From the NCBI RefSeq assembly GCF_000292525.1, contig NZ_AEYF01000021.1, forward strand, positions 62,001 to 126,000: a stretch of 64,000 nucleotides of DNA. Direction: 5' to 3'. Shown in pieces: positions 1 through 64,000 of this stretch. Position numbers and translations under genes: made by a program. Origin of the DNA: Rhizobium sp. CCGE 510 (lineage in GTDB: Bacteria > Pseudomonadota > Alphaproteobacteria > Rhizobiales > Rhizobiaceae). Every line of letters begins with the position of its first letter. The first letter of the stretch is position 1. The notes beneath the pieces are model-generated. The model saw nothing but the letters and a program-made list of their open reading frames with translations. It made no database searches and was not told where the DNA came from.

Positions 1-40
1 CGTCTGTTGCTCATCTATCCGTTCCATTCGTTAAAGGTGT

Positions 41-283
41 TTATTCGGCAATTCTGTCCTGCGGAGCCGGTCTGTCCTGCGGAACCGGTCTGTCCTGGCG
101 AACCGGCAGGCGGCGCTTGGCGGCCATCAGCAGATCGAGCTCGATCGATGAGGGCCCAAAACGGGTGAACAGGCTTTCGGCCTGATCGCTCAACAGGCCA
201 TATTTGGAAGCGAATTCATCAAGGCTGTACGGCCGGCCGCGCAGGATCCTGCTTCGGCGCTCCGGTTCGCGGATTTGCGTCAT
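41..283 (-). CDS. hypothetical small protein with QDR-repeat tail
   Basis: This 80-residue basic protein is not recognised. Residues 1-58 look like a compact, mostly helical domain rich in Arg, Leu and Ser. The C-terminal 20 residues are a low-complexity tail in which a six-residue unit ending in QDR occurs three times, encoded by a DNA tandem repeat. The ATG is preceded by a GGGG stretch about 10 bases upstream, a weak but usable ribosome site. There is no signal peptide or membrane segment. It is divergent from the next gene and stands alone. Confidence is moderate because the call rests on length, start context and strand layout only. Confidence 0.55.
   Translation of the reverse strand: MTQIREPERRSRILRGRPYSLDEFASKYGLLSDQAESLFTRFGPSSIELDLLMAAKRRLPVRQDRPVPQDRPAPQDRIAE
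53..106. repeat. three tandem copies of an 18-bp unit
   Basis: The 18-bp unit TCTGTCCTGCGGAGCCGG starts at 53 and is repeated at 71 and 89 with one and a few substitutions. It lies in frame inside the 3' end of the small gene at 41-283, so each copy adds six residues. Its copy number could vary between strains. Confidence 0.85.
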
Positions 284-643
284 TGGTGATTACCCCAGAC
301 TGTTTTTCAAATGTGAGAACAAAACAGATTACAGCGACAAAAGTTCCGTGAATTTTCAGGGTTTTTTCGCCCACTCGTGCCATAGCGGGGCAATCTGGAG
401 CTGCAGCATGGATTTTCCAGAATGGTCGGCGCAGGGAAAATTTCAACTAAAAAATGCAAGAATATCAGCGTGTTATGGAATTGGCTTCCGGGGTTGCCGA
501 TAAATGGGCTTTACCCCGGCGCGTTAGTCTATAGAATCAATCGTGTTAATCGGTTCGCAGGGGCGGCAAAAACGTTGCGTTCCCCGCGTTGGCGCGACCG
601 ATACCGGAGGACTTTGGCTTCAACCCATCAAGAGGAGACAGAC
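284..643. other. intergenic region, divergent promoters expected
   Basis: This 360-bp gap separates two divergent small genes. It is AT-richer than its flanks, with T-runs near 300-370 and A-runs near 440-460, as expected for promoter DNA. No convincing inverted repeat or RNA gene was seen. A short reading frame starting at 409 has a GGAG seven bases upstream, but nothing else supports it. Confidence 0.4.
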
Positions 644-1027
644 ATGATGAATGCCCTGCCGCCACTTCATGACGGCCATGCGCCGTTTACCCTCCAGCAG
701 CTGTTTCGCGAAGCGCTCTATGCCTTCGAGGAATGGGACAGCGAACTGACCGAACCGATCGTGACTTACGAAGGACGGATCATCCCCATCGGCTTCGTTT
801 TCGAAGCCATGCGCGAATGCACAGACATCGTGCCGATGAATATCGTCGGCGCAGTTACCGAACGGCTGACCAAGCCGTGGGAGGGCGAAGGCCCGCTCGA
901 CCAGATGACCTTCTCGACGGCGGCGCGTGTGATGCGCGTGCTGGTGCGCAAGCGCCTTCATGCCAACGGCACGGTCGATCTCGTCGCCGTTTCGGCTCAC
1001 ACATCCGAAGACCAGAGCCGCGACTGA
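644..1027 (+). CDS. hypothetical protein, 127 aa
   Basis: This is a soluble protein of 127 residues with no recognised domain, no signal peptide and no membrane segment. The start is set by AGAGGAG directly upstream (631-637) and a doubled ATG at 644. The sequence is acidic in its first half, with Phe/Trp/Glu-rich helices, and more basic near residues 85-105 (an RVLVRKRL-like stretch), suggesting a small helical fold. It is probably transcribed alone; the next gene on the same strand begins 108 bp downstream. Its function is unknown. Confidence 0.6.
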   Translation: MMNALPPLHDGHAPFTLQQLFREALYAFEEWDSELTEPIVTYEGRIIPIGFVFEAMRECTDIVPMNIVGAVTERLTKPWEGEGPLDQMTFSTAARVMRVLVRKRLHANGTVDLVAVSAHTSEDQSRD

Positions 1028-1135
1028 TTTGGATGAGGATCGCGGCGATGGCTGCGATCCTTTTCCGCGTCCTGGCGGAACCTCGCCCATTGCCAGCCGT
1101 TTTACCGGCAGGCCCGCCGCCAGTGCGGGTGAGGA

Positions 1136-1555
1136 ATGAGCATCATGCTGAAATCCATCGTTCATGAAATCATCGGAGCTCCGCGGCGTGAGCCGGAGCT
1201 TCCGCAATCGCTCGAGCAGTTTCGCGACAGGAAGCGGGTGCTGATCATCTTTGCCGATGCGCAGGACGACCGCGCCGTCATTCAGGACGAATGGCTGCGG
1301 AACGCGCATATGCGCCTCATCGAGGAAGATGTCGAGGTTTTCATCATCGCCGGCGGCGGTGCTTTCTCGCTGTTCGACGACGGCTCCGAACTCGATGCCG
1401 ACGATGTAAGAGAGCGGCTGCAAGGGCCGCCATCCGGCGCGTTCGGGCTGATCCTGGTCGGCCGCGACGGGGCAGTGAAGCTGCGCTCGAGCGAGCCGCG
1501 GACCGCGGAGGATATCTTCGCGGCTTTTGAGATGCTGCCACAGACGCCTTGGTAG
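1136..1555 (+). CDS. DUF4174 domain protein
   Basis: The 139-residue protein matches the DUF4174 pattern: an early hydrophobic strand (RVLIIFADAQDD, about residues 33-44), a helix with R and L residues, a second strand ending in a Gly-rich turn (about 71-78), and a last strand LILVGRDGAVKLR (about 106-118). Such proteins have a thioredoxin-like alternation of strands and helices but no conserved Cys pair, and none is present here. Most relatives carry a signal peptide; this reading has none obvious. Its function is unknown. The start codon was taken at the first ATG in frame and could lie at the second (1145). Confidence 0.75.
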   Translation: MSIMLKSIVHEIIGAPRREPELPQSLEQFRDRKRVLIIFADAQDDRAVIQDEWLRNAHMRLIEEDVEVFIIAGGGAFSLFDDGSELDADDVRERLQGPPSGAFGLILVGRDGAVKLRSSEPRTAEDIFAAFEMLPQTPW

Positions 1556-1643
1556 TGTTTCGACCCTTCGCTTGACGCGCGACGGAGCGTGGCGAAAGCC
1601 GCGCGGCCGGCGTCTTTGCATGCTTATCGCTCGAAGGGCATTC

Positions 1644-1777
1644 CTAAAGCGTGTCGCGATCTTTCAGATTCGCTTGTCACGCTTGAGGTCTTTGTTTTTA
1701 CGCATGTCTTTGCGGCAAAAGCGCTTTGCGCTTTGCCTGGCAAAACCGCAGCACACTTTTGCGAGACATGCTCTAAA
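1644..1777. repeat. dispersed rhizobial intergenic repeat, copy 1
   Basis: The element runs from CTAAAGCGTGTCGCG to GCGAGACATGCTCTAAAG, so its ends form an imperfect inverted repeat. It shares the internal core AACCGCWGCACACTTTT (W = A or T) with copies at 35208-35305, 35387-35444 (one mismatch) and 62401-62490 (degenerate). The right end overlaps the TAG stop codon of the GntR gene read on the other strand. Confidence 0.75.
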
Positions 1778-2483
1778 GTTCGAAGGCTTCCTTGAGGCCG
1801 AGGCTCTTGCGTTCGCGCAGGTCGAGATCGGCCTCGATATGAGCGATGTGATGCAGCATCAGCTGGCAGGCGCGGTCGAGTTCGTTGCTTTCGATCGCCG
1901 AGATGATCTCGCCATGTTCGGAATGGCCGCAGCTCGAGGCGGTCGACTGGCCATAGAGCGCGATCACCAGGGACGAGCGGGCAACGAGTTCCTCCATGAA
2001 GCGCTGCATGATCGCATTGCCGGATATGACCGCCAGCATCAGGTGGAAATCGCCGGATGCCTTGATTTCGGCGCGGCGCGCCGTCTGTCCACGCTCGCTC
2101 ATCAGCCGGCCTTCTTCCAGCAACAGCTCTCTCAGATCTTTGATGTCATCCGGAGTGATCCGCGCCGCTGCTTCGCGCAACAGGCCGGGCTCGACCAAGC
2201 GGCGGGCTGAGAAAATCTGGCGGGCTTCTTCAGGCGAGGGATAGGCGACAAAGGCGCCGCGGTTCTTTTCGACGTTGACGAGGCCCTCATAGGAGAGCGC
2301 CTGCAAAGCGGCGCGGGCGAGCGTGCGGCTGACGTTGAAGAGATTGCCGACATCGCTTTCGGAAAGCTTGGTGCCGGGCGAAAGCCTGCGTTCGACGATC
2401 GCCGTGCGAATGGCGTCGCGGATCTGTTGCGCGCCGGTTTCGGCGGGTTCTTCGGCCTGCTGAGCCGTGGCGGCGGATTTCAT
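1773..2483 (-). CDS. GntR-family regulator, FadR subfamily (FCD domain)
   Basis: This is a transcription factor of 236 residues with an N-terminal winged helix (about 17-80, ending in a wing with NRGAFVA) and a C-terminal all-helical FCD ligand domain (about 90-215). The FCD metal-ligand pattern is visible: an Asp and His in SGDFH, a His in the SEHGEI helix, and a His in the LMLHH helix. FCD members usually bind carboxylic acids or amino acids. The ATG at 2483 was chosen over an upstream in-frame ATG because AGGGA lies eight bases before it. It is divergent from the ABC/racemase operon, and a perfect 14-bp palindrome lies between them, so it probably controls both. Its ligand is unknown. Confidence 0.9.
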   Translation of the reverse strand: MKSAATAQQAEEPAETGAQQIRDAIRTAIVERRLSPGTKLSESDVGNLFNVSRTLARAALQALSYEGLVNVEKNRGAFVAYPSPEEARQIFSARRLVEPGLLREAAARITPDDIKDLRELLLEEGRLMSERGQTARRAEIKASGDFHLMLAVISGNAIMQRFMEELVARSSLVIALYGQSTASSCGHSEHGEIISAIESNELDRACQLMLHHIAHIEADLDLRERKSLGLKEAFEL

Positions 2484-2564
2484 CAAATCATTCCCTGATG
2501 GCGGGCAAACCATATCTGGCTTCGCGGCAAAAGTTAAATGAATTTGTGCCCGAAATGCCGGTTG

Positions 2565-2578
2565 AATTGTATACAATT
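2565..2578. promoter_or_regulatory. candidate GntR (FCD) operator, perfect palindrome
   Basis: AATTGTATACAATT is a perfect 14-bp palindrome in the region between the GntR gene and the divergent ABC operon. A TTGTATACAA-type core is common for FCD-family GntR regulators, which fits autoregulation plus control of the operon. Binding is inferred, not shown. Confidence 0.65.
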
Positions 2579-2747
2579 TTTTATAAAAATTGAGCACGAT
2601 AGCCTAAATCATGTGCAGACACTGTCTCGCTCAAAATTTTGTTCGTGGGCTTGTCGTCGATAAAATCTTTGTATCACAAGAGCTTGGTTGGGTGCGAGGG
2701 AAACTGGCACGGCGGATGCATCGTCTTTTCCAAACAGGGGAAGCATG

Positions 2748-3836
2748 ATGTCGAAAGCGGCAGAGATCGATATAGTATCCGTTTCGAAGGTCTACGGCGC
2801 GACGACGGCGGTCGATGAGATCAGCCTGAAGATTCCGGCCGGTTCCTATTGCTGCTTCCTCGGCCCGTCGGGCTGCGGCAAGACCTCGACGCTGCGGATG
2901 ATCGCCGGCCACGAGAGTATTTCGTCGGGCGATATCCGTCTCGGCAATGTCGTCGTCACCGATTTTCCGCCGGCCAGGCGCGGAACGGCGATGATGTTCC
3001 AGTCCTATGCGCTGTTCCCGCATCTCGATCTGATCGACAATGTCGCTTTCAGCTTGAAGATGAAGGGCGTCGACAAGGCGGAACGTCGGGCCAAGGCGCT
3101 CGAGATGTTGAAGCTGATGCAGATGGAGTCCTATGCCGTCAGGCGCCCGGCCCAGCTTTCCGGCGGCCAGCAACAGCGCGTGGCGCTGGCGCGCGCGCTG
3201 ATCACCGATCCTGAAGCGTTGCTGCTCGACGAGCCGCTTTCGGCGCTCGATCCATTTTTGAAGATCCGCATGCGCGCCGAACTCAAGAAACTACAGAAGT
3301 CGCTCGGCATCACTTTCGTGCACGTCACCCACAGCCAGGAAGAGGCGATGGCGCTCGCCGATGTCATTGTCATCATGAATGACGGAAGGATCGAGCAGGC
3401 GGCCGCACCGCGCGAGATTTTCGAAAAGCCGGCGACCGCCTTCGTCGCCCGGTTCATGGGCGATCACAATGTGCTCACCGGCCGGGTGACGTCGAGCGAG
3501 AACGGCGTGCTCGTCATGGCCGTGCCGGAGGGGCAGAGCTTTTCGGTGCGCGGAACCGGCAGAGAGGTTGGAGAGCCTGTCGATATCGGTATCCGCACAG
3601 ACCGCGTCCGCCTGCAGGTGGCGACCGAATGGACGCTCGGCTTCGACGGCATCGTCTCCAACATCGAATATCGCGGCTCTTCGGTGAAGATCACCGTCGT
3701 CGGCGCCGGCAGCGACGACTTCACGGTCATATCAGACGATAGCGATTATTTCGCCCGGCCGGTCGCGGTCGGCGACGCCGTCTCGCTTAGCTGGGCGCTC
3801 GAGGATGCCGTGCTGCTCGGCCGCGCTTCCGGATGA
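2748..3836 (+). CDS. ABC importer ATPase, PotA/spermidine-putrescine type
   Basis: The cytoplasmic ATPase energises the importer encoded next to it. Visible elements are Walker A GPSGCGKT (39-46), Q-loop FQSYALFPH, signature LSGGQQQR (137-144), Walker [12 protein letters not shown] (about 155-165) and the switch His in VTHSQEEA. Residues beyond about 240 form a TOBE-like beta domain, as in PotA/FbpC/MalK relatives. It is first of seven co-directional genes. Two adjacent ATGs (2745, 2748) fit; the second has better spacing from AGGGGA. The polyamine-type label follows the family and the paired permeases; the true substrate is not shown and may be linked to the racemase downstream. Confidence 0.92.
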
Positions 3837-3884
3837 ACACCATCGACAACCAAACTTGCCCATCCAACAAAAAGGGGAACTGAT

Positions 3885-5183
3885 ATGACGACTGAAACGA
3901 CATCGACCAAGGCTGCGAAGGGCCTTTCCCGCCGCACGTTGCTGAAGACGGGTGCTGCCGCCGTCGGCGCTATCGCCGGCTCCGGCGCCATCACCGGCTT
4001 TCCCATGATCTGGGCGCAGTCGAACATCACGCTTCGCCAGTTCGGCACCGGTGTTTCGAACATCAATGCCATCGCCGAAAAGTGCAAGGCCGATCTCGGC
4101 ATCACGCTGGAGATGACGGCGACCGATTCCGATGCCGCCGCCCAGCGCGCCGTCACCCAGCCGGACAGCTACGACATTGCCGACATCGAATACTGGATCG
4201 CCAAGAAGGTGTTTCCAACGGGCGTGATGCAACCGATGGACGTCAAGAAACTGAAATATTACGACAAGATCGTGCCGCTGTTCATCAATGGCAAGCTAAA
4301 GGCGGACAGCGTTATCGCCCAAGGCACTGCGCCGCACACGGTCGGCTTCGTCGAAGCGCAGGGTTCGAAGAAATTCGCCAAGGAGCCGACGCAGTGGATG
4401 ACGATGGTTCCCACAATCTACAATGCTGATACGCTCGGCATCCGCCCCGACCTCACCGGCCGTCCGATCACCAGCTGGGCCGATATTCTCGATCCGGCTT
4501 TCAAGGGCAAGACCGCGATCCTCAACATTCCGTCGATCGGCATCATGGATGCGGCGATGATCATGGAAGCCTCCGGCAAGATCAAATATGCCGACAAGGG
4601 CAACATGACCAAGGCAGAGATCGACAAGACGATCGAATTCCTGATCAAGACCAAGGGCGACGGCCAGTTCCGCGCTTTCTGGAAGTCGTTCGACGAGTCG
4701 GTCAACCTGATGGCCTCGGGTGAAGTCGTCATCCAGTCGATGTGGTCGCCGGCCGTGGCCGCCGTCCGCTCCAAGGGCATTGCCTGCACCTTTCAGCCGC
4801 TCAAAGAAGGCTATCGCGCCTGGGGCGGTGGTCTCGGCCTTGCCTCGCACCTCAAGGGCGCTCAGCTCGATGCGGCTTACGAATACATCAACTGGTACAC
4901 GTCCGGCTGGGTCGGCGGCTACCTCAACCGCCAGGGCTACTATTCTGCTGCCATGGACACCGCCAAGGGGTTCATGTCGGCCGACGAATGGGGCTACTGG
5001 ATCGAAGGAAAGCCGGCCCAGGGCGATATCCTGTCTCCCGAGGGCAAGGTGATGGAGAAGGCCGGCGCCGTGCGTGACGGCGGCTCCTTCGAAGCCCGCA
5101 TGGGTGCAGTCGCCTGCTGGAACTCCGTGATGGACGAAGACCGCTACATGGTCCGCCGCTGGAACGAGTTCATCGCGGCGTAA
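3885..5183 (+). CDS. ABC substrate-binding protein, PotD-like, Tat-exported
   Basis: This periplasmic solute receptor has 432 residues. The N-terminus carries a twin-arginine signal (SRRTLLK, about residues 15-21) followed by a hydrophobic Ala/Gly-rich stretch and a likely cleavage after WAQ. The mature part has the layout of family-1 extracellular binding proteins of the polyamine group (type II periplasmic fold). It is preceded by AAGGGG and starts 48 bp after the ATPase gene. Tat export suggests that the protein folds before crossing the membrane. A large hairpin follows the stop codon and separates it from the permease genes, which would allow it to be made in excess. The substrate is unknown. 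Confidence 0.9.
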   Translation: MTTETTSTKAAKGLSRRTLLKTGAAAVGAIAGSGAITGFPMIWAQSNITLRQFGTGVSNINAIAEKCKADLGITLEMTATDSDAAAQRAVTQPDSYDIADIEYWIAKKVFPTGVMQPMDVKKLKYYDKIVPLFINGKLKADSVIAQGTAPHTVGFVEAQGSKKFAKEPTQWMTMVPTIYNADTLGIRPDLTGRPITSWADILDPAFKGKTAILNIPSIGIMDAAMIMEASGKIKYADKGNMTKAEIDKTIEFLIKTKGDGQFRAFWKSFDESVNLMASGEVVIQSMWSPAVAAVRSKGIACTFQPLKEGYRAWGGGLGLASHLKGAQLDAAYEYINWYTSGWVGGYLNRQGYYSAAMDTAKGFMSADEWGYWIEGKPAQGDILSPEGKVMEKAGAVRDGGSFEARMGAVACWNSVMDEDRYMVRRWNEFIAA

Positions 5184-5198
5184 GGCGTCTGCCGCTTT

Positions 5199-5289
5199 CC
5201 CCTCCCCAACCCTCCCCACAAGGGGGAGGGAGCCCGGCGAGGGTGCGGCAAAAAACTCCCTCCCCCTTGTGGGGAGGGTTGGGGAGGGG
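5199..5289. repeat. perfect 34-bp inverted repeat (intercistronic hairpin)
   Basis: The arms 5199-5232 and 5256-5289 are exact reverse complements over 34 bp, separated by a 23-base loop. The arms are built of CCTCCCC/AAGGGGGAGGG blocks. It lies 15 bp after the stop of the binding-protein gene and before the permease genes. In RNA it would form a very stable stem with no U-tract, suiting 3' end protection or transcript processing more than termination. Confidence 0.9.
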
Positions 5290-5352
5290 TCGTTTGAACC
5301 TTCTCTATTTGAAAGCAAGATCCGCGGTGGCCCGGACGTTGCCGCGATTCCT

Positions 5353-5395
5353 CTTCTCCCCAGCGGGGAGAAGGTGCCGGCAGGCGGATGAGGGG
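5353..5395. repeat. short rhizobial palindromic repeat (RIME-like), copy A
   Basis: The segment CTTCTCCCCAGCGGGGAG followed by AAGGTGCCGGCAGGCGGATGAGGGG matches elements at 18647-18695 (opposite orientation) and near 32582-32623. The element class is known in rhizobial intergenic DNA; the name is given by resemblance. Confidence 0.75.
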
Positions 5396-5444
5396 GCGCC
5401 ACGCGCCTTCGTCCAACCTGAAGTAATCAGAACGGAGAACGGGT

Positions 5445-6350
5445 ATGGCAACTATCGCAGCGGAAACGGAGGAAGGACGGCAGGCCGGGCGCAGACTGAG
5501 CCTCTCCCCGTCCGCCATCTCCTATCTCCAGGCGATGCCGCTGATCGGCATTCTCGGCTTCTTCTTCCTGCTGCCGATCGCCATGATATCGGTCGTCAGC
5601 TTCTGGGATTACGATTTCGCCGGCCTCTATCCCGATTTCCTCACCATGAACTATACCGACACGCTCGGTTCGTGGGTGACGTGGAAGACCTATCTCAACA
5701 CTCTGAAATTCACTGCGATCGTCTGGGGGCTGACGCTTTTCATCGGTTTCTGGGTGGCCTATTTCCTGGCCTTCCACATCCGCAAGACCTCGACGCAGAT
5801 GATCCTCTTTCTCGTCTGCACCGTGCCGTTCATGACCTCGAACATCATCCGGATGATTTCGTGGATCCCGGTGCTCGGGCGCAATGGTCTCGTCAATTCG
5901 GCGCTGATTGAGATGGGAATCATCCCGCAGCCGATCGAATGGCTGCTCTATTCCGATTTCGCCGTCGTGCTCGCCATGGTGCATCTCTATACGCTGTTCA
6001 TGGTGACGCCGATCTTCAACACGCTGATGCGTATCGACCGTTCGCTATTCGAGGCGGCCCGCGATGCCGGCGCGTCGGGCTGGCAGGTGCTGTGGAACGT
6101 CGTCATTCCGCTGGCCAAACCCGGCATGGCGATCGGCACGATCTTTGTCGTCACGCTGGTCATGGCCGACTTTTCGACGGTGCAGGTAATGTCCGGCGGC
6201 CAGAGCGCCTCGGTGGCGCTGATGATGAAGAACCAGATGTCGCTGCTGCAATATCCGGCCGCGGCCGCCAATGCCGTGGTGCTGCTTGCCGTGGTGCTTT
6301 TGATGGTCGCGGCCATCCTGCGTGTCGTCGACATCCGCAAGGAGCTTTGA
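5445..6350 (+). CDS. ABC importer permease, PotB-like
   Basis: This 301-residue inner-membrane protein has a first membrane segment at about residues 28-50 and five more downstream. The EAA loop that docks to the ATPase is seen as EAARDAGASGWQVLWNVVIPLAKPG (read around residues 203-227). This layout is that of the first permease of polyamine/iron-type importers. It begins 261 bp after the binding-protein gene, the gap being filled by two repeats, and ends one base before the second permease, so those two are translationally close. The ATG at 5445 follows AACGGAGAACGG, a usable ribosome site. Confidence 0.92.
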   Translation: MATIAAETEEGRQAGRRLSLSPSAISYLQAMPLIGILGFFFLLPIAMISVVSFWDYDFAGLYPDFLTMNYTDTLGSWVTWKTYLNTLKFTAIVWGLTLFIGFWVAYFLAFHIRKTSTQMILFLVCTVPFMTSNIIRMISWIPVLGRNGLVNSALIEMGIIPQPIEWLLYSDFAVVLAMVHLYTLFMVTPIFNTLMRIDRSLFEAARDAGASGWQVLWNVVIPLAKPGMAIGTIFVVTLVMADFSTVQVMSGGQSASVALMMKNQMSLLQYPAAAANAVVLLAVVLLMVAAILRVVDIRKEL

Positions 6351-6351
6351 G

Positions 6352-7173
6352 ATGAACCACGAAAAACGCGGCCTCGAATTCTATCTGCTGGCGATCTTCT
6401 TCATCATCTTCGTGCTGTTCCTCTACGGGCCGCTTTCGGCGATCCTGATCCTCTCCTTCCAGGGGCCGGACGGTGGTCTGACCTTCCCGATGAACGGGAT
6501 GTCCACGCACTGGTTCTTCAACCTGTTCGAGAAGCAGGCGGTCGGCGATTTCGGCGCCTCCTTCCGGCGCTCCTTCACCCTCGGGCTGATGGTGATGGTG
6601 GTGACAGTCACCGTGTCGCTGCTCGCCGGCCTTGCCTTCCGCCGCCGTTTTCCAGGTTCGACCGCGCTGTTTTACGCCACCGTCGCAAGTCTCGTGGTGC
6701 CGTCGATCATCATTTCGCTCGGCATCGGCGTCGTCTTCCAGGAGGGAGGGCTGAGGCCCGCCTGGTATTCATCGGCCTTCGGCGCGCATCTGACCTGGAC
6801 GCTGCCGTTCGGCGTGCTGATCATGTTTGCCGTCTTCAACCGCTTCTCGCCGGCCTATGAAGAGGCGGCCCGCGATCTTGGCGCCAGTTCGTGGCAGACC
6901 TTTTGCCATGTGGTGCTGCCGATGATCGCCCCGAGCCTGATCGGCGTCGGTCTGTTCGGCTTCACGCTCTCCTATGACGAATTCGCCCGTACGCTAATGA
7001 CCTCGGGCAGCTACAATACGCTGCCGCTCGAAATCTATGGCATGACGACCAATGTCACGACGCCGGTGCTCTATGCGCTGGGCACGGTGACGACGCTGTT
7101 TTCCTTCACCATCATTCTCATTGCGCTCGGCATCATGACCATGCTCGGCCGGCGGCAGGCAAAGATAGACTGA
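6352..7173 (+). CDS. ABC importer permease, PotC-like
   Basis: The second permease is 273 residues with six predicted membrane segments, beginning with a strongly hydrophobic helix at about 10-32. The EAA loop is EEAARDLGASSWQTFCHVVLPM (about 166-187). It pairs with the preceding permease to form the translocation pore. The ATG lies one base after the previous stop codon, and the racemase gene follows after a single base, so all three are tightly coupled. The family is PotC/YdcV-like; the substrate is undetermined. Confidence 0.92.
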   Translation: MNHEKRGLEFYLLAIFFIIFVLFLYGPLSAILILSFQGPDGGLTFPMNGMSTHWFFNLFEKQAVGDFGASFRRSFTLGLMVMVVTVTVSLLAGLAFRRRFPGSTALFYATVASLVVPSIIISLGIGVVFQEGGLRPAWYSSAFGAHLTWTLPFGVLIMFAVFNRFSPAYEEAARDLGASSWQTFCHVVLPMIAPSLIGVGLFGFTLSYDEFARTLMTSGSYNTLPLEIYGMTTNVTTPVLYALGTVTTLFSFTIILIALGIMTMLGRRQAKID

Positions 7174-7174
7174 C

Positions 7175-7918
7175 ATGCGCATTCTCATCGTCAATCCGAA
7201 CACCACGGCCTCCATGACCGAGAAGGCCGCCACCGCCGCACGCGCGGTGGCGGCTTCCGGAACCGAGATTATCGCCGCCACCTCGCGCATGGGGCCTGTC
7301 TCCATCGAGGGCCATTATGACGGCGCGCTGGCGATCCCCGGTCTGCTCACCGAACTCAAGGAGCGGCAGTCGACCGGCTACGACGCGGCTGTCATCGCCT
7401 GCTTTGACGATACCGGGCTGGAGGCGGCACGGAGCTTTGCCGACGTGCCGATCCTCGGGCTTTGCGAATCCGCCGTGGCGACCGCCGGTTTCTTGGCGCA
7501 GCGCTTCACCGTGGTGACGACGCTGGAACGGTCGCGGGTGCTGATCGACAATCTGGTCCGCCGTTACGGCATGGGCGATCGCGCCAAGGTGCGCGCCTGC
7601 GATATCCCGGTGCTGGAGCTGGAAGATGCGGCTTCGGGCGCGATCGGTAAGCTCCGGGCCGAGATCGAGCGGGCACTGTTGGAGGACGGCGCCGAGGCGA
7701 TCGTGCTCGGCTGCGCCGGCATGACCGATCTGGCGCGCGAGTTGCAAGCGATCTACGGCGTGCCGGTCGTCGATGGTGTCGCGGCGGCCGTCAAGCAGGC
7801 CGAGGCCCTGGTGTCGCTTAAGCTTTCCACCAGTAAGCGCGGCTCCTATGCCTCGCCGCTGCCGAAAACCTTTACCGGGGCGATGAGCGGATTCTCGCCA
7901 GTCCGGAAGGTTAGCTGA
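7175..7918 (+). CDS. Asp/Glu/hydantoin racemase family protein
   Basis: This 247-residue enzyme of the Asp/Glu-racemase superfamily is closest in motifs to hydantoin and allantoin racemases. It starts RILIVNPNT, the typical first strand. The two catalytic cysteines are present: Cys76 in IACFDDTG and Cys180 in VLGCAGM, matching the two-cysteine, cofactor-free mechanism in which each inverts a chiral carbon from one face. The gene starts one base after the permease stop, so uptake and racemisation are probably linked and the substrate may be a cyclic ureide or hydantoin-like compound. That substrate is inference. No hydantoinase or carbamoylase is present in the window. Confidence 0.85.
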   Translation: MRILIVNPNTTASMTEKAATAARAVAASGTEIIAATSRMGPVSIEGHYDGALAIPGLLTELKERQSTGYDAAVIACFDDTGLEAARSFADVPILGLCESAVATAGFLAQRFTVVTTLERSRVLIDNLVRRYGMGDRAKVRACDIPVLELEDAASGAIGKLRAEIERALLEDGAEAIVLGCAGMTDLARELQAIYGVPVVDGVAAAVKQAEALVSLKLSTSKRGSYASPLPKTFTGAMSGFSPVRKVS

Positions 7919-7922
7919 TCCC

Positions 7923-8534
7923 ATGGCCATGTCCTTCGACTTTGAGCAGCTCTCGGAGCGCGAGCGTTACAAGCTGATGATCGGCACGATCATTCCGCGG
8001 CCGATCGCGCTAGTGACGACGGTCGACGAGCACGGCCGGATCAACGCGGCGCCTTTCAGTTTTTTCAACTGCCTTTCGGCCGATCCGCCGATCCTGGCGA
8101 TCGGTGTCGAAAACAATGCCGACATGTCGTTCAAGGACACCGGCCACAATATCCGCATGACCGAGGTCTTCACGGTCAACATCGTCTCCTTCGCCATCGC
8201 CGAGGCCATGCATGTCTGCGGCGCCAAATATCCCCGCGGCGTCGACGAGCTGAAGGAGGCGGGCTTGACGGCGATGCCGGGTGAGAAGGTGGCTTCGCCT
8301 TGGATTGCCGAGGCGCCGGCCGCCTTCGAATGCCGGCGGCATGTGACCCTGGAGCTCGGCCGCTCGCGGCAGATCGTCATGGGCGAGATCGTCTATGCGC
8401 ACTATCGCGATGGCGTCGTCGATCCCGAACGGTTGCATGTCGATCCGGCCGCGCTCGATGCCATTGCGAGGCTCGGGGGCGACACCTGCGCCACAACACG
8501 CGATCGTTTCGAGATGCTGACGCCGAAGTTCTGA
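7923..8534 (+). CDS. flavin reductase-like domain protein
   Basis: This 203-residue protein belongs to the flavin-reductase-like, FMN-binding split-barrel family. The typical opening TIIPRPIALVTTVDEHG and NAAPFSFFNCLSADPPILAIGV (about residues 22-62) is present, as is VNIVSFAIAEAMHVCG. Such proteins bind FMN and may reduce free flavin for a partner oxygenase, or act alone. It follows the racemase by four bases and must be cotranscribed. No partner monooxygenase is in the operon, so its role in the pathway is open. A second in-frame ATG at 7929 could be the true start. Confidence 0.85.
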   Translation: MAMSFDFEQLSERERYKLMIGTIIPRPIALVTTVDEHGRINAAPFSFFNCLSADPPILAIGVENNADMSFKDTGHNIRMTEVFTVNIVSFAIAEAMHVCGAKYPRGVDELKEAGLTAMPGEKVASPWIAEAPAAFECRRHVTLELGRSRQIVMGEIVYAHYRDGVVDPERLHVDPAALDAIARLGGDTCATTRDRFEMLTPKF

Positions 8535-8625
8535 CAGGTGAGGTAGGCCTAAGTTTTTGCTTTACATTTTCGCTGTCGGCGAGAATTGTCTGCAGCGGAT
8601 TATCGCGGCAGAGGAGCGCTTGCCC

Positions 8626-9120
8626 ATGACAATCGAGGACGATCTCAGCCGGATTGCGGAGCAGGAGAATGTCCTGAGCTTCGACGCCTTCGACCTGACG
8701 ACGGCATGGCAGCTCGGCAAACTGCTGCAGGAACTCGCCACCGAGCGCGGCCTTGGTATCGCGATCGACGTGACCCTGCATGCAATGCCGGTCTTCTATG
8801 CGGCATTGCCCGGTGTGACGCCCGATAACGTCAACTGGGTCCGTCGCAAGCGCAACATGGTGCTGCGCTATTTCCGCAGCAGTTATGCCTCCGGCCTGAA
8901 GCTCAGGAAGGACGGGAAGACCGTCGAGGATAACGGGCTTTCCGGCGACGATTATGCGCCGCACGGCGGCAGTTTCCCGATCAACGTCAAGGGCACCGGC
9001 TGCATCGGCGCGGTCACCGTCTCCGGCCTGCCGCAACGCGACGACCACAATCTCGCGGTTGAGGCCCTGGCGCTGATGCTGGCCAAGGATCTGGATACGC
9101 TGCGGCTCGCCCCGCTCTAA
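8626..9120 (+). CDS. UPF0303 / heme-degrading-domain (HbpS-like) protein
   Basis: The 164-residue protein matches the UPF0303 group of the GlcG/HbpS (DUF336-like) fold: FDLTTAWQLGKLL near residue 25, then DVTLHAMPVFYAALPGVTPDN, NWVRRKRNMVLR and a Gly-rich GGSFPINVKGTGCIGAVTVSGLPQ segment near the end. Fold members bind heme, cobalamin or small metabolites; the function of this group is not settled. The start at 8626 is supported by GAGGAG ten bases upstream. It is the last gene of the ABC/racemase operon, 91 bp after the flavin-reductase gene. Confidence 0.8.
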   Translation: MTIEDDLSRIAEQENVLSFDAFDLTTAWQLGKLLQELATERGLGIAIDVTLHAMPVFYAALPGVTPDNVNWVRRKRNMVLRYFRSSYASGLKLRKDGKTVEDNGLSGDDYAPHGGSFPINVKGTGCIGAVTVSGLPQRDDHNLAVEALALMLAKDLDTLRLAPL

Positions 9121-9160
9121 CGGGTCTGCCCATTCAGCCCGGCCCCGGGTTACTCAGTCC

Positions 9161-10405
9161 TCAGATCCTGCCGTCGGCCTCCGCGATGCCTTTCGTCAGG
9201 CTGCCGGTTGCCGGGAAAAGCGGGATGAGGCAGGCCTGCAGGGCATGATAGATATCGCCCTTGCCGGGGAAGAGCGCGTGCGAGGGAACGAGGTCTTCCG
9301 TCAGCTCTTCGTGCCAGCCGCCGTTCTTGTGGTCGATGAAGGCGCGCTCGATAACGTTCCAGATCTTGCGGTAGCTGTCTTCGTGGAAATCGCTCGGAAG
9401 GTGTTCGTTGAGGAAATGGGCGGCGGCGGCACCCTCGCAGGCCGGCCACCAGAGCTTGTTGCGCTTGGCGGGCTGGTCGTCCCAATCAAGCGTATAGAAG
9501 AAGCCGCCCTTGTCGTTATCCCAGCCGAGTGCCATGGATTGTGCGAAAAGCGCCTTGGCCGCATCCGGCAGCCATTCGATGCGTTTGCCGCCGAGCGTCC
9601 AGAGCTGCAGGATCAGGCGGGCCCATTCCAGCCAGTGGCCGGGCGTCGTGCCGGCCGGGCGGAACATTTCGTTCGGATGATAGTAGTTCTTGTCGAGGTT
9701 CCATTCGGCATCGAAATGCTCGGCGACGCGCCAATCGACCGAGCCGGCCTGGCGGCGGATGACGAGATCGGCGATGCTTTCGGCCTTGGTCAGATATTGC
9801 CTGTCGCCGGTGGCTTCGAAGGCGGCCATCAGCGCTTCGGTCAGGTGCATGTTGGAGTTCTGGCCGCGATAGGTGCCGCCGTCGAGCGGCTGCCAGTCGG
9901 CGGTGAATTCCTCGGCGATGGCGCCGTGCTTTGCTTCCCAGAACTTGGTGTTGAGGATCTCGGTGATATCGTCAAGCATGCCGTCGGCCAGCGGATGGCC
10001 GATGGTCTTTGCGGAGGAGGCGGCCAGCAGCACGAAAGCATGGCCATAACCCTGCTTATTGGTATCGACGGGACCGTCATTGTCCAGCGACCAGAAATAG
10101 CCGCCGTTTTTCCTGTCGCGATGATGGTTCCAGAGATAGTCCATGCCGTGGTCGACGAGGTCGGCAGCACCCGGACGGCCGAGCAGCGTGCCGATCGAGA
10201 AGCAATGCACCGCGCGCGCCGCGATATGGATGCCGCGCACCTGGCCCTCGGCATCGAGAGGTCTGCCGGTATCGTCGAGATCGTAGAAGCCGCCCTTGGG
10301 GTTGAGCGAATTGTGCTGGAAGAAATCGAAGAGACCGTTTGCCTGGGCAAGCAGCCAGCCACGATGATAGGCGCGGCTCGTCCAGTTTCCAAGCACGGGT
10401 GCCAT
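9161..10405 (-). CDS. AGE-family sugar epimerase/isomerase
   Basis: The 414-residue protein has the (alpha/alpha)6-barrel signature of the N-acylglucosamine 2-epimerase family, which includes mannose isomerase and cellobiose 2-epimerase. Motifs seen are SRAYHRGWLL near the N-terminus, GYGHAFVLLA, HLTEALMAAFEATGD, the family hallmark PGHWLEWARLI, and GGWHEEL near the C-terminus, which bring in the His and Glu residues of the active site. Start 10405 is set by GGAGGAAG upstream. The gene is divergent from metH, with a 20-bp palindrome between them. Aldose-ketose isomerisation of mannose/fructose type is likely but not proven by sequence. Confidence 0.85.
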   Translation of the reverse strand: MAPVLGNWTSRAYHRGWLLAQANGLFDFFQHNSLNPKGGFYDLDDTGRPLDAEGQVRGIHIAARAVHCFSIGTLLGRPGAADLVDHGMDYLWNHHRDRKNGGYFWSLDNDGPVDTNKQGYGHAFVLLAASSAKTIGHPLADGMLDDITEILNTKFWEAKHGAIAEEFTADWQPLDGGTYRGQNSNMHLTEALMAAFEATGDRQYLTKAESIADLVIRRQAGSVDWRVAEHFDAEWNLDKNYYHPNEMFRPAGTTPGHWLEWARLILQLWTLGGKRIEWLPDAAKALFAQSMALGWDNDKGGFFYTLDWDDQPAKRNKLWWPACEGAAAAHFLNEHLPSDFHEDSYRKIWNVIERAFIDHKNGGWHEELTEDLVPSHALFPGKGDIYHALQACLIPLFPATGSLTKGIAEADGRI

Positions 10406-10515
10406 GACACTTCCTCCGATTTCGTGCGCGATGCTTTTGAAATGCCTATATAGAGGCCATTCGAGTCTGTCATCGGGCCAGGCTTGCAAAGCACGAAATC
10501 GACAGGCATATATTG

Positions 10516-10535
10516 ACATAAAGATATCTTTATGT
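10516..10535. promoter_or_regulatory. SahR-type operator upstream of metH
   Basis: ACATAAAGATATCTTTATGT is a perfect 20-bp palindrome 42 bp upstream of the metH start. The same 16-bp core occurs at 50104-50119 upstream of the ArsR-methyltransferase/metF operon. SahR regulators of methionine-cycle genes in Proteobacteria use palindromes of this type. The site could also affect the divergent epimerase gene. Confidence 0.85.
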
Positions 10536-10576
10536 GATTTGGACTGTCTGGTCTTACGACGTCAAGGAGCCCTCCC

Positions 10577-13500
10577 GTGTTTGACACCCTCTTTGGTCCG
10601 GAAACGGGCAAACGTGACGGCAATGAAGTTTTCGCAGCGTTGCGCAAAGCTGCGAGCGAGCGCATCCTTGTCCTCGATGGCGCCATGGGCACGCAGATCC
10701 AGGGGCTCGGTTATGACGAGGACCAGTTCCGCGGAACGCGCTTCATCGGCTGCGCCTGCCATCAGAAGGGCAATAACGACCTTCTGATCCTGACCCAGCC
10801 CGATGCGATCGAAGAGATCCATTACCGATACGCCAAGGCCGGCGCCGATATCCTCGAGACCAACACCTTCTCCTCGACCCGCATTGCGCAGGCCGATTAT
10901 GCGATGGAAAATGCGGTCTACGACCTCAATAAGGAAGGCGCCGAGATCGTGCGCCGGGCAGCCCAGCGCGCCGAGCGCGAGGATGGCCGCCGCCGCTTCG
11001 TCGCCGGCGCCATCGGCCCGACCAACCGCACCGCCTCGATCTCGCCGGATGTCAACAATCCCGGCTTTCGCGCCGTGAGCTTCGACGATCTGCGCATTGC
11101 CTATGGCGAGCAGATCGACGGGCTGATCGACGGCGGCGCCGATATCATCCTGATCGAGACGATCTTCGACACGCTGAACGCCAAGGCGGCAATCTTTGCC
11201 TGCGAGGAGCGCTTCGAGGCCAAGGGCGTGCGCCTGCCGGTGATGATCTCCGGCACGATCACCGACCTTTCCGGCCGGACACTCTCCGGCCAGACGCCGT
11301 CGGCCTTCTGGAACTCGGTGCGCCACGCCAATCCGTTCACGATCGGGCTCAACTGCGCGCTCGGCGCCAATGCGATGCGCCCGCACCTGCAGGAACTGTC
11401 CGGCGTCGCCGACACCTTCATCTGCGCCTATCCGAATGCCGGCCTGCCGAACGAATTCGGCCAGTACGACGAAACGCCGGAGCTGATGGCGGCGCAGATC
11501 GACAGCTTCGCCCGCGAGGGCCTAGTCAATATCGTCGGCGGCTGCTGCGGCTCGACACCTGAACATATCAGGGCAATCGCCGAGACCGTCGCCAAATACA
11601 AGCCACGGCCGATTCCCGAGCATCGCCCCTTTATGTCGCTGTCGGGCCTCGAACCTTTCGAGCTGACCAAGGATATTCCCTTCGTCAATGTCGGCGAGCG
11701 CACCAACGTCACCGGTTCGGCGAAGTTCCGCAAGCTGATCACCAATGCCGATTACACCGCAGCCCTCGATGTGGCGCGCGACCAGGTCGAAAACGGCGCG
11801 CAGGTGATCGACATCAATATGGACGAGGGGCTGATCGATTCCGAAAAGGCGATGGTCGAGTTCCTCAACCTGATTGCCGCCGAGCCCGATATCGCCCGCG
11901 TGCCCGTGATGATCGATAGTTCGAAATTCTCGATCATCGAATCCGGCCTGAAGCGCGTCCAGGGCAAGCCGATCGTCAACTCGATCTCGCTGAAAGAAGG
12001 CGAGGAGAATTTCCTCGCCCAGGCGCGGCTGCTACACAATTACGGTGCCGCCGTCGTCGTCATGGCCTTCGACGAGACGGGGCAGGCGGACAGCTACGAG
12101 CGCAAGGTGGAAATCTGCACGCGCGCCTACAAGCTCTTGACCGAAAAGATCGGTTTCCCGCCTGAGGATATCATCTTCGACCCGAACATTTTCGCGGTCG
12201 CCACCGGTATCGAAGAGCACAATAACTACGGCGTCGATTTCATCGAGGCGACGCGGACGATCCGTGAGCGCATGCCGCTCGTGCATATCTCCGGCGGCGT
12301 CTCCAACCTGTCCTTCTCGTTCCGCGGCAACGAGCCGGTGCGCGAGGCGATGCACGCTGTGTTCCTCTACCACGCCATCCAGGCGGGCATGGACATGGGC
12401 ATCGTCAATGCCGGCCAGCTTGCCGTCTACGACAATATCGATCCCGAGCTGCGCGAGGCCTGCGAAGACGTGGTGCTGAACCGCCGTCCCGACGGCACCG
12501 AGCGGCTGCTCGAAGTGGCCGAGCGCTTCCGGGGCGCTGGCGCCAGGGAAGGCCGGGTTCAGGACCTCTCGTGGCGCGAATGGAGCGTCGAGAAGCGTCT
12601 CGAGCATGCGCTGGTCAACGGCATAACCGAATATATCGAAGCCGATACCGAGGAAGCCCGCCTGCAGGCCGCCCGTCCGCTGCATGTCATCGAGGGACCG
12701 CTGATGGCCGGCATGAACGTCGTCGGCGATCTGTTCGGCTCGGGCAAGATGTTCCTGCCGCAGGTGGTCAAGTCTGCGCGCGTCATGAAGCAGGCGGTCG
12801 CCGTGCTGCTGCCTCACATGGAAGAGGAAAAGCGCCTGAACGGCGGCGAAGAGCGCCGGTCGGCCGGCAAGATCCTGATGGCGACGGTCAAGGGCGACGT
12901 GCACGATATCGGCAAGAACATCGTCGGCGTCGTGCTTGCCTGCAACAATTACGAGATCGTCGACCTCGGCGTCATGGTGCCGGCGACGAAGATCCTCGAA
13001 ACGGCGATCGCCGAAAAAGTCGACGTCATCGGTCTTTCCGGCCTGATCACCCCGTCGCTCGACGAGATGGTGCATGTCGCAGCCGAAATGGAGCGACAGG
13101 GTTTCGAGATCCCGCTGTTGATCGGCGGGGCGACGACCAGCCGCGTGCATACGGCCGTGAAGATCCATCCGGGCTACAACAAGGGGCAGGCGATCTACGT
13201 CACCGATGCGAGCCGCGCCGTCGGCGTCGTCTCGGCGCTGCTGTCGCCAGAGGCGCGCCGCGGCTATGTCGACGATATAAGAGCCGAGTATGCCAAGGTG
13301 GCGGCGGCTCATGCGCGCAGCGAGGCCGAGAAGGTGCGCCTGCCATTGCCGCGGGCTCGCGAGAATGCACATAAGGTCGACTGGTCCGGCTACCAGCCGA
13401 CGAAGCCGCAGTTCTTCGGCACGCAAGTGTTCGAGGATTACGATCTGGCTGAGCTTGCCAAATATATCGACTGGACGCCGTTCTTCCAGACATGGGAACT

Positions 13501-14350
13501 GCGCGGCCGTTACCCCGCCATTCTCGAGGACGAAAAGCAGGGCGAAGCAGCCCGCGCGCTCTGGGCCGATGCGCAGGCGATGCTCAAGAAGATCATCGAC
13601 GAGAAGTGGTTCCGCCCGCGCGCCGTCATCGGCTTCTGGCCGGCCGGCGCCGTCGGTGACGATATCCGCCTGTTTACGGACGAGAGCCGCAGCCAGGAGC
13701 TTGCCACCTTCTACACGCTGCGCCAGCAGCTTTCGAAACGGGACGGGCGGCCGAACGTGGCGCTCTCCGATTTCGTCGCGCCGGTTTCGAGCGGTGTTCA
13801 GGATTATGTCGGCGGCTTCGTGGTGACGGCCGGCATCGAGGAAATCGCCATTGCCGAGCGTTTCGAACGGGCGAATGACGATTATTCTTCGATCCTGGTC
13901 AAGGCGCTGGCCGACCGCTTCGCCGAAGCCTTCGCCGAGCGCATGCATGAGCAGGTGCGCCGCGAATATTGGGGCTATGCGAAGGACGAGACGCTCAGCA
14001 AAGAGGATCTCATCACCGAAGCCTATGCCGGTATCCGCCCGGCGCCCGGTTATCCCGCGCAGCCCGATCACACCGAAAAGGCAACGCTCTTCAAGCTGCT
14101 CGATGCCGAAAAAGCGGCCGGCGTGAAGCTGACGGAGAGCTATGCGATGTGGCCTGGTTCCTCGGTCTCCGGCCTCTATATCGGCCACCCCGACTCCTAT
14201 TATTTCGGCGTCGCCAAGGTGGAGCGCGATCAGGTGGAAGACTATGCCAGGCGCAAGGGCATGGAGATCTCAGAAATCGAGCGCTGGCTCGGACCGGTGC
14301 TCAACTACGTGCCGCGCAAGACGGGCGCGGAGATCGAAGACGCGGCCTGA
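10577..14350 (+). CDS. metH: cobalamin-dependent methionine synthase
   Basis: Cytoplasmic MetH transfers a methyl group from 5-methyltetrahydrofolate to homocysteine through methylcobalamin. All four modules are present in 1257 residues. The homocysteine domain begins with GAMGTQIQ and has the zinc ligands Cys260 and Cys323-Cys324. The pterin domain contains [16 protein letters not shown]. The B12 domain has the base-off ligand in GDVHDIGKN (His776), and the C-terminal SAM-dependent activation domain contains the [14 protein letters not shown] stretch. The start is GTG with AGGAG seven bases upstream. It is monocistronic. The upstream palindrome predicts SahR control, which would derepress the gene when S-adenosylhomocysteine rises. 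Confidence 0.98.
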
Positions 14351-14519
14351 TTTGCCGAGTCTTCGCAGTCGCTTGGGGCGGCGTGCTCAAGGAATGATTC
14401 AATAATCGAAAGCCGGGGAGTGGTTCACTTTCTGGCTTTATGATTTTGATGCCGCTCAATAATTGACGAAATTCAGGCAGTATGAATGCGATAGCGGAAT
14501 TGTCGATAAGGTGGTATGG

Positions 14520-14536
14520 TTAGCCAAGTTAGCTAA
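14520..14536. promoter_or_regulatory. candidate toxin-antitoxin autoregulatory operator
   Basis: TTAGCCAAGTTAGCTAA is a near-perfect inverted repeat centred on 14528 with one mismatched pair. It ends ten bases before the antitoxin start, where Phd/VapB antitoxins normally bind to repress their own operon. Confidence 0.6.
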
Positions 14537-14546
14537 TGAGACCGCG

Positions 14547-14780
14547 ATGCAGGTGACCATTCATGCCGCCAAGACCAATCTGTCGAAATTGATCGACGCC
14601 GCCCTTTCCGGAGAGGAAGTGGTGATCGCCAAAGGGCGCAAGCCGGTCGTGAAGATCATACCGATTACGCAGTCCTCCTTCAAAATCGGGTTGCTCAAGG
14701 GCCAACTCGCTGGAAAGGGGCCGGATTTCTTCGAGCCCATGGATGAGAGCGACCTTTCAGCCTGGGAAGGGGCCGAGTGA
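14547..14780 (+). CDS. type II antitoxin, Phd/YefM (VapB) family
   Basis: The 77-residue protein has the Phd/YefM N-terminus (VTIHAAKTNLSKLIDAALSGEEVVIAKGRKPVVKI), which makes the DNA-binding dimer. The acidic C-terminal part (about 55-77, ending in DLSAWEGAE) should wrap around the toxin. The stop codon overlaps the GTG start of the toxin gene, the standard coupling of such pairs. A TTAGC/GCTAA inverted repeat lies directly upstream. An upstream in-frame start is possible, but ATG 14547 aligns with the family N-terminus. Confidence 0.88.
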   Translation: MQVTIHAAKTNLSKLIDAALSGEEVVIAKGRKPVVKIIPITQSSFKIGLLKGQLAGKGPDFFEPMDESDLSAWEGAE

Positions 14781-15178
14781 ATTCGCTTTTGCTCGACACC
14801 CATGCCTGGGCATGGTCGCTGAGCGGCGACGAACGTCTCTCGGTCAAGGCGGTCGCTTTGATCGAAAAGGCGGAAACTATTCTCGTCAGCCCGATATCCC
14901 TGTTTGAAATCAGTCAGAAGGTTCGTCTCGGTAAATGGCCGGAGATGGAGCCTTTCATCGGCCGGCTGCCGGAACTGCTGCAGGAACAGGGCGGCATTAC
15001 CGTGGCGCTGACACCGGAAATTTGTCTGGCCGCAGCCATGATGGACTGGGCGCATCGCGATCCGTTCGATCGGTTTCTTGCGGCGACCGCCATGCAGAAT
15101 GGGATACCGATTATCTCTGCCGACGCGGTTTTCGATGAACTCGTCGGCAATCCGCTTTGGATCGCCCGCTTCTGGTAA
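14777..15178 (+). CDS. PIN-domain toxin, VapC-like
   Basis: This 133-residue PIN-domain ribonuclease has the expected acidic residues: Asp in LLLDTHAW near residue 7, Glu in ISLFEIS near 44, and the HRDPFDRFLAATA motif carrying two Asp near 94-97, followed by IISADAVFDEL. VapC toxins cut specific RNAs, often tRNA, when their antitoxin is lost. It starts with GTG, overlapping the antitoxin stop by four bases. It ends only three bases from the stop codon of the convergent GntR gene, leaving no room for a terminator. The RNA target is unknown. Confidence 0.88.
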   Translation: MNSLLLDTHAWAWSLSGDERLSVKAVALIEKAETILVSPISLFEISQKVRLGKWPEMEPFIGRLPELLQEQGGITVALTPEICLAAAMMDWAHRDPFDRFLAATAMQNGIPIISADAVFDELVGNPLWIARFW

Positions 15179-15181
15179 TGC

Positions 15182-15946
15182 TTACGTTACCCCGATCGTC
15201 AGCTCGGCGACGAAATCGTAGGCATCGCCTCGATAGAGTGAGCGGGTGAATTCCACGGCGCGGCCGGAGCCGAGATAGGAAATACGTTCGATCGACAGGC
15301 CGGCGGCGCCGACGGAGACGCCGAGAAGCTGGGCGTCGGCTTCCTTCATGTTGGTCGCCGAAATGCGCTGCACGGCGCGCACGGGGCGGACCTGAAGGCG
15401 TTCGAGTTCGGCATAGAGCGAATTGGTGACGACGGAAGGATCGGGCAGGAATTCGCCGGAGACGCTGGCATTCTCGATCGCCAGCGGCTGGTCATCGGCG
15501 ATGCGCAGGCGGGAGAGGCGTGAAACCTTCACGTCGGTGCCGAGACCGAGGATCATCATCTCGTCGGGCGAGGGGGTGTGGACGCCCTTGTGCAGCCATT
15601 CGGAGCGGGAGGACATGCCGCGGCGCGCCATGTCCTCGGTGAAGGAGGTAAGCTGCGACAGGCGTTGCTCGACCCTGGAGACCGGCTTGGCGACGAAGGT
15701 GCCCGAACCGTGGCGGCGTACCAGCAGGCCGTCGGCGACGAGTTCGTCGATCGCCTTGCGCACGGTGACCCGGCTGACGGCGGCAAACTCGGCGATGTCG
15801 CGCTCCGGCGGCAGCGCATCGCCGTGACCGAGCGTTCCGGTGCGCACGGCCTCTTCGAGCCTGCGGCGCAGCTTGACGTAGAGCGGACCGGTGCCGGCTG
15901 CCTGCAGGCGCTCAAGGGACAGGAGGGTGGCGAGGTCGTCGGTCAT
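15182..15946 (-). CDS. GntR-family regulator, HutC/UTRA type
   Basis: The 254-residue regulator has a winged helix at about 18-88 (ALPPERDIAEFAAVSRVTVRKAIDEL, then the wing RRHGSGTFVAKP) and a C-terminal UTRA domain from about 105 on, which in relatives binds phosphorylated sugars or histidine derivatives. Its start overlaps the stop codon of the kinase gene (ATGA), so the two are cotranscribed. Its neighbours are an amino-sugar-type kinase and a sugar importer. It probably senses the phosphorylated product of the kinase and represses both divergent units through the TGGTA-rich sites at 16870 and 16996. The ligand is inferred. Confidence 0.9.
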   Translation of the reverse strand: MTDDLATLLSLERLQAAGTGPLYVKLRRRLEEAVRTGTLGHGDALPPERDIAEFAAVSRVTVRKAIDELVADGLLVRRHGSGTFVAKPVSRVEQRLSQLTSFTEDMARRGMSSRSEWLHKGVHTPSPDEMMILGLGTDVKVSRLSRLRIADDQPLAIENASVSGEFLPDPSVVTNSLYAELERLQVRPVRAVQRISATNMKEADAQLLGVSVGAAGLSIERISYLGSGRAVEFTRSLYRGDAYDFVAELTIGVT

Positions 15947-16827
15947 GCCGCACCTCTCTGCCGGTCGTTGAGGTGCTTGACGGCCAGTTCCACCGCACCC
16001 TGCAGGGCATCGGCCTTCGGCTTGGCAAGCCGAGACTTGTAGCGTTCGGAAAGCCATGGTTCATAGGCGTCCGCGAGCCCGCCGAGCAGGCAGATCGACG
16101 GGCATTCCGGCCAGAGCAACGCGTCGAGGCTTTCGCCGATTGCCATTGATGCATCGGTGACGATGCTGATCGCGACGGCATCGCTCTTGGCAGCATATTC
16201 GAAGACGATGGGCGCGTAACGGGCAAAATCCGTCGGTCTTGCCGAATGCGCGAATTCGACGATGCGTTCAGGATCGTTGCCATATTCCGCCAGAACCGCT
16301 TCGGTGATCGGTGAAGCCGGGCGCACGCCGTCATGGGCAAGCAGCGATCGTTCCATTAGATCGCGGCCGAGCCGGGCGCCGCTTGCCTGATCGCCGACAA
16401 TAGAGCCCCAGCCGCCGATGCCGTTCAGCCGGCCGTTCCTGCGGGCATTATAGACCGAGCCTGTGCCGAAGGCGCCGACAATGCCGTCGGCATCGCCGAG
16501 CGCGCCCTGCAGGGCAATCAGCGCATCGGTGACAACTAGGCCTCCGGCAAAGGGCAGGGCTTGTTCGATCCGCCTGCCGTAATCGCCGACATTGGCGCCG
16601 GCGACGCCGACAATCGATGCAACGGAGGAGATGGTTTCAGCGGCCAGCCCGGCATCAAGCAACGCCTGCCGGGCGGATTCGACGATATTGAGAAGAGAGT
16701 TTTCCAGATCGGACAGGATGTTGGCAGGACCTGATTTGCCGCGGCCGATGATATTGCCATCTCTGTCCGCGACAGCCGCCCGGCAGCTCGTTCCACCGCC
16801 GTCTATGCCGATTGCAAGCTCCGTCAT
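15943..16827 (-). CDS. BadF/BadG-type sugar kinase, N-acetylglucosamine kinase-like
   Basis: This 294-residue ASKHA-fold kinase starts with the phosphate-1 loop IGIDGGGTSCRAAVADRDG and has the conserved GRGKSGPANIL, DALIAL, GIVGAFGTGSVYNA and GGWGSIVGDQASGARLGR segments of the N-acetylglucosamine kinase branch of the BadF/BadG/BcrA family. It would phosphorylate the imported sugar in the cytoplasm. GGAGG lies six bases before the ATG. Deacetylase and deaminase genes needed to complete N-acetylglucosamine catabolism are not in this window, so the sugar identity is an inference from the family. Confidence 0.88.
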   Translation of the reverse strand: MTELAIGIDGGGTSCRAAVADRDGNIIGRGKSGPANILSDLENSLLNIVESARQALLDAGLAAETISSVASIVGVAGANVGDYGRRIEQALPFAGGLVVTDALIALQGALGDADGIVGAFGTGSVYNARRNGRLNGIGGWGSIVGDQASGARLGRDLMERSLLAHDGVRPASPITEAVLAEYGNDPERIVEFAHSARPTDFARYAPIVFEYAAKSDAVAISIVTDASMAIGESLDALLWPECPSICLLGGLADAYEPWLSERYKSRLAKPKADALQGAVELAVKHLNDRQRGAA

Positions 16828-16869
16828 CGGGCCTCCGAATACGCCGTTCCCCATGTTTTTATTACAATA

Positions 16870-16883
16870 CCAAAAAAATACCA
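16870..16883 (-). promoter_or_regulatory. candidate GntR/HutC site, kinase side
   Basis: Read on the minus strand this is TGGTATTTTTTTGG, identical to the plus-strand 14-mer at 16996-17009. It sits 43 bp upstream of the kinase start. Together with the flanking TACCA at 16886-16890 (plus strand), it gives three TGGTA units in a row on the minus strand. A role as regulator binding site is inferred. Confidence 0.5.
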
Positions 16884-16995
16884 TTTACCAAGTGGGAATG
16901 ATCGAGAAAATGATCTTTTTATCACATTGATTTTGCTTGATAAAATTTTTTTAATGAATTTTTGATGGCCAAAAAGTTAAATTCGGCTGGACAAT

Positions 16996-17009
16996 TGGTA
17001 TTTTTTTGG
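16996..17009 (+). promoter_or_regulatory. candidate GntR/HutC site, transporter side
   Basis: TGGTATTTTTTTGG is the same 14-mer as at 16870-16883 in opposite orientation, about 350 bp before the binding-protein gene. The pair would let one regulator control both divergent transcripts. Confidence 0.5.
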
Positions 17010-17359
17010 ACTTAATTCGGCAAAAGGGAACAGCACATCGAAGCCCATGAAAACCGGCAGCAAAGCCAAGCCGGAACCGCTTCGAGGATGATCGAGAAAC
17101 GACCCCGTCAGCCGTCAGGCTGGTGGCGAAGCTCAGGTATCCATCGGCTTTTCCCAAGCTTTTCGTCTCGCCCGGTGCAGACCATCGTGCAGGGCGCGCC
17201 TTCCGGCCGCAGGCAGTCCGCCTTCGCGGTTATCGAGCTTTCGGGGCCGGCAGTCGCTGGCGGTCCTCCAAGGGGCATTGGGTGTTTCCTCAGGCACGCC
17301 AACTGCTTGTTTCAGATCGAAAACGGCGCCTTCCGGCGCTTAAAACACAGGAGAGGGAA
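17010..17359. other. long 5' leader region of the sugar-importer operon
   Basis: About 350 bp separate the candidate operator from the first importer gene. The upstream part near 16850-17010 is AT-rich, as expected for promoters. The remainder is GC-rich and could be a long untranslated leader. No known riboswitch was recognised and no coding sequence is supported. GCGCCTTCCGGCGC at 17325-17338 is a small hairpin just before the ribosome site. Confidence 0.4.
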
Positions 17360-18619
17360 ATGAAAAATACTGCTCTGAAAAGCTTGCTGCTTGCCTCCAG
17401 TCTGCTGAGTTCTGCGGGCTTCGTCCACGCCGCCGACGTCACGCTGACGGTCGAAAGCTGGCGTAACGACGACCTGCAAATCTGGCAGGAAAAAATCATC
17501 CCGGCTTTCGAAGCGAAGAACCCGGGCATCAAGATCGTCTTCTCGCCGACCGCGCCGACCGAATACAACGCGTCGCTGAACGCCAAGCTCGATGCCGGCT
17601 CTGCAGGCGACATCATCACCTGCCGCCCGTTCGATGCCTCGCTCGAACTCTTCAATAAGAAGCAGCTCGCCGACATCACCAGCCTTACCGGCATGGAGAA
17701 TTTCTCGCCGGTCGCCAAGGCCGCCTGGAGCACTGACGACGGCAAGTCGACCTTCTGCGTGCCGATGGCTTCGGTCATCCACGGCTTCATCTATAATAAG
17801 GATGCCTTCGACAAGCTCGGCATCTCTGTACCGAAGACGCAGGATGAGTTCTACGCAGCGCTCGACAAGATCAAGGCCGACGGCACCTACATCCCGCTCG
17901 CCATGGGCACCAAGGACCTCTGGGAAGCCGCCACCATGGGCTACCAGAACATCGGCCCGAACTACTGGAAGGGTGAGGACGGCCGCGCCGCACTGATCTC
18001 CGGCAAGCAGAAGCTGACGGATGCCGACTGGGTCAAGCCCTATGAAGAGCTTGCCAAGTGGAAGCCTTATCTCGGCGACGGCTTCGAAGCGCAGACTTAC
18101 TCCGACAGCCAGAACCTCTTCACGCTCGGCCGTGCAGCGATCTATCCCGCCGGTTCGTGGGAAATCTCGTTGTTCAACAGCCAGGCCCAGTTCAAGATGG
18201 GCGCCTTCCCGCCGCCGGTTCCAAAGGCCGGCGACACCGGCTACATTTCCGACCATCCGGATATCGGCGTTGCCCTGAACGCGAAGAGCACCCATGCCGA
18301 GGAAGCCAAGAAGTTCCTCACCTGGGTCGCTTCGCCTGAATTCGCCGATATTTATGCCAACGCGCTGCCGGGCTTCTTCAGCTTGAACTCCAACCCGGTC
18401 AAGATGTCCGATCCGCTTGCTCAGGAATTCGTTTCCTGGCGCGGGCCGTACAAGTCGACCGTGCGCTCGACCTACCAGATCCTGTCGCGCGGCAAGCCGA
18501 ACCTGGAAAACGAGACCTGGGTTGAATCGGCCAATGTGATCAACGGCACGGATACGCCGCAGGTCGCTGCCGAGAAGCTGCAGAAGGGCCTCGACAGCTG
18601 GTACAAGCCGGCCAAGTGA
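17360..18619 (+). CDS. sugar ABC importer substrate-binding protein (CUT1)
   Basis: The 419-residue periplasmic protein has a Sec signal peptide (about residues 1-24, ending VHAADV). The mature part matches family-1 sugar binding proteins (NDDLQIWQEKIIPAFEAKNPGIKIVFSP is the usual first lobe). GGAGAGGG lies just before the ATG at 17360. It is the first gene of the operon and is followed by a palindromic repeat before the permeases. By its neighbours (kinase, HutC regulator, MocA oxidoreductase) it most likely takes up an amino sugar or related oligosaccharide. That substrate is inferred only. Confidence 0.92.
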   Translation: MKNTALKSLLLASSLLSSAGFVHAADVTLTVESWRNDDLQIWQEKIIPAFEAKNPGIKIVFSPTAPTEYNASLNAKLDAGSAGDIITCRPFDASLELFNKKQLADITSLTGMENFSPVAKAAWSTDDGKSTFCVPMASVIHGFIYNKDAFDKLGISVPKTQDEFYAALDKIKADGTYIPLAMGTKDLWEAATMGYQNIGPNYWKGEDGRAALISGKQKLTDADWVKPYEELAKWKPYLGDGFEAQTYSDSQNLFTLGRAAIYPAGSWEISLFNSQAQFKMGAFPPPVPKAGDTGYISDHPDIGVALNAKSTHAEEAKKFLTWVASPEFADIYANALPGFFSLNSNPVKMSDPLAQEFVSWRGPYKSTVRSTYQILSRGKPNLENETWVESANVINGTDTPQVAAEKLQKGLDSWYKPAK

Positions 18620-18646
18620 ATGTGTGTTGAGGGGCGGCGTTTGCAG

Positions 18647-18695
18647 CCCCTCATCCGGCCTGCCGGCCACCTTCTCCCCGCTTGCGGGGAGAAGG
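18647..18695. repeat. short rhizobial palindromic repeat (RIME-like), copy B
   Basis: This is CCCCTCATCCGGCCTGCCGG followed by an 11-bp perfect hairpin, CTTCTCCCCGC (18671-18681), TT, GCGGGGAGAAG (18684-18694). It is the reverse orientation of the copies at 5353 and 32582. It lies between the binding-protein gene and the first permease gene, as in the operon at 5 kb. Confidence 0.8.
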
Positions 18696-18838
18696 AGACT
18701 CGCAGCGACCTCCCAGCCCGGTATGGCATCTCAGCAGGGCGTGTTCCCTCTCTTCCCAGGTGGCAGAGAGTAGGGTGAGGCGCAACGTTTTCCATCTGTG
18801 CTGCCCTTGCAGCCAGTCGACAAGAACAGGCAAAAGCC

Positions 18839-19786
18839 ATGAGCGAAATCCACAACGCGGTCGATATCGTCCCGATCAAGCGCCCGGTGCGCTGGCATAT
18901 TTTCGTCTTCATGCTGCCGGCGGTCATCGTCTATTCCGCTATCATGGTCCTGCCGCTCATCGAAACGCTCCGGCTTTCACTCTACAATACGGTCGACGGG
19001 CAGCCGGCCTTCGTCGGCTTCGCGAATTTCATGGTTCTGTTCGGCGATCCGCGCTGGGCCCACGATTTCTGGAACGCGTTGGTCAACAACCTTGTCTTCT
19101 TCGTCATCCACATGTGTGTGCAGAACCCGATCGGCGTGGCGCTTGCCGCCCTGCTTTCGGTGCCGAAGCTACGCGGCGTCGCCTTTTACCGGACCGCGAT
19201 ATTCCTGCCGACGCTGCTCTCCTTCGTGATCGTCGGCTTCATCTGGAAGCTGATCCTTTCGCCGATCTGGGGCGTGGCGCCCTGGATGCTCGATCTCATC
19301 GGGTTGAAATTCCTGTTCGCGCCCTGGCTCGGCAAGCCCGGTTCGGCGCTGATTGCCGTGTCGCTGATTTCGAACTGGCAGTATATCGGTATTCCGATGA
19401 TGCTGATCTATGCGGCATTGCTCAGCATCCCCGAAGAGGTGATCGAGGCGGCGGAATGCGACGGCATCACCGGGTGGGCGCAATTCTGGAAGATCAAACT
19501 GCCGCTCATCCTGCCGGCGATCGGCATCATCTCGATCCTGACTTTCGTCGGCAATTTCAACGCTTTCGACCTGATCTACACTGTGCAGGGCGCTCTCGCC
19601 GGGCCTGACATGTCTACCGACATTCTCGGCACGCTGCTTTACCGCACCTTCTTCGGTTTCCAGCTTCAGCTTGGCGACCGCTCGATGGGCGCGACGATCG
19701 CCACCGTGATGTTCCTCATCATCCTCGCCGGCGTCTCGCTTTATCTTTTCGTCATCCAGCGGCGCATGCGCCGCTACCAATTCTGA
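18839..19786 (+). CDS. sugar ABC importer permease, MalF-like
   Basis: The 315-residue inner-membrane protein has six predicted membrane helices, the first at about residues 20-42. The EAA loop is EEVIEAAECDGITGWAQFWKIKLPLILPA, near residues 200-228. It forms the importer pore with the next gene product. The gap of 219 bp from the binding-protein gene is filled by repeat DNA; the second permease follows after nine bases. The start ATG has only a weak upstream purine stretch (GACAAGAACAGG), but the next in-frame ATG would remove the first helix. Confidence 0.92.
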   Translation: MSEIHNAVDIVPIKRPVRWHIFVFMLPAVIVYSAIMVLPLIETLRLSLYNTVDGQPAFVGFANFMVLFGDPRWAHDFWNALVNNLVFFVIHMCVQNPIGVALAALLSVPKLRGVAFYRTAIFLPTLLSFVIVGFIWKLILSPIWGVAPWMLDLIGLKFLFAPWLGKPGSALIAVSLISNWQYIGIPMMLIYAALLSIPEEVIEAAECDGITGWAQFWKIKLPLILPAIGIISILTFVGNFNAFDLIYTVQGALAGPDMSTDILGTLLYRTFFGFQLQLGDRSMGATIATVMFLIILAGVSLYLFVIQRRMRRYQF

Positions 19787-19795
19787 GGAGCGGGC

Positions 19796-20635
19796 ATGTC
19801 CAAGGCGCGCACATCTCCCATCCGCACCGGTCTCATGCATCTGGCGCTTGGCGCCTATACGCTGGTCGCCCTGTTTCCTGTTTTCCTGACCATCGTCAAC
19901 TCGCTTAAGGATCGCGCCTCGATCTTCCGCGAGCCGCTGATGGTGCCGACGCCGTCAACCTTCAGCCTCGTCGGCTATCAGACGGTGCTCGGCCAGGGCG
20001 ACTTCGCTAATTACTTCCAGAACAGCTTCATCGTCACGATCGTCTCGATTCTGCTGGTGCTGCTCTTCGGCGCGATGGCGGCCTTTGCGCTCTCTGAATA
20101 CCGTTTCCGCGGCAATACGCTGCTCGGACTCTACATGGCGATCGGCATCATGATCCCGATCCGTCTCGGCACGGTTGCGATCCTGCAGGGCATGGTGGCC
20201 GCCGGCTTGGTCAATACGCTGACGGCGTTGGTCCTCGTCTATACCGCGCAGGGCATACCGCTGGCGATCTTCATCCTGTCGGAATTCATGCGCACAGTTT
20301 CGGACGATCTGAAAAATGCCGGGCGCATCGACGGGCTTTCCGAGTATGCGATTTTCTTCCGGCTGGTGCTGCCGCTGGTGCGGCCAGCCATGGCAACGGT
20401 GGCGGTCTTCACCATGATCCCGATCTGGAACGATCTGTGGTTCCCGCTAATTCTGGCGCCCTCCGAGGCTACCAAGACGGTAACGCTCGGCTCGCAGATC
20501 TTCATCGGCCAGTTCGTCACCAACTGGAATGCGGTGCTGGCGGCGCTGTCGTTGGCGATCCTGCCGATCCTCGTCCTTTACGTCATCTTCTCGCGGCAGC
20601 TGATCCGCGGCATCACGTCAGGAGCCGTCAAATGA
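19796..20635 (+). CDS. sugar ABC importer permease, MalG-like
   Basis: The second CUT1 permease has 279 residues and six predicted helices. The docking loop reads DDLKNAGRIDGLSEYAIFFRLVLPLVRPA (about 164-192), with the conserved Gly three residues after the Ala-Arg pair. GAGGAG is six bases upstream of the ATG. Its stop codon overlaps the start of the oxidoreductase gene (ATGA), so import and the next step are translationally coupled. Confidence 0.92.
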   Translation: MSKARTSPIRTGLMHLALGAYTLVALFPVFLTIVNSLKDRASIFREPLMVPTPSTFSLVGYQTVLGQGDFANYFQNSFIVTIVSILLVLLFGAMAAFALSEYRFRGNTLLGLYMAIGIMIPIRLGTVAILQGMVAAGLVNTLTALVLVYTAQGIPLAIFILSEFMRTVSDDLKNAGRIDGLSEYAIFFRLVLPLVRPAMATVAVFTMIPIWNDLWFPLILAPSEATKTVTLGSQIFIGQFVTNWNAVLAALSLAILPILVLYVIFSRQLIRGITSGAVK

Positions 20636-21696
20636 GCCAATCCGATAAACCGATCCGGGTCCTCGTTGCCGGCCTCGGCAATATGGGCCGCAGCCATGCG
20701 CTCGCCTATCATAACAATCCCGGCTTCGAGATCGTCGGTATGGTCAACCGCTCGACGCCGAAGCTGGAGACCGAGCTGCAGGGCTATAGGATCCATCCCG
20801 ATTTTACGAAGGCGCTCGCCGAGCTGAAGCCGGACCTCTGCTCGATCAACACCTATTCCGACAGTCATGCGGATTATGCGGTCGCCGCCTTCGAGGCGGG
20901 CTGCGACGTCTTCGTCGAGAAGCCACTGGCGACCACCGTCGCCGATGCCGAGCGCGTCGTGGCGGCGGCCAGAAAGGCAGGCCGTAAGCTGGTGATCGGC
21001 TATATTCTTCGCCATCACCCTTCCTGGACGAGGCTGATCGAAGAGGCGCGCAAGCTCGGCCCGCCTTTCGTCTTCCGCATGAACCTCAACCAGCAGTCCA
21101 GCGGCCCGACCTGGGCGACCCACAAGTCGCTGATGCAAACCACCTCGCCGATCGTCGATTGCGGCGTGCATTATGTCGACGTGATGTGCCAGATCACGGA
21201 CGCCAGGGCTGTCGAGGTGCGCGGCATGGGACTGCGACTGTCCGAGGAAATTGCCGCCGACATGTATAATTACGGCCAGCTGCAAGTGCTGTTCGAAGAC
21301 GGTTCGGTCGGCTGGTACGAGGCCGGCTGGGGCCCGATGATCTCGGAGACCGCCTTCTTCGTGAAGGATGTGATGTCGCCGAAGGGCGCGGTTTCGATCG
21401 TTATGGATCCGAACGCCAAGTCCGACGATATCGACACCCATACCAAGACCTCGGTGATCCGTCTGCATACCGCCGAAACCGGCCCGGACGGCAAATTCAT
21501 CCGGCCCGACCAGGAGATGACGATGACGGGCGAGCCCGGTCATCAGGCGCTCTGCGACCTGGAACAGGCCTTCGTGTTGAGGGCGATCCGTGAGGATCTG
21601 AACCTCGATCGCCATATGGCGGATGCGGTGGCGTCGCTGCGCATCTGCCTTGCCGCCGACGAGAGCGTGCGTACCGGCCAGCCGGTCAGATTGTAA
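20632..21696 (+). CDS. Gfo/Idh/MocA-family oxidoreductase
   Basis: The 354-residue NAD(P)-dependent dehydrogenase has a Rossmann domain with [19 protein letters not shown] near the N-terminus, the family motif [17 protein letters not shown] (about 99-115), and the catalytic HYVDVM helix containing the conserved His at about residue 181. Members act on sugars or inositols. It overlaps the preceding permease and is followed by the ATPase gene, so it belongs to the sugar operon and probably oxidises or epimerises the imported sugar or its derivative. The exact substrate cannot be told from sequence. Confidence 0.9.
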
Positions 21697-21706
21697 GGGA
21701 AAATCA

Positions 21707-22708
21707 GTGGGATCGCTTCAACTCAAATCCATTCGCAAGACCTATGGCACGCATGAGGTGCTGAAAGGCATCGATCTCGAGGTCAAGGACGGCGAATTCG
21801 TCATCTTCGTCGGGCCGTCGGGCTGCGGGAAATCGACGCTGTTGCGCAGCATAGCAGGCCTCGAGGACGTAACCTCAGGCGCTGTGGTCATCAACGGCCG
21901 AGACGAGACGCTGACGCCGCCGGCCAAGCGCGGCATCGCCATGGTGTTCCAATCCTACGCGCTCTATCCACATCTGACGGTCAAGGACAATATGGGGCTC
22001 GGCCTCAAACAGGCCGGCACCGCCAAGGACGAGATCGAAAAGCGCGTCGGTAAGGCGTCGGGTATGCTGTCGCTGGAGCCCTATCTGGCGCGCCGGCCGG
22101 CGGAGCTCTCCGGCGGCCAGCGCCAGCGCGTCGCAATCGGCCGTGCCATTGTGCGCGAACCGGAGCTCTTCCTGTTCGACGAGCCGCTGTCGAACCTCGA
22201 TGCGGCGCTGCGCGTCCAGACCCGGCTCGAAATCGCCCGGCTGCACCGCAGCCTGAAGGCGACGATGATCTACGTCACCCACGATCAGGTCGAGGCGATG
22301 ACGCTTGCCGACAAGATTGTCGTCTTGAATGCGGGCGCGATCGAGCAGGTCGGCTCGCCGATGGAACTCTACAAACGACCGGCCAATGTTTTCGTCGCCG
22401 GCTTCATCGGCTCGCCGCAGATGAATTTCATCGCGGCCGAGAAAGTCGGTGATCACAGCGCCAAGACGATCGGCGTCCGTCCCGAACACATGACGCTGTC
22501 GCGCGAGCAGGGGACTTGGGCTGCGAAGGTCGTGCATGTCGAGCATCTCGGCGCCGACACGATCATCTATCTGGAATCCGACCAGTGCGGCCTGCTGACG
22601 GCCCGCCTGTTCGGCGAGCACCAGTACGAGCCCGACGAGATCGTCTATGCGACGCCGGATCAGGCGCATGTCCACCGCTTCGATGTGGACGACCAGGCAA
22701 TCCGCTGA
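21707..22708 (+). CDS. sugar ABC importer ATPase, MalK/UgpC type
   Basis: The 333-residue ATPase has Walker [10 protein letters not shown] (about 37-45), Q-loop [15 protein letters not shown], signature LSGGQRQR, Walker [12 protein letters not shown] and VTHDQVEAM, followed by a C-terminal MalK-type regulatory region with PQMNF and the IGVRPEH strand. The start is GTG at 21707, with TAAGGGA upstream and ten bases after the oxidoreductase stop; this puts the first domain strand in place. It is the last gene of the operon. Confidence 0.93.
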
Positions 22709-22747
22709 GCGCATGACAAGCGAAAGCCCTGCGACGTGAATCGACCC

Positions 22748-22772
22748 CCGAAGGTTGATGTCCAACTTTCGG
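22748..22772 (+). terminator. possible hairpin terminator after sugar operon
   Basis: CCGAAGGTTG and CAACTTTCGG form a 10-bp stem with one G-U pair and a five-base loop, 40 bp after the ATPase stop codon. The nearest T-run (22795-22799) is too far for a classical intrinsic terminator, so this call is weak. Confidence 0.35.
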
Positions 22773-22824
22773 AGGCCGGTTCAATGTTGCGGGGTTTTTA
22801 TCCAGCCTCCGTGCGCTGGTTCGA

Positions 22825-23130
22825 TCAGCCGAGCACCGGCCGCATGAAACCACGTTCATAGCTGACGATACTGCGGTTGTGTTTATCCAGCTCGAAAGCG
22901 GCCTGGCATTCCGGATCGCTTGCCATGCGGGTGCGATAGTCCTCGTAAGCGGCAAGGCTCGGGAAGGAAAACAGCGCAATGGCAATGTTGTTGGCGCCTT
23001 CTGATGGCAGGAAATAACCGTGATGGGTGCCGCCCATCCTGTTGACGATCGGAATCCACAGCCGGGCATATTCCTCGAATTCGGCAAGCTTGTACGGATC
23101 GAGTACATAGCGTAGGTGGCAGGTGATCAT
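22825..23130 (-). CDS. NIPSNAP family protein
   Basis: This 101-residue single-domain protein of the NIPSNAP/ferredoxin-like dimeric barrel group has the start MITCHLRYVLDPYKLAEFEEYARLW and the typical GGTHHGYFLPSEGANNIAIALFSF middle strand, ending RGFMRPVLG. The ATG at 23130 was chosen because it aligns with the family N-terminus, though the upstream GGGA is weak. Its function is unknown; relatives often sit near oxidative or degradative genes. It is convergent with the sugar operon and lies upstream of, and on the same strand as, the next ABC operon's end. Confidence 0.85.
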   Translation of the reverse strand: MITCHLRYVLDPYKLAEFEEYARLWIPIVNRMGGTHHGYFLPSEGANNIAIALFSFPSLAAYEDYRTRMASDPECQAAFELDKHNRSIVSYERGFMRPVLG

Positions 23131-23271
23131 TTGAAATATCCCATCGCGTGAATGCTGGCCGAGGGCTGCCGACCAATCTGGTTCGCTCAACTTCTGGCAC
23201 CGCGCTAGGAGAGTTCAAGTGCTTTGTGATGATGGCTGCATCAGGTTTCCTGATAGTTCGGCCGGGCTGAA

Positions 23272-23304
23272 ATGCAAAAGGCGCCGTGAAAACGCCTTTT
23301 GCAT
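23272..23304 (-). terminator. terminator of ABC operon
   Basis: The arms ATGCAAAAGGCG (23272-23283) and CGCCTTTTGCAT (23293-23304) are exact complements over 12 bp with a nine-base loop, 19 bp beyond the stop of the ATPase gene read on the minus strand. The T-rich arm could act as the U-tract in either direction. Confidence 0.7.
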
Positions 23305-23322
23305 GAGGGGTGTCGTCAAAAC

Positions 23323-24384
23323 TCAGTCGCGGATGATCAGCAGATCGGCCGCCATGAAGCGCAGCGTCACCGTTTCGCCGGCCTGCGGCGGGGTGGTGCC
23401 CGGGCTGTTGAACATGTCGAAAGAGATGACGTTGCCGCCGACATTCATGCGGGTGCGGATGACCGAGCCCAGGAAGTGCGCCGAGACGACCTGACCGGTC
23501 AGTGCCGTGTCGCTCTTGACGCTGTCGGAGAGCGAGCCAGCTTCCGGGCGCAGCGCCAGCGAGATGGTTTCGCCGGCCTTATGGGCTGCGACCGACTGCT
23601 TCAGCGTTATGCCTTGATCGCCGATCTGGATGCGGTTGGCGTCGGGGTCGACGACCTTGGCCTCGATGAGGTTAAGCGTGCCGACGAAGGAGGCGACGAA
23701 GCGCGTTGCCGGCGTATTGTAGATCTCGAAGGGCGAACCGATCTGGTCGGCCTTGCCGGCATTCATGACGACGATGCGGTCGGATATCGACAGGGCTTCT
23801 TCCTGATCGTGGGTAACGAAAACAGTGGTGATGCCGAGCTGCTGCTGGATCGCACGGATTTCCTCGCGCAGCGACACGCGGATCTTGGCGTCGAGCGCGG
23901 AGAGCGGCTCGTCGAGCAACAGTACCTGGGGCTTGACGGCAAGCGCGCGGGCAAGCGCGACACGCTGCTGCTGGCCGCCCGACATCTGGTAGGGGAAGCG
24001 GTCGGCGAGGTGATCGAGCTTGATCAGGCCGAGCATCTCCTTGACGCGGGCATCGATCTCAGGCTTGGGAGCGCCGGCAACCTTGAGGCCGAAGGCGACG
24101 TTGTCGTGTACAGTCATATTCGGAAACAGCGCGTAGGCCTGGAACACCATGCCGATGTTGCGCTGGTTCGGCTTCAGCGCGCTCTGGTCCTTGCCGTTGA
24201 TGGTGAGCGTGCCGCCAGTCGGCGTTTCGAAACCGGCGATCATGCGCAAGACGGTCGTCTTGCCGCAGCCGGACGGTCCGAGGAAGGAGACGAACTCACC
24301 CTTCTCGATGTTCATGTTGAAGTTCTTGACGACCTGTACGGGGCCGAAGGATTTCTGAATATTGTTCAATGTGAGAAAGGACAT
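23323..24384 (-). CDS. ABC importer ATPase (PotA/FbpC-like)
   Basis: The 353-residue ATPase shows Walker [10 protein letters not shown] (about 35-43), Q-loop FQAYALFPNMTVHDN, signature MSGGQQQR, Walker [14 protein letters not shown] and VTHDQEEAL. The C-terminal part (about 240-353) carries a TOBE domain with the LALRPEAGSL strand. It is the last gene of the binding protein-permease-permease-ATPase operon on the minus strand. The family covers polyamine, Fe3+ and aminoethylphosphonate importers, so the substrate is not fixed by sequence. Confidence 0.92.
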   Translation of the reverse strand: MSFLTLNNIQKSFGPVQVVKNFNMNIEKGEFVSFLGPSGCGKTTVLRMIAGFETPTGGTLTINGKDQSALKPNQRNIGMVFQAYALFPNMTVHDNVAFGLKVAGAPKPEIDARVKEMLGLIKLDHLADRFPYQMSGGQQQRVALARALAVKPQVLLLDEPLSALDAKIRVSLREEIRAIQQQLGITTVFVTHDQEEALSISDRIVVMNAGKADQIGSPFEIYNTPATRFVASFVGTLNLIEAKVVDPDANRIQIGDQGITLKQSVAAHKAGETISLALRPEAGSLSDSVKSDTALTGQVVSAHFLGSVIRTRMNVGGNVISFDMFNSPGTTPPQAGETVTLRFMAADLLIIRD

Positions 24385-24396
24385 GAGCCAGATACC

Positions 24397-25185
24397 TTAA
24401 GCCTTTGCCGGGCGGGCTTTGCCGACGCGGGAAACGAGGTTGAGCAGGCCCATGCTGAGCCAGGTGATCGAGAAGGCGATGACGGCGAGCGCCGAGGGCT
24501 CATAGGCCTTATTGGCGCCGACAAGCTGCAGGTAAGGGCCGAAGGCCGGACGATTAAGCAGGGCGGCGAATGTGAACTCGCCCATGACGATCGCAAGCGT
24601 GATGAAGGCGCCAGACAGCACTCCGCTCATGACATTGGGGAAAATGCACTTGAACATGATCGTCGTCCAGCGGGCACCGAGGCTCTCAGCGGCTTCCGTG
24701 AGGGTGCGGACGTCGATGGCGCGCATGGCGGTATCGACGGCGCGGTACATGTAGGGCAGGGACAGCGTGATGTAGGAGAAGACCAGCAGGATGTTGGTGC
24801 CGGTCGTGGAGCCGGTCAGCGGCAGGTAGGACGACGAGTTATACATCCTGAGGTAACCGAAGACGATGACGATCGCCGGAATGACCAGCGGCAGCAGCGT
24901 GATGAATTCGACAACCGGGCGCATCTGCGGCAGGCGCAGCCGGACCCAGTAGGCCGTCGGCACGACGAGAAGCATGCCGAAGACGATGGTGAGCAGTGCC
25001 ATCAGCATGGAGTAGCCGAAGGTCTCTCGGAACTGCACGTCTGAGAAGACTGACTCATAGGCATCGAGGCTGTATTCTCCACGGCGCATGCGCAGCGAAA
25101 ACTCGATTGTGCCGATCAATGGAATGACAAAATAGGATGCCCCCAGAATAACGGCGATCCATGCTCCGAGACGTTGAGGTTTCAT
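24397..25185 (-). CDS. ABC importer permease (second)
   Basis: This 262-residue permease has six predicted helices, the first at about 8-28. The docking loop reads LTEAAESLGARWTTIMFKCIFPNVMSG (about 161-187). The start at 25185 overlaps the stop of the upstream permease (ATGA), which marks both as one translational unit. It is followed after 12 bases by the ATPase gene. It is PotC-like in length and layout. Confidence 0.92.
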   Translation of the reverse strand: MKPQRLGAWIAVILGASYFVIPLIGTIEFSLRMRRGEYSLDAYESVFSDVQFRETFGYSMLMALLTIVFGMLLVVPTAYWVRLRLPQMRPVVEFITLLPLVIPAIVIVFGYLRMYNSSSYLPLTGSTTGTNILLVFSYITLSLPYMYRAVDTAMRAIDVRTLTEAAESLGARWTTIMFKCIFPNVMSGVLSGAFITLAIVMGEFTFAALLNRPAFGPYLQLVGANKAYEPSALAVIAFSITWLSMGLLNLVSRVGKARPAKA

Positions 25186-26075
25186 TTCTGCCACCGTTCG
25201 GCGCGCATGCGCAGCATGAGATAAAGGACGTTGGAGACGCCGGTTATGACGATCATGCCGAGCGCGATGGCGTAACCGAGGTTGGCATTGTGCAAAACGT
25301 CGCCGCGGATCTGCGCATAAAGCAGGATCGGCACGATATTGAGCGAGCTGCCGGTCAGCGCGAAGGCCGTGGCAATGGCGCCGAAGGCGTTGGCAAAGAG
25401 TAGCAGCGTCGTGCCGAGCAGGCTTGGCCAGAGGATCGGCAGCGCTACCATCGTCCAGTACTGACGGTTGGTGGCGCCAAGGATTTGCGAGGCTTCGCGC
25501 CATTCCTTTTTCATGCCGTCGAGGGCCGGCGTCAGGATCAGCACCATCAGCGGGATCTGGAAATACATATAGGTGATGGTGAGGCCGAGGAAGGACAGCA
25601 GGTTGAAGCCGGTGCCGTACAGATTGAAGCCAAACCATTCGCGCAGGAAGATCGTCACAAGGCCGGTGCGGCCGAGCGTTGCCAGAAAGGCGAAGGCGAG
25701 CGGCACGCCGGCGAAATTCGAGGCGACGCCTGAGAAGGTCAGAAGCGTCGAGCGCACGGAGGCGGGCAGGCCGCCGAGCACGACGGCCCAGGCAAGGAAA
25801 AAGCCGATCAACGCACCGCCGAGAGCCGACGCCACTGAGACACGGATACTGATCCAGTAAGCGCTCATGATCGAGGGGGTAAAGAGATCGCCGATGTTCT
25901 TCAGCGTGAGGTCGCCCTCGGGGGTCAGGAACGCGCCCGCCACAAGATAAAGTGTGGGGATGATCAGGAACAGCAGGGAGAAGATAATGAAGGGTGCAAT
26001 GCCCAGCCAGTCGATCACGCGATCTCTGTTGATCAAGGGGGCACTGCTCACCATAGGCGTTGAAACCGTGCTCAT
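25182..26075 (-). CDS. ABC importer permease (first)
   Basis: This 297-residue inner-membrane protein has the first helix at about 24-46 and a docking loop of MKKEWREASQILGATNRQYWTMVALPIL type near residues 188-215. It is PotB-like and pairs with the next permease. It lies 73 bp downstream of the binding-protein gene, with a strong hairpin in the gap. The first ATG is used; ribosome-site strength is modest. Confidence 0.9.
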   Translation of the reverse strand: MSTVSTPMVSSAPLINRDRVIDWLGIAPFIIFSLLFLIIPTLYLVAGAFLTPEGDLTLKNIGDLFTPSIMSAYWISIRVSVASALGGALIGFFLAWAVVLGGLPASVRSTLLTFSGVASNFAGVPLAFAFLATLGRTGLVTIFLREWFGFNLYGTGFNLLSFLGLTITYMYFQIPLMVLILTPALDGMKKEWREASQILGATNRQYWTMVALPILWPSLLGTTLLLFANAFGAIATAFALTGSSLNIVPILLYAQIRGDVLHNANLGYAIALGMIVITGVSNVLYLMLRMRAERWQK

Positions 26076-26104
26076 GGAAAAAGCTCATCCTGGGGCGTCG
26101 GAGT

Positions 26105-26136
26105 GAAAAAACCTCCCCGCCTATGCGGCGGGGAGG
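26105..26136 (-). terminator. attenuating hairpin between binding-protein and permease genes
   Basis: The stem CCTCCCCGCC (26112-26121) / GGCGGGGAGG (26127-26136) has a five-base loop and, read on the minus strand, is followed by TTTTTT. It has all parts of an intrinsic terminator but sits inside an operon, so partial read-through is expected, giving more binding protein than permease. Confidence 0.75.
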
Positions 26137-26148
26137 CAGGATCAGGGA

Positions 26149-27252
26149 TTACTTGACGCTGGCGCCGACGACGGAATCCCAGTTCTTGGTGATGGCTTCC
26201 TTGCCGGCAGCCTGCTCTTCGAGCGTCGGGAAGACAGCCTTTTCATAGGCTGCTGCCGGAGGCAGCTTGTCGAGCAGGTCCTTCGGGATCTTGTTGTTCT
26301 TGGCAAGATCGTTGAAGCGGATCGGGTGGCAATAGCCCTTCAGCCAGCCGAGCTGACCCTCGTCGGAATAGAGGTATTCCATCCAGAGCTTGGCAGCGTT
26401 CGGATGCGGAGCGAAGGCGGAAATCGCCTGAACGTATACGCCGGCGACGACGCCTGTTTTCGGAACGACGACCTCGAACGGAGGATTGCCCTTGAGGCTC
26501 TGGCCCCAGGAGAGGGCGTTGTAGTCCCAAGCGACGATGATCGGCGTGGAGCCCTGAGCGAAGGGAGCAGCCTTGCCGACGACAGGCACGAAATTGCCGT
26601 TCTTGTTCAGTTCGGCGAAGAACTTCAGACCTTCTTCGCCTGCCTTGGCCGCGTCACCGCCTGATGCGGAAAGACCAGCGGCATAGACGCCCTGGACAGC
26701 CTGGTTGGCGCTGCGCGGATCGCCTGCGAGGGCGACGGAGTTTGCATAGTCGCTCTTCTTCAGGTCGGTCCAGTCGGCCGGCGATTCCTTGACGAGATCC
26801 TTGTTCACGAGGAACGAGAGAACGCCGTAATAGTCGCCGTACCAGAAGCCTTCGGCATCCTTGGCCGAATCCGGGATCGAATCCCAGGTGGAAACCTTGT
26901 AAGGCTGAATCAGGCCGTCCTTCTTGGCGGATGGGCCGAAGGAGAGGCCGACGTCGATGACGTCAGGCGCCTGCGGGCCGGTGTTGCCCTTGTTCGCCTT
27001 GATGGCTTCTACTTCGTCGCCCGAACCTGCATCCGGGTTCAGTTCGTTGACCTCGAGGCCATACTTTGCTTTGAAACCGGCAATGACATCGCCGTAGCCG
27101 CACCAGTCGTGCGGAAGGGCGATCGTCGTCAGTGTGCCTTCCTTCTTGGCGGCGGCGATAAGTTCAGCGCTCGGCTCGGCAGCGGCAATCGCGGTCGAAG
27201 CCACGATCATCGCAGTAGAGAGCGACAGAAGTCGAGAAAGGTTAGAGATCAC
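26149..27252 (-). CDS. ABC substrate-binding protein (PotD/FbpA-like)
   Basis: The 367-residue periplasmic receptor has a Sec signal (about 1-24, ending AIAAAEP). The mature part has the type II fold pattern: AAAKKEGTLTTIALPHDWCGYGDVI near the start, GSGDEVEA and VIDVGLSFGPSAKKDGL in the first lobe, and MEYLYSDEGQLGWLKGYCHP near the end. The start is GTG with GGAG seven bases upstream. Related proteins bind Fe3+, polyamines or 2-aminoethylphosphonate. It lies between its permeases and an RpiR regulator, whose other neighbours handle amines; an amine substrate is therefore reasonable but unproven. Confidence 0.9.
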   Translation of the reverse strand: MISNLSRLLSLSTAMIVASTAIAAAEPSAELIAAAKKEGTLTTIALPHDWCGYGDVIAGFKAKYGLEVNELNPDAGSGDEVEAIKANKGNTGPQAPDVIDVGLSFGPSAKKDGLIQPYKVSTWDSIPDSAKDAEGFWYGDYYGVLSFLVNKDLVKESPADWTDLKKSDYANSVALAGDPRSANQAVQGVYAAGLSASGGDAAKAGEEGLKFFAELNKNGNFVPVVGKAAPFAQGSTPIIVAWDYNALSWGQSLKGNPPFEVVVPKTGVVAGVYVQAISAFAPHPNAAKLWMEYLYSDEGQLGWLKGYCHPIRFNDLAKNNKIPKDLLDKLPPAAAYEKAVFPTLEEQAAGKEAITKNWDSVVGASVK

Positions 27253-27363
27253 TGTTGTTCTCCTTCGGGTTTTCAGTGTCTGGCGATGCTGTTAATCAGC
27301 TTACATGAAGCTTGTGTGACGGTTGAATGACGGTAGTTCTGCATGAATAGCAGGCGCCTGCGT

Positions 27364-27378
27364 CAAATGGTTCATTTG
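27364..27378. promoter_or_regulatory. inverted repeat upstream of binding-protein gene
   Basis: CAAATG-GTT-CATTTG is a perfect 6-bp inverted repeat with a three-base spacer, 112 bp upstream of the binding-protein start. It could be an operator of this ABC operon. There is no further support. Confidence 0.35.
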
Positions 27379-27443
27379 CGACAGCGCAGTCTGTTTCCGC
27401 AGAAATCCGCCATTGGTTTTCCTCTCTTTTAGTCTTCTCCTCC

Positions 27444-28316
27444 TTAGCCCGGTTTGCGGAAGAGCTTGGTCTGCTCGAACAGGCCCTCCAGTGTCTTCAT
27501 CCGTTCCTTCGTCTCGTCCCAGGTCGAATTCTGAACGGCTTCAATCAGCGCCTCGACGATGAAGAGGGTGACGACCGAGGAATCCCAGGCCGACGGCGCC
27601 TCGATCCGAACGCGGAAGGCATGCCGGGCCAGCTTGGCGGCCGGCGAGCCCCACTGGTCGGTGAAGAGAACGATTTCGGCGCCGCGTTTGCGGGCGGCGG
27701 TGGCAAGGCTCACCATCTCCTGTTCATAGCGGCGGATGTCGAAGATGATCAGGATGTCGCCGGCATTCATGTTGAGAACATATTGCGGCCAGCTGCTGGA
27801 GTTCGACGACAGCAGCGTCGTTGCCGGCCGGATTACCTGCATATGAGTGAAGAAATACTCGGCAAGCGCGCCGGTTATGCGGCCGCCGACGAAATAGAGG
27901 CCGCGTTTGCGGTCGGAAAGCAGCGAAGCGACGCTGTCGAAGGTCGCGGTGTCGAGATCTGTCAGCGTCTGACGCAGATTGCCCATGATGGCATCGGCGA
28001 AACGGTTGAGGATATGAGTGCCCGGCGCATTCTGCGCCCAGCGGTCGTGCTTGGTGATCGGGTTGGAGATCGTCGCCTCGACCTCCAGATGCAGATGTGC
28101 CTGAAAGTCCGGATAGCCCTTGAAGCCGAGCTTCTGCACCATACGCACGACCGTCGGCGTCGAGACGCCGGCATTCTCGGCGATCGTGGTGATGCTGCCG
28201 AGACCGGAAACCGGATAATTGTCGAGAAGGCTTTCGGCCAGCTGCTTCTCGGCACGCGTCAGCACCCCGAAATGCGAGTGTATGACGTCCGAAACCGTCT
28301 TCGACGCAACTGTCAC
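27444..28316 (-). CDS. RpiR/MurR-family transcriptional regulator
   Basis: The 290-residue regulator has an N-terminal RpiR helix-turn-helix (LTRAEKQLAESLLDNYP, then SITTIAENAGVSTPTVVRMVQKLGFKGYPDFQ, about 17-70) and a C-terminal SIS domain (about 125-260, with GLYFVGGRITGALAEYF and ILIIFDIRRYEQEMVSLATAARKRGAEIVLFTD) of the sugar-phosphate-binding type. The GTG start at 28316 is preferred: GGGGAG lies nine bases upstream, and an earlier in-frame TTG coincides with a likely -35 box. It is divergent from the amidohydrolase/permease/ligase cluster and lies upstream of the ABC operon on the same strand, so it may control both. Confidence 0.88.
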   Translation of the reverse strand: MTVASKTVSDVIHSHFGVLTRAEKQLAESLLDNYPVSGLGSITTIAENAGVSTPTVVRMVQKLGFKGYPDFQAHLHLEVEATISNPITKHDRWAQNAPGTHILNRFADAIMGNLRQTLTDLDTATFDSVASLLSDRKRGLYFVGGRITGALAEYFFTHMQVIRPATTLLSSNSSSWPQYVLNMNAGDILIIFDIRRYEQEMVSLATAARKRGAEIVLFTDQWGSPAAKLARHAFRVRIEAPSAWDSSVVTLFIVEALIEAVQNSTWDETKERMKTLEGLFEQTKLFRKPG

Positions 28317-28362
28317 GTAACTATGCTCCCCGGGATGGTCTGGCGCCACTTTCCCACTCAAA

Positions 28363-28391
28363 GTTAACAACGCTGTCACAATCCATGTCAA
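28363..28391 (-). promoter_or_regulatory. candidate promoter of the RpiR gene
   Basis: On the minus strand TTGACA (28391-28386) is followed after 17 bases by GTTAAC (28368-28363). The -35 is perfect and the -10 poor. It lies 46 bp before the chosen GTG start. Confidence 0.5.
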
Positions 28392-28393
28392 CT

Positions 28394-28432
28394 ACTGTCA
28401 TGAAAAGAAATTTTCAGTCGACGCTTGACAGT
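28394..28432. promoter_or_regulatory. nested inverted repeats, candidate RpiR operator
   Basis: The outer arms ACTGTCA (28394-28400) and TGACAGT (28426-28432) enclose a second inverted repeat TGAAAA (28401-28406) / TTTTCA (28411-28416). RpiR-family sites often contain TGAAA...TTTCA half-sites. The position between two divergent promoters fits an operator. Confidence 0.55.
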
Positions 28433-28453
28433 GGCCGAAACCTGAAGAATTCT
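28425..28453 (+). promoter_or_regulatory. candidate promoter of the amidohydrolase gene
   Basis: TTGACA (28425-28430) is followed after 17 bases by AATTCT (28448-28453). The -35 hexamer overlaps the right arm of the inverted repeat at 28426-28432, so regulator binding there would block it. Confidence 0.5.
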
Positions 28454-28498
28454 TTTCTTCATCAGGAATTTGTTAACGGATAAGGAGTGGCGCCTTTG

Positions 28499-29266
28499 GT
28501 GCTGGCCAGGCCGAAAATCCTCAGCGAAGCGGATGGCGACTGTGTCGGTGTCGAGCGTATCCGTGGCCAGAGCCCGGTGCTGCTGATCTGCGAGCACGCT
28601 TCGAATGTGCTTCCGGCGTATTTCGGCGACCTTGGACTGCCCAGCGAAGCACTCGCGAGCCATATTGCCTGGGACCCGGGCGCCCTCGCGGTCGCCCGCG
28701 GCATATCGGACGGGCTCGACGCGACGCTCGTTCACCAGCGGTTCTCCAGGCTTATCTACGACTGCAACCGGCCGCCCAGTTCACCTGGCGCCATGCCTGA
28801 AGCAAGCGAGATCTACGCCATTCCCGGCAACAAGGATTTGACCGCCGAAGAACGCCTGGCGCGTACCGACGCGCTCTACGTGCCTTTCCACGACGCGATT
28901 CGCGGGCTGATCCGCGATCGCCGGGCGAGGGGACAAGACAGCATCATCGTGACGATCCACAGCTTCACGCCGGTCTATCACGGTCGCGAACGTGTCGTCG
29001 AACTCGGCATATTGCACGATGAGGACAGCCGGTTCGCCGACCTTATGCTGAAGGCAGCGGCCGAGGCGCCGCTTTACAGGACGGAACGCAACGAGCCTTA
29101 CGGGCCCGAGGACGGCGTGACCCACACGCTGATCCTGCACGGGCTTTCGAACGGCTTGCGCAATGTGATGATCGAGGTCCGCAACGACCTCATCGCAGAC
29201 GATGTCGGCCAAGGGGTCATGGCCGACTATCTAAAAGGGCTGCTCCAGCAAAGCCTGGACGCCTGA
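28499..29266 (+). CDS. N-formylglutamate amidohydrolase family enzyme
   Basis: This 255-residue zinc-type hydrolase of the FGase family has LICEHASNVLPAYFGDLGL near residues 28-46 with the conserved Glu-His pair, DPGALAVARG, IYDCNRP, and TIHSFTPVYHGRERVVELGIL with the second metal His near 160, and NVMIEVRNDLI at the end. Family enzymes release glutamate from N-formylglutamate. Here it heads a cluster with a glutamine-synthetase-like ligase, so it may instead remove glutamate from a glutamylated intermediate; this is inference. The start is uncertain: AAGGAG at 28482-28487 suits TTG 28496 or GTG 28499, while GTG 28487 overlaps the ribosome site. Confidence 0.85.
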   Translation: MLARPKILSEADGDCVGVERIRGQSPVLLICEHASNVLPAYFGDLGLPSEALASHIAWDPGALAVARGISDGLDATLVHQRFSRLIYDCNRPPSSPGAMPEASEIYAIPGNKDLTAEERLARTDALYVPFHDAIRGLIRDRRARGQDSIIVTIHSFTPVYHGRERVVELGILHDEDSRFADLMLKAAAEAPLYRTERNEPYGPEDGVTHTLILHGLSNGLRNVMIEVRNDLIADDVGQGVMADYLKGLLQQSLDA

Positions 29267-29387
29267 CATAAAAAGAAGACCCGAGGGAGCAGTCTAACTG
29301 CGAACGTCCGTATGGCGCGAAGGCCGCGGACAATTTGGCACTGAACCGGCCCGCAATCCCGCGGCCGATCGTGAACAGGGGGAAGTC

Positions 29388-30950
29388 ATGTCGGATTATT
29401 CCGAACTGGACAAGAAGCAGGATGTGCACATCCTGCATTCCATGGGTTATGCCCAGGAACTCGAACGACGCATGAGCTCGTTCTCGAACTTTGCAGTCTC
29501 ATTCTCCATCATCTGCATCCTCTCCGGGGGCATCAATTCGCTGGCGCAGGCGACCTCCGGTGCCGGCGGAGCGGCGATCGGCATCGGCTGGCCGGTGGGA
29601 TGCTTCATATCGCTCGTCTTTGCCATTGGCATGGCGCAGATCAGTTCGGCCTATCCGACGGCCGGCGGCCTCTACCACTGGAGCTCGATCCTCGGCAATC
29701 GTTTCACCGGCTGGGTGACCGCCTGGTTCAACCTGCTCGGTCTCGTCACCGTGCTCGGCGCCATCAATGTCGGCACCTATTATTTCTTCATGGGGTCGTT
29801 CGGCACCGGCTATTTCGGACTGACCGACACGACAGCGGTGCGCATCATCTTCCTCGTGGTGATCACCGGCGCGCAGGCGCTCGTGAACCACATGGGCATC
29901 GGGCTGACCGCGAAGCTGACCGATTTCTCGGGTTATCTGATCTTCGCGACCGCGATCGCGCTATCGGCCGTCTGCCTCATCGCAGCGCCCTCCTACGAGA
30001 TCGGCCGCCTCTTCACCTTCGCCAACTATTCCGGCGAAGCCGGCGGCAACGTCTGGCCTTCCACCTCGGGCGCCTGGGTCTTCCTGCTCGGTCTGTTGCT
30101 GCCGATCTATACGATCACCGGCTATGACGCCTCGGCGCATACCTCGGAAGAGACCGTCAAGGCTGCCGAGTCGGTCCCGCGCGGCATGGTCGCGTCCGTC
30201 CTGTGGTCGGCGCTTTTCGGCTACATCATGCTGTGCGCCTTCGTTCTGATGCTGCCGAACATGGACGATGCGGCAAAGCAGGGCTGGAACGTGTTCTTCT
30301 GGGCGATGGACAGCCAGGTGAATCCGATCGTCAAGGACATCCTCTATTTTGCCATCCTCGTCAGCCAGTGGCTGTGCGGCCTTGCGACCGTCACCTCGGT
30401 CTCGCGCATGATCTTCGCCTTCTCGCGTGACGGCGGTCTGCCAGCCTCCAAGGCACTGGCGAAGGTCAGCCCGAAATACCGCACGCCAGTGGCGGCGATC
30501 TGGACCGGCTCGATCCTGTCGGTACTTTTCGTTTGGTTCACCTCACTCGACTTCATGAAAGTCGGCGACACGCCGGTCTATACGATCGTCGTCTCGTGCA
30601 CGGTCATCTTCCTGTTCTTCTCCTTTGCGATCCCGATCACGCTCGGCCTTTTCGCCTGGGGTACGTCGAAGTGGGACAAGATGGGTCCGTGGAACCTCGG
30701 TGAAGGGGTCTTCAAGCTCTTTGCCGTGCTCACGGTCATCGCGATGATCCTGATCTTCATTCTCGGCATCCAGCCGCCGAACGGTGCTGCGCTTTACGTT
30801 ACCGTTGGCTTCCTCTTGTTGACCGCGATCGTATGGTTCGGTTTCGAGAACCGGCGCTTCAAGGGGCCGCCGATCGGCGCAGATGTGGCAAAGCGCCAGG
30901 CCGACATTGCGGCCGCCGAAGCAGCCGTCGGCGAAAGAGGCGAACACTAA
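29388..30950 (+). CDS. APC-family amino acid/amine permease
   Basis: This 520-residue inner-membrane transporter has about 12 predicted helices. The N-terminus (ELERRMSSFSNFAVSFSIICILSGGINSL) and the AAIGIGWPVGCFISLVFAIGMAQISSAYPTAGGLYHW motif are typical of the GABA/choline/polyamine-type branch of the APC superfamily. It lies between the amidohydrolase and the glutamine-synthetase-like ligase, as PuuP-type permeases do in gamma-glutamylation operons, and probably imports the amine that is glutamylated. The start ATG follows AGGGGGAAG. Gaps of 121 and 153 bp to its neighbours leave room for internal promoters. Confidence 0.9.
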   Translation: MSDYSELDKKQDVHILHSMGYAQELERRMSSFSNFAVSFSIICILSGGINSLAQATSGAGGAAIGIGWPVGCFISLVFAIGMAQISSAYPTAGGLYHWSSILGNRFTGWVTAWFNLLGLVTVLGAINVGTYYFFMGSFGTGYFGLTDTTAVRIIFLVVITGAQALVNHMGIGLTAKLTDFSGYLIFATAIALSAVCLIAAPSYEIGRLFTFANYSGEAGGNVWPSTSGAWVFLLGLLLPIYTITGYDASAHTSEETVKAAESVPRGMVASVLWSALFGYIMLCAFVLMLPNMDDAAKQGWNVFFWAMDSQVNPIVKDILYFAILVSQWLCGLATVTSVSRMIFAFSRDGGLPASKALAKVSPKYRTPVAAIWTGSILSVLFVWFTSLDFMKVGDTPVYTIVVSCTVIFLFFSFAIPITLGLFAWGTSKWDKMGPWNLGEGVFKLFAVLTVIAMILIFILGIQPPNGAALYVTVGFLLLTAIVWFGFENRRFKGPPIGADVAKRQADIAAAEAAVGERGEH

Positions 30951-31103
30951 GCAACGAGGCTTCCCTCTCGAATGATGGGGCCGCATTCGCGGCCCCATCA
31001 GCGGTCCAACGAAAAGGCATCCGGCCGGAAAAAGCTGGCGATGGTATGCCGTTTCGTTGCCCCGGTTTCCGATTTCCCCATTTCTCGTTCAGGCGGATCA
31101 ACA

Positions 31104-32468
31104 ATGAGCAATTACACAATCGACGATCTCAGGAAGGATGTTGCCGAAGGGCGCATCGATACGGTTCTGGCCTGCCAGGTTGACATGCAGGGCCGGCTGA
31201 TGGGAAAGCGCTTTCAAGCGGAATTTTTCCTCGAAAGCGCCTGGAAGGAAACGCACAGCTGCAACTACCTGATCGCCACCGACATGGAGATGGAGACCGT
31301 CTCCGGCTATAAGGCGACGAGTTGGGAAAAGGGCTACGGCGACTATACGATGAAGCCGGATCTGGCGACGCTGCGCCGTATCCCCTGGCTCGACGGCACG
31401 GCGCTGGTGCTCTGCGACATGCTCGACCATCACACCCATGAAGAGGTCGCCCATTCGCCGCGCGCGATCCTGAAGAAGCAGGTGAAGCGCCTGGAAGACA
31501 TGGGCATGAAGGCCTACATGGCCTCCGAGCTCGAATTCTTCCTGTTCGACCAGAGCTACGAGACGGCGCAGGCATCCGGCTACCGCAACCTCAAGCTCGC
31601 CAGCGCCTATAACGAGGATTACCACATCTTCCAGACGACCAAGGAGGAAGAGGTGATGCGGGCGATCCGCACCGGGCTGCAAGGCGCCGGCATTCCGGTC
31701 GAGAATTCCAAGGGCGAGGCTTCCGCCGGCCAGGAGGAAATCAACGTGCGCTACGCCGACGCGCTGGCCATGGCCGACCGGCACGCGATCATCAAGAACG
31801 GCTGCAAGGAGATCGCCTGGTCGAAGGGCAAGGCGATCACCTTCCTGGCCAAGTGGAATTACAACGCCGCCGGCAGTTCCTCGCATATCCATCAGTCGCT
31901 CTGGAGCCTGGAGGAGAAGCCGCTATTCTTCGACCATACCGGCAAATACGGCATGTCGCCGCTGATGCACAATTACGTCGCCGGGCTTCTCGCTCATGCG
32001 AGTGAGATCACCTATTTCCTGGCGCCGTACATCAACTCCTACAAGCGCTTCATGGCCGGCACCTTTGCGCCGACCAAGGCGATCTGGAGCAAGGACAACC
32101 GCACTGCCGGCTACCGGCTCTGCGGCGAGGAGACGAAGGGAATTCGTATCGAGTGCCGCGTCGGCGGCTCAGATCTCAATCCCTATCTCGCCTTTGCTGC
32201 GCTGCTTGCGGCCGGCATCGACGGGATCGAGAACAAGCTGGAACTCGAAGCCCCCTTCGTCGGCGACGCCTATGGCGGCAAGGGTGTGCGCGAAATCCCG
32301 CGCACGCTGCGCGCGGCCACCACCGAAATGACGGAATCGGCAATGCTGCGCAAAGCCTTCGGCGATGACGTGATCGACCATTACACCCGCGCCGCCGAAT
32401 GGGAGCAGGAAGAATACGACCGCCGCATCACCGATTGGGAAGTGGCGCGCGGTTTCGAAAGAGCTTAG
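31104..32468 (+). CDS. glutamine synthetase-family ligase (gamma-glutamyl-amine synthetase candidate)
   Basis: The 454-residue protein has the beta-grasp N-terminus (about 15-100) and the catalytic core with metal Glu in ASELEFFLF (about 142-150), AGQEEINVRY, the H-N loop NYNAAGSSSHIHQSLW, NSYKRFMAGTFAPTKAIW, and SKDNRTAGYRLCG with the ATP-binding Arg. The DGSS loop that holds ammonium-binding Asp in true glutamine synthetase is absent; the matching place reads SWEKGYGDYTMKPD. The regulatory adenylylation Tyr loop is also missing. These traits fit PuuA/IpuC-type enzymes, which join glutamate to an amine using ATP. The substrate is unknown; ethanolamine-like amino alcohols fit the neighbouring dehydrogenases. 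Confidence 0.88.
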   Translation: MSNYTIDDLRKDVAEGRIDTVLACQVDMQGRLMGKRFQAEFFLESAWKETHSCNYLIATDMEMETVSGYKATSWEKGYGDYTMKPDLATLRRIPWLDGTALVLCDMLDHHTHEEVAHSPRAILKKQVKRLEDMGMKAYMASELEFFLFDQSYETAQASGYRNLKLASAYNEDYHIFQTTKEEEVMRAIRTGLQGAGIPVENSKGEASAGQEEINVRYADALAMADRHAIIKNGCKEIAWSKGKAITFLAKWNYNAAGSSSHIHQSLWSLEEKPLFFDHTGKYGMSPLMHNYVAGLLAHASEITYFLAPYINSYKRFMAGTFAPTKAIWSKDNRTAGYRLCGEETKGIRIECRVGGSDLNPYLAFAALLAAGIDGIENKLELEAPFVGDAYGGKGVREIPRTLRAATTEMTESAMLRKAFGDDVIDHYTRAAEWEQEEYDRRITDWEVARGFERA

Positions 32469-32488
32469 TACGGATCGGGGGTTGCTGC

Positions 32489-32623
32489 CCCTCACCCTCA
32501 CCCTCTCCCCGTAAAAACGGGGAGAGGGGACGTGCCCCGCGAGACCTTAGCGAGGAACGGAGAGGTTGCGGCATATCCCCTTCGCCCCGCAAGCGGGGAG
32601 AAGGTGCCGGCGCGGATGAGGGG
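32489..32623. repeat. rhizobial palindromic repeat cluster, copy C
   Basis: A perfect 12-bp hairpin CCCTCTCCCCGT (32501-32512) / ACGGGGAGAGGG (32517-32528) is followed by a second element at 32582-32623 with the stem CCCCGC-AA-GCGGGG and the AAGGTGCCGGC...GATGAGGGG tail seen at 5353 and 18647. It fills the gap between the ligase and aldehyde dehydrogenase genes. Confidence 0.8.
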
Positions 32624-32672
32624 CTCATGCCCTCGACGAAATTTTTGATCAATACGAGGACGGAAATCGATC

Positions 32673-34058
32673 ATGGCAATGATCCAATGCATTTCACCGA
32701 TTGACGGGTCGGTCTACGCCGAGCGCGCCGCACTATCTCTCGATGCCGCCAAGGACGTGGTGGCGCGGGCCCGCAAGGCGCAGAAGGCCTGGGCGAAACG
32801 GCCGCTCGAAGAGCGCGTGCAGCTTGTGCTGAAGGGTACGGCGCGGCTGAACGAGATGTCAGACGTCGTCGTGCCGGAGCTTGCCTGGCAGATGGGCCGG
32901 CCGGTCAAGTATGGCGGCGAATATAAGGGTTTCAACGAGCGCTCGAATTATGTCGCTTCGATTGCGGCGGATGCATTAGCTCCGCTCGTCGTCGAGGAGA
33001 GCGAGCGTTTCGAGCGCCGCATCGAGCGCGAAGCGCATGGCGTCGTCTTCGTCGTCGCGCCATGGAACTATCCCTATATGACGGCGATCAACACGATCGC
33101 ACCGGCACTGATGGCCGGCAATACGGTGGTGCTGAAACATGCCTCGCAGACGCTCCTGGTCGGCGAGCGACTGGTACAGGCCTTCATCGAGGCTGGCGTT
33201 CCCGAGGACGTGTTCCAGAACGTCTTCCTCGATCATCAAACGACGTCGGCGCTGATTGCCGCCGGCAGCTTCAATTTTGTCAATTTCACTGGATCGGTCG
33301 AAGGCGGACGGTCGATGGAACGGGCTGCCGCGGGCACCTTCACCGGGCTCGGCCTCGAACTCGGCGGCAAGGATCCGGGTTATGTGATGGAGGACGCCGA
33401 TCTCGAGGCGGCCGTCGATACGCTGATGGACGGCGCGACCTATAATTCCGGCCAATGCTGCTGCGGCATCGAGCGCATCTATGTGCATGAATCGCTCTAT
33501 GACACCTTCGTCGAGAAGTCGGTCGCCTGGGTGTCGAACTATAAGCTCGGCAATCCGCTCGATCCCGATACGTCGCTTGGGCCGATGGCGCATAAGCGCT
33601 TTGCCAAAGTGGTGCGCGAGCAGATCGACGAGGCGGTTTCCAAGGGTGCCAAGGCGCTTGTCGACCCCAAGCTTTTCCCCCAGGATGACGGTGGCGCTTA
33701 TCTGGCACCGCAGGTTCTCGTCGATGTCGACCATTCCATGGCCTTCATGCGCGAGGAGACCTTCGGTCCGGCAGTCGGCATCATGAAGGTGAAGAGCGAC
33801 GAGGAGGCACTCGCTTTGATGAACGACAGCCAGTACGGACTGACGGCCTCGCTCTGGACCGGCGATGTCGAGCGGGCAGCGCGGCTCGGCCGCGAGATCG
33901 AAACCGGCACCGTTTTCATGAACCGCGCGGACTATCTCGATCCGGCGCTCTGCTGGACCGGCGTCAAGGAGACCGGTCGCGGCGGCTCGCTGTCGATCAT
34001 CGGCTTCCAGAATCTGACGCGTCCGAAATCCTTTCATTTGAAGAAAGTCACAGCATGA
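32673..34058 (+). CDS. aldehyde dehydrogenase family protein
   Basis: This 461-residue NAD(P)-dependent dehydrogenase has Asn133 in VAPWNYPYMTAI, the nucleotide-binding FTGSVEGGRSM segment, Glu229 in LELGGKDPGYV, and the catalytic cysteine in NSGQCCCGIERI (Cys263 by alignment with N-x-G-Q-x-C). The C-terminal EETFGPAVGIMKV motif is present. It overlaps the iron alcohol dehydrogenase gene by four bases. In the cluster it would oxidise the aldehyde made by the alcohol dehydrogenase to an acid, as PuuC or IpuI do on gamma-glutamyl aldehydes. The specific substrate is inferred. Confidence 0.92.
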   Translation: MAMIQCISPIDGSVYAERAALSLDAAKDVVARARKAQKAWAKRPLEERVQLVLKGTARLNEMSDVVVPELAWQMGRPVKYGGEYKGFNERSNYVASIAADALAPLVVEESERFERRIEREAHGVVFVVAPWNYPYMTAINTIAPALMAGNTVVLKHASQTLLVGERLVQAFIEAGVPEDVFQNVFLDHQTTSALIAAGSFNFVNFTGSVEGGRSMERAAAGTFTGLGLELGGKDPGYVMEDADLEAAVDTLMDGATYNSGQCCCGIERIYVHESLYDTFVEKSVAWVSNYKLGNPLDPDTSLGPMAHKRFAKVVREQIDEAVSKGAKALVDPKLFPQDDGGAYLAPQVLVDVDHSMAFMREETFGPAVGIMKVKSDEEALALMNDSQYGLTASLWTGDVERAARLGREIETGTVFMNRADYLDPALCWTGVKETGRGGSLSIIGFQNLTRPKSFHLKKVTA

Positions 34059-35206
34059 GCAGCAACATCACCGCAAATTGGAGCTATCCGACATCCGTCA
34101 AGCTCGGCCGGGGCCGCATCAAGGAACTGGCCGACGCCTGCAAGAGCCTCGGCATCAAAAAGCCGCTTCTCGTCACCGACCGCGGTCTCGCCTCGATGGC
34201 GATCACTAAAAATGCGCTCGATATCCTCGAAGATGCCGGTCTTGGCCGGGCGATCTTTGCCGATGTCGACCCGAACCCGAACGAAAAGAACCTCGAGGCC
34301 GGCGTCAGGGCTTTCAAGGACGGCGGGCATGACGGCGTCGTCGCCTTCGGCGGCGGCTCAGGTCTCGACCTCGGCAAGTGCGTCGCCTTCATGGCCGGCC
34401 AGACGCGGCCGGTTTGGGACTTCGAAGATATCGGCGACTGGTGGACGCGTGCGAACCTCGAGGGTATCGCCCCGATCGTCGCGGTGCCGACGACGGCGGG
34501 CACCGGTTCGGAAGTCGGCCGCGCCAGCGTCATCACCAATTCGCAAACGCATGTGAAGAAGATCATCTTCCATCCGAAGTTTCTGCCTGGCGTCGTCATC
34601 TCCGATCCGGAACTGACGGTCGGGATGCCGAAGATCATCACCGCCGGCACCGGCATGGATGCTTTCGCCCATTGCCTGGAGGCCTATTCCTCGCCTTTCT
34701 ATCACCCGATGTCGGCCGGCATCGCGCTTGAAGGCATGCGGCTCGTCAAGGAATTCCTGCCGCGCGCCTACAGGGAGGGCACGGATCTCGAAGCCCGCGC
34801 CAATATGATGGCCGCCGCCGCCATGGGCGCTGTTGCCTTCCAGAAGGGGCTCGGCGCCATCCATGCGCTGTCGCACCCGATCGGCGCCGTCTACAACACC
34901 CATCACGGCATGACCAATGCGGTTGTCATGCCGGCGGTGCTGCGCTTCAACCGCAAGGCGATCGAGGAGAAGATCGGCCGTGCTGCTGCCTATCTCGGTA
35001 TCTCGGGCGGTTTCGACGGCTTCTACGATTATGTGCTGAAGCTCCGCTCCGAGCTCGGCGTGCCGGAGACGCTGTCGGCGATGGGAATTGCGGCTGACCG
35101 GATCGACGAATTGTCGGCGATGGCGATCGAAGATCCGAGTGCGGGCGGCAACCCGGTTGCGATGACGCTCGAAAATACCAAGGCGCTTTTCAAGGACTGC
35201 TTCTGA
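34055..35206 (+). CDS. iron-containing alcohol dehydrogenase
   Basis: The 383-residue group III alcohol dehydrogenase has the NAD-binding GGGSGLDLGKCVAF (about 96-109), PTTAGTGSEVGRASVITN, and the iron ligands Asp and His in GTGMDAFAHCLEAYSS, then HALSHPIGAVYNTHHG near residue 270-285, which brings two more His. It is translationally coupled to the aldehyde dehydrogenase by ATGA overlap, so the two enzymes probably act in sequence, alcohol to aldehyde to acid. This pairing suggests that the pathway substrate has a hydroxyl group, such as an amino alcohol. Confidence 0.93.
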   Translation: MSSNITANWSYPTSVKLGRGRIKELADACKSLGIKKPLLVTDRGLASMAITKNALDILEDAGLGRAIFADVDPNPNEKNLEAGVRAFKDGGHDGVVAFGGGSGLDLGKCVAFMAGQTRPVWDFEDIGDWWTRANLEGIAPIVAVPTTAGTGSEVGRASVITNSQTHVKKIIFHPKFLPGVVISDPELTVGMPKIITAGTGMDAFAHCLEAYSSPFYHPMSAGIALEGMRLVKEFLPRAYREGTDLEARANMMAAAAMGAVAFQKGLGAIHALSHPIGAVYNTHHGMTNAVVMPAVLRFNRKAIEEKIGRAAAYLGISGGFDGFYDYVLKLRSELGVPETLSAMGIAADRIDELSAMAIEDPSAGGNPVAMTLENTKALFKDCF

Positions 35207-35207
35207 C

Positions 35208-35305
35208 ACTAAAGCGCGTCGCGATTTTCAGATTCGCTCCTTGCGCTGTAGGTCTTTACGCATATCGTTAGCGCAAAACCGCTGCACACTTTTGCGCGAC
35301 ATGCT
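35208..35305. repeat. dispersed rhizobial intergenic repeat, copy 2
   Basis: It begins ACTAAAGCGCGTCGCGATT and ends AACCGCTGCACACTTTTGCG then CGACATGCT, closely matching the copy at 1644-1777. It starts two bases after the stop of the alcohol dehydrogenase gene. The rest of the 394-bp gap (35306-35600) holds a short hairpin CCCGGAAGA/TCTTCCGGG (35330-35356), a partial third copy, and AT-rich promoter-like DNA. Confidence 0.75.
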
Positions 35306-35386
35306 TGATAAGAGCGGACCTGCAGATTGGCCCGGAAGACTTTGTTCTTCCGGGCCTTTTTGCTTTGGCGACATCCGTGCTTTAAG

Positions 35387-35444
35387 TTTTTGCCCGATGC
35401 ATATCGTTGTCCCAAAACCGCTGAACACTTTTGGGCGATTTACA
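35387..35444. repeat. dispersed rhizobial intergenic repeat, partial copy 3
   Basis: The segment GCCCGATGCATATCGTTGTC followed by CCAAAACCGCTGAACACTTT and TGGGCGATTTACA matches the right half of copies 1, 2 and 4. Confidence 0.7.
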
Positions 35445-35600
35445 TAAATTTTAGGGATGTGAAAAATACCAACTGCAATTTCGGCGGGCGTGTTCGGGAT
35501 TTGTTAACCATGATTGTAAAGAATGGATTAACCGCACGATGCTCCGACGGTGCGTAAAAGAGCGATTCCGGCTCGCGCCATTTCCTTCCGAGGACCGAAC

Positions 35601-36299
35601 ATGCCTGTCATCACATTCGCAAATACCAAGGGCGGGGCCGGCAAGACGACCGCTGTTCTGCTGCTCGCCACCGAGCTGGCCCGCAAAGGCTATCGTGTCA
35701 CCATTCTCGATGCCGACCCGCAGCACTGGATTTCGCGTTGGCACGAAATATCGGGCCATGTGGCCAATATTTCGGTGATCGATTTCGTGACAACCGCGTC
35801 GCTGCCGCTGCATATCAGCGAGAACAAGCACAATACCGACTATTTCATCGTCGACCTGCCGGGCGCGCGCAATCCGCTGCTCGCCACAGCCGTCGGCCTT
35901 TCCGATCACGTGCTGATCCCGATCCAGGGCTGTGCGATGGATGCGCGCGGTGGCGCGCAGGTGCTCGAACTGCTACAGTATCTGGACGAGAAGGCGGGCA
36001 TCAAGATCGGCCATTCGGTGGTGCTGACGCGCGTCAACTCCATGGTGACGACAAGGGCGCTGCAGGTCGTCAAGTCGCTTCTCAGCGAGCGGCATGTGCC
36101 GGTGCTGGACACGGCGATCATCGAACGCTCGGCCTTCCGCGACATCTTCGACTGTGGTGGCACGCTGCACACGATCGATCCCACACGCGTCAGCAATCTC
36201 GACAAGGCGCGTGAAAACGCCACCTGTTTTGCCGAGGAAATGATGAGCAAGCTGCCGGTCAGGCTGACGGCATCGGCCCGTATGGCGACGGCGGCCTGA
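35601..36299 (+). CDS. orphan ParA-family ATPase, VirC1-like
   Basis: This 232-residue ATPase has the deviant Walker A KGGAGKTT (about 10-17), with the ParA/MinD signature Lys, then ILDADPQHWISRW and YFIVDLPGARNPLL. Length and the C-terminal layout (PVLDTAIIERSAFRDIFDCGGTLH) resemble Agrobacterium VirC1 and related rhizobial ParA-like proteins rather than replicon RepA, since no N-terminal DNA-binding domain is present. No ParB or centromere-like repeats lie nearby. It stands alone, with GAGGACC before the ATG. A role in positioning some cargo is likely from the family, but the cargo is unknown. Confidence 0.85.
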   Translation: MPVITFANTKGGAGKTTAVLLLATELARKGYRVTILDADPQHWISRWHEISGHVANISVIDFVTTASLPLHISENKHNTDYFIVDLPGARNPLLATAVGLSDHVLIPIQGCAMDARGGAQVLELLQYLDEKAGIKIGHSVVLTRVNSMVTTRALQVVKSLLSERHVPVLDTAIIERSAFRDIFDCGGTLHTIDPTRVSNLDKARENATCFAEEMMSKLPVRLTASARMATAA

Positions 36300-36356
36300 C
36301 AGCCAGCATCCCGAAGACGAAAATGCGTCCGGTGCGCCGGCGACGCATTTCGTTTT

Positions 36357-37112
36357 TCAGGTGCCTGCCGTGCGACCATCACCATTGAGAGAATGAGCCA
36401 GAAGCTCGGAAAGACGTCTTTTGACCCCGGCCAATTCGTCCGACATGCGATTGCGTTGCCGGGGCAAGCCCACATCGACCACTTCGAGAATGCGGCCCGG
36501 CCAGGGGCACATCACGACGACGCGATCCGCCAGAAAGGCGGCCTCCTCGATATCGTGGGTGACCAGCAGCATCGTTGTGGCATTCAAACGCCATAAATCG
36601 ATCAGATGATCCTGGAGTTCGGCGCGCGTCATCGCATCAAGCGAGGAGAACGGCTCATCCAGCAAAAGCACTGATGGTTTCGTCACGAGAGCGCGCGCCA
36701 ACGCCACACGCTGAGCCTGCCCGCCGGACAGCTCTTTGATCCAGCGTTTCTCATAGCCGGGGAGGCCAAGCTTCTCCAGGGCGGCCGATACCTGCTTCTC
36801 GCGTTCGTCACTTGCCAGGTGACGCAGGCCGAAACCGATATTGTCGGCGACCGTCAGCCAGGGAAAGAGCCGAGGCTCCTGGAACACAAGGTTCACGAGC
36901 GCGTCCGGCTCGGTCAGCCGCCGTCCCTCCAGGCTGATTTCGCCCTGGGTGGGGGTTTCCAGGCCCGACAACAGCCTCAAAAGGGTGCTCTTGCCGCAGC
37001 CCGATCCGCCGATGACTGCGATCAGCTCACCCTTTTCGACGCTCAAGGAGAAGTCCTGCAGGGCATGCGTTCCGTTGGGGTAGATCTTGGACAGAGTGCG
37101 GATATCGAGCAT
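36357..37112 (-). CDS. ABC importer ATPase, SsuB/TauB-type
   Basis: The 251-residue ATPase has Walker A GGSGCGKST (about 35-43), Q-loop FQEPRLFPWLTVADN, signature LSGGQAQR, Walker B LLLDEPFSSLDA and VTHDIEEAAFLADRVVVM. The PRLFPWLTV motif is typical of the nitrate/sulfonate/taurine group. It lies one base after the permease stop and ends the three-gene operon. The sulfonate assignment comes from the family and the partner genes. Confidence 0.92.
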   Translation of the reverse strand: MLDIRTLSKIYPNGTHALQDFSLSVEKGELIAVIGGSGCGKSTLLRLLSGLETPTQGEISLEGRRLTEPDALVNLVFQEPRLFPWLTVADNIGFGLRHLASDEREKQVSAALEKLGLPGYEKRWIKELSGGQAQRVALARALVTKPSVLLLDEPFSSLDAMTRAELQDHLIDLWRLNATTMLLVTHDIEEAAFLADRVVVMCPWPGRILEVVDVGLPRQRNRMSDELAGVKRRLSELLAHSLNGDGRTAGT

Positions 37113-37113
37113 G

Positions 37114-37953
37114 TCAGATCCCGCTCACATGGTTGTCACGCCAGCGCAGAAACGGCGCGGTCGCAATCAGAAGCAGGCTGTCGGTCGCCTTGCCGACAAT
37201 GGCAAAGATCAAGATAGCGGCAAGGATCTGATCCGGTTTTCCGAGCTGCTGCCCATCGACCAGGAGATATCCCAGGCCCTCCGATGCACCCATGAATTCC
37301 GCCGCGACGACGAACATCCAGCCGAGACCCAGGCCTGCGCGCAGGGCAAGGATATAGTCGGGAAGGACTGCCGGCAGCAGGATCAGACGAATGAGGTCGA
37401 ACCCGGAAAGCCGAAAGACACGTCCGACCTCGACGATGCGCCTGTCAACACCGACCACGGCGCCATAGACCCCGAGATAGACAGGGAAGAAGACGCCGAC
37501 GGCAATCAAGGCGACTTTGGAGGCTTCGAAAATGCCGAACCACAGGATAAACAGCGGCACCCAGGCAATCGACGGAATGGCTCTCAGGGCCTGCAGCGTC
37601 GGATCGAACAGGCGTGCGAGCAGCTTGGAATACCCGGTCAGCGCCCCGAGCACCGTTCCCGCCAGAGACCCGACGGCAAAACCGATCGCCACTCTCCGCA
37701 GCGTCACACCGACATGCGTCGCCAGTTCTCCCGATGCGGCCAGCGTATAGACCGTATAGAGAATTTTCGAGGGCGGTGGCATCAGACGACCCCCGACCAC
37801 TCCCGTACGGACGAGGATCTCCCAGGCGGCAAACAGCGCAACTGGAAGCACGATCCCAACGATCGGATGATCGAAAGGAGAAACCCGGCGCTGCCGGGTC
37901 TCTCTTCCTGTTTCTGTATTGCGCCATGACAGCGCGATGTCGACCAACGACAT
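37114..37953 (-). CDS. ABC importer permease, SsuC/TauC-type
   Basis: This 279-residue permease has six predicted helices, beginning at about residue 30. The docking loop is of the IVEVGRVFRLSGFDLIRLILLPAVLPD type near residues 178-204, as in sulfonate and taurine transporters. RAIPSIAWVPLFILWFGIFEASKVALI (about 143-169) is another family hallmark. It is the middle gene of the operon, starting 21 bp after the binding-protein gene. Confidence 0.92.
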   Translation of the reverse strand: MSLVDIALSWRNTETGRETRQRRVSPFDHPIVGIVLPVALFAAWEILVRTGVVGGRLMPPPSKILYTVYTLAASGELATHVGVTLRRVAIGFAVGSLAGTVLGALTGYSKLLARLFDPTLQALRAIPSIAWVPLFILWFGIFEASKVALIAVGVFFPVYLGVYGAVVGVDRRIVEVGRVFRLSGFDLIRLILLPAVLPDYILALRAGLGLGWMFVVAAEFMGASEGLGYLLVDGQQLGKPDQILAAILIFAIVGKATDSLLLIATAPFLRWRDNHVSGI

Positions 37954-37974
37954 AAGAATGTGTTTCCTATCGCT

Positions 37975-38943
37975 TCACTGGCCGAGAGCGGCGGAGGCGT
38001 AGCTGGGATCGATCAGCCCGGATACGGCCTGTTTGACATCGACATCCGCCTTGATGACGTCAGCTTTTTGCAAAGCGAGACCGGCGGCTTCAATCGTTTC
38101 GCGCTGCGCATCGCCAATGACGGAATAGCTGAGGTTGGTGCGCTCCAGTTGGCGATCAATCACGCTATCGGGCAGCTTGGTGGCAGCAACGAGGGCGGCT
38201 TTCAGCTTGGCCGGTTCCTTCAGCGCTTCAGTGCGGGCCTTCTCGTAGGACGCAAGGACACGTTTGACGATATCGGGATGCGCAACGGCAAACTCCTCGC
38301 GCACGTTGAGAATGCCCCAGCTGTTGTTTTCCGGCTTGCGATAGAAGAGCACGTCGCCGTCTTCGATCTCGGCCGAGGCCATGATCGGATCGAGGCCCGC
38401 CCAAGCGTCGACGTCACCGCGGTTCAACGCAAGGCGGCCGTCCGCATGCTGGAGCAGGACGAGCGAAACATCCTTTTCAGTCAGGCCTGCATCGGCGAGA
38501 GCGCGGACCAAAAAAATGTGCGGATCGGTGCCGCGCGTCACGGCGATGGTCTTGCCCTTGAGATCCCCGACCTTGGCAATGCCGGTATCCTTGCGGGTTA
38601 CCAATGCCGTCCATTCCGGACGCGAATAGACGTAGATGGATTTGATCGGATTGCCGTTGATGCGACCGATCAAGGCGGCTGCCCCGGCGGTCGAGCCGAA
38701 GTCGAGAGAGCCAGCGTTCAGGAATTCAAGGGCTTTGTTGGAGCCGGCGGACTGGACCCAGGTGATCTTGATCCCATCCTTCTCGAATTCCTTTTCCAGG
38801 ATGCCTTCATTCTTGAGGATAAGGCTGACTGGGTTGTAGGTCGCCCAGTCCAGGCGAATTTCCGAGAGATCGGCAGCCCGCGCCGTGCTGATCGCGACCA
38901 AACCTGCCAATGCGCTTAAAGCAAAACGAACAAACAATTTCAT
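37975..38943 (-). CDS. ABC substrate-binding protein, aliphatic-sulfonate type
   Basis: The 322-residue periplasmic protein has a Sec signal (about 1-23, ending ARAADL). The SsuA-like features are RLDWATYNPVSLILKNEGILEKEF near the start, WVQSAGSNKALEFLNAGSLDFGSTAGAAAL, and LKGKTIAVTRGTDPHIFLVRAL. AGGAGGTCAT lies just before the ATG. Related proteins bind alkanesulfonates, taurine or nitrate-like anions. No monooxygenase (SsuD/TauD) accompanies the transporter here, so desulfonation must be encoded elsewhere. Confidence 0.9.
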   Translation of the reverse strand: MKLFVRFALSALAGLVAISTARAADLSEIRLDWATYNPVSLILKNEGILEKEFEKDGIKITWVQSAGSNKALEFLNAGSLDFGSTAGAAALIGRINGNPIKSIYVYSRPEWTALVTRKDTGIAKVGDLKGKTIAVTRGTDPHIFLVRALADAGLTEKDVSLVLLQHADGRLALNRGDVDAWAGLDPIMASAEIEDGDVLFYRKPENNSWGILNVREEFAVAHPDIVKRVLASYEKARTEALKEPAKLKAALVAATKLPDSVIDRQLERTNLSYSVIGDAQRETIEAAGLALQKADVIKADVDVKQAVSGLIDPSYASAALGQ

Positions 38944-38966
38944 ATGACCTCCAAAATGTCAGGAGG

Positions 38967-38984
38967 TTAAATCTACAGATTTAA
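38967..38984. promoter_or_regulatory. inverted repeat upstream of sulfonate-type operon
   Basis: TTAAATCT-AC-AGATTTAA is a perfect 8-bp inverted repeat 24 bp before the binding-protein start, partly adjacent to the AGGAGG ribosome site. It may be an operator or a leader hairpin. Confidence 0.45.
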
Positions 38985-39074
38985 TTGCTTTAGGCGCGTT
39001 CTCAGATTCCAAACTTTGAAACGGGGGAGCAAATTTGAACTGCCGCCGTCGTCCCTGCTAGATTGTTGTATCAA

Positions 39075-39139
39075 AAGGCGGACACACCCATCCTACCGCG
39101 TCTCGGTCGTTTGCTACCCGACATCGTATTGTCCGCCTT
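39075..39139. repeat. 10-bp inverted repeat enclosing 45 bases
   Basis: AAGGCGGACA (39075-39084) and TGTCCGCCTT (39130-39139) are exact complements in the gap between the sulfonate operon and the L,D-transpeptidase gene. It could be a remnant of a small mobile repeat or a bidirectional RNA structure. Confidence 0.4.
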
Positions 39140-39173
39140 GCGGTAACTGCGTTTCGAGATTCGCGATATTCGA

Positions 39174-40574
39174 TCAATCGACGAATTCGACCGTCACCCC
39201 CGGCTTGACCATCTTGGCAAGCTCGGTCGCATCCCAATTGGTTAGGCGGATGCAGCCGTGGCTCTGGGTGCGGCCGATCTTGGAAGGCTCGGGGGTGCCG
39301 TGGATGCCGTAGGTCGGCTTCGACAGCGCCATCCAGACGGTGCCGACGGGGCCGTTCGGGCCGGGTGGAATGTTGAGGATCTTGTCGTTGCCGGCCTGCT
39401 GGAAATTGATCTTCGGATTATAAGTATAGCCGGGATTGAACGCGACGCGCTCGACCGTAACGGTGCCTGACGGGGAAGGCGTGTCGGTGGAGCCGATCGA
39501 TGCCGGGTAGGCGGCAATGAGATTGCCGGCGCCGTCATAGGCAAAGACCTGCTTTCGGCCCTTGTCGGCGATTATACGGGCAACCTCGCCGCTCTTCGGC
39601 TCGCCCGGATTGACAACCTTGATGATCGTGCCGGCAACGGTGAAATCGGCGCCGGGGTTCATTTCCTTGAGGAAGGCTTCATCCATGTGGAAGCGCTCGG
39701 CCAACATTTCGGTGGTCGAGGTAAAGGCGAGCGACGGCAGCAGCGCCTTCTGCGAATAGTCTTCCGGGATCTCTGCGACGTAGGGGCCGGCGGCATCCGC
39801 CGGGGTGATCGTGTAGCTGACGACCGGCAGGCCGCCATTCATGCGCAGCTCTTCCAGAATGGCGTCGGTATCGTTCGGGTCGAGTTTGGAGCCGGTCATC
39901 TGGTCATAGGCATAGACCGACTTGGTGACGTTCGAGCCCATATGGCCGTCAATGACGCCGGGGGAGATGCCTGCTCGGTCGAGGAAGACCTGCAGCGCGA
40001 CGATCTCTGGCTTCGATTTATTCTTCAGCGTGATCACGGGCTCATCCGGCGCGGTCCTGGGCGCATCCGCGGGGGGGAGCTGCTGGTCGGGATCAATCGA
40101 GGCATAATCGTCGCCGGACTGCGGATTGCCGATGCTGTTGTCGTCGGGATAGGGCTGCCCGTCGAGCGGCTGGCGTTCGATCGCCGCATCGCGGGGAATA
40201 CCGCCGGTGACCGCACCGCGCTCGGAATAACGCGTGTCGCCAGAGGCGTTGTCGTCGGCGTAATAGGGATCGTTGCCGTTCTGGTCAGCATAGACCTCGC
40301 GCGGACCGGGCCGTGGCGGATAGTAGCCGCGAGCGCGCATCTCGGTGGCGACGACGTTGCCGTAGTCATCGATCAGCACGCGATTGCCGCTGCGGTCGCG
40401 GGCATAGATATAGCCGCGCGGGACGTAGTCGAGAATTTCGCCGTTCGGCGTGACCAGCACGACATCGCTTTGCCGGCGGTCACGGAACTGCTGCGCGCCT
40501 GCGTCCGGCGCTGCAGCCGCGATGGCTGCCAGCACGGCTGCAAGCGAAAATGCCGACTTCAAAAAGCGATTCAC
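39174..40574 (-). CDS. L,D-transpeptidase (YkuD domain), secreted
   Basis: This 466-residue periplasmic enzyme makes 3-3 peptidoglycan crosslinks or anchors outer-membrane components. It has a Sec signal (about 1-27), a low-complexity Asp/Pro/Tyr-rich linker (about 85-180), a short peptidoglycan-binding-like domain (about 185-228, KPEIVALQVFLDRAGISPGVIDGHMG), and a C-terminal YkuD domain with HGTPEPSKIGRTQSHGCIRL, where His439 and Cys441 are the catalytic residues. It is much longer than single-domain enzymes, a common rhizobial layout. It is divergent from the DUF4432 gene. Confidence 0.93.
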   Translation of the reverse strand: MNRFLKSAFSLAAVLAAIAAAAPDAGAQQFRDRRQSDVVLVTPNGEILDYVPRGYIYARDRSGNRVLIDDYGNVVATEMRARGYYPPRPGPREVYADQNGNDPYYADDNASGDTRYSERGAVTGGIPRDAAIERQPLDGQPYPDDNSIGNPQSGDDYASIDPDQQLPPADAPRTAPDEPVITLKNKSKPEIVALQVFLDRAGISPGVIDGHMGSNVTKSVYAYDQMTGSKLDPNDTDAILEELRMNGGLPVVSYTITPADAAGPYVAEIPEDYSQKALLPSLAFTSTTEMLAERFHMDEAFLKEMNPGADFTVAGTIIKVVNPGEPKSGEVARIIADKGRKQVFAYDGAGNLIAAYPASIGSTDTPSPSGTVTVERVAFNPGYTYNPKINFQQAGNDKILNIPPGPNGPVGTVWMALSKPTYGIHGTPEPSKIGRTQSHGCIRLTNWDATELAKMVKPGVTVEFVD

Positions 40575-40827
40575 GTCTCATACCTCGGAACAGTGACTGG
40601 CAGACACACACATGCGAATTTTGACGCTAGTGTGGAATTTATGAAACCGTGCTGAACAAAATATGAAAATCACTAAGATTTCCTTTTGCTCATAAACGTT
40701 TGCGTCCCTGTGTCGGTTCCGAATATCCCCAGTTGGCGCGAAATCAGTAAGATGGCGACAGGGCCGATTGACGAATGGCGGCACGAAACCTAACGCTACC
40801 GGCCGATAATTCCCTGAGGAGACCGTG

Positions 40828-41667
40828 ATGATCGAATTTGCCGCCGCAAGCGGGCCGCGCCTGATGCTGGACGAAACATCGGTGCTGGATATCGGCGGAT
40901 GCATCGTCGAAGGCGTCGACATCGCGCCGAAGCGCGCCATTCCCGACGACGGCGATCCGCGAATCGATCACTCGCTCGAAGGCTTCCTGTTTACCTGCGG
41001 CCCGGACCATATCCGCCATCGCCAGCCGATCGCCGGCCGGTCCGACGGCAAGGTCTATCCGCTGCACGGATCGGTCTCCGGCCATGCGGCCAAGGTGCTG
41101 TGGACGAAGTACGAGAATGGTAATGCCGAATGCCGCGCCGATATCGACATCACAACCGTCGAGGGACTGCCACAGCGCATCGAGCGGCTGTGGCGGATCG
41201 ACGGGGCGACCGGCGAGGTGCAGCTTGAGGACCGGGTCGTCAATACGAGTGATCGCACGGTGCCGACCTTCCTGATGTATCACATGAATACCGGCGGCAA
41301 ATGGCTGGACGAGAGCACGCGGCTCGAAGGCCGGATGTTGGAGAATGGCGGTTTGCCCTGGACATTCGGCGAGGCGGCGGGCGGCATCTTCTGCGTTCCG
41401 GCGCCGGCGACGGAGGAAGGCTTCGCGGAGATCCGGCTTGGACCCATTGCCGCGGTCGGCGGCAGGACGCTCCGCGTGCGCTTTCGCGCCGATACGCTGC
41501 CCCATCTGCAGGTGTGGCGGAACCAGAAGGCGCCGGCCGATATTATCGGCATTGAGCCGGTCTCCCATCGTTGGGTGTCCCGCGACGAGCTTCAGGCGGC
41601 CGGTGAGTTCAACATGCTGGCACCCGGCGAGAGCCGCAGCTATGCGCTGAGCTTTGCCTTCCTCTGA
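40828..41667 (+). CDS. DUF4432 / aldose-epimerase-like protein
   Basis: This 279-residue beta-rich protein of the galactose-mutarotase-like fold is of the DUF4432 type: FLFTCGPDHIRHRQPIAG, LHGSVSGHAAKVLW and LMYHMNTGGKWLDES carry the His and Glu/Asp expected in a sugar-binding cleft. The ATG at 40828 has GAGGAG six bases upstream; a GTG at 40825 is too close. It is likely to act on a carbohydrate, perhaps as an epimerase, but no member is well characterised. It starts a group of three co-directional genes with gaps of 71 and 84 bp. Confidence 0.82.
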   Translation: MIEFAAASGPRLMLDETSVLDIGGCIVEGVDIAPKRAIPDDGDPRIDHSLEGFLFTCGPDHIRHRQPIAGRSDGKVYPLHGSVSGHAAKVLWTKYENGNAECRADIDITTVEGLPQRIERLWRIDGATGEVQLEDRVVNTSDRTVPTFLMYHMNTGGKWLDESTRLEGRMLENGGLPWTFGEAAGGIFCVPAPATEEGFAEIRLGPIAAVGGRTLRVRFRADTLPHLQVWRNQKAPADIIGIEPVSHRWVSRDELQAAGEFNMLAPGESRSYALSFAFL

Positions 41668-41738
41668 GCGAAGTGTTGTTGACGCTCGCGGGCCTCCCGT
41701 CGTAGACCTTCAGCCCACGATTTTGAGGAGACAAGACG

Positions 41739-42077
41739 ATGGATATCCGCCAGATCGACGATGAATATTCGGTTTCGGGCCAGATCACGCTTGAAGAGCT
41801 CGACGAGATCAAGGCGATGGGGTTCAAATCTATCGTCTGCCACCGCCCCGACCATGAGAGCCCCGACCAGACAGCATTCTCGGTCATCGAGGCGCGCGCC
41901 AAAGAGCTTGGTCTCGATATCGCTCATGTGCCGGTTGGACCGATGGGCGTGACCGAGGAAGCCGTGCAAGGCATGGTCGACGCGCTCGATGAATTCCCGC
42001 GGCCGATGCTCGGCTACTGCCGCTCCGGGGCGCGCTCGACGGCGATCTACCAGAAGTCTCACCATATTCGCGGCTGA
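41739..42077 (+). CDS. TIGR01244-type sulfurtransferase/phosphatase-like protein
   Basis: This 112-residue protein of the DUF442 family has the opening IRQIDDEYSVSGQITLEEL, then IVCHRPDHESPDQ, and the active-site loop GYCRSGARS with Cys94. The loop length fits a rhodanese-type Cys loop. Such domains are found alone or fused to metallo-hydrolases acting on persulfides. GAGGAG precedes the ATG. Here it stands next to DUF4432 and RidA genes with no sulfur genes adjacent. Confidence 0.85.
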   Translation: MDIRQIDDEYSVSGQITLEELDEIKAMGFKSIVCHRPDHESPDQTAFSVIEARAKELGLDIAHVPVGPMGVTEEAVQGMVDALDEFPRPMLGYCRSGARSTAIYQKSHHIRG

Positions 42078-42161
42078 GCCCGTAACCGCGCCCGTTCCGG
42101 GTGCCCGCTTTTCCGGCGCTGTTCCGCAGCGCCGCCACCTTCCATCACTCAGGAGACTATA

Positions 42162-42506
42162 ATGAGCATTAAACGTATCGACGTCGGCGCGCGCATGAGC
42201 GGCGCCGTCATTCACGGCAACACGGTCTATCTCGCAGGCCAGGTCGGCGAGGGCGAAAGCGTCACCGATCAGTGCAAGTCTTCGCTTGCCGAAGTCGACC
42301 GCCTGCTGGCTGCGGCCGGCAGCAGCAAGTCGAAGATCCTGCAGACGATTATCTACCTCTCCGACATTGCCTATTTCGCCGAGATGAACGCTGCCTGGGA
42401 AGCCTGGATCGATCCGGCCAATACACCGGCCCGCGCGACCAGCGAAGCAAAGCTCGCTGCGCCGAAATACAAGGTCGAGTTCATCGTCACAGCGGCGATC
42501 GACTGA
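42162..42506 (+). CDS. RidA/YjgF-family protein
   Basis: This 114-residue trimeric Rid-family protein has GNTVYLAGQVGEGESVTDQCKSSLAEVDRLL and TIIYLSDIAYFAEMNAAWEAWIDPANTPARATSEAKLAAPKYKVEFI. The Arg-containing PARAT segment near residue 88 matches the residue used by RidA to hydrolyse reactive enamines/imines. It belongs to one of the non-archetypal Rid groups by its N-terminus. CAGGAGACTATA precedes the ATG. It would protect PLP enzymes from 2-aminoacrylate-type damage, if active. Confidence 0.88.
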   Translation: MSIKRIDVGARMSGAVIHGNTVYLAGQVGEGESVTDQCKSSLAEVDRLLAAAGSSKSKILQTIIYLSDIAYFAEMNAAWEAWIDPANTPARATSEAKLAAPKYKVEFIVTAAID

Positions 42507-42545
42507 GGTCACTGCAGGATTGTGCGCGAAAGCCGGTGGGGAAAC

Positions 42546-44204
42546 CTACCGGCTTATTGTTTGCGCGATTTCCGAGAGTGTGCGCGTCGGCGTGATCGCC
42601 TCGGGATCGAGTTTGACCTCGATGATCGCCGGCTTGCCGCTGGTGCGCGCCCGTTCGAAGGCCGGCGCGAATTCCTCGGTCCGCTCCACCGTCTCGCCGT
42701 GGCCGCCATAGGCGCGGGCCAAAGCTGCGAAGTCGGGATTGGTCAGATCGGTGCTGGCGACGCGGCCGGGATATTCGCGTTCCTGATGCATGCGGATCGT
42801 GCCGTATATGCCGTTATTGACAACGACCGTGATGATCGCCAGGCCGTAACGGATGGCGGTGGCGAATTCCTGGCCGTGCATCAGGAAGCAGCCGTCTCCG
42901 GCGAAGCAGATGACCTCTCGCTCGGGGAAGAGCCGCTTGGCGGCGACGGCGGCCGGCAGGCCGTAACCCATCGAGCCGGAAGTGGGGGCGGCTTGGGTGT
43001 TGAAGCGGCGAAAACGATGGAAACGGTGCACCCAGGTGGCATAGTTGCCGGCGCCATTGGTGAAGATCGTTTCCGGCCCGGTATTGGCCTCCAGCCACTC
43101 CATGATCGGCCCCATATGAACTGGGCCGGGACCTGTCGCTGGCGGCTTCGACCAGGAAAGATAGGCTTGATGCATGCGTTGCGTGCGCTCGGCCCAGTGC
43201 GGCTCGGCCGGCGCTTCCAGATCGGCGAGCGTTGCGACGAAATCGGCGGGTGCCGCGCAGATGGCAAGATCCGGGCGATAGATACGGCCAAGTTCGGATG
43301 CGTCAGGATGGATGTGCACCAGCGATTGCTGGGGGTAGGGGATGTCGATCAGCGTATAGGACGAAGACGGCATCTCCGACATGCGGGCGCCGAGCAGGAT
43401 CAGCAGGTCGCTCTCCTTGATCTCCTTCGCCAGCGCCGGGTTGATGCCGATGCCGACATCGCCGGCATAGCAGGGATGGAGATGATCAAACAGCATCTGC
43501 CGGCGGAAGGAGCAGCCGACCGGCAGTCGGAAACGCTCCGCAAAGCTTGCAAAGTCGGCGACGGCGTCGGCATCCCAGCGTGTGCCGCCAAGGATCACCA
43601 TTGGCCGTTCCGCCTTCAGCAGCCTCACATAGAGATCGTCGATCTGGCTGCGGCCGGGATGCGCCTCGACGCTGACATAGTGCTTGGCGCGGGGTGCCTC
43701 GACCTCATCGCGCAGCATATCCTCCGGCAGCGTCAGCACGACAGGGCCAGGCCGGCCCGAGGTTGCGACCGCAAAGGCGCGGGTGACGAATTCGGGAATG
43801 CGGGCGGCATCGTCGATCTCGCCCACCCATTTGGCGAATTCGGTGAAGGCGCGGCGGAACTCGACCTCCTGGAAGGCTTCTCGCTCGCGGGCTTCTCGCT
43901 GCACCTGGCCGATGAAGAGGATCATCGGGATCGAATCCTGCTTGGCGATGTGCAGGCCGGCGGAGGCGTTGGTGGCGCCGGGGCCGCGGGTCACCATGCA
44001 GATGCCGGGTTCGCCGGTCAGTCTGCCCCAGCAATCCGCCATCATCGCCGCCCCGCCTTCCTGGCGGCAGACGACGACGTCGATATCGCTGTCGCGCAGT
44101 GCGTCGAGCACGGCGAGAAAACTCTCGCCCGGCACGCAGGAGAGACGCTTGACGCCGTTCGCCTTCAACGCCTCGACGATCAGTTGTCCGCCCGTCTTTT
44201 TCAT
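42546..44204 (-). CDS. ThDP-dependent enzyme, acetolactate-synthase-like
   Basis: This 552-residue thiamin-diphosphate enzyme has three domains. The N-terminal PYR domain has the catalytic Glu in VVVCRQEGGAAMMAD (about residue 49) and MVTRGPGATNASAGL; the middle domain contains PMVILGGTRWDADAV; the C-terminal PP domain has the ThDP-binding GDGCFLMHGQEFATAIRYGL...NN. Whether FAD binds cannot be told. It is the last gene of a tight four-gene operon beginning with a hydrolase gene, 13 bp after the CoA-transferase gene. A decarboxylase or carboligase acting on a 2-oxo acid or acyl-CoA is plausible. It does not match oxalyl-CoA decarboxylase closely. Confidence 0.88.
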   Translation of the reverse strand: MKKTGGQLIVEALKANGVKRLSCVPGESFLAVLDALRDSDIDVVVCRQEGGAAMMADCWGRLTGEPGICMVTRGPGATNASAGLHIAKQDSIPMILFIGQVQREAREREAFQEVEFRRAFTEFAKWVGEIDDAARIPEFVTRAFAVATSGRPGPVVLTLPEDMLRDEVEAPRAKHYVSVEAHPGRSQIDDLYVRLLKAERPMVILGGTRWDADAVADFASFAERFRLPVGCSFRRQMLFDHLHPCYAGDVGIGINPALAKEIKESDLLILLGARMSEMPSSSYTLIDIPYPQQSLVHIHPDASELGRIYRPDLAICAAPADFVATLADLEAPAEPHWAERTQRMHQAYLSWSKPPATGPGPVHMGPIMEWLEANTGPETIFTNGAGNYATWVHRFHRFRRFNTQAAPTSGSMGYGLPAAVAAKRLFPEREVICFAGDGCFLMHGQEFATAIRYGLAIITVVVNNGIYGTIRMHQEREYPGRVASTDLTNPDFAALARAYGGHGETVERTEEFAPAFERARTSGKPAIIEVKLDPEAITPTRTLSEIAQTISR

Positions 44205-44217
44205 GACAATGCCCTCT

Positions 44218-45411
44218 TCATGCCGATGCCTTCCTGTCGCGGTCGGCGAGTTCCGCCATAATTTCTTCGCTGTGTTCGCCGAGACGCGGGCTCGGTCTGA
44301 GGTAAGACAACGGCGTTTGCGACAGTACCACCGGCGTCCTGACCCCGGGGATCACGGTTCCGGCCGCATCCGCAAGGTCAATACGCAGGCCGCGGGCTTC
44401 AACCTGCGGGTCGGCAAACATCTCTTCGATCGTGTTGATCGGGCCGGCGGGAACCGCATTCTTCTCGCAGGCCTTGAGCAGATCCGCCCTCCGCCATTTC
44501 AGGGTCTCGGTCGAGATGAGGCTGCGCACCTCGCCGCGATTGGCGACCCGGGCCTTGTTGGTGGCGAAACGCTCGTCGCCGGCGATGGCGTCAAGGCCGA
44601 GGATGGTGCATAGGCGCCGGAACTGGCCGTCGTTGCCGACCGCCAGAATGAGATAGCTGTCCGCCGTCGGCACGACCTCATAGGGCGAGATATTCGGATG
44701 GGCATTGCCAAGGCGGGTGGGTGCGGCGCCGGAGACGAGGTAATTCATGTTCTGATTGGCGAGCACGGCCGATTGCACGTCGAGCAGGGCCATGTCGACG
44801 AGCTGGCCTTCGCCTGACTTCAGCGCGTGGATCAGGGCAGCCTCGATTGCCGAGACGGCATAGATGCCGGTGAAGATATCGGCGATGGCAACGCCTGCCT
44901 TCATCGGCTGGCCGTCCGGCTCGCCGGTGATCGACATGAAACCGGACATGCCCTGGACGATGTAATCGTAGCCGGCAAGGCTGGCATAGGGTCCGGTCTG
45001 GCCGAAGCCGGTGATCGAGCAATAGACGAGCTTTGGGTTCACCTGGCGCAGGCTATCGTAATCGAGCCCGTATTTGACGAGGCCGCCGAGCTTGAAATTC
45101 TCGATCACCACATCTGCGGTGGCGACAAGGCGGCGGACGAGATCCTGACCTTCGGGGCTCTTCAGATCAGCAGTAATCGAGCGCTTGCCGCGATTGGCGG
45201 CGTGGTAATAGGCGGCTGAGAGGTTTTCGCCATCGGCGCCTTCGACGAAGGGCGGCCCCCATTGTCGGGTCTCGTCACCGCCGTCGGGGTTTTCGACCTT
45301 GATGACGTCGGCGCCGAGATCGGCGAGCATCTGCCCCGCCCAGGGACCGGCGAGCACGCGGGCAAGCTCGATCACCCGGATGCCGGCAAGCGGCGGTTTT
45401 TTCGTCGTCAT
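44218..45411 (-). CDS. CaiB/BaiF CoA-transferase family protein
   Basis: The 397-residue class III CoA-transferase has LAGIRVIELARVLAGPWAGQMLADLGADVIKVE near the N-terminus, LKSPEGQDLVRRLVATADVVIENF with the region before the catalytic Asp, and TGFGQTGPYASLAGYDYIVQGMSGFM typical of the family, then GVAIADIFTGIYA. The start at 45411 has GAGGGA upstream. It lies 16 bp after the EamA gene and 13 bp before the ThDP gene. It would move CoA between two carboxylic acids; donor and acceptor are unknown. Confidence 0.9.
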   Translation of the reverse strand: MTTKKPPLAGIRVIELARVLAGPWAGQMLADLGADVIKVENPDGGDETRQWGPPFVEGADGENLSAAYYHAANRGKRSITADLKSPEGQDLVRRLVATADVVIENFKLGGLVKYGLDYDSLRQVNPKLVYCSITGFGQTGPYASLAGYDYIVQGMSGFMSITGEPDGQPMKAGVAIADIFTGIYAVSAIEAALIHALKSGEGQLVDMALLDVQSAVLANQNMNYLVSGAAPTRLGNAHPNISPYEVVPTADSYLILAVGNDGQFRRLCTILGLDAIAGDERFATNKARVANRGEVRSLISTETLKWRRADLLKACEKNAVPAGPINTIEEMFADPQVEARGLRIDLADAAGTVIPGVRTPVVLSQTPLSYLRPSPRLGEHSEEIMAELADRDRKASA

Positions 45412-45427
45412 ATTCCCTCGTCCGTTT

Positions 45428-46384
45428 CTACGGCGCCACTGTCGCCTCAGATGTATCGGATACAGGCTTTGAAGCAAAGCGGCGCTCGCGCCAGAGGATA
45501 TAGAAGCCCGACGCCATGATGATCGTGATCCCGAGCCATTTGACCGCATTCGGGAAGTCGCCGAAAACCAGCCAGGCGAAGATGGTCGCCGAGACGATCT
45601 CGAAATATTGCAGCGGTGCCAGCGTCGAGGCCGGTGCGGCGCGATAGGCATAGACGCCGAGGATGCCAGCAATTGCGGCCGTGGCGCCGACGCCGGCGAG
45701 ATAGAACCAGGCGCGGCCTTCCGGCATGACCGGGTCGAAGACGTCGGAGCCGGTTCCCCCTCCGAGATAGAGCAGGATGATGCAGAAGAGCAGGCCCCAG
45801 ATGCCCATCTGGAACTGCATCGACCACGGGTCTTCGCGATGCGCGAGGACCCGGGTCATCAGCACGAAAATCGCGATGCAGAGCGCGCTGAGGACGGGCA
45901 GGAGCGCGATGTAGCCGACCTCCTCGAAACTAGGCTGGATGATCAGCATCGCGCCGAAGAAGCCGACGCCGCAGGCGGTGTAGCGCCGCCAGCCGATGGT
46001 CTCCTTCAGGAAGATGCCGCCGAGGATCGTCACGATGATCGGCTCGACGAAGAAGATCGCGATCGCGTCGGCGACCGCCATATATTTCAGCGTGGTGACG
46101 AAGGAGATCATCGACACGGTGATGATTGCGCCGCGAATGGCGTGGAACAGGCTCTGGCGCCAGGAGAAATCGGCAAAGCTGCGCCGCCATAAGACGATCG
46201 GCAGCATGCAGAGCGCCTGGACCGCGAACCGGCCGGCGGTGATCTCGGCGGATGGCACGGTCGTGATCGCAAGCTTGGCGAAGATATCGATGATCGGCGA
46301 GAACATCACCGAGGCGAACATCAGCACAAGCCCCGTCATCACGTCGGAGGTGGACGAAGTGGGGCGGGCGGTCGTGCTGCTCAT
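45428..46384 (-). CDS. EamA/DMT-family transporter
   Basis: This 318-residue inner-membrane protein has ten predicted helices arranged as two EamA repeats (about 20-150 and 165-295). The first begins MTGLVLMFASVMFSPIIDIFAKLAI; the second has AIAGILGVYAYRAAPASTLAPLQYFEIV. DMT transporters usually export metabolites. The ATG at 46384 is preceded by GGAGAG nine bases upstream. It is the second gene in the four-gene operon and may export or import the operon's substrate. Confidence 0.9.
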   Translation of the reverse strand: MSSTTARPTSSTSDVMTGLVLMFASVMFSPIIDIFAKLAITTVPSAEITAGRFAVQALCMLPIVLWRRSFADFSWRQSLFHAIRGAIITVSMISFVTTLKYMAVADAIAIFFVEPIIVTILGGIFLKETIGWRRYTACGVGFFGAMLIIQPSFEEVGYIALLPVLSALCIAIFVLMTRVLAHREDPWSMQFQMGIWGLLFCIILLYLGGGTGSDVFDPVMPEGRAWFYLAGVGATAAIAGILGVYAYRAAPASTLAPLQYFEIVSATIFAWLVFGDFPNAVKWLGITIIMASGFYILWRERRFASKPVSDTSEATVAP

Positions 46385-46401
46385 GATGGAATCTCTCCGG
46401 C

Positions 46402-47331
46402 TCAGGATTTTGCGACGACCTCGTCGCACCAGTCCGCGAAGGCTGCGATAGCGCCATCCGCGCCGATCTCATTCAGCGTTTCGTGCCGCATGTCCTGATA
46501 TATCTCAGTGCTGATACGAGAGAAGCCCCTGGCTTTCAAATGGTTTGACAGCCAGACGATCGCTTTTCCACGCTCCGTAGCCGGATCCTCTCCGCCGCCG
46601 ACCAGATGGATCGGCATATCCCGCGGCAGCCGGGCGAGATGGATCTTCTGCGGGGCGCGAAAAGTCAGCTCGAAGAGGTCGAGCCAGAGAGAGACCGAGG
46701 CGTCGAAACCGCAGAGTGGATCGGCGATATATTTGTCGACTTCGTCGGGAAGGCGCGACAGCCAGTCGAATTCGGTGCGGCGGCCGGGAACGGATTTGCC
46801 CCAGGCGCCGAAGGTGAGCTTCGGCAACAAGCCGCTCGGCACGTCGGAGCCCTTCAGCATGCGCTCGGCAAAGAGGATCGCCTGGGCGGCGCGGCCGGCA
46901 AGGCCGACGGCAAAATTCGAATTCCAGACGGCGACGGCGTCGAAGTCGGCCGGCGCCGAGACCGATGCATTGAGGGCGATGAGGCCGCCCATCGAATGGC
47001 CGAAGAGGATCACCGGCAGGCCGGGATGGCGCAAGGCGGCGTGGGCGCGCATGGCGATGATATCGCCGATCACTCTGCCGACGCCGTCCCGCCGGGCGAA
47101 GCGGCCGATCGGTGCGTCGGGGGCGGTCGTCTCTCCGTGGCCGCGGTGGTCATGAGCGTAGACATGATAGCCGCGCGCCGCCATCGCCTCGGCAAAGCGG
47201 CGGTATCGTTTCGAATGTTCGGCCAGGCCATGCGATATCAACAGGATGCCCCGCGCCGGGCCGGCGGCCGCAGCATGGTGATAGGCGAGCGACGCCCCCG
47301 GCACGGTGAGCTTTTGCGTTTCAGAAAACAT
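46402..47331 (-). CDS. alpha/beta hydrolase, monoacylglycerol lipase/lysophospholipase type
   Basis: This 309-residue serine hydrolase has the oxyanion HGLAEHSKRYRRFAEAMAARGYHVYAHDHRGHGET near residues 35-70, the nucleophile elbow GHSMGG (Ser near 110), an Asp late in the sequence (GGGEDPATE), and the catalytic His in DMRHETLNE near 283. No signal peptide is seen. GGAGG lies seven bases before the ATG. It heads the four-gene operon with the EamA, CoA-transferase and ThDP genes, so it may release an acid that the next enzymes activate; this is inference. Confidence 0.9.
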   Translation of the reverse strand: MFSETQKLTVPGASLAYHHAAAAGPARGILLISHGLAEHSKRYRRFAEAMAARGYHVYAHDHRGHGETTAPDAPIGRFARRDGVGRVIGDIIAMRAHAALRHPGLPVILFGHSMGGLIALNASVSAPADFDAVAVWNSNFAVGLAGRAAQAILFAERMLKGSDVPSGLLPKLTFGAWGKSVPGRRTEFDWLSRLPDEVDKYIADPLCGFDASVSLWLDLFELTFRAPQKIHLARLPRDMPIHLVGGGEDPATERGKAIVWLSNHLKARGFSRISTEIYQDMRHETLNEIGADGAIAAFADWCDEVVAKS

Positions 47332-47488
47332 GTAGGTCCTCCCTGCGGTAACAAAGCAGATCGCTGGTGTATAATTCCTCAAATCGGAATCGATTTACGG
47401 AATTATGCAGCCTTGTTGCGATTAAGGGTTGCGGGCTTTTGATCTTCGTGCTTATTTGTTCCTGTATTGTTCTTTTTTGGGGGTTGAA

Positions 47489-48229
47489 ATGAGCAGCATG
47501 CAGTTGCGTACCTTGTCGTTCGCTTTGTCGATGGTTGTTACCAGCGCCGCCGTGGCGCAGGAGGCTGGCGGGCGCACCCGTTTTATCCTTTCGGCAAGCT
47601 GGCAGCCGGCGTTTTGCCAAACGAACCAGAAGAAGGCCGAATGCGCCAGCCAGACCGGCGAGCGCCCCGATGCGACGAATTTTTCCTTGCACGGGCTCTG
47701 GCCGATGCGACAGAATTATTGCGACGTCAGCGCCGAGCAGAAGGCCGCCGACAAGGACGGCAGTTGGAACACGTTGCCGGCGGTCACGCTTTCGGCCGAG
47801 ACGCAGGCGGCTCTCGCAAAGGCCATGCCCGGGACGCAATCCGGCCTGGAACGGCATGAATGGACAAAGCACGGCACCTGCACGAAAATGAGCGCCGAAG
47901 ACTATTTTGGCGTCGGCGTGCATCTGTTGGACGGCCTCAACGCGTCGGCCGTGCGCGAGCTTTTTGCCGCCAATATCGGCAAGCCGGTCAAGGCTGAGGC
48001 GATCAAGGCAGCTTTCGACAAGAGCTTTGGGCCGGGCGCTGGCGAGCGCGTCAAGGTGAGCTGCCGGCGGGCCGGCAATGTCAAGATGATCAGCGGCTTG
48101 ACCATCGGGCTTTCGGAGGCCGCCGGATCGGCGTCGGCGAAAAGTGCGGGCCTCACCGATTTGATCCAGGGTGCGGGGAAAACCTCCTTCGGCTGCGACG
48201 AAGGCGTCGTCGATGCTGCGGGGTTTTGA
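47489..48229 (+). CDS. secreted ribonuclease T2 family protein
   Basis: The 246-residue protein has a signal peptide (about 1-23, VTSAAVAQEA) and both catalytic segments of the RNase T2/RNase I family: CAS I FSLHGLWP with His68, and CAS II HEWTKHGTC with His123, Glu124, Lys127 and His128. Cysteines at about 43, 52, 78 and 131 could form disulfides in the periplasm. It degrades RNA without base preference in relatives. It stands alone and is divergent from the lipase operon. The start is the first ATG after an AT-rich region with a GGGGG run. Confidence 0.92.
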   Translation: MSSMQLRTLSFALSMVVTSAAVAQEAGGRTRFILSASWQPAFCQTNQKKAECASQTGERPDATNFSLHGLWPMRQNYCDVSAEQKAADKDGSWNTLPAVTLSAETQAALAKAMPGTQSGLERHEWTKHGTCTKMSAEDYFGVGVHLLDGLNASAVRELFAANIGKPVKAEAIKAAFDKSFGPGAGERVKVSCRRAGNVKMISGLTIGLSEAAGSASAKSAGLTDLIQGAGKTSFGCDEGVVDAAGF

Positions 48230-48326
48230 CCGGAAATCCTGAGTGAACCGGGTTTAGCGTTGCCCGCAGGCGCTGTTTCGCCTACATAGCGGCACGATCG
48301 AAGTTTCCCGCCCGGAGCAGCGCAGC

Positions 48327-49976
<1,650 letters not shown>

Positions 49977-50001
49977 TCGCAGCCATTTTCTTCAGTTGAG
50001 A

Positions 50002-50026
50002 AGCCCCGGTTCAGCCGGGGCTTTTT
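50002..50026 (+). terminator. intrinsic terminator of ettA
   Basis: AGCCCCGG (50002-50009) and CCGGGGCT (50015-50022) pair perfectly around a five-base loop and are followed by TTTT, 25 bp after the stop codon of ettA. Confidence 0.92.
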
Positions 50027-50103
50027 CACGTCTGGCTGTCGCAATTTGAGCAGGCAATTTCGCTGGAGCGCGAATTGCCGCTTGTCACCGTCTTTCAAAT
50101 CAC

Positions 50104-50119
50104 ATAAAGATATCTTTAT
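50104..50119. promoter_or_regulatory. SahR-type operator upstream of sahR-metF
   Basis: ATAAAGATATCTTTAT is a perfect 16-bp palindrome ending 18 bp before the regulator start, identical to the centre of the site before metH. It predicts autoregulation and control of metF. Confidence 0.87.
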
Positions 50120-50137
50120 ATCTTGATTGGACGGATA

Positions 50138-51163
50138 ATGAGCGAACCGCTGAAGCTTGGACTGGATGCGCTGGTGGACGTCTTGAAGGCGGCCGGCGAG
50201 CCCACGCGCCTGCGTCTTCTGGCGCTCCTCGACGGCGGCGACCTGACGGTGACCGATCTTACCGAGATTCTCGGCCAATCGCAGCCGCGCATCTCTCGCC
50301 ATCTGAAGCTGCTCGGCGAGGCTGAACTGATCGAACGCTACCAAGAAGGCGCCTGGGCCTATTTCCGCCTCAAGCAGGACGGCAAGGCGGCAATGCTGGT
50401 GCGGGCGTTGTTGAAACATGTCTCCGAGAACGATCCGACGGTGCTTCGCGACGGCGAGCGACTTTCACAGGTCAAGCGCCAGCGCGCCGAACGGGCACAG
50501 GCCTATTTCAGCCGAAACGCGGCTGAGTGGGACGAGCTTCGCCGCCTGCATGCCGCCGACGAAGAGGTCGACGCCGCCGTCATCCGGCTGCTCGGCAATC
50601 AGCCAATCGACTCCCTGCTCGATCTCGGCACCGGCACCGGCCGTATCCTCGAGCTTCTTTCCGGGCTTTACCGTCGGGCGATCGGTGTCGATGCCAGCCG
50701 CGACATGCTGAGCGTGGCGCGCGCCAATCTCGACAAGTCCCGTATCACCAAGGCCACTGTGCGCCACGCCGACATTTTGAACCTGCCGTTCGAGGGCCAG
50801 GATTTCGATCTGGTGACGATCCATCAGGTGCTGCATTTCTTCGACCAGCCGGAGATTGCGATCGCTGAAGCGGCGCGCATGCTCCGGCCGGGCGGCCGGC
50901 TCGTGGTCATCGACCTCGGGCCGCACGCGCTCGAATACCTTCGCGACGAACATGCGCATGTCCGTCTCGGTTTTTCGCACCAGGCGATATCCGACTGGCT
51001 GCACAGGGCCGGGCTCGACGTCGAGCAGGTTGTCGATCTTCATCCGGGTCAGCCAAGCGGGCAGGGGTTGACGGTCACCGTCTGGCTCGCGCGCGACCCG
51101 AGGCGCCTGATGGCTTCGCAGACGAGCGAAGGCGCCGAACCTACATTTGCCGGGAGAGTATGA
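50138..51163 (+). CDS. sahR: ArsR-family regulator fused to SAM-methyltransferase domain, SahR type
   Basis: This 341-residue protein has an ArsR winged helix (about 12-95, with EPTRLRLLALLDGGDLTVTDLTEILGQSQPRISRHLKLL) joined to a class I methyltransferase-like domain (about 125-325) with the SAM-binding motif LLDLGTGTGRILELL (160-174), acidic motif GVDASRDML and ADILNLPF. SahR repressors sense S-adenosylhomocysteine, for which the fused domain supplies a natural pocket. The ATG at 50138 follows a weak GGACGG. It is translationally close to metF (one base). Whether the C-terminal domain still methylates is unknown. Confidence 0.9.
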   Translation: MSEPLKLGLDALVDVLKAAGEPTRLRLLALLDGGDLTVTDLTEILGQSQPRISRHLKLLGEAELIERYQEGAWAYFRLKQDGKAAMLVRALLKHVSENDPTVLRDGERLSQVKRQRAERAQAYFSRNAAEWDELRRLHAADEEVDAAVIRLLGNQPIDSLLDLGTGTGRILELLSGLYRRAIGVDASRDMLSVARANLDKSRITKATVRHADILNLPFEGQDFDLVTIHQVLHFFDQPEIAIAEAARMLRPGGRLVVIDLGPHALEYLRDEHAHVRLGFSHQAISDWLHRAGLDVEQVVDLHPGQPSGQGLTVTVWLARDPRRLMASQTSEGAEPTFAGRV

Positions 51164-51164
51164 C

Positions 51165-52064
51165 ATGGCTTTGAACAACGCACGCGGCCGGAACATCGGG
51201 ATCTCATTCGAATTCTTCCCGCCGAAATCGGAAGAGATGGAAGGCCAGCTCTGGCAGACGGTGAGCGAGTTGCAGGACTGGGATCCGGATTTCGTTTCGG
51301 TGACCTATGGCGCCGGCGGCACCACCAAGGCGCCGACGCTCACCGCCGTCACGCGGTTTCTGTCGCAGACGCCGCTCGCCACCGCCTCGCATCTCACCTG
51401 CGTCGGCGCGACGAAGGAAGAGACGCATCAGGTGATCGATACATTCCGAAAGGCCGGCGTGACGCATTTCGTGGCGCTGCGCGGTGATGCGCCCGGCGGC
51501 GCCGGTGCGCCCTACCAGCCGCATCCCGGCGGTTATGCCAATGCAGCCGAGCTGGTGGCCGGCCTCAGGGAGATCGGCGATTTCGAGATTTCTGTTTCCG
51601 CCTATCCGGAAAAGCACCCTGAAAGCCGCGATACCGCTGCCGATGTCGAGATGCTGAAGCGCAAGGCCGACAATGGCGCCGACCGGGCGTTGACGCAGTT
51701 CTTCTTCGACAACGACAATTTCGAGCGCTACCTCGAGCGGGTGCGCGCGGCCGGCATCTCGATCCCGATCGTGCCCGGCATCATGCCGATCCAGAACCTG
51801 ACGCAGCTGAAGCGCTTCGCCGGCGCCTGCGGCACGATCATCCCGGCGTTTCTCGATGAGCGCTTCGCCGGCTTCGACGACAGGCCCGAGGAGCGCGCGA
51901 AGGTGGCAGCCGATGTCGCCGCCGAGCAGATCGAGGATCTCGTCCGGCGCGGCATCCGCGATTTCCATCTTTATACGATGAACCGTTCGCCTCTGGTTTC
52001 CGCCGTGCTTGACAATCTCGGCTTCTCCCGCCGGGCGGCAAAAAGTGCAGGCGCGGCCGCCTGA
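51165..52064 (+). CDS. metF: 5,10-methylenetetrahydrofolate reductase
   Basis: MetF makes 5-methyltetrahydrofolate, the methyl donor for MetH, using FAD. The 299-residue TIM-barrel protein has ISFEFFPPKSEEMEGQLW with the catalytic Glu near the N-terminus, FVSVTYGAGGTTK, ASHLTCVGATKEE, FVALRGDAPGG, ISVSAYPEKHPES and ALTQFFFDNDNFERYLERV. GGGAGAG precedes the start, one base after the sahR stop, so both genes are on one SahR-controlled transcript. A bidirectional terminator follows. Confidence 0.97.
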   Translation: MALNNARGRNIGISFEFFPPKSEEMEGQLWQTVSELQDWDPDFVSVTYGAGGTTKAPTLTAVTRFLSQTPLATASHLTCVGATKEETHQVIDTFRKAGVTHFVALRGDAPGGAGAPYQPHPGGYANAAELVAGLREIGDFEISVSAYPEKHPESRDTAADVEMLKRKADNGADRALTQFFFDNDNFERYLERVRAAGISIPIVPGIMPIQNLTQLKRFAGACGTIIPAFLDERFAGFDDRPEERAKVAADVAAEQIEDLVRRGIRDFHLYTMNRSPLVSAVLDNLGFSRRAAKSAGAAA

Positions 52065-52085
52065 TCGCTCGGTTGGTCAAAAGTG

Positions 52086-52118
52086 AAAAGCGCATGTCGG
52101 GCGGGACATGCGCTTTTT
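52086..52118. terminator. bidirectional intrinsic terminator after metF
   Basis: AAAAGCGCATGTC (52086-52098) and GACATGCGCTTTT (52105-52117) form a perfect 13-bp stem with a six-base loop. A T-run follows on the plus strand and the matching A-run gives a U-tract on the minus strand, so it can end both metF and the convergent small gene. Confidence 0.93.
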
Positions 52119-52179
52119 CATTGGCGGATTGATCAGGGGAGTTCAGGTACTACCAGTCATTACGCCTAGGTCGGCCAGC

Positions 52180-52257
52180 TCAAATGAAGAGCATGGACAA
52201 GACGAAAGCAAACGCTGCACTGACCAACAGAACATTCAAGGATTGCGTGAGTCCCAT
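52180..52257 (-). CDS. 25-residue single-pass membrane peptide
   Basis: An ATG at 52257 opens a 25-codon frame encoding MGLTQSLNVL, then LVSAAFAFVLSMLFI. Residues 7-25 are one unbroken hydrophobic helix, so an inner-membrane peptide is expected. GAGGAG lies six bases upstream, a near-ideal ribosome site, and a TATTAT -10-like box lies at 52284-52289, leaving a leader of about 20 bases. The gene ends before the bidirectional terminator it shares with metF. No family is recognised. The strong initiation signals and clean transcription unit argue that it is real, but codon evidence from so short a frame is limited. Confidence 0.7.
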   Translation of the reverse strand: MGLTQSLNVLLVSAAFAFVLSMLFI

Positions 52258-52520
52258 GTCTGTCTCCTCGCGTTAACCGGCAGATAATATGTTGGAAATA
52301 TGTCGCTTGGGAAGCAGAATCTATGCTGCGCTGCGGAAGGCCAGGGTGGATATGTCGAGGAGTGGTTCGGCAAGTCGCTGAAACAAATCGATTATTTCCA
52401 ATTAATTTTTGTTCACAGATTTTAACGCGCCGTTAAATTAGGCGATTGCCGGTTTACCTATGCGCCGAAAACATGGCGAACAGGCAACCGGTTGAAAACA
52501 TGCGGAATTCGCAACCGGCA

Positions 52521-53426
52521 TCAGGTGGTCCTCAGCAGCAGGCGATAGGCCCGGCCATCAAGAATGACGAGGCCGAAACTGATCAGCGCCATGCCGGCGA
52601 ATTCGCCAAGCGCGAGCCTCTCTCCGAGGAAAAGCACGCCGAGAAGGATGGCGCTCGGCGGCACCAGCAGGGTGACGAGCGAGGCGTTGGTGGCGCCGGC
52701 TGCCGCCATGATCCGGAAATAGAGGATATAGGCGAAAGCGGTCGATACCAGCGCCAGCGCCACCACGGCGAGGAGGATATCGAGCGGCGGCATGGGGAGC
52801 GTCCAGGGACGATCGGCCAGCATCGACAAGGGCAGAGTGATCAGCGAGGAGGCGGTCAACTGTCCGGCTGCGGTGACTGGTGCTGGAACCTCCTTGAACC
52901 GCTTGCCGTAGGTGGCGGCGAAGCCATAGGAGACGGCAGCGAGCACCGGAAGCAGCAGCGCCCAGAGCGGCGCTTCGCCGCCGGCCGACAGGCCGGGGCC
53001 GATCAGCACGATCGTTCCGCTCAGGCCGACGAGGCAGCCGGCGATCTTTGCCGAAGTCAGCTTCTCGTCGGATGTGAAATAGTTGGCGATGAGCACGGTC
53101 CAGATCGGCGTCGTGGCGTTCAGGATCGCAGCAAGGCCGGCACCGATGCGGGTCTGGCCGAAAAAGATCAGCGCATGCGGCAGGGCATTGTTGATGAGCC
53201 CGAGGATCAGGAATTCGCGCCAGCGGGCACGGAGGATCGAATAGATATCGAAACGGCCGGCGATATAGACATGCAGCGCCAGCGCTGCGAGCAGCAGCCT
53301 GAGGCAGACGAGGGTCAGCGGCGGCACATGCTGGACGGCGATACGGGCGAAGAAGAAGGAGCCGCCCCAGATCAGGCCGAGCAGAACCAGCAGGCCCCAC
53401 GTCCAGGCATTCATTCTGCTGTCCAC
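52521..53426 (-). CDS. EamA/DMT-family transporter
   Basis: The 301-residue protein has ten predicted helices in two EamA repeats: WGLLVLLGLIWGGSFFFARIAVQHVPPLTLVCLRLLLAALAL at the start and a second unit from about residue 150 ending LVTLLVPPSAILLGVLFLGERLALGEF. It probably exports amino acids or other small metabolites. The start is GTG at 53426, with GGAGG seven bases upstream; an ATG four codons later has no ribosome site. It shows no clear operon with its neighbours. Confidence 0.9.
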   Translation of the reverse strand: MDSRMNAWTWGLLVLLGLIWGGSFFFARIAVQHVPPLTLVCLRLLLAALALHVYIAGRFDIYSILRARWREFLILGLINNALPHALIFFGQTRIGAGLAAILNATTPIWTVLIANYFTSDEKLTSAKIAGCLVGLSGTIVLIGPGLSAGGEAPLWALLLPVLAAVSYGFAATYGKRFKEVPAPVTAAGQLTASSLITLPLSMLADRPWTLPMPPLDILLAVVALALVSTAFAYILYFRIMAAAGATNASLVTLLVPPSAILLGVLFLGERLALGEFAGMALISFGLVILDGRAYRLLLRTT

Positions 53427-53554
53427 GCCGGTTCCTCCACCGCAAGCCGCTCGCCCTGCCTACCCTGGCATCAGTTCTCGGGCTTAATGCTTAGCGCAGA
53501 CGGCGGACCGCGCCACCCGTTTCTTGCGAAGCGGGCGACGGAAGGTCTCGGCGA

Positions 53555-54772
53555 TCAGAGAGCGTTGAGAAGGGCGGGCGTTGCCCAGCCGTCGGCCGGG
53601 ATGCCGAGGCGCTGTTGCTCCTTCTGGATCGCGACGCGCGTGCCGGAGCCGAGAATGCCGTCGATCTCGCCGACATCATGGCCGAGCGACTGCAGTTTCG
53701 TCTGCAGCGCCTTCATCTGATCGTTGGCGAGCCCTTGTTCCGGCACGCCCTTGAGATAGGGCTCAGCGCCAGAGAGGCGCGTGCCGAAATAGGCGGCCGA
53801 TGTCGTGTAGATGAACGACTTGTTCCATTCGAGATAGATCTTGAAATTCGGATAGGCGATGAAGGCCGGGCCCATGCGGCCCTGCGGCAGAACCAGGTCG
53901 CCTTCGAGGTTGCCGAAGGCGGCATTACCGTCGCGCGGCTTGACGCCGAGCGCGAACCACTCGCCAGCCTTCATCGTGCCGCCGAGGCCGGATTTCTCCC
54001 AGGGCAGGTTATCAGGCAGGGTGACTTCCTGCAGCCAGGGCTGGCCGCGCTCGAAGCCGAGATGTTGGATGAATTTCGCCGCCGTCAGGATAGCGTCCGG
54101 GCCGCTCTGCTTCAGGCGGATATGGCCGTCGCCGTCGCCGTCCATGCCGTAGGCGATGATGTCGCGCGGCAGCATCTGCACCTGGCCGATTTCGCCGGCC
54201 CAGGCGCCGGTATTGGTGGCGGGGTCGAGGTCACCGTGCTGAACCATCTCGATAAGGGCGATCAACTGCGGGCGAAAGAGTTCCGGGCGGCGGCAGTCAT
54301 GCGACAGCGTCACCAGCGCGTTGCGGGTGTTGAAATCGCCCTGGACAGCGCCGAAATCGGTTTCCATTGCCCAGAAGGCAGTGATGACGCCGGAGGGAAC
54401 GCCGAATTCCTGCTCGGCGCGGGCAAAGACGTCGGCATATTGCTTCATCTTCTGGCGGCCGATGTCGAGGCGGGCCTGGCTGACGGTACGTTGGGAGAAT
54501 TCGAGGAAGGTCTGCTTGAAGACACCCTGAGCGCGATCCCGGCTCAGGACCTTGGGATCGATCTCGGCGCCGGCGAAGGCTGCGTCGGCAGCGGCTGCAC
54601 TTGCGCCGGCTGCAACCGCATCTTTCTTGACGCCTTGGAGGAAGGCGGACAGATCGCCGCCGCAGGGCGCTGTAGCGGCTGTGTCAGGTGCCTGCTGGGC
54701 GGCCGCACTGCCGGCGAGGGCGAGGGCAAACAGAAGGGCGATTGCAGAGCGGCTTGCGAGCGAGCGGTGCAT
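53555..54772 (-). CDS. lytic murein transglycosylase, MltB type
   Basis: This 405-residue periplasmic enzyme cleaves glycan strands with 1,6-anhydro product. It has a Sec signal (about 1-25), an SLT2/MltB-type catalytic domain (about 36-330) with the catalytic Glu in FWAMETDFGAVQG and the substrate loop GAWAGEIGQVQMLPRDIIAYG, and a C-terminal peptidoglycan-binding domain 1 (about 345-405, ALQTKLQSLGHDVGEIDGILGSGTRVAIQ). No lipobox is seen, so it should be soluble. It is followed upstream by a GH25 muramidase gene on the same strand. Confidence 0.93.
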   Translation of the reverse strand: MHRSLASRSAIALLFALALAGSAAAQQAPDTAATAPCGGDLSAFLQGVKKDAVAAGASAAAADAAFAGAEIDPKVLSRDRAQGVFKQTFLEFSQRTVSQARLDIGRQKMKQYADVFARAEQEFGVPSGVITAFWAMETDFGAVQGDFNTRNALVTLSHDCRRPELFRPQLIALIEMVQHGDLDPATNTGAWAGEIGQVQMLPRDIIAYGMDGDGDGHIRLKQSGPDAILTAAKFIQHLGFERGQPWLQEVTLPDNLPWEKSGLGGTMKAGEWFALGVKPRDGNAAFGNLEGDLVLPQGRMGPAFIAYPNFKIYLEWNKSFIYTTSAAYFGTRLSGAEPYLKGVPEQGLANDQMKALQTKLQSLGHDVGEIDGILGSGTRVAIQKEQQRLGIPADGWATPALLNAL

Positions 54773-54853
54773 GGAGCGGTCCTTATATCAAAACAGATTG
54801 CCGTCGCTTTCACAGAGGAATGTGACGGAAGCAAGAAACATCATAAGACGTTA

Positions 54854-55651
54854 CTAAGAATTTCTATCCTTGGAAACGGCCGCAACCCAATTGTTCCAGT
54901 TCTTTGCACTGCCGGCAAAGACATTGATATCCGTGGGACCGCTGATGCCGGGGATCACGCCGGTCGAGGTATATTGCCAGAAGGCCCAGCGGCGGTCGGA
55001 ATAGGTCACCTCTGGATGTTTTGCCACCGACCGGACCCAGAAATGATAGTCCTGGAAGTAGCCGGCCAGATTGTCGCGGTGGAAATCGACCGAGGTGTAG
55101 ATGATCGGGCGCTTGCCGTAATAGGCTTCCAGCCTATCCATGAAACGCTGCATTTCGGCGCGCACGGTTTCCGGATCGGGACGGAGGCGGCAGGTCTTCG
55201 ATTCCGCATTCCATTCGACGTCGAGTACCGGCGGCAGGCGCATGGCCTCCTTCGGCACGTTGCGGATAAACCAGTCGGCCTGCTGATCGGCCGAGGAACA
55301 GAAATAATAGAAATGATAGGGCGCGTGCGGGATGCCGGCGGCGCGGGCCTCGCGCCAGTATTCGTCGAAGCGCGGATCGACCCTGTCCTTGCCTTCAGTC
55401 GCCTTGATGAAGGCGAAGGCGACACCGGAATTCTTCACCGTGCTCCAATCGATATCGCCCTGCCATTTGGAGATATCGATGCCATGGACTTGGTTCTGTT
55501 GCGGATGCTTCGGGCCGAAGTCCTGCGGATCGGTGTCCTTGAATCGCGTCTTCGGCTTGATCGATGCCGTTTCGAGATAGTCATAACCGGAGGAGGTGCA
55601 GCCGGCCAGCAGGATAGCCAGGGGCAAAACGCAAAACAAAAGCCGGCGCAT
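54854..55651 (-). CDS. GH25 lysozyme-like lipoprotein
   Basis: The 265-residue glycoside hydrolase family 25 muramidase has the first strand VHGIDISKWQGDIDW with Asp59, and the catalytic Asp144/Glu146 pair in PVLDVEW. A lipobox LLAGC puts Cys18 at the mature N-terminus, so it should be anchored to a membrane. GRRPIIYTS-like and WAFWQYTS strands complete the barrel. The ATG at 55651 places the lipobox correctly; an in-frame upstream start would spoil the signal peptide. Together with the transglycosylase gene 81 bp downstream it forms a murein-hydrolase pair. Confidence 0.92.
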   Translation of the reverse strand: MRRLLFCVLPLAILLAGCTSSGYDYLETASIKPKTRFKDTDPQDFGPKHPQQNQVHGIDISKWQGDIDWSTVKNSGVAFAFIKATEGKDRVDPRFDEYWREARAAGIPHAPYHFYYFCSSADQQADWFIRNVPKEAMRLPPVLDVEWNAESKTCRLRPDPETVRAEMQRFMDRLEAYYGKRPIIYTSVDFHRDNLAGYFQDYHFWVRSVAKHPEVTYSDRRWAFWQYTSTGVIPGISGPTDINVFAGSAKNWNNWVAAVSKDRNS

Positions 55652-55776
55652 GGGCGTCCCGTCGTAACTCGAATGATCTCTTTGCCCCACAGCCTGACCT
55701 TCGAAAAAGACGATTCGGCAGAGGATAACCCTCTTTTCACCATATCAACGTAAAAATTCGGTTAGTTTCAAGCGAA

Positions 55777-56451
55777 TTATGAGCGCTTGCTGATAATGGC
55801 GGCCCGCCAGGCATAACCGCCGCCAACCGTGTCGAACAACAATCTCGCGTTGTTTTCATGGGCTTGCGCTTCCAGGACCTCGCGCAGATCGGGGCGCGGA
55901 GTGACGTGGAATTTCGCAAGCCATGACTGCAGCATGCGGCCGAACCAGCCGGGCAGGCCCTCCTGCTGGCCGAAATCGACAATGTGCAGCTGGCCGCCGG
56001 GGTTGAGCGCGGCGATCGACGCATCGACGGCGCGCTCCCAGTCCGGGATCATCGACAGCGCATAGGAGATCAGGATGCGGTCAAAGCCGCTGACGCCGAA
56101 TTCGCGCGGCGTGAACGCTGTGGCGTCGGCGACGTGGAATTCCGGGATCGTCGCCTTGGTGGCGAAGGTCTTGCGCGCCGAAATCAGCATTTCCTGCGAA
56201 ATGTCGAGGCCGAACAGCTTGGCGGTCGGGAAATGCCGATGGGCGAAGGCCATGTTTCGTCCGGTGCCGCAGCCGACTTCAAGCAGGGTGCCGCCCTCGG
56301 GCACGTCGAGATTGCGGATCGTGCTGTCGCGACCGAGAAGGTAATATTTGCGGGTCAGGTCGTAGATATGGCGCTGATAGCGGTACATGCCGTCCATCAG
56401 GCTGGCATGTTCGCCGCTTTTTCCTGCCGTCTCGGCGCCGACCTTGTTCAC
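55777..56451 (-). CDS. btaB: S-adenosylmethionine-dependent N-methyltransferase BtaB
   Basis: BtaB methylates diacylglyceryl-homoserine three times to make the betaine lipid DGTS. This 224-residue class I methyltransferase has the SAM-binding LLEVGCGTGRNMAFA (about 55-69), GLDISQEML, ADATAFTP and NPGGQLHIVDFG. The start is a GTG overlapping the btaA stop by four bases (GTGA), so the pair is translated together. The identification rests on the adjacent BtaA homologue as much as on the methyltransferase motifs. Confidence 0.9.
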   Translation of the reverse strand: MNKVGAETAGKSGEHASLMDGMYRYQRHIYDLTRKYYLLGRDSTIRNLDVPEGGTLLEVGCGTGRNMAFAHRHFPTAKLFGLDISQEMLISARKTFATKATIPEFHVADATAFTPREFGVSGFDRILISYALSMIPDWERAVDASIAALNPGGQLHIVDFGQQEGLPGWFGRMLQSWLAKFHVTPRPDLREVLEAQAHENNARLLFDTVGGGYAWRAAIISKRS

Positions 56452-57692
56452 GCCTTCTTCCCGTAGATGTGGAAACCGCCATAGATTGCCGAGCGATCGA
56501 GCGCCGTCAGCTCACGCGACTTCTCCTCGAAGTAATCCCACTGGTCGCGGATCGAGGGAGACAGGCGCCCTTCGATGATGCTCTTTTCGGCGGCGGTGCG
56601 GAAGATCACGCGGGCGCCTTCACGCGCCGTGCGGGTGATTTCCCGCCAGACATCGTTCAACTGCTCGTCCGTCATCCAGTCTTGCGCGTCAAGCAGGATA
56701 TAGCGGTCGCGCGAGGCGGCCGGCTCGCGGGCCAGAAGCTCGGTGAAGCTTGCATGGTGGACGTTGACGCGGTCGACGTTGGCGCGGATCACCTCGTAGT
56801 GCGCCGACTTCAGATAGGTCGGTAGCGGGCCTTCCTCTTGCGTGCCGTAGCGGCGGCCGAAGGCTTGCCAGGCGAAATAGTTGTCGTGCATCGGGAAATG
56901 ACAGGCGAGCTTTTCCAGGCGGTGCTTCAGCACCGGTGCGATTGAATGATCGGCGGCGAGACTGGCGAGCTCGTCATATTGCTGCGGTGGAATGCCGAGG
57001 CCAAAGAGCGAGCTCTTGCGGCGGGTGATCCAGCGCAGCACCGGCTTTTCGAACAGCGGCGCGATCTGCTCTTCGAAGAACTGGCGCTGCTCTCGGATCG
57101 AGCGGGTCTTGGTCATCTCGCGCAGCTTGACGCCATGCAGGCGGGCAAGAAGATGGGCTGCGCCGATGAAGCGGCCGAGCAGGCCGGTTTCGTAGATGTT
57201 GCGGTCGAAGACCGTGACGCGGCGGCGGCCAAATTTGCGGCCGTTCCAATAGCTGCTGGTCGCCTCGTCGAGCTTGGCGGCGAGATGCTGGTCGTAGGCG
57301 CGGCTGTTGGACTTCTCGTTCGGCATCGCCAGGAAGCGGACGAGATCGGTATGGCCGGGAAGGTGCTTGAAGGCGGCGAGCTTCAGCCGGTTCAGTGCGA
57401 TGTGGTGCGGGTTGAGATCGACGACGTCGATCGAGGCCGGCGCTTTGGAGAGATAGGCGAGCATGTTGCAGCCGCCGGAGCCGATGGTGACGATGCGATG
57501 GTTTGGCCTTAGTTCCATCGCCTGCATGTCGAGATCCGGATCTTCCCAAATCTGCGGATAAACGAGGCCGGAGAAGAGAAGGCCGAAAAGACGCTCGGAA
57601 AAGCCATCTTTCGAAAAGGCCTTGTGGCGGAGAAGGGCGTCCTTGAGTTTCCGGTTCTTGCGGAAGCCGGCATCCGGTGCAAATTCTGACAT
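56448..57692 (-). CDS. btaA: S-adenosylmethionine:diacylglycerol 3-amino-3-carboxypropyl transferase BtaA
   Basis: BtaA moves the aminocarboxypropyl group of SAM to diacylglycerol, the first step of DGTS synthesis, replacing phospholipid under phosphate shortage. This 414-residue DUF3419 protein has FGLLFSGLVYPQIWEDPDLDMQAMEL, TIGSGGCNMLAYLSKAPASIDVVDLNPHHIALNRLK (SAM site, about 70-106), and DNYFAWQAFGRRY. Length fits the family. The AGGTGA ribosome site is six bases from the ATG. It is first in the btaAB operon. A degenerate PHO-box-like pair lies 45 bp upstream. Confidence 0.95.
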   Translation of the reverse strand: MSEFAPDAGFRKNRKLKDALLRHKAFSKDGFSERLFGLLFSGLVYPQIWEDPDLDMQAMELRPNHRIVTIGSGGCNMLAYLSKAPASIDVVDLNPHHIALNRLKLAAFKHLPGHTDLVRFLAMPNEKSNSRAYDQHLAAKLDEATSSYWNGRKFGRRRVTVFDRNIYETGLLGRFIGAAHLLARLHGVKLREMTKTRSIREQRQFFEEQIAPLFEKPVLRWITRRKSSLFGLGIPPQQYDELASLAADHSIAPVLKHRLEKLACHFPMHDNYFAWQAFGRRYGTQEEGPLPTYLKSAHYEVIRANVDRVNVHHASFTELLAREPAASRDRYILLDAQDWMTDEQLNDVWREITRTAREGARVIFRTAAEKSIIEGRLSPSIRDQWDYFEEKSRELTALDRSAIYGGFHIYGKKA

Positions 57693-57736
57693 GAGTCTGT
57701 CACCTTTTTAGCGTTCAGGGCGTGTAGCGCGGCACT

Positions 57737-57754
57737 GCTACAGTTTGATGACGT
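57737..57754 (-). promoter_or_regulatory. weak PHO-box-like sequence before btaA
   Basis: On the minus strand ACGTCAT-CAAA-CTGTAGC resembles the CTGTCAT-N4-CTGTCAT direct repeat bound by PhoB, with nine of fourteen positions matching. PhoB control of btaA is known in related rhizobia. The match is weak, so this is a candidate only. Confidence 0.35.
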
Positions 57755-57882
57755 GGGCTGTGGGTCGCCGTTCTCAGGGGAGATCGCCTCCTGGTAAAGT
57801 GATCGCTATGACGGCTCTTCTTCACTGCGGCCCCTTTCCGGCGGGTGCGATTCCTGCTTCTCTCCGGACATGGAGGAATGCC

Positions 57883-59307
57883 ATGCGATTTGTCCTGCGT
57901 ATGCTGAAGGCGCTTGCTCTCCTTGCCGTTCTCGTCGTCATCGCTGCCGCCGGCTGGCTTTTTTTCCAGCCGCCGGAACTGCTGCGTGTCGGCGACGGCT
58001 ATGCCGCTAAAATCGTCTGCTCCAACGTCTTCATCGCCGGCCGGGAGGCCGAGGAAGTGCTCCGTGATGATGTCCAGGCGCCGGGAAATCCGCTCCTGCG
58101 GCTGGTGCGCGTCAGCGTCGACCGCGACGACGACCGTGTGACGGCGCGCTTCATGGGAATGTTTGCCCCAAGTTATGCGCTCTATCGCGGCGCTTTCGGC
58201 TGCACGAGCGTGCCGGACGGCAATTTCGAGGCGGCGGCGAATGCGGTACCTTTCGATGCGCCGGCCAGGGCGGAGGTGGACGGGGCGTTGTGGCCGGAGG
58301 GGGAGGCTGCCGGTGATCAACCGGACGGGAAGATCGCCGCGTTGCTTGCCGATGAGAGAGTTGCCGGCCCGGCCATGAGGGCGATCGTGGTGGTGCGCAA
58401 CGGCCGTATCGTCGCCGAAACTTTTGGCGCCGGCTTCTCGGCGAAGACACCGCTGATCGGCTGGTCGATGACGAAAACGGTGAATGCTGCGATCCTCGGC
58501 CGGCTGATGCTCGACGGCAAGATCTCCTTCGACGATGATAATCTGCTGGCGCAGTGGAAGAGCGATCAGCGCGCCAGGATCAAGGTCTCCGACCTGCTCG
58601 GCATGGAGAGCGGACTTGCCTTCAACGAGGACTACGGCGATGTCGCCGATGTGACCCGCATGCTCTATCTCGATCCCGACATGGTATCGCTGCCGGCAAA
58701 CGCCCCGATGGAGGCCGCACCCGGCCAGCGCTTCCGTTATTCGAGCGGCACGGCGGTGCTGTTGTCGCGTATCTGGATGGATCGGGTCGGCCATGCACAG
58801 GCGGCCTTTTCCTATCCGCACGACGCGCTGTTTTCGCCGCTCGGAATGACCAGCGCCGTGTTCGAACTCGATGCGCGCGGCACGTTTGCCGGAAGCTCCT
58901 ATCTCTACGCGACGGCGCATGACTGGGCGCGTTTCGGACAGTTCCTGCTGCAGGATGGAGTGTGGAACGGTCAACGGCTGTTGCCGGAAGGTTTTGTCGG
59001 CGCCATGCGCACGCCGACGGCAGCGTCGAACGGCCGCTATACGCAGGGCCAGGCTTGGCTCGCGCCCGGTGGCTCGAGTGCCAAGTTCGGGCTGCCCGAA
59101 GATACATTCTGGCTGACGGGGCATGACGGGCAGAGCATTGCGATCGTGCCGTCCGCCAATCTGGTCGTCATCCGGCTCGGGCTGACGCCGAGCCGGCTCG
59201 GTTATCAGCCGCAGACGCTTCTCAAGGCGGTCCTGGCGACCTTGCCGCAACCGGGAGAGCCGCAACGGCAGGCCGGATCGCAACGGCAAGCCCAGCCGCA
59301 GCCATAG
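57883..59307 (+). CDS. serine hydrolase, beta-lactamase/DAP fold, membrane-anchored
   Basis: This 474-residue protein has an N-terminal membrane helix (about 8-28), a unique region up to about 135, and a class C beta-lactamase-like domain with the nucleophile in SMTK (Ser195, Lys198), the tyrosine motif YSSGT near residue 286, and a third motif likely to be HDGQS near 423. The C-terminus is Gln/Pro-rich. Relatives are esterases, peptidases or 6-aminohexanoate hydrolases rather than antibiotic-resistance enzymes. GGAGG is seven bases before the ATG. It is divergent from btaA and stands alone. Confidence 0.88.
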   Translation: MRFVLRMLKALALLAVLVVIAAAGWLFFQPPELLRVGDGYAAKIVCSNVFIAGREAEEVLRDDVQAPGNPLLRLVRVSVDRDDDRVTARFMGMFAPSYALYRGAFGCTSVPDGNFEAAANAVPFDAPARAEVDGALWPEGEAAGDQPDGKIAALLADERVAGPAMRAIVVVRNGRIVAETFGAGFSAKTPLIGWSMTKTVNAAILGRLMLDGKISFDDDNLLAQWKSDQRARIKVSDLLGMESGLAFNEDYGDVADVTRMLYLDPDMVSLPANAPMEAAPGQRFRYSSGTAVLLSRIWMDRVGHAQAAFSYPHDALFSPLGMTSAVFELDARGTFAGSSYLYATAHDWARFGQFLLQDGVWNGQRLLPEGFVGAMRTPTAASNGRYTQGQAWLAPGGSSAKFGLPEDTFWLTGHDGQSIAIVPSANLVVIRLGLTPSRLGYQPQTLLKAVLATLPQPGEPQRQAGSQRQAQPQP

Positions 59308-59338
59308 GCGGCTTCCGCCGTTCCGGTCGTTTTATTGT

Positions 59339-60268
59339 TTAATAGTTGCCCTGGGCGATGTCGGTCATGCCCTTGCGCTTGGCGTCGTAATAATAGCCGC
59401 GCGCATAGAGGCGCACGGCGTCGTCTTCCTTGCTGTCGGAGACGAGCCAGGCGCCGCGCAGATATTTCGCGGCATACTTGATATTGGTCTCGGCATCGAA
59501 AAGACCGCCCGGGGCGCCGTCATACCCCATGGACTTGGCAGTGTTGTATTTGATCTGCATGAGGCCGAAATAGCCGCGCTTGTTGTAGGCCTTGGCGTTG
59601 TAGCGGCTCTCGCGATGGACGATGCGGTGGAGCAGCGTCTCTGGAATTTGGTAGAGCTTCGAATATTTCTGAATGAGCTTGGTGACGAAGCTCTTTTCGA
59701 CCGTCGGCGCATCGTCCTTGTCGTCGTCGCTGAACATCGGCGGCGCCGTCGGCGGATCGATCGGCCCGGATTCATCGAAGCCGTAGTCCATTCTGGAACG
59801 CGGCGTCGTATCGACTGCGGCAAGTGCCGCAAGCGCGCCGTTCTGCGGTGTCGCGGCAAAGGCAAGCTGCGTCGTCGGCTGTGCAGGGGCTCCCGGACGC
59901 GGTGTCGGCACTACGGACTGGATCGCCGTCATTTCGGGCGTCAGCGGGATTTGCGCATAGGCTGCCGGCTGTATCGTGAGATCGGCAGGCTGAGAGGCTG
60001 TCACCGTCGGCATCGCCGTCGCGGTCAGGGAAGGGGATTCCTGAGGAAGGGTGGCGCTGGCGACTGCCTGACCGCTTGTGCCTTCGGCTGTCGGAATCGC
60101 GGCAAGCGTGGCGTCCTCACCGGGTTTCGGCATCGGCACAACGGTCTGGGCGGCTGTCAGTTCGGCCTGGGATGTGTATTCGACGCTGGCGCATCCCGTC
60201 ATCACGCCGCAGAATATCGTCGAAACGACAAGACTGCGTTTCAGGCCGGACAATCCGATCGCTACCAT
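59339..60268 (-). CDS. lytic transglycosylase (SLT domain) lipoprotein
   Basis: The 309-residue protein has a lipobox (GVMTGC, Cys26), a long Ala/Pro/Thr-rich linker in which a VVPMPKPGE-like unit (about 43-51) returns as VVPTPRPGA (about 119-127), and a C-terminal SLT domain (about 195-305). The catalytic Glu220 is in HRESRYNAK, followed by GYFGLMQIKYNTAKSMG and the ETNIKYAAKYLRG helix. It would cut murein at the outer-membrane side. The ribosome site is weak. It is convergent with the serine hydrolase gene. Confidence 0.92.
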   Translation of the reverse strand: MVAIGLSGLKRSLVVSTIFCGVMTGCASVEYTSQAELTAAQTVVPMPKPGEDATLAAIPTAEGTSGQAVASATLPQESPSLTATAMPTVTASQPADLTIQPAAYAQIPLTPEMTAIQSVVPTPRPGAPAQPTTQLAFAATPQNGALAALAAVDTTPRSRMDYGFDESGPIDPPTAPPMFSDDDKDDAPTVEKSFVTKLIQKYSKLYQIPETLLHRIVHRESRYNAKAYNKRGYFGLMQIKYNTAKSMGYDGAPGGLFDAETNIKYAAKYLRGAWLVSDSKEDDAVRLYARGYYYDAKRKGMTDIAQGNY

Positions 60269-60442
60269 TCCGCCACTTTCGTGAAATCGCGCCGCCCCGG
60301 CAACGTATAAAAGTTACTAAAAACCTTAAGCCCTGGTGACCCCATTAACCTATTCGTGGCATTTCGGCAACCACGCAATGTTACTAGGGGAGCCAGATCG
60401 ATTCATCATCGATCCGATCCATCAAATGCCGGGACTAAACAA

Positions 60443-61078
60443 CTAGGCTGCAATGCGGCGATACCCGGCCGTTACGGCGCCTGCAGCGATCAGCAGGGTG
60501 CCGCCGGTACGGTTTACGGCGCGCTGGATGCTCGCTTTGCGAATCAGCCCGCGGGCGGTATGGGCGAGAAACGCATAGGTGGAAGCGTTGAGGATCGCCA
60601 GTACGAGGAAGGTGGCTTCCATGATCGCCATCTGACCGACGAAGGGCAGGGCCGGATTGAGGAATTGCGGCACGAAGGCGACGAAGAAGATGATGCTCTT
60701 CGGATTGAGGGCAGTGACGACATAGGCGTGGAGGAAGATCTTGAGCGACTTCTCTTCCGGCAGATTGTCGTTATCGGCAACCGGTTCGCCGATGATGGGA
60801 GCCCGCCAGAGCTTGATTCCCAGCCAGATCAGATAGGCGCCGCCGACCCACTTCAAGACGGTGAAAAGGGTGGCGGAGGCGGCAAGGATGGCGCCGAGAC
60901 CAAAGAGAGACGCCGTCATCGCGGTGAAGTCACCCAGCGCCACGCCGCCCACCGTCGCAAACGCAGTCCTGCGGCCATGACCGAGCGCATAGGAAACGAC
61001 GAGCAGTATCGTCGGCCCCGGTATGGCCAGCATGATGGCGGATGCGGCCGCAAAAGCGAGCCAAGCTTCAAGTGACAT
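60443..61078 (-). CDS. LysE/RhtB-family exporter
   Basis: This 211-residue inner-membrane exporter has six predicted helices. The family signature AIPGPTILLVVSYALGHGRRTAFATVGGVALGD is at residues 18-50, and a helix with NPKSIIFFVAFVPQFLNP near 125-142 matches LysE-type transporters of amino acids and homoserine lactones. GGAGGAG lies six bases before the ATG. It is monocistronic. The substrate is unknown. Confidence 0.92.
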   Translation of the reverse strand: MSLEAWLAFAAASAIMLAIPGPTILLVVSYALGHGRRTAFATVGGVALGDFTAMTASLFGLGAILAASATLFTVLKWVGGAYLIWLGIKLWRAPIIGEPVADNDNLPEEKSLKIFLHAYVVTALNPKSIIFFVAFVPQFLNPALPFVGQMAIMEATFLVLAILNASTYAFLAHTARGLIRKASIQRAVNRTGGTLLIAAGAVTAGYRRIAA

Positions 61079-61135
61079 GGTGTCTCCTCCTATTCCTCGG
61101 GAACAAGCAAAGACATCATATTAACCATCCGTCAA

Positions 61136-62347
61136 TCACGCTTCTTTGTATTTCTGGCCTATATTGTCCATCACTTCGGCAAACCATGCCGTCGAAAGGT
61201 CAAAAGCCTTGCCGCCCTTGATGCGCGGAAATTCTATAGTGCGCAATTTACCGTTCTGCGCTTCATCATGGCCGGTGACGCCGGAGACTTTGTTGAGCGC
61301 GCTTTCGACGGCGAGATCGACCATGCTCTGGATCAGCCTGAGGTCGTCGCCGTTGGCAGGCGCCGAGCGGGCGAAATAGCCTGATTTCTGCACGAGCGAA
61401 CGTTCGGCGTTCAACAGGCTGGCGAACTGCTTCTGGAACCAGGCGCCGACATTGATCGTGTCGATCTTCACATGGCCAAAGGCGTCGCGCTTGACGGTTT
61501 CGCCGGCGGCTTCGCGCTCCGTGACGATGGCGTCGAGGCAAGCGCCTTCGGAGACGAAGACCGTGGCGTGGCCGTTGCGGTCCATGCTTTCCTTCAGGCG
61601 GGCGGCCTCGGCGTCGAGGTCGAAGGCCATCTCAGGCAGGTAGACGGCGTCGATGCTCTTCAGATGCGCGTTCATCATCAGGCCGTCGACATACTGGTTG
61701 CGGCTGGTGCGCTGGAGATAGGCGCGGGCGGTCGCCGCCGTCAGCCAGCCGCAATGGCGGCCCATGACCTCGTGGATGACGAGGGTGCGGGGGGCGGCCG
61801 TCTGTTCGTTGCCGACATTGTCGAAGAAATGCGCGCCGACTTCGGCGGCCGTCCAGGCGCCGAGCGACTGGCGGATCGGCACGACGTCGTTGTCGACAGT
61901 CTTCGGCAGGCCGACGACGGTGAGATTGTAGCCGTTGGCGGCGAGATAAGCGGCAAGGTCGGCGGCTGTGGTGTTGGTGTCGTCGCCGCCGATCGTGTGG
62001 AGAATGGTGATGCCGTCATTGGCGAGGCGTTCGGCGGCAATCCGCAGCGGGTTCTCGCCTTCCTTGACCAGGCCGCGCTTGACGCAATCGGCGGCATTGG
62101 TGAGCTTGACGCGGCTGTTGCCGATCGGCGAGCCGCCATAGCGATGCAGTTGCGGCGCCTTTTCGCGCATTTCGCGGCTGATCTCGATGCTGTCGCCGAG
62201 CAGTACGCCCTGGTAGCCGGACTTATACGCGACGATATCGAGGTCGGGGGCGATGTCGCTGTAGCGTTCGATGAGCCCGCCGACGGCGGAGGAGAGACAG
62301 GGCGCCAGGCCTCCGGCGGTCAGCATTGCAACTTTCTGCTTGGCCAT
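61136..62347 (-). CDS. pfp: pyrophosphate-dependent 6-phosphofructokinase
   Basis: This enzyme phosphorylates fructose 6-phosphate with PPi, reversibly. The 403-residue protein has TAGGLAPCLSSAVGGL at the N-terminus, the donor motif HTIGGDDTNTTA, where the Asp after GGD (122-123) blocks the ATP alpha-phosphate, and LPKTVDND with Lys149 stabilising PPi and Asp152 as catalytic base. ATP enzymes have GGDGS and PGTIDND at these sites, so PPi use is well supported. The EVMGRHCGWLTA helix is also typical. GGAGGG precedes the ATG. It is monocistronic. Confidence 0.94.
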   Translation of the reverse strand: MAKQKVAMLTAGGLAPCLSSAVGGLIERYSDIAPDLDIVAYKSGYQGVLLGDSIEISREMREKAPQLHRYGGSPIGNSRVKLTNAADCVKRGLVKEGENPLRIAAERLANDGITILHTIGGDDTNTTAADLAAYLAANGYNLTVVGLPKTVDNDVVPIRQSLGAWTAAEVGAHFFDNVGNEQTAAPRTLVIHEVMGRHCGWLTAATARAYLQRTSRNQYVDGLMMNAHLKSIDAVYLPEMAFDLDAEAARLKESMDRNGHATVFVSEGACLDAIVTEREAAGETVKRDAFGHVKIDTINVGAWFQKQFASLLNAERSLVQKSGYFARSAPANGDDLRLIQSMVDLAVESALNKVSGVTGHDEAQNGKLRTIEFPRIKGGKAFDLSTAWFAEVMDNIGQKYKEA

Positions 62348-62400
62348 GATCCCTCCTATGGCGTTTCGGTGCGGCGGCGTTAATCAGAGCGCGCGGCATC

Positions 62401-62490
62401 GAATGTGATTCCAGTGACGCGCTTTAGCTCTTTGTTTTCATGCATGTCATTATCCCGGAACCGCTGCACACTTCCAGGCGAATGCATGAG
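62401..62490. repeat. dispersed rhizobial intergenic repeat, copy 4
   Basis: The stretch GACGCGCTTTAGCTCTTTG, then TGCATGTCATTATCCCGGAA and CCGCTGCACACTTCCAGGCG, matches copies at 1644, 35208 and 35387 with substitutions. Confidence 0.7.
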
Positions 62491-62862
62491 CGCATGGATG
62501 CGGCAGGGAAAGGGGCCTGTAAAGTAAAGAATTTACGAAAAATGTGCCTTTCTGTCGCGTGGCTACCGGAAGAGCTGATATAATCGTTTCAAGCCGGTTC
62601 TGACTGCCGAGAACTGTTGTGGAAATTGCCGGTCTGGCGCGCTCCGAAAGTTGGTACCCTAGCGATGCGGGCAATTCCGACGGTGTCGTAACACTCGTCT
62701 GATGCGGGATGAAGGCGGCTGCAATGATCCTTTGCTGCAGTGCGACAATTACAAAATCGTGAAAACTGTGTTCGGCCCTACGACCAATAGTCGCCTTGCA
62801 AAGGCTACGATTCTTTGGTCAAGCTGTTTGCATATAAGTTGACAAGCATGCGAGAGATTTCG
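62491..62862. other. intergenic region before the TerB/J-domain gene
   Basis: About 370 bp follow the repeat without a supported gene. The DNA is AT-richer, with TATAAT at 62578-62583 as a possible -10 element. No stem-loop with a U-tract was found. Confidence 0.4.
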
Positions 62863-63570
62863 ATGTCCTTCTGGGAAAAACTGTTGAATGCCATTGGCAA
62901 TACCGCGGGCAATGCGCTGTCTGCGGTGGTCGAGGCTATCCGAACAGTTTTCGAAGGTGATCCCGAGACCCGCCGTAAAGTGGCTTTCTCCGTGGCGATC
63001 ATCGCGCTGTCAGCCAAGATGGCCAAGGCCGACGGCGTTGTCAGCGAGAAGGAGGTCGAAGCCTTCCGCGAAATCTTCGAATTCCCACAGGATCAGGCTA
63101 AGAACGTCGCCAGGCTTTACAACCTTGCACGACAGGACGTGGCTGGCTACGAGGCCTATGCCGAACGGCTCTCGACGCTTTGCGTCACCTGCGCGGCCAA
63201 TTGCACCGTGCTGGAAGACGTGCTTGACGGCCTCTTCCACATCGCCAAGGCCGATGGGCTGATCCACGAGAAGGAACTGAATTTCCTCAGCCACATCGGT
63301 GAGATCTTCCAAATGAGCGAGACCCGCTTCGAGCAGATCGCCGCCCGCCATGTCTCCACAGGCGGCGATCCATACAAGGTGCTCGGCGTGTCGCCCTCTG
63401 ACGATTTCCCGACGATCCGCCGCCGTTACCACGGCCTCGTCAGCGAACATCATCCCGACCGGCTGATCTCGCGCGGCGTGCCCAAGGAATTCCACGTGAT
63501 CGCCAACGAACGCATGGCGGCACTGAATGCTGCCTATGCGGCGATCGAGAAGGAACGCCGCGCCGCATGA
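62863..63570 (+). CDS. TerB-like and J-domain protein (DjlA-like, soluble)
   Basis: This 235-residue protein combines a TerB-like helical domain (about 40-155, with KMAKADGVVSEKEVEAFREIF and KADGLIHEKELNFL as acidic metal-like turns) with a C-terminal J domain (about 168-232) with YKVLGVSPSDDFPTIRRRYH and the HPD motif at 197-199, which stimulates DnaK. DjlA has the same order after a membrane helix; here no such helix is present. The ATG at 62863 follows GAGAG; an earlier ATG at 62848 is possible. Its stop overlaps the amidase start. Confidence 0.88.
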   Translation: MSFWEKLLNAIGNTAGNALSAVVEAIRTVFEGDPETRRKVAFSVAIIALSAKMAKADGVVSEKEVEAFREIFEFPQDQAKNVARLYNLARQDVAGYEAYAERLSTLCVTCAANCTVLEDVLDGLFHIAKADGLIHEKELNFLSHIGEIFQMSETRFEQIAARHVSTGGDPYKVLGVSPSDDFPTIRRRYHGLVSEHHPDRLISRGVPKEFHVIANERMAALNAAYAAIEKERRAA

Positions 63571-64000
63571 CCTCGTTCGAGGCCGACTGCAGCAGCGCCC
63601 GGGTGCAGCCTTCGCCAAATCACGGCGAGCGGGCGGACGGGCGCCGCCCAGACATGATCCTGTTGCACTATACCGGCATGCCAAAGGCAGATGGCGCGCT
63701 CGACTGGCTCTGTCGCGCCGAAAGCCAGGTTTCCAGCCACTATTTCGTGCATGAGAATGGTGAGGTGGTGCAGCTCGTGCCGGAGGTGCGGCGTGCCTGG
63801 CACGCTGGTAAGAGCAGTTGGCAGGGCAAAACGGATATCAATTCGCTGTCGATCGGCATCGAGATCGCTAATGCCGGCCATCCCGGCGGACTTCCCGATT
63901 ATCCGAAAGAGCAGGTCGCTGCGGTGATCGAATTGTGTCGCGACTGTGTCAAACGTTGGTCGATCGCGCCTGAACGGGTCCTCGGGCACTCCGATGTCGC
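63567..64000 (+). CDS. N-acetylmuramoyl-L-alanine amidase, partial
   Basis: The gene is cut by the window end after about 144 codons. The visible part matches amidase_2 enzymes of the AmiD/AmpD type: ILLHYTGMP with the first zinc His (His34), SSHYFVHENGEVVQLVPE, AWHAGKSSWQGKTDINSLSIGIEIAN and LGHSDVA with a further zinc His at the end. It removes stem peptides from murein. No signal peptide is evident, suggesting the cytoplasmic recycling form. It overlaps the J-domain gene by four bases (ATGA). Confidence 0.9.
   Translation, partial: MTSFEADCSSARVQPSPNHGERADGRRPDMILLHYTGMPKADGALDWLCRAESQVSSHYFVHENGEVVQLVPEVRRAWHAGKSSWQGKTDINSLSIGIEIANAGHPGGLPDYPKEQVAAVIELCRDCVKRWSIAPERVLGHSDV

Follow-up and report, generated by a model that had tools for sequence, protein, structure and literature searches.

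A Rhizobium gene cluster that most likely encodes a variant of the gamma-glutamylethanolamide pathway with an APC-type permease

A stretch of 64,000 nucleotides from Rhizobium sp. CCGE 510 (the window) carries five genes beside a gene for an RpiR-family regulator, which raise the question of what compound they break down. A preliminary description had read this run as a gamma-glutamylation route for an amino alcohol, with gamma-glutamylglycine as the product if ethanolamine is the substrate. All five genes were found on the plus strand in the order of Table 1, with RpiR divergent from them. The ATGA overlap that the same description had noted was also seen, at 34055–34058, where it is common to the ALDH stop and the Fe-ADH start; among 69 related loci that have the two genes, the ALDH stop is ATGA, GTGA or TTGA, compatible with such an overlap, in 51, a count made on ALDH stops alone. 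The RpiR start was set from the annotated length in R. leguminosarum (CHY08_RS29705, 873 bp), and the FGase start is the GTG as listed, a start three codons downstream being possible from the R. leguminosarum annotation. The current annotation names only a glutamine synthetase family protein, an amino acid permease and an N-formylglutamate amidohydrolase.

Table 1. Features of the RpiR-centred region (positions in the window)
Feature	Position	Strand	Evidence	Predicted role
ABC ATP-binding subunit	23323..24384	-	nearest TIGR03265 PhnT2, 424 of 458 bits needed	
ABC permease subunit	24397..25188	-	PF00528	
ABC permease subunit	25182..26075	-	NCBIfam PhnU, CysT and PotB matches, all under cut-off	
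ABC substrate-binding protein, SBP_bac_6	26149..27252	-	PF13343, 92.9 bits; weak 2-aminoethylphosphonate-binding matches	
RpiR-family regulator	27444..28316	-	PF01380 (SIS) and PF01418 (HTH_6); open frame 27444-28391	
Palindrome 1, TGAAAAGAAATTTTCA	28401..28416		conserved palindrome	RpiR operator 1
Palindrome 2, TGAAGAATTCTTTTCTTCA	28443..28461		conserved palindrome, 42 bp from operator 1	RpiR operator 2
FGase-family hydrolase	28487..29266	+	PF05013, 148.6 bits	gamma-glutamylglycine amidohydrolase
APC permease	29388..30950	+	PF13520, 164.4 bits	ethanolamine importer
Glutamine-synthetase-like ligase	31104..32468	+	PF00120, 342.9 bits	ethanolamine gamma-glutamylase
Aldehyde dehydrogenase (ALDH)	32673..34058	+	PF00171, 395.8 bits; position conserved	gamma-glutamyl-aminoacetaldehyde dehydrogenase
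Iron-containing alcohol dehydrogenase (Fe-ADH)	34055..35206	+	PF00465, 161.3 bits; position conserved	gamma-glutamylethanolamide dehydrogenase

Proposed pathway and described counterparts

We regard it as highly probable that these genes form an operon for ethanolamine catabolism by way of gamma-glutamylethanolamide. The APC permease would import ethanolamine, which the ligase would join to glutamate at the expense of ATP to give gamma-glutamylethanolamide; Fe-ADH would then oxidize its hydroxyl to the aldehyde, ALDH would convert this to gamma-glutamylglycine, and the FGase-family hydrolase would release glycine and regenerate glutamate. We infer every one of these enzymatic steps in Rhizobium sp. 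CCGE 510, as well as the substrate of the permease. A canonical Eut route was also looked for in this genome, and EutB had no match (E. coli served as positive control).

Publications on C. salexigens and S. coelicolor already describe such a route and assign its hydrolysis to a gamma-glutamylglycine amidohydrolase of the FGase family (PMC9397018, PMC6529630, available parts), and the four families PF00120, PF00465, PF00171 and PF05013 given in Table 2 of the former, a review, are identical to those encoded together in the window. The Eto operon of Phaeobacter sp. MED193, as described in the accessible portions of PMC10132767, comprises RpiR, GGAH, EtoVWX, ETAGA, GAADDH and GETADH; its proteins are up on phosphorylethanolamine and EtoX binds ethanolamine with a Kd of 7.9 uM. 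Its regulator is of the same family as that of the window, its genes follow the same order and its four enzymes have the roles proposed here, but it has a TRAP transporter (EtoVWX) where the window has an APC permease; EtoVWX was not found in the window, and the divergent RpiR was. An ABC operon behind RpiR, present in the window, is not mentioned in those portions of the Phaeobacter report. C. salexigens likewise has a TRAP transporter (PMC10132767, same portions), and the Agrobacterium genomes seen (C58 not among them) have an Eat-type permease, both in contrast to the APC permease of the window. The S. coelicolor GlnA4 cluster includes a gamma-glutamylethanolamide synthetase without the ammonium residues and, as in the window, a predicted formylglutamate-family hydrolase, whereas a short-chain dehydrogenase is annotated there in place of the iron alcohol dehydrogenase and the repressor is EpuRI instead of RpiR (PMC6529630, available parts).

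The chemistry proposed in the preliminary description, in which an amino alcohol is glutamylated and then oxidized by two dehydrogenases, with ethanolamine as substrate and gamma-glutamylglycine as product, is very probably right as the likeliest reading, yet already known. An FGase-type enzyme as final deglutamylase also remains the likeliest reading, but as a proposal it is not new, being in print for C. salexigens, S. coelicolor and Phaeobacter; for the hydrolase step, the evidence given in the available parts of these reports is prediction and induction (PMC9397018, PMC6529630, PMC10132767). The cluster is most likely a rhizobial variant of the described pathway with a different uptake protein, and a limited literature search found no naming of this APC-type variant. 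The primary paper on C. salexigens is reportedly that of Vetting et al. 2015.

Ligase and hydrolase against their better-known relatives

The preliminary description had the ligase lacking the ammonium loop, and alignment with GlnA of the same genome bears this out: the FDGSS motif (D50/S53) and the GYFP segment (Y179) are gone, and F replaces E in the E327 flap (GTFAP), as in GlnA4 according to the accessible description (PMC6529630). In NCBIfam the ligase fell far under the cut-offs for GlnA, GSIII and gamma-glutamylputrescine synthetase (for instance, 262.6 of 429.15 bits for TIGR00653). GlnA was thus rejected as an identity for the ligase on both the ammonium site and the model score. Among PDB sequences the ligase matches 11zs at 672 bits and 5dm3 at 632 bits; the latter match and the 60% identity of the FGase to Atu2144 (PDB 2odf) are further points of resemblance to the system tabulated in the review. 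ALDH had no PDB sequence relative at E<=1e-80.

Going by the name of the PF05013 family, one could instead read the FGase as the N-formylglutamate deformylase of a histidine degradation route, the ligase as a minor glutamine synthetase that assimilates ammonium, and their neighbourhood as incidental. We consider this extremely improbable. A separate FGase of this genome passes the HutG model TIGR02017 (394 vs 278.75 bits) and lies in a hut operon, flanked by hutU and hutH and close to hutI and hutF; the window FGase matched no NCBIfam model at 1e-5, including TIGR02017, and shares 28% identity with this HutG over 147 aa, so HutG was rejected as its identity. It also travels with the ligase, which is without the ammonium site. 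In an FGase tree whose bootstrap had not settled and in which HutG and one further entry (L080) have very long branches, the window FGase fell within a 26-row clade (100/99). Of the 14 FGases from TRAP-type clusters that the tree included, 11 belong to this clade; the other three and the paralog of this genome in L082 (35%) were placed outside it at unresolved positions.

Conserved neighbourhood and exchange of the transporter

RpiR, FGase, a recognised transporter, ligase, ALDH and Fe-ADH occur all together in 64 of 80 named loci, which are the best-scoring of at least 569 relatives and hence biased toward close kin. The arrangement is not due to chance. Of 289 alphaproteobacterial genomes drawn more evenly, 31 (own genome included) had the ligase at E<=1e-130; near it in the 30 others were Fe-ADH in 23, ALDH in 15, FGase in 8, RpiR in 8 and a window-type APC permease in none. 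Since the FGase was near in only 8 of these 30 loci and 6 had no other query gene convincingly nearby, the ligase alone is not proof of the pathway. Within the genus, 35 of 36 other genomes searched have the ligase. Nine loci were retrieved from these 35 matches and 11 of 11 from the same-order matches, and neighbours were typed by tblastn with 16–18 reference proteins, a set outside which transporters or regulators would escape.

The enzymes are all closely related to their counterparts in EtoX-bearing operons (figures for P. denitrificans locus L012 and Sinorhizobium locus L124, respectively: ligase 60 and 86%, FGase 50 and 58%, ALDH 66 and 84%, Fe-ADH 70 and 84%, RpiR 50 and 71%). On plasmid 1 of Paracoccus denitrificans PD1222 the gene order is that of Phaeobacter, with RpiR, FGase, three TRAP genes, ligase, ALDH and Fe-ADH; the TRAP binding protein encoded there matches PDB 4uab/4xf5, a protein that we take to be Csal_0678, at 567 bits.

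Judged from its sequence, the APC permease family by itself gives no tie to ethanolamine: the best NCBIfam match was TIGR00907 at 201 of 598 bits, and no PDB sequence relative was found at E<=0.001. Assignment as an Eat permease was rejected, TIGR00908 being absent among the three families matched at E<=1e-5. In related operons, however, the slot of this permease is filled by EtoX-type TRAP or Eat-type permeases. A. tumefaciens MEJ076 has there an Eat-type permease just under the TIGR00908 'ethanolamine permease' cut-off (364 vs 381.75 bits), and Sinorhizobium sp. 8-89 has a TRAP transporter (540 bits to 4uab) in the slot that APC fills in Ensifer sp. IC4062 and S. psoraleae, with ligases 85–86% identical to that of the window. 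A tree of 79 ligases was built by a quick method from the named loci in which a transporter was recognised (9 of the 80 were excluded on this ground), 7 earlier loci and the window. On it, transporter type required 13 changes against a possible minimum of 2, and even if only well-supported branches are counted, each transporter type needs at least 3 to 4 changes. Window-type APC permeases alternate in this slot with EtoX-type TRAP and with Eat-type transporters, an exchange that links the window to ethanolamine; it is a natural test, in which the APC permease stands in place of measured (EtoX) or model-assigned (Eat) ethanolamine transporters.

The enzymes would suit any primary amino alcohol, so that the chief natural substrate might instead be a close one such as L-alaninol or serinol, processed by the same chemistry to gamma-glutamyl-alanine or -serine. 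PDB 4xf5 shares its sequence with 4uab, and one of the two presumably contains 2-amino-1-propanol, so alaninol may be handled too. As the main substrate we find it unlikely: binding and induction published for related operons favour ethanolamine, and permeases just under the ethanolamine permease cut-off occupy the same slot.

The Puu (putrescine) and Ipu (isopropylamine) routes also combine permease, glutamylating ligase, oxidation and deglutamylation, but they start from a substrate that is not an amino alcohol, proceed by way of an amine oxidase or hydroxylation, and rely on hydrolases of other families. By this shared logic the cluster could serve a diamine or alkylamine, with the hydroxyl made by an enzyme encoded elsewhere. 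Relatives of the APC permease (54–57% identical) do adjoin more distant ligases (30–33%), one of them next to an FAD oxidoreductase (L205). Such a role is very improbable, for the five genes include neither an amine oxidase nor a monooxygenase, the ligase reaches only 196 of 650 bits with the gamma-glutamylputrescine synthetase model, and the operon swaps its transporter with ethanolamine ones.

RpiR, its putative operators and the ABC importer

Beyond RpiR lies an ABC importer operon (23323–27252, minus strand), absent from the preliminary description. The catabolic operon and the rpiR-ABC operon share an intergenic region, from which RpiR would govern both, probably by way of two palindromes; both its binding and the rpiR-ABC co-transcription are presumed here. 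The conserved pair, 42 bp apart, is probably the RpiR operator, and no other site in the 64-kb window comes within one mismatch of the pattern. Among TRAP-type regions of the named set (best 80 of at least 569), many of them close kin, the pair was found in 7 of 19, at least one site in 12 and none in 7; in the first set 7 of 29 regions had no site, including APC-type L103 and Eat-type L050. Because the motif was derived from these same regions, shuffles show its strength and not its independence. Upstream of the ABC binding-protein gene, the best operator-like candidate had three mismatches.

The ABC binding protein is present in 52 of the 80 related loci (again the best of at least 569), and in Rhizobiaceae the importer sits on the RpiR side of the divergon. 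Of these 52 loci, in which the ABC genes adjoin the full operon, 34 carry an APC transporter, 13 an Eat-type one and 5 a TRAP. Since the ABC genes accompany any transporter type, they are no simple stand-in for TRAP, and replacement of TRAP was dropped as an explanation, both being together in 5 loci. The nearest NCBIfam matches of the binding protein and the ATPase are aminoethylphosphonate transporter models, under cut-off. Relatives of the ABC genes (67–79%) occur elsewhere in six class-draw genomes without a window-type ligase, three of which have a phosphatase-type gene in the same stretch: a divergent PehA-like phosphoric/sulfuric ester hydrolase (L199), a HAD hydrolase (L198) and, about 4.5 kb away, an inositol-monophosphatase-family gene (L203). 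None was identified among the few genes searched in L200, L201 and L202, and no phosphatase or phosphodiesterase was identified beside the ABC genes of the window. We tentatively suggest, as a rather doubtful possibility, that the RpiR divergon of Rhizobiaceae couples ethanolamine catabolism to ABC import of a phosphorylated head-group compound, with phosphoethanolamine, glycerophosphoethanolamine or 2-aminoethylphosphonate as candidate cargo. If so, a single regulator would serve both lipid-derived forms.

Ethanolamine is a fragment of membrane lipids. Our analysis assigns a likely role to this cluster in Rhizobium and close kin, the ligase being nearly universal in the genus sample, and metabolic models of how nitrogen is drawn from membrane lipids would be led astray by the present annotation.

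Gene layout and identity of the enzymes

The five-gene run beside RpiR had been described correctly in the preliminary description, which did not cover the ABC operon; the genome containing it is 6.9 Mb. In the gap between the ligase and aldehyde dehydrogenase genes (32480-32680), G+C-rich palindromic repeats could be read from the sequence, of a kind common between genes in rhizobia, and we take their family to be RIME.

Features of the RpiR-flanked divergon
Feature	Position	Strand	Remark
ABC importer, four genes	23323-27252	-	behind RpiR
RpiR regulator		-	ABC importer genes behind
Palindrome 1, TGAAAAGAAATTTTCA	28401-28416		between RpiR and FGase
Palindrome 2, TGAAGAATTCTTTTCTTCA	28443-28461		between RpiR and FGase
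FGase-family hydrolase	28487-29266	+	
APC permease	29388-30950	+	
Glutamine-synthetase-like ligase	31104-32468	+	
Aldehyde dehydrogenase	32673-34058	+	ATGA shared with iron alcohol dehydrogenase
Iron alcohol dehydrogenase	34055-35206	+	ATGA overlap with aldehyde dehydrogenase

Its sequence shows that the ligase is no glutamine synthetase: the scores fell well below the cut-offs of the GlnA, GSIII and gamma-glutamylputrescine synthetase models (262.6, 233.5 and 196.4 bits for cut-offs of 429.15, 469.6 and 650, respectively), and alignment with the genome's own GlnA showed that the FDGSS loop carrying D50 and the GYFP segment carrying Y179 are absent and that F replaces E at the E327 flap. The nearest PDB sequences were 11zs (672 bits) and 5dm3 (632 bits), the latter presumably from C. 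salexigens, and the nearest ligases among the named loci (best 80 of at least 569 relatives) were those of R. leguminosarum Tri-43 and Norway (99%). Residues are numbered after the Salmonella enzyme, following PMC6529630, and were placed in the window ligase by motif; according to that paper, D50, Y179 and E327 are not conserved in S. coelicolor GlnA4, a gamma-glutamylethanolamide synthetase, in which F stands at the place of E327.

The genome has four PF05013 genes, one of which, flanked by hutU and hutH and with hutI and hutF adjoining, passed the HutG model TIGR02017 (394 bits vs 278.75). The window FGase, a predicted gamma-glutamylglycine amidohydrolase, matched no NCBIfam model at 1e-5 and shares 28% identity with this HutG across 147 aa. 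In the FGase tree, whose bootstrap is not settled, a 26-row clade (100/99) groups it with Atu2144 and 11 of the 14 TRAP-type operon FGases; outside, with placement mostly not resolved, are the other three TRAP-type FGases, those of two loci beside Eat (L050 and L099) and one beside APC (L103), and the genome's own paralog (L082).

Probable ethanolamine glutamylation and transporter exchange

The ethanolamine glutamylation pathway is already known. According to PMC10132767, the order in Phaeobacter MED193 is RpiR, gamma-glutamylglycine amidohydrolase, EtoVWX, ethanolamine gamma-glutamylase, aldehyde dehydrogenase and alcohol dehydrogenase; the operon proteins increase on phosphorylethanolamine, EtoX binds ethanolamine with a Kd of 7.9 uM, and the paper describes the genes as close relatives of ones demonstrated in C. 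salexigens and A. tumefaciens C58. The C. salexigens pathway comprises the same four Pfam families as the window (PF00120, PF00465, PF00171 and PF05013; PMC9397018, Table 2), and PMC6529630 proposes that gamma-glutamylglycine is hydrolysed by a member of the formylglutamate amidohydrolase family. Since the pathway and the idea of such a hydrolase were thus in print (PMC10132767, PMC9397018, PMC6529630), the preliminary description had arrived at a published route; the type of hydrolase it considered new had been proposed in PMC6529630.

The Phaeobacter order also occurs in Paracoccus denitrificans PD1222, whose TRAP binding protein scored 567 bits against PDB 4uab. Genes around related ligases were typed in tblastn searches that used proteins of the window and reference proteins as queries. 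In an even draw of 289 alphaproteobacterial genomes, 31 had the ligase, the window's own included; near 30 ligase loci of this draw we found Fe-ADH (23), ALDH (15), FGase (8), RpiR (8), EtoX-type TRAP (10) and Eat-type permease (1), the window-type APC at none of the 30, and no other convincing query gene at six. The entire window layout, ABC included, was repeated in all nine further same-genus loci fetched from 35 matches, and the 11 same-order matches had TRAP (7), Eat (1), APC (1) or no transporter seen (2, one a 7.9-kb contig). Among the named loci (best 80 of at least 569 relatives), 64 possessed the complete set of six parts (RpiR, FGase, transporter, ligase, ALDH and Fe-ADH). ABC genes were present in 52 of the 80, where the operon's transporter was APC (34), Eat (13) or TRAP (5). 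The A. tumefaciens MEJ076 permease scored 364 bits against TIGR00908, slightly below the cut-off of 381.75. Sinorhizobium sp. 8-89 has TRAP (540 bits to 4uab) at the position that APC occupies in the closely related Ensifer sp. IC4062 and S. psoraleae. When mapped on a tree of 79 ligases built by a quick method, transporter type needed 13 changes (minimum possible 2), and well-supported branches alone gave at least four for APC, four for TRAP and three for Eat. The exchange of three transporter types within an operon that is otherwise constant, ethanolamine being the measured ligand of one and the model-assigned substrate of another, gives the strongest support in this analysis for a role of the window's APC and enzymes in handling ethanolamine.

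Related clusters elsewhere

On the Aminobacter aminovorans plasmid pAA03 (L009), conjugative by typing, an FGase-ligase-ALDH-FeADH set without permease precedes the beta-hydroxyaspartate cycle genes bhcRABCD, with genes for an LLM-type flavin oxidoreductase, FAD enzymes and a flavin reductase upstream; this set may feed amine-derived glycine or glyoxylate into the cycle. A bhcC relative likewise lies close by in another locus, L157. A Rhizobium sp. CB3060 plasmid (L014) combines a 51% ligase with an aminotransferase, FGase, APC permease and an N,N-dimethylformamidase-like gene, probably for glutamylation of a different amine. In three loci, relatives of the window's APC permease (54-57%) adjoin distant ligases (30-33%), accompanied by Fe-ADH and ALDH (L204), an FAD oxidoreductase (L205) or RpiR, Fe-ADH and a class-I glutamine amidotransferase (L206); these look like sister pathways of amine glutamylation. 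The second ligase copy of a comparison genome (L083 of G298) is 50% identical to that of the window, and an Eat-like permease, distant at 27%, is encoded close to it.

The divergon: palindromes and ABC importer

The two palindromes are spaced by 42 bp, with no further copy in the 64-kb window at up to one mismatch. In the named set (best 80 of at least 569), 60 of 67 RpiR-FGase regions had at least one site at up to two mismatches (shuffled controls: mean 1.9, maximum 5; random stretches of the same loci: mean 1.85, maximum 5), and 55 of 67 had a pair at 41-44 bp (shuffles: 0). By type in this best-80 set, the pair was present in 34/34 APC and 13/13 Eat regions and only 7/19 TRAP regions, a further 7/19 of which had no site. 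An earlier set had the site in 22 of 29 regions, the misses including L103 (APC-type) and L050 (Eat-type). Because the motif was derived from part of the counted data and the loci are related to one another, the conserved pair as candidate RpiR operator is a strong lead, not proof.

In the Rhizobiaceae loci (among the best 80 of at least 569), the ABC importer is present regardless of the ethanolamine transporter, and its substrate is therefore probably a different one. The binding protein gave weak aminoethylphosphonate-type matches. Relatives occurred in six class-draw genomes besides the window's, located away from Eto genes, and a phosphatase-type or phosphoester-hydrolase gene was identified in three of these six stretches. 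A phosphorylated ethanolamine compound as substrate is a guess that we consider unlikely. In two loci (L199 and L200) the binding protein occurs in two tandem copies (70-75% to the window's), and L199 also has a divergent PehA-like phosphoric/sulfuric ester hydrolase.

Taken together, the operon is well supported as a rhizobial version of a known pathway, that of ethanolamine glutamylation, with an exchanged transporter; the same divergon includes a probable operator pair and the ABC importer genes.
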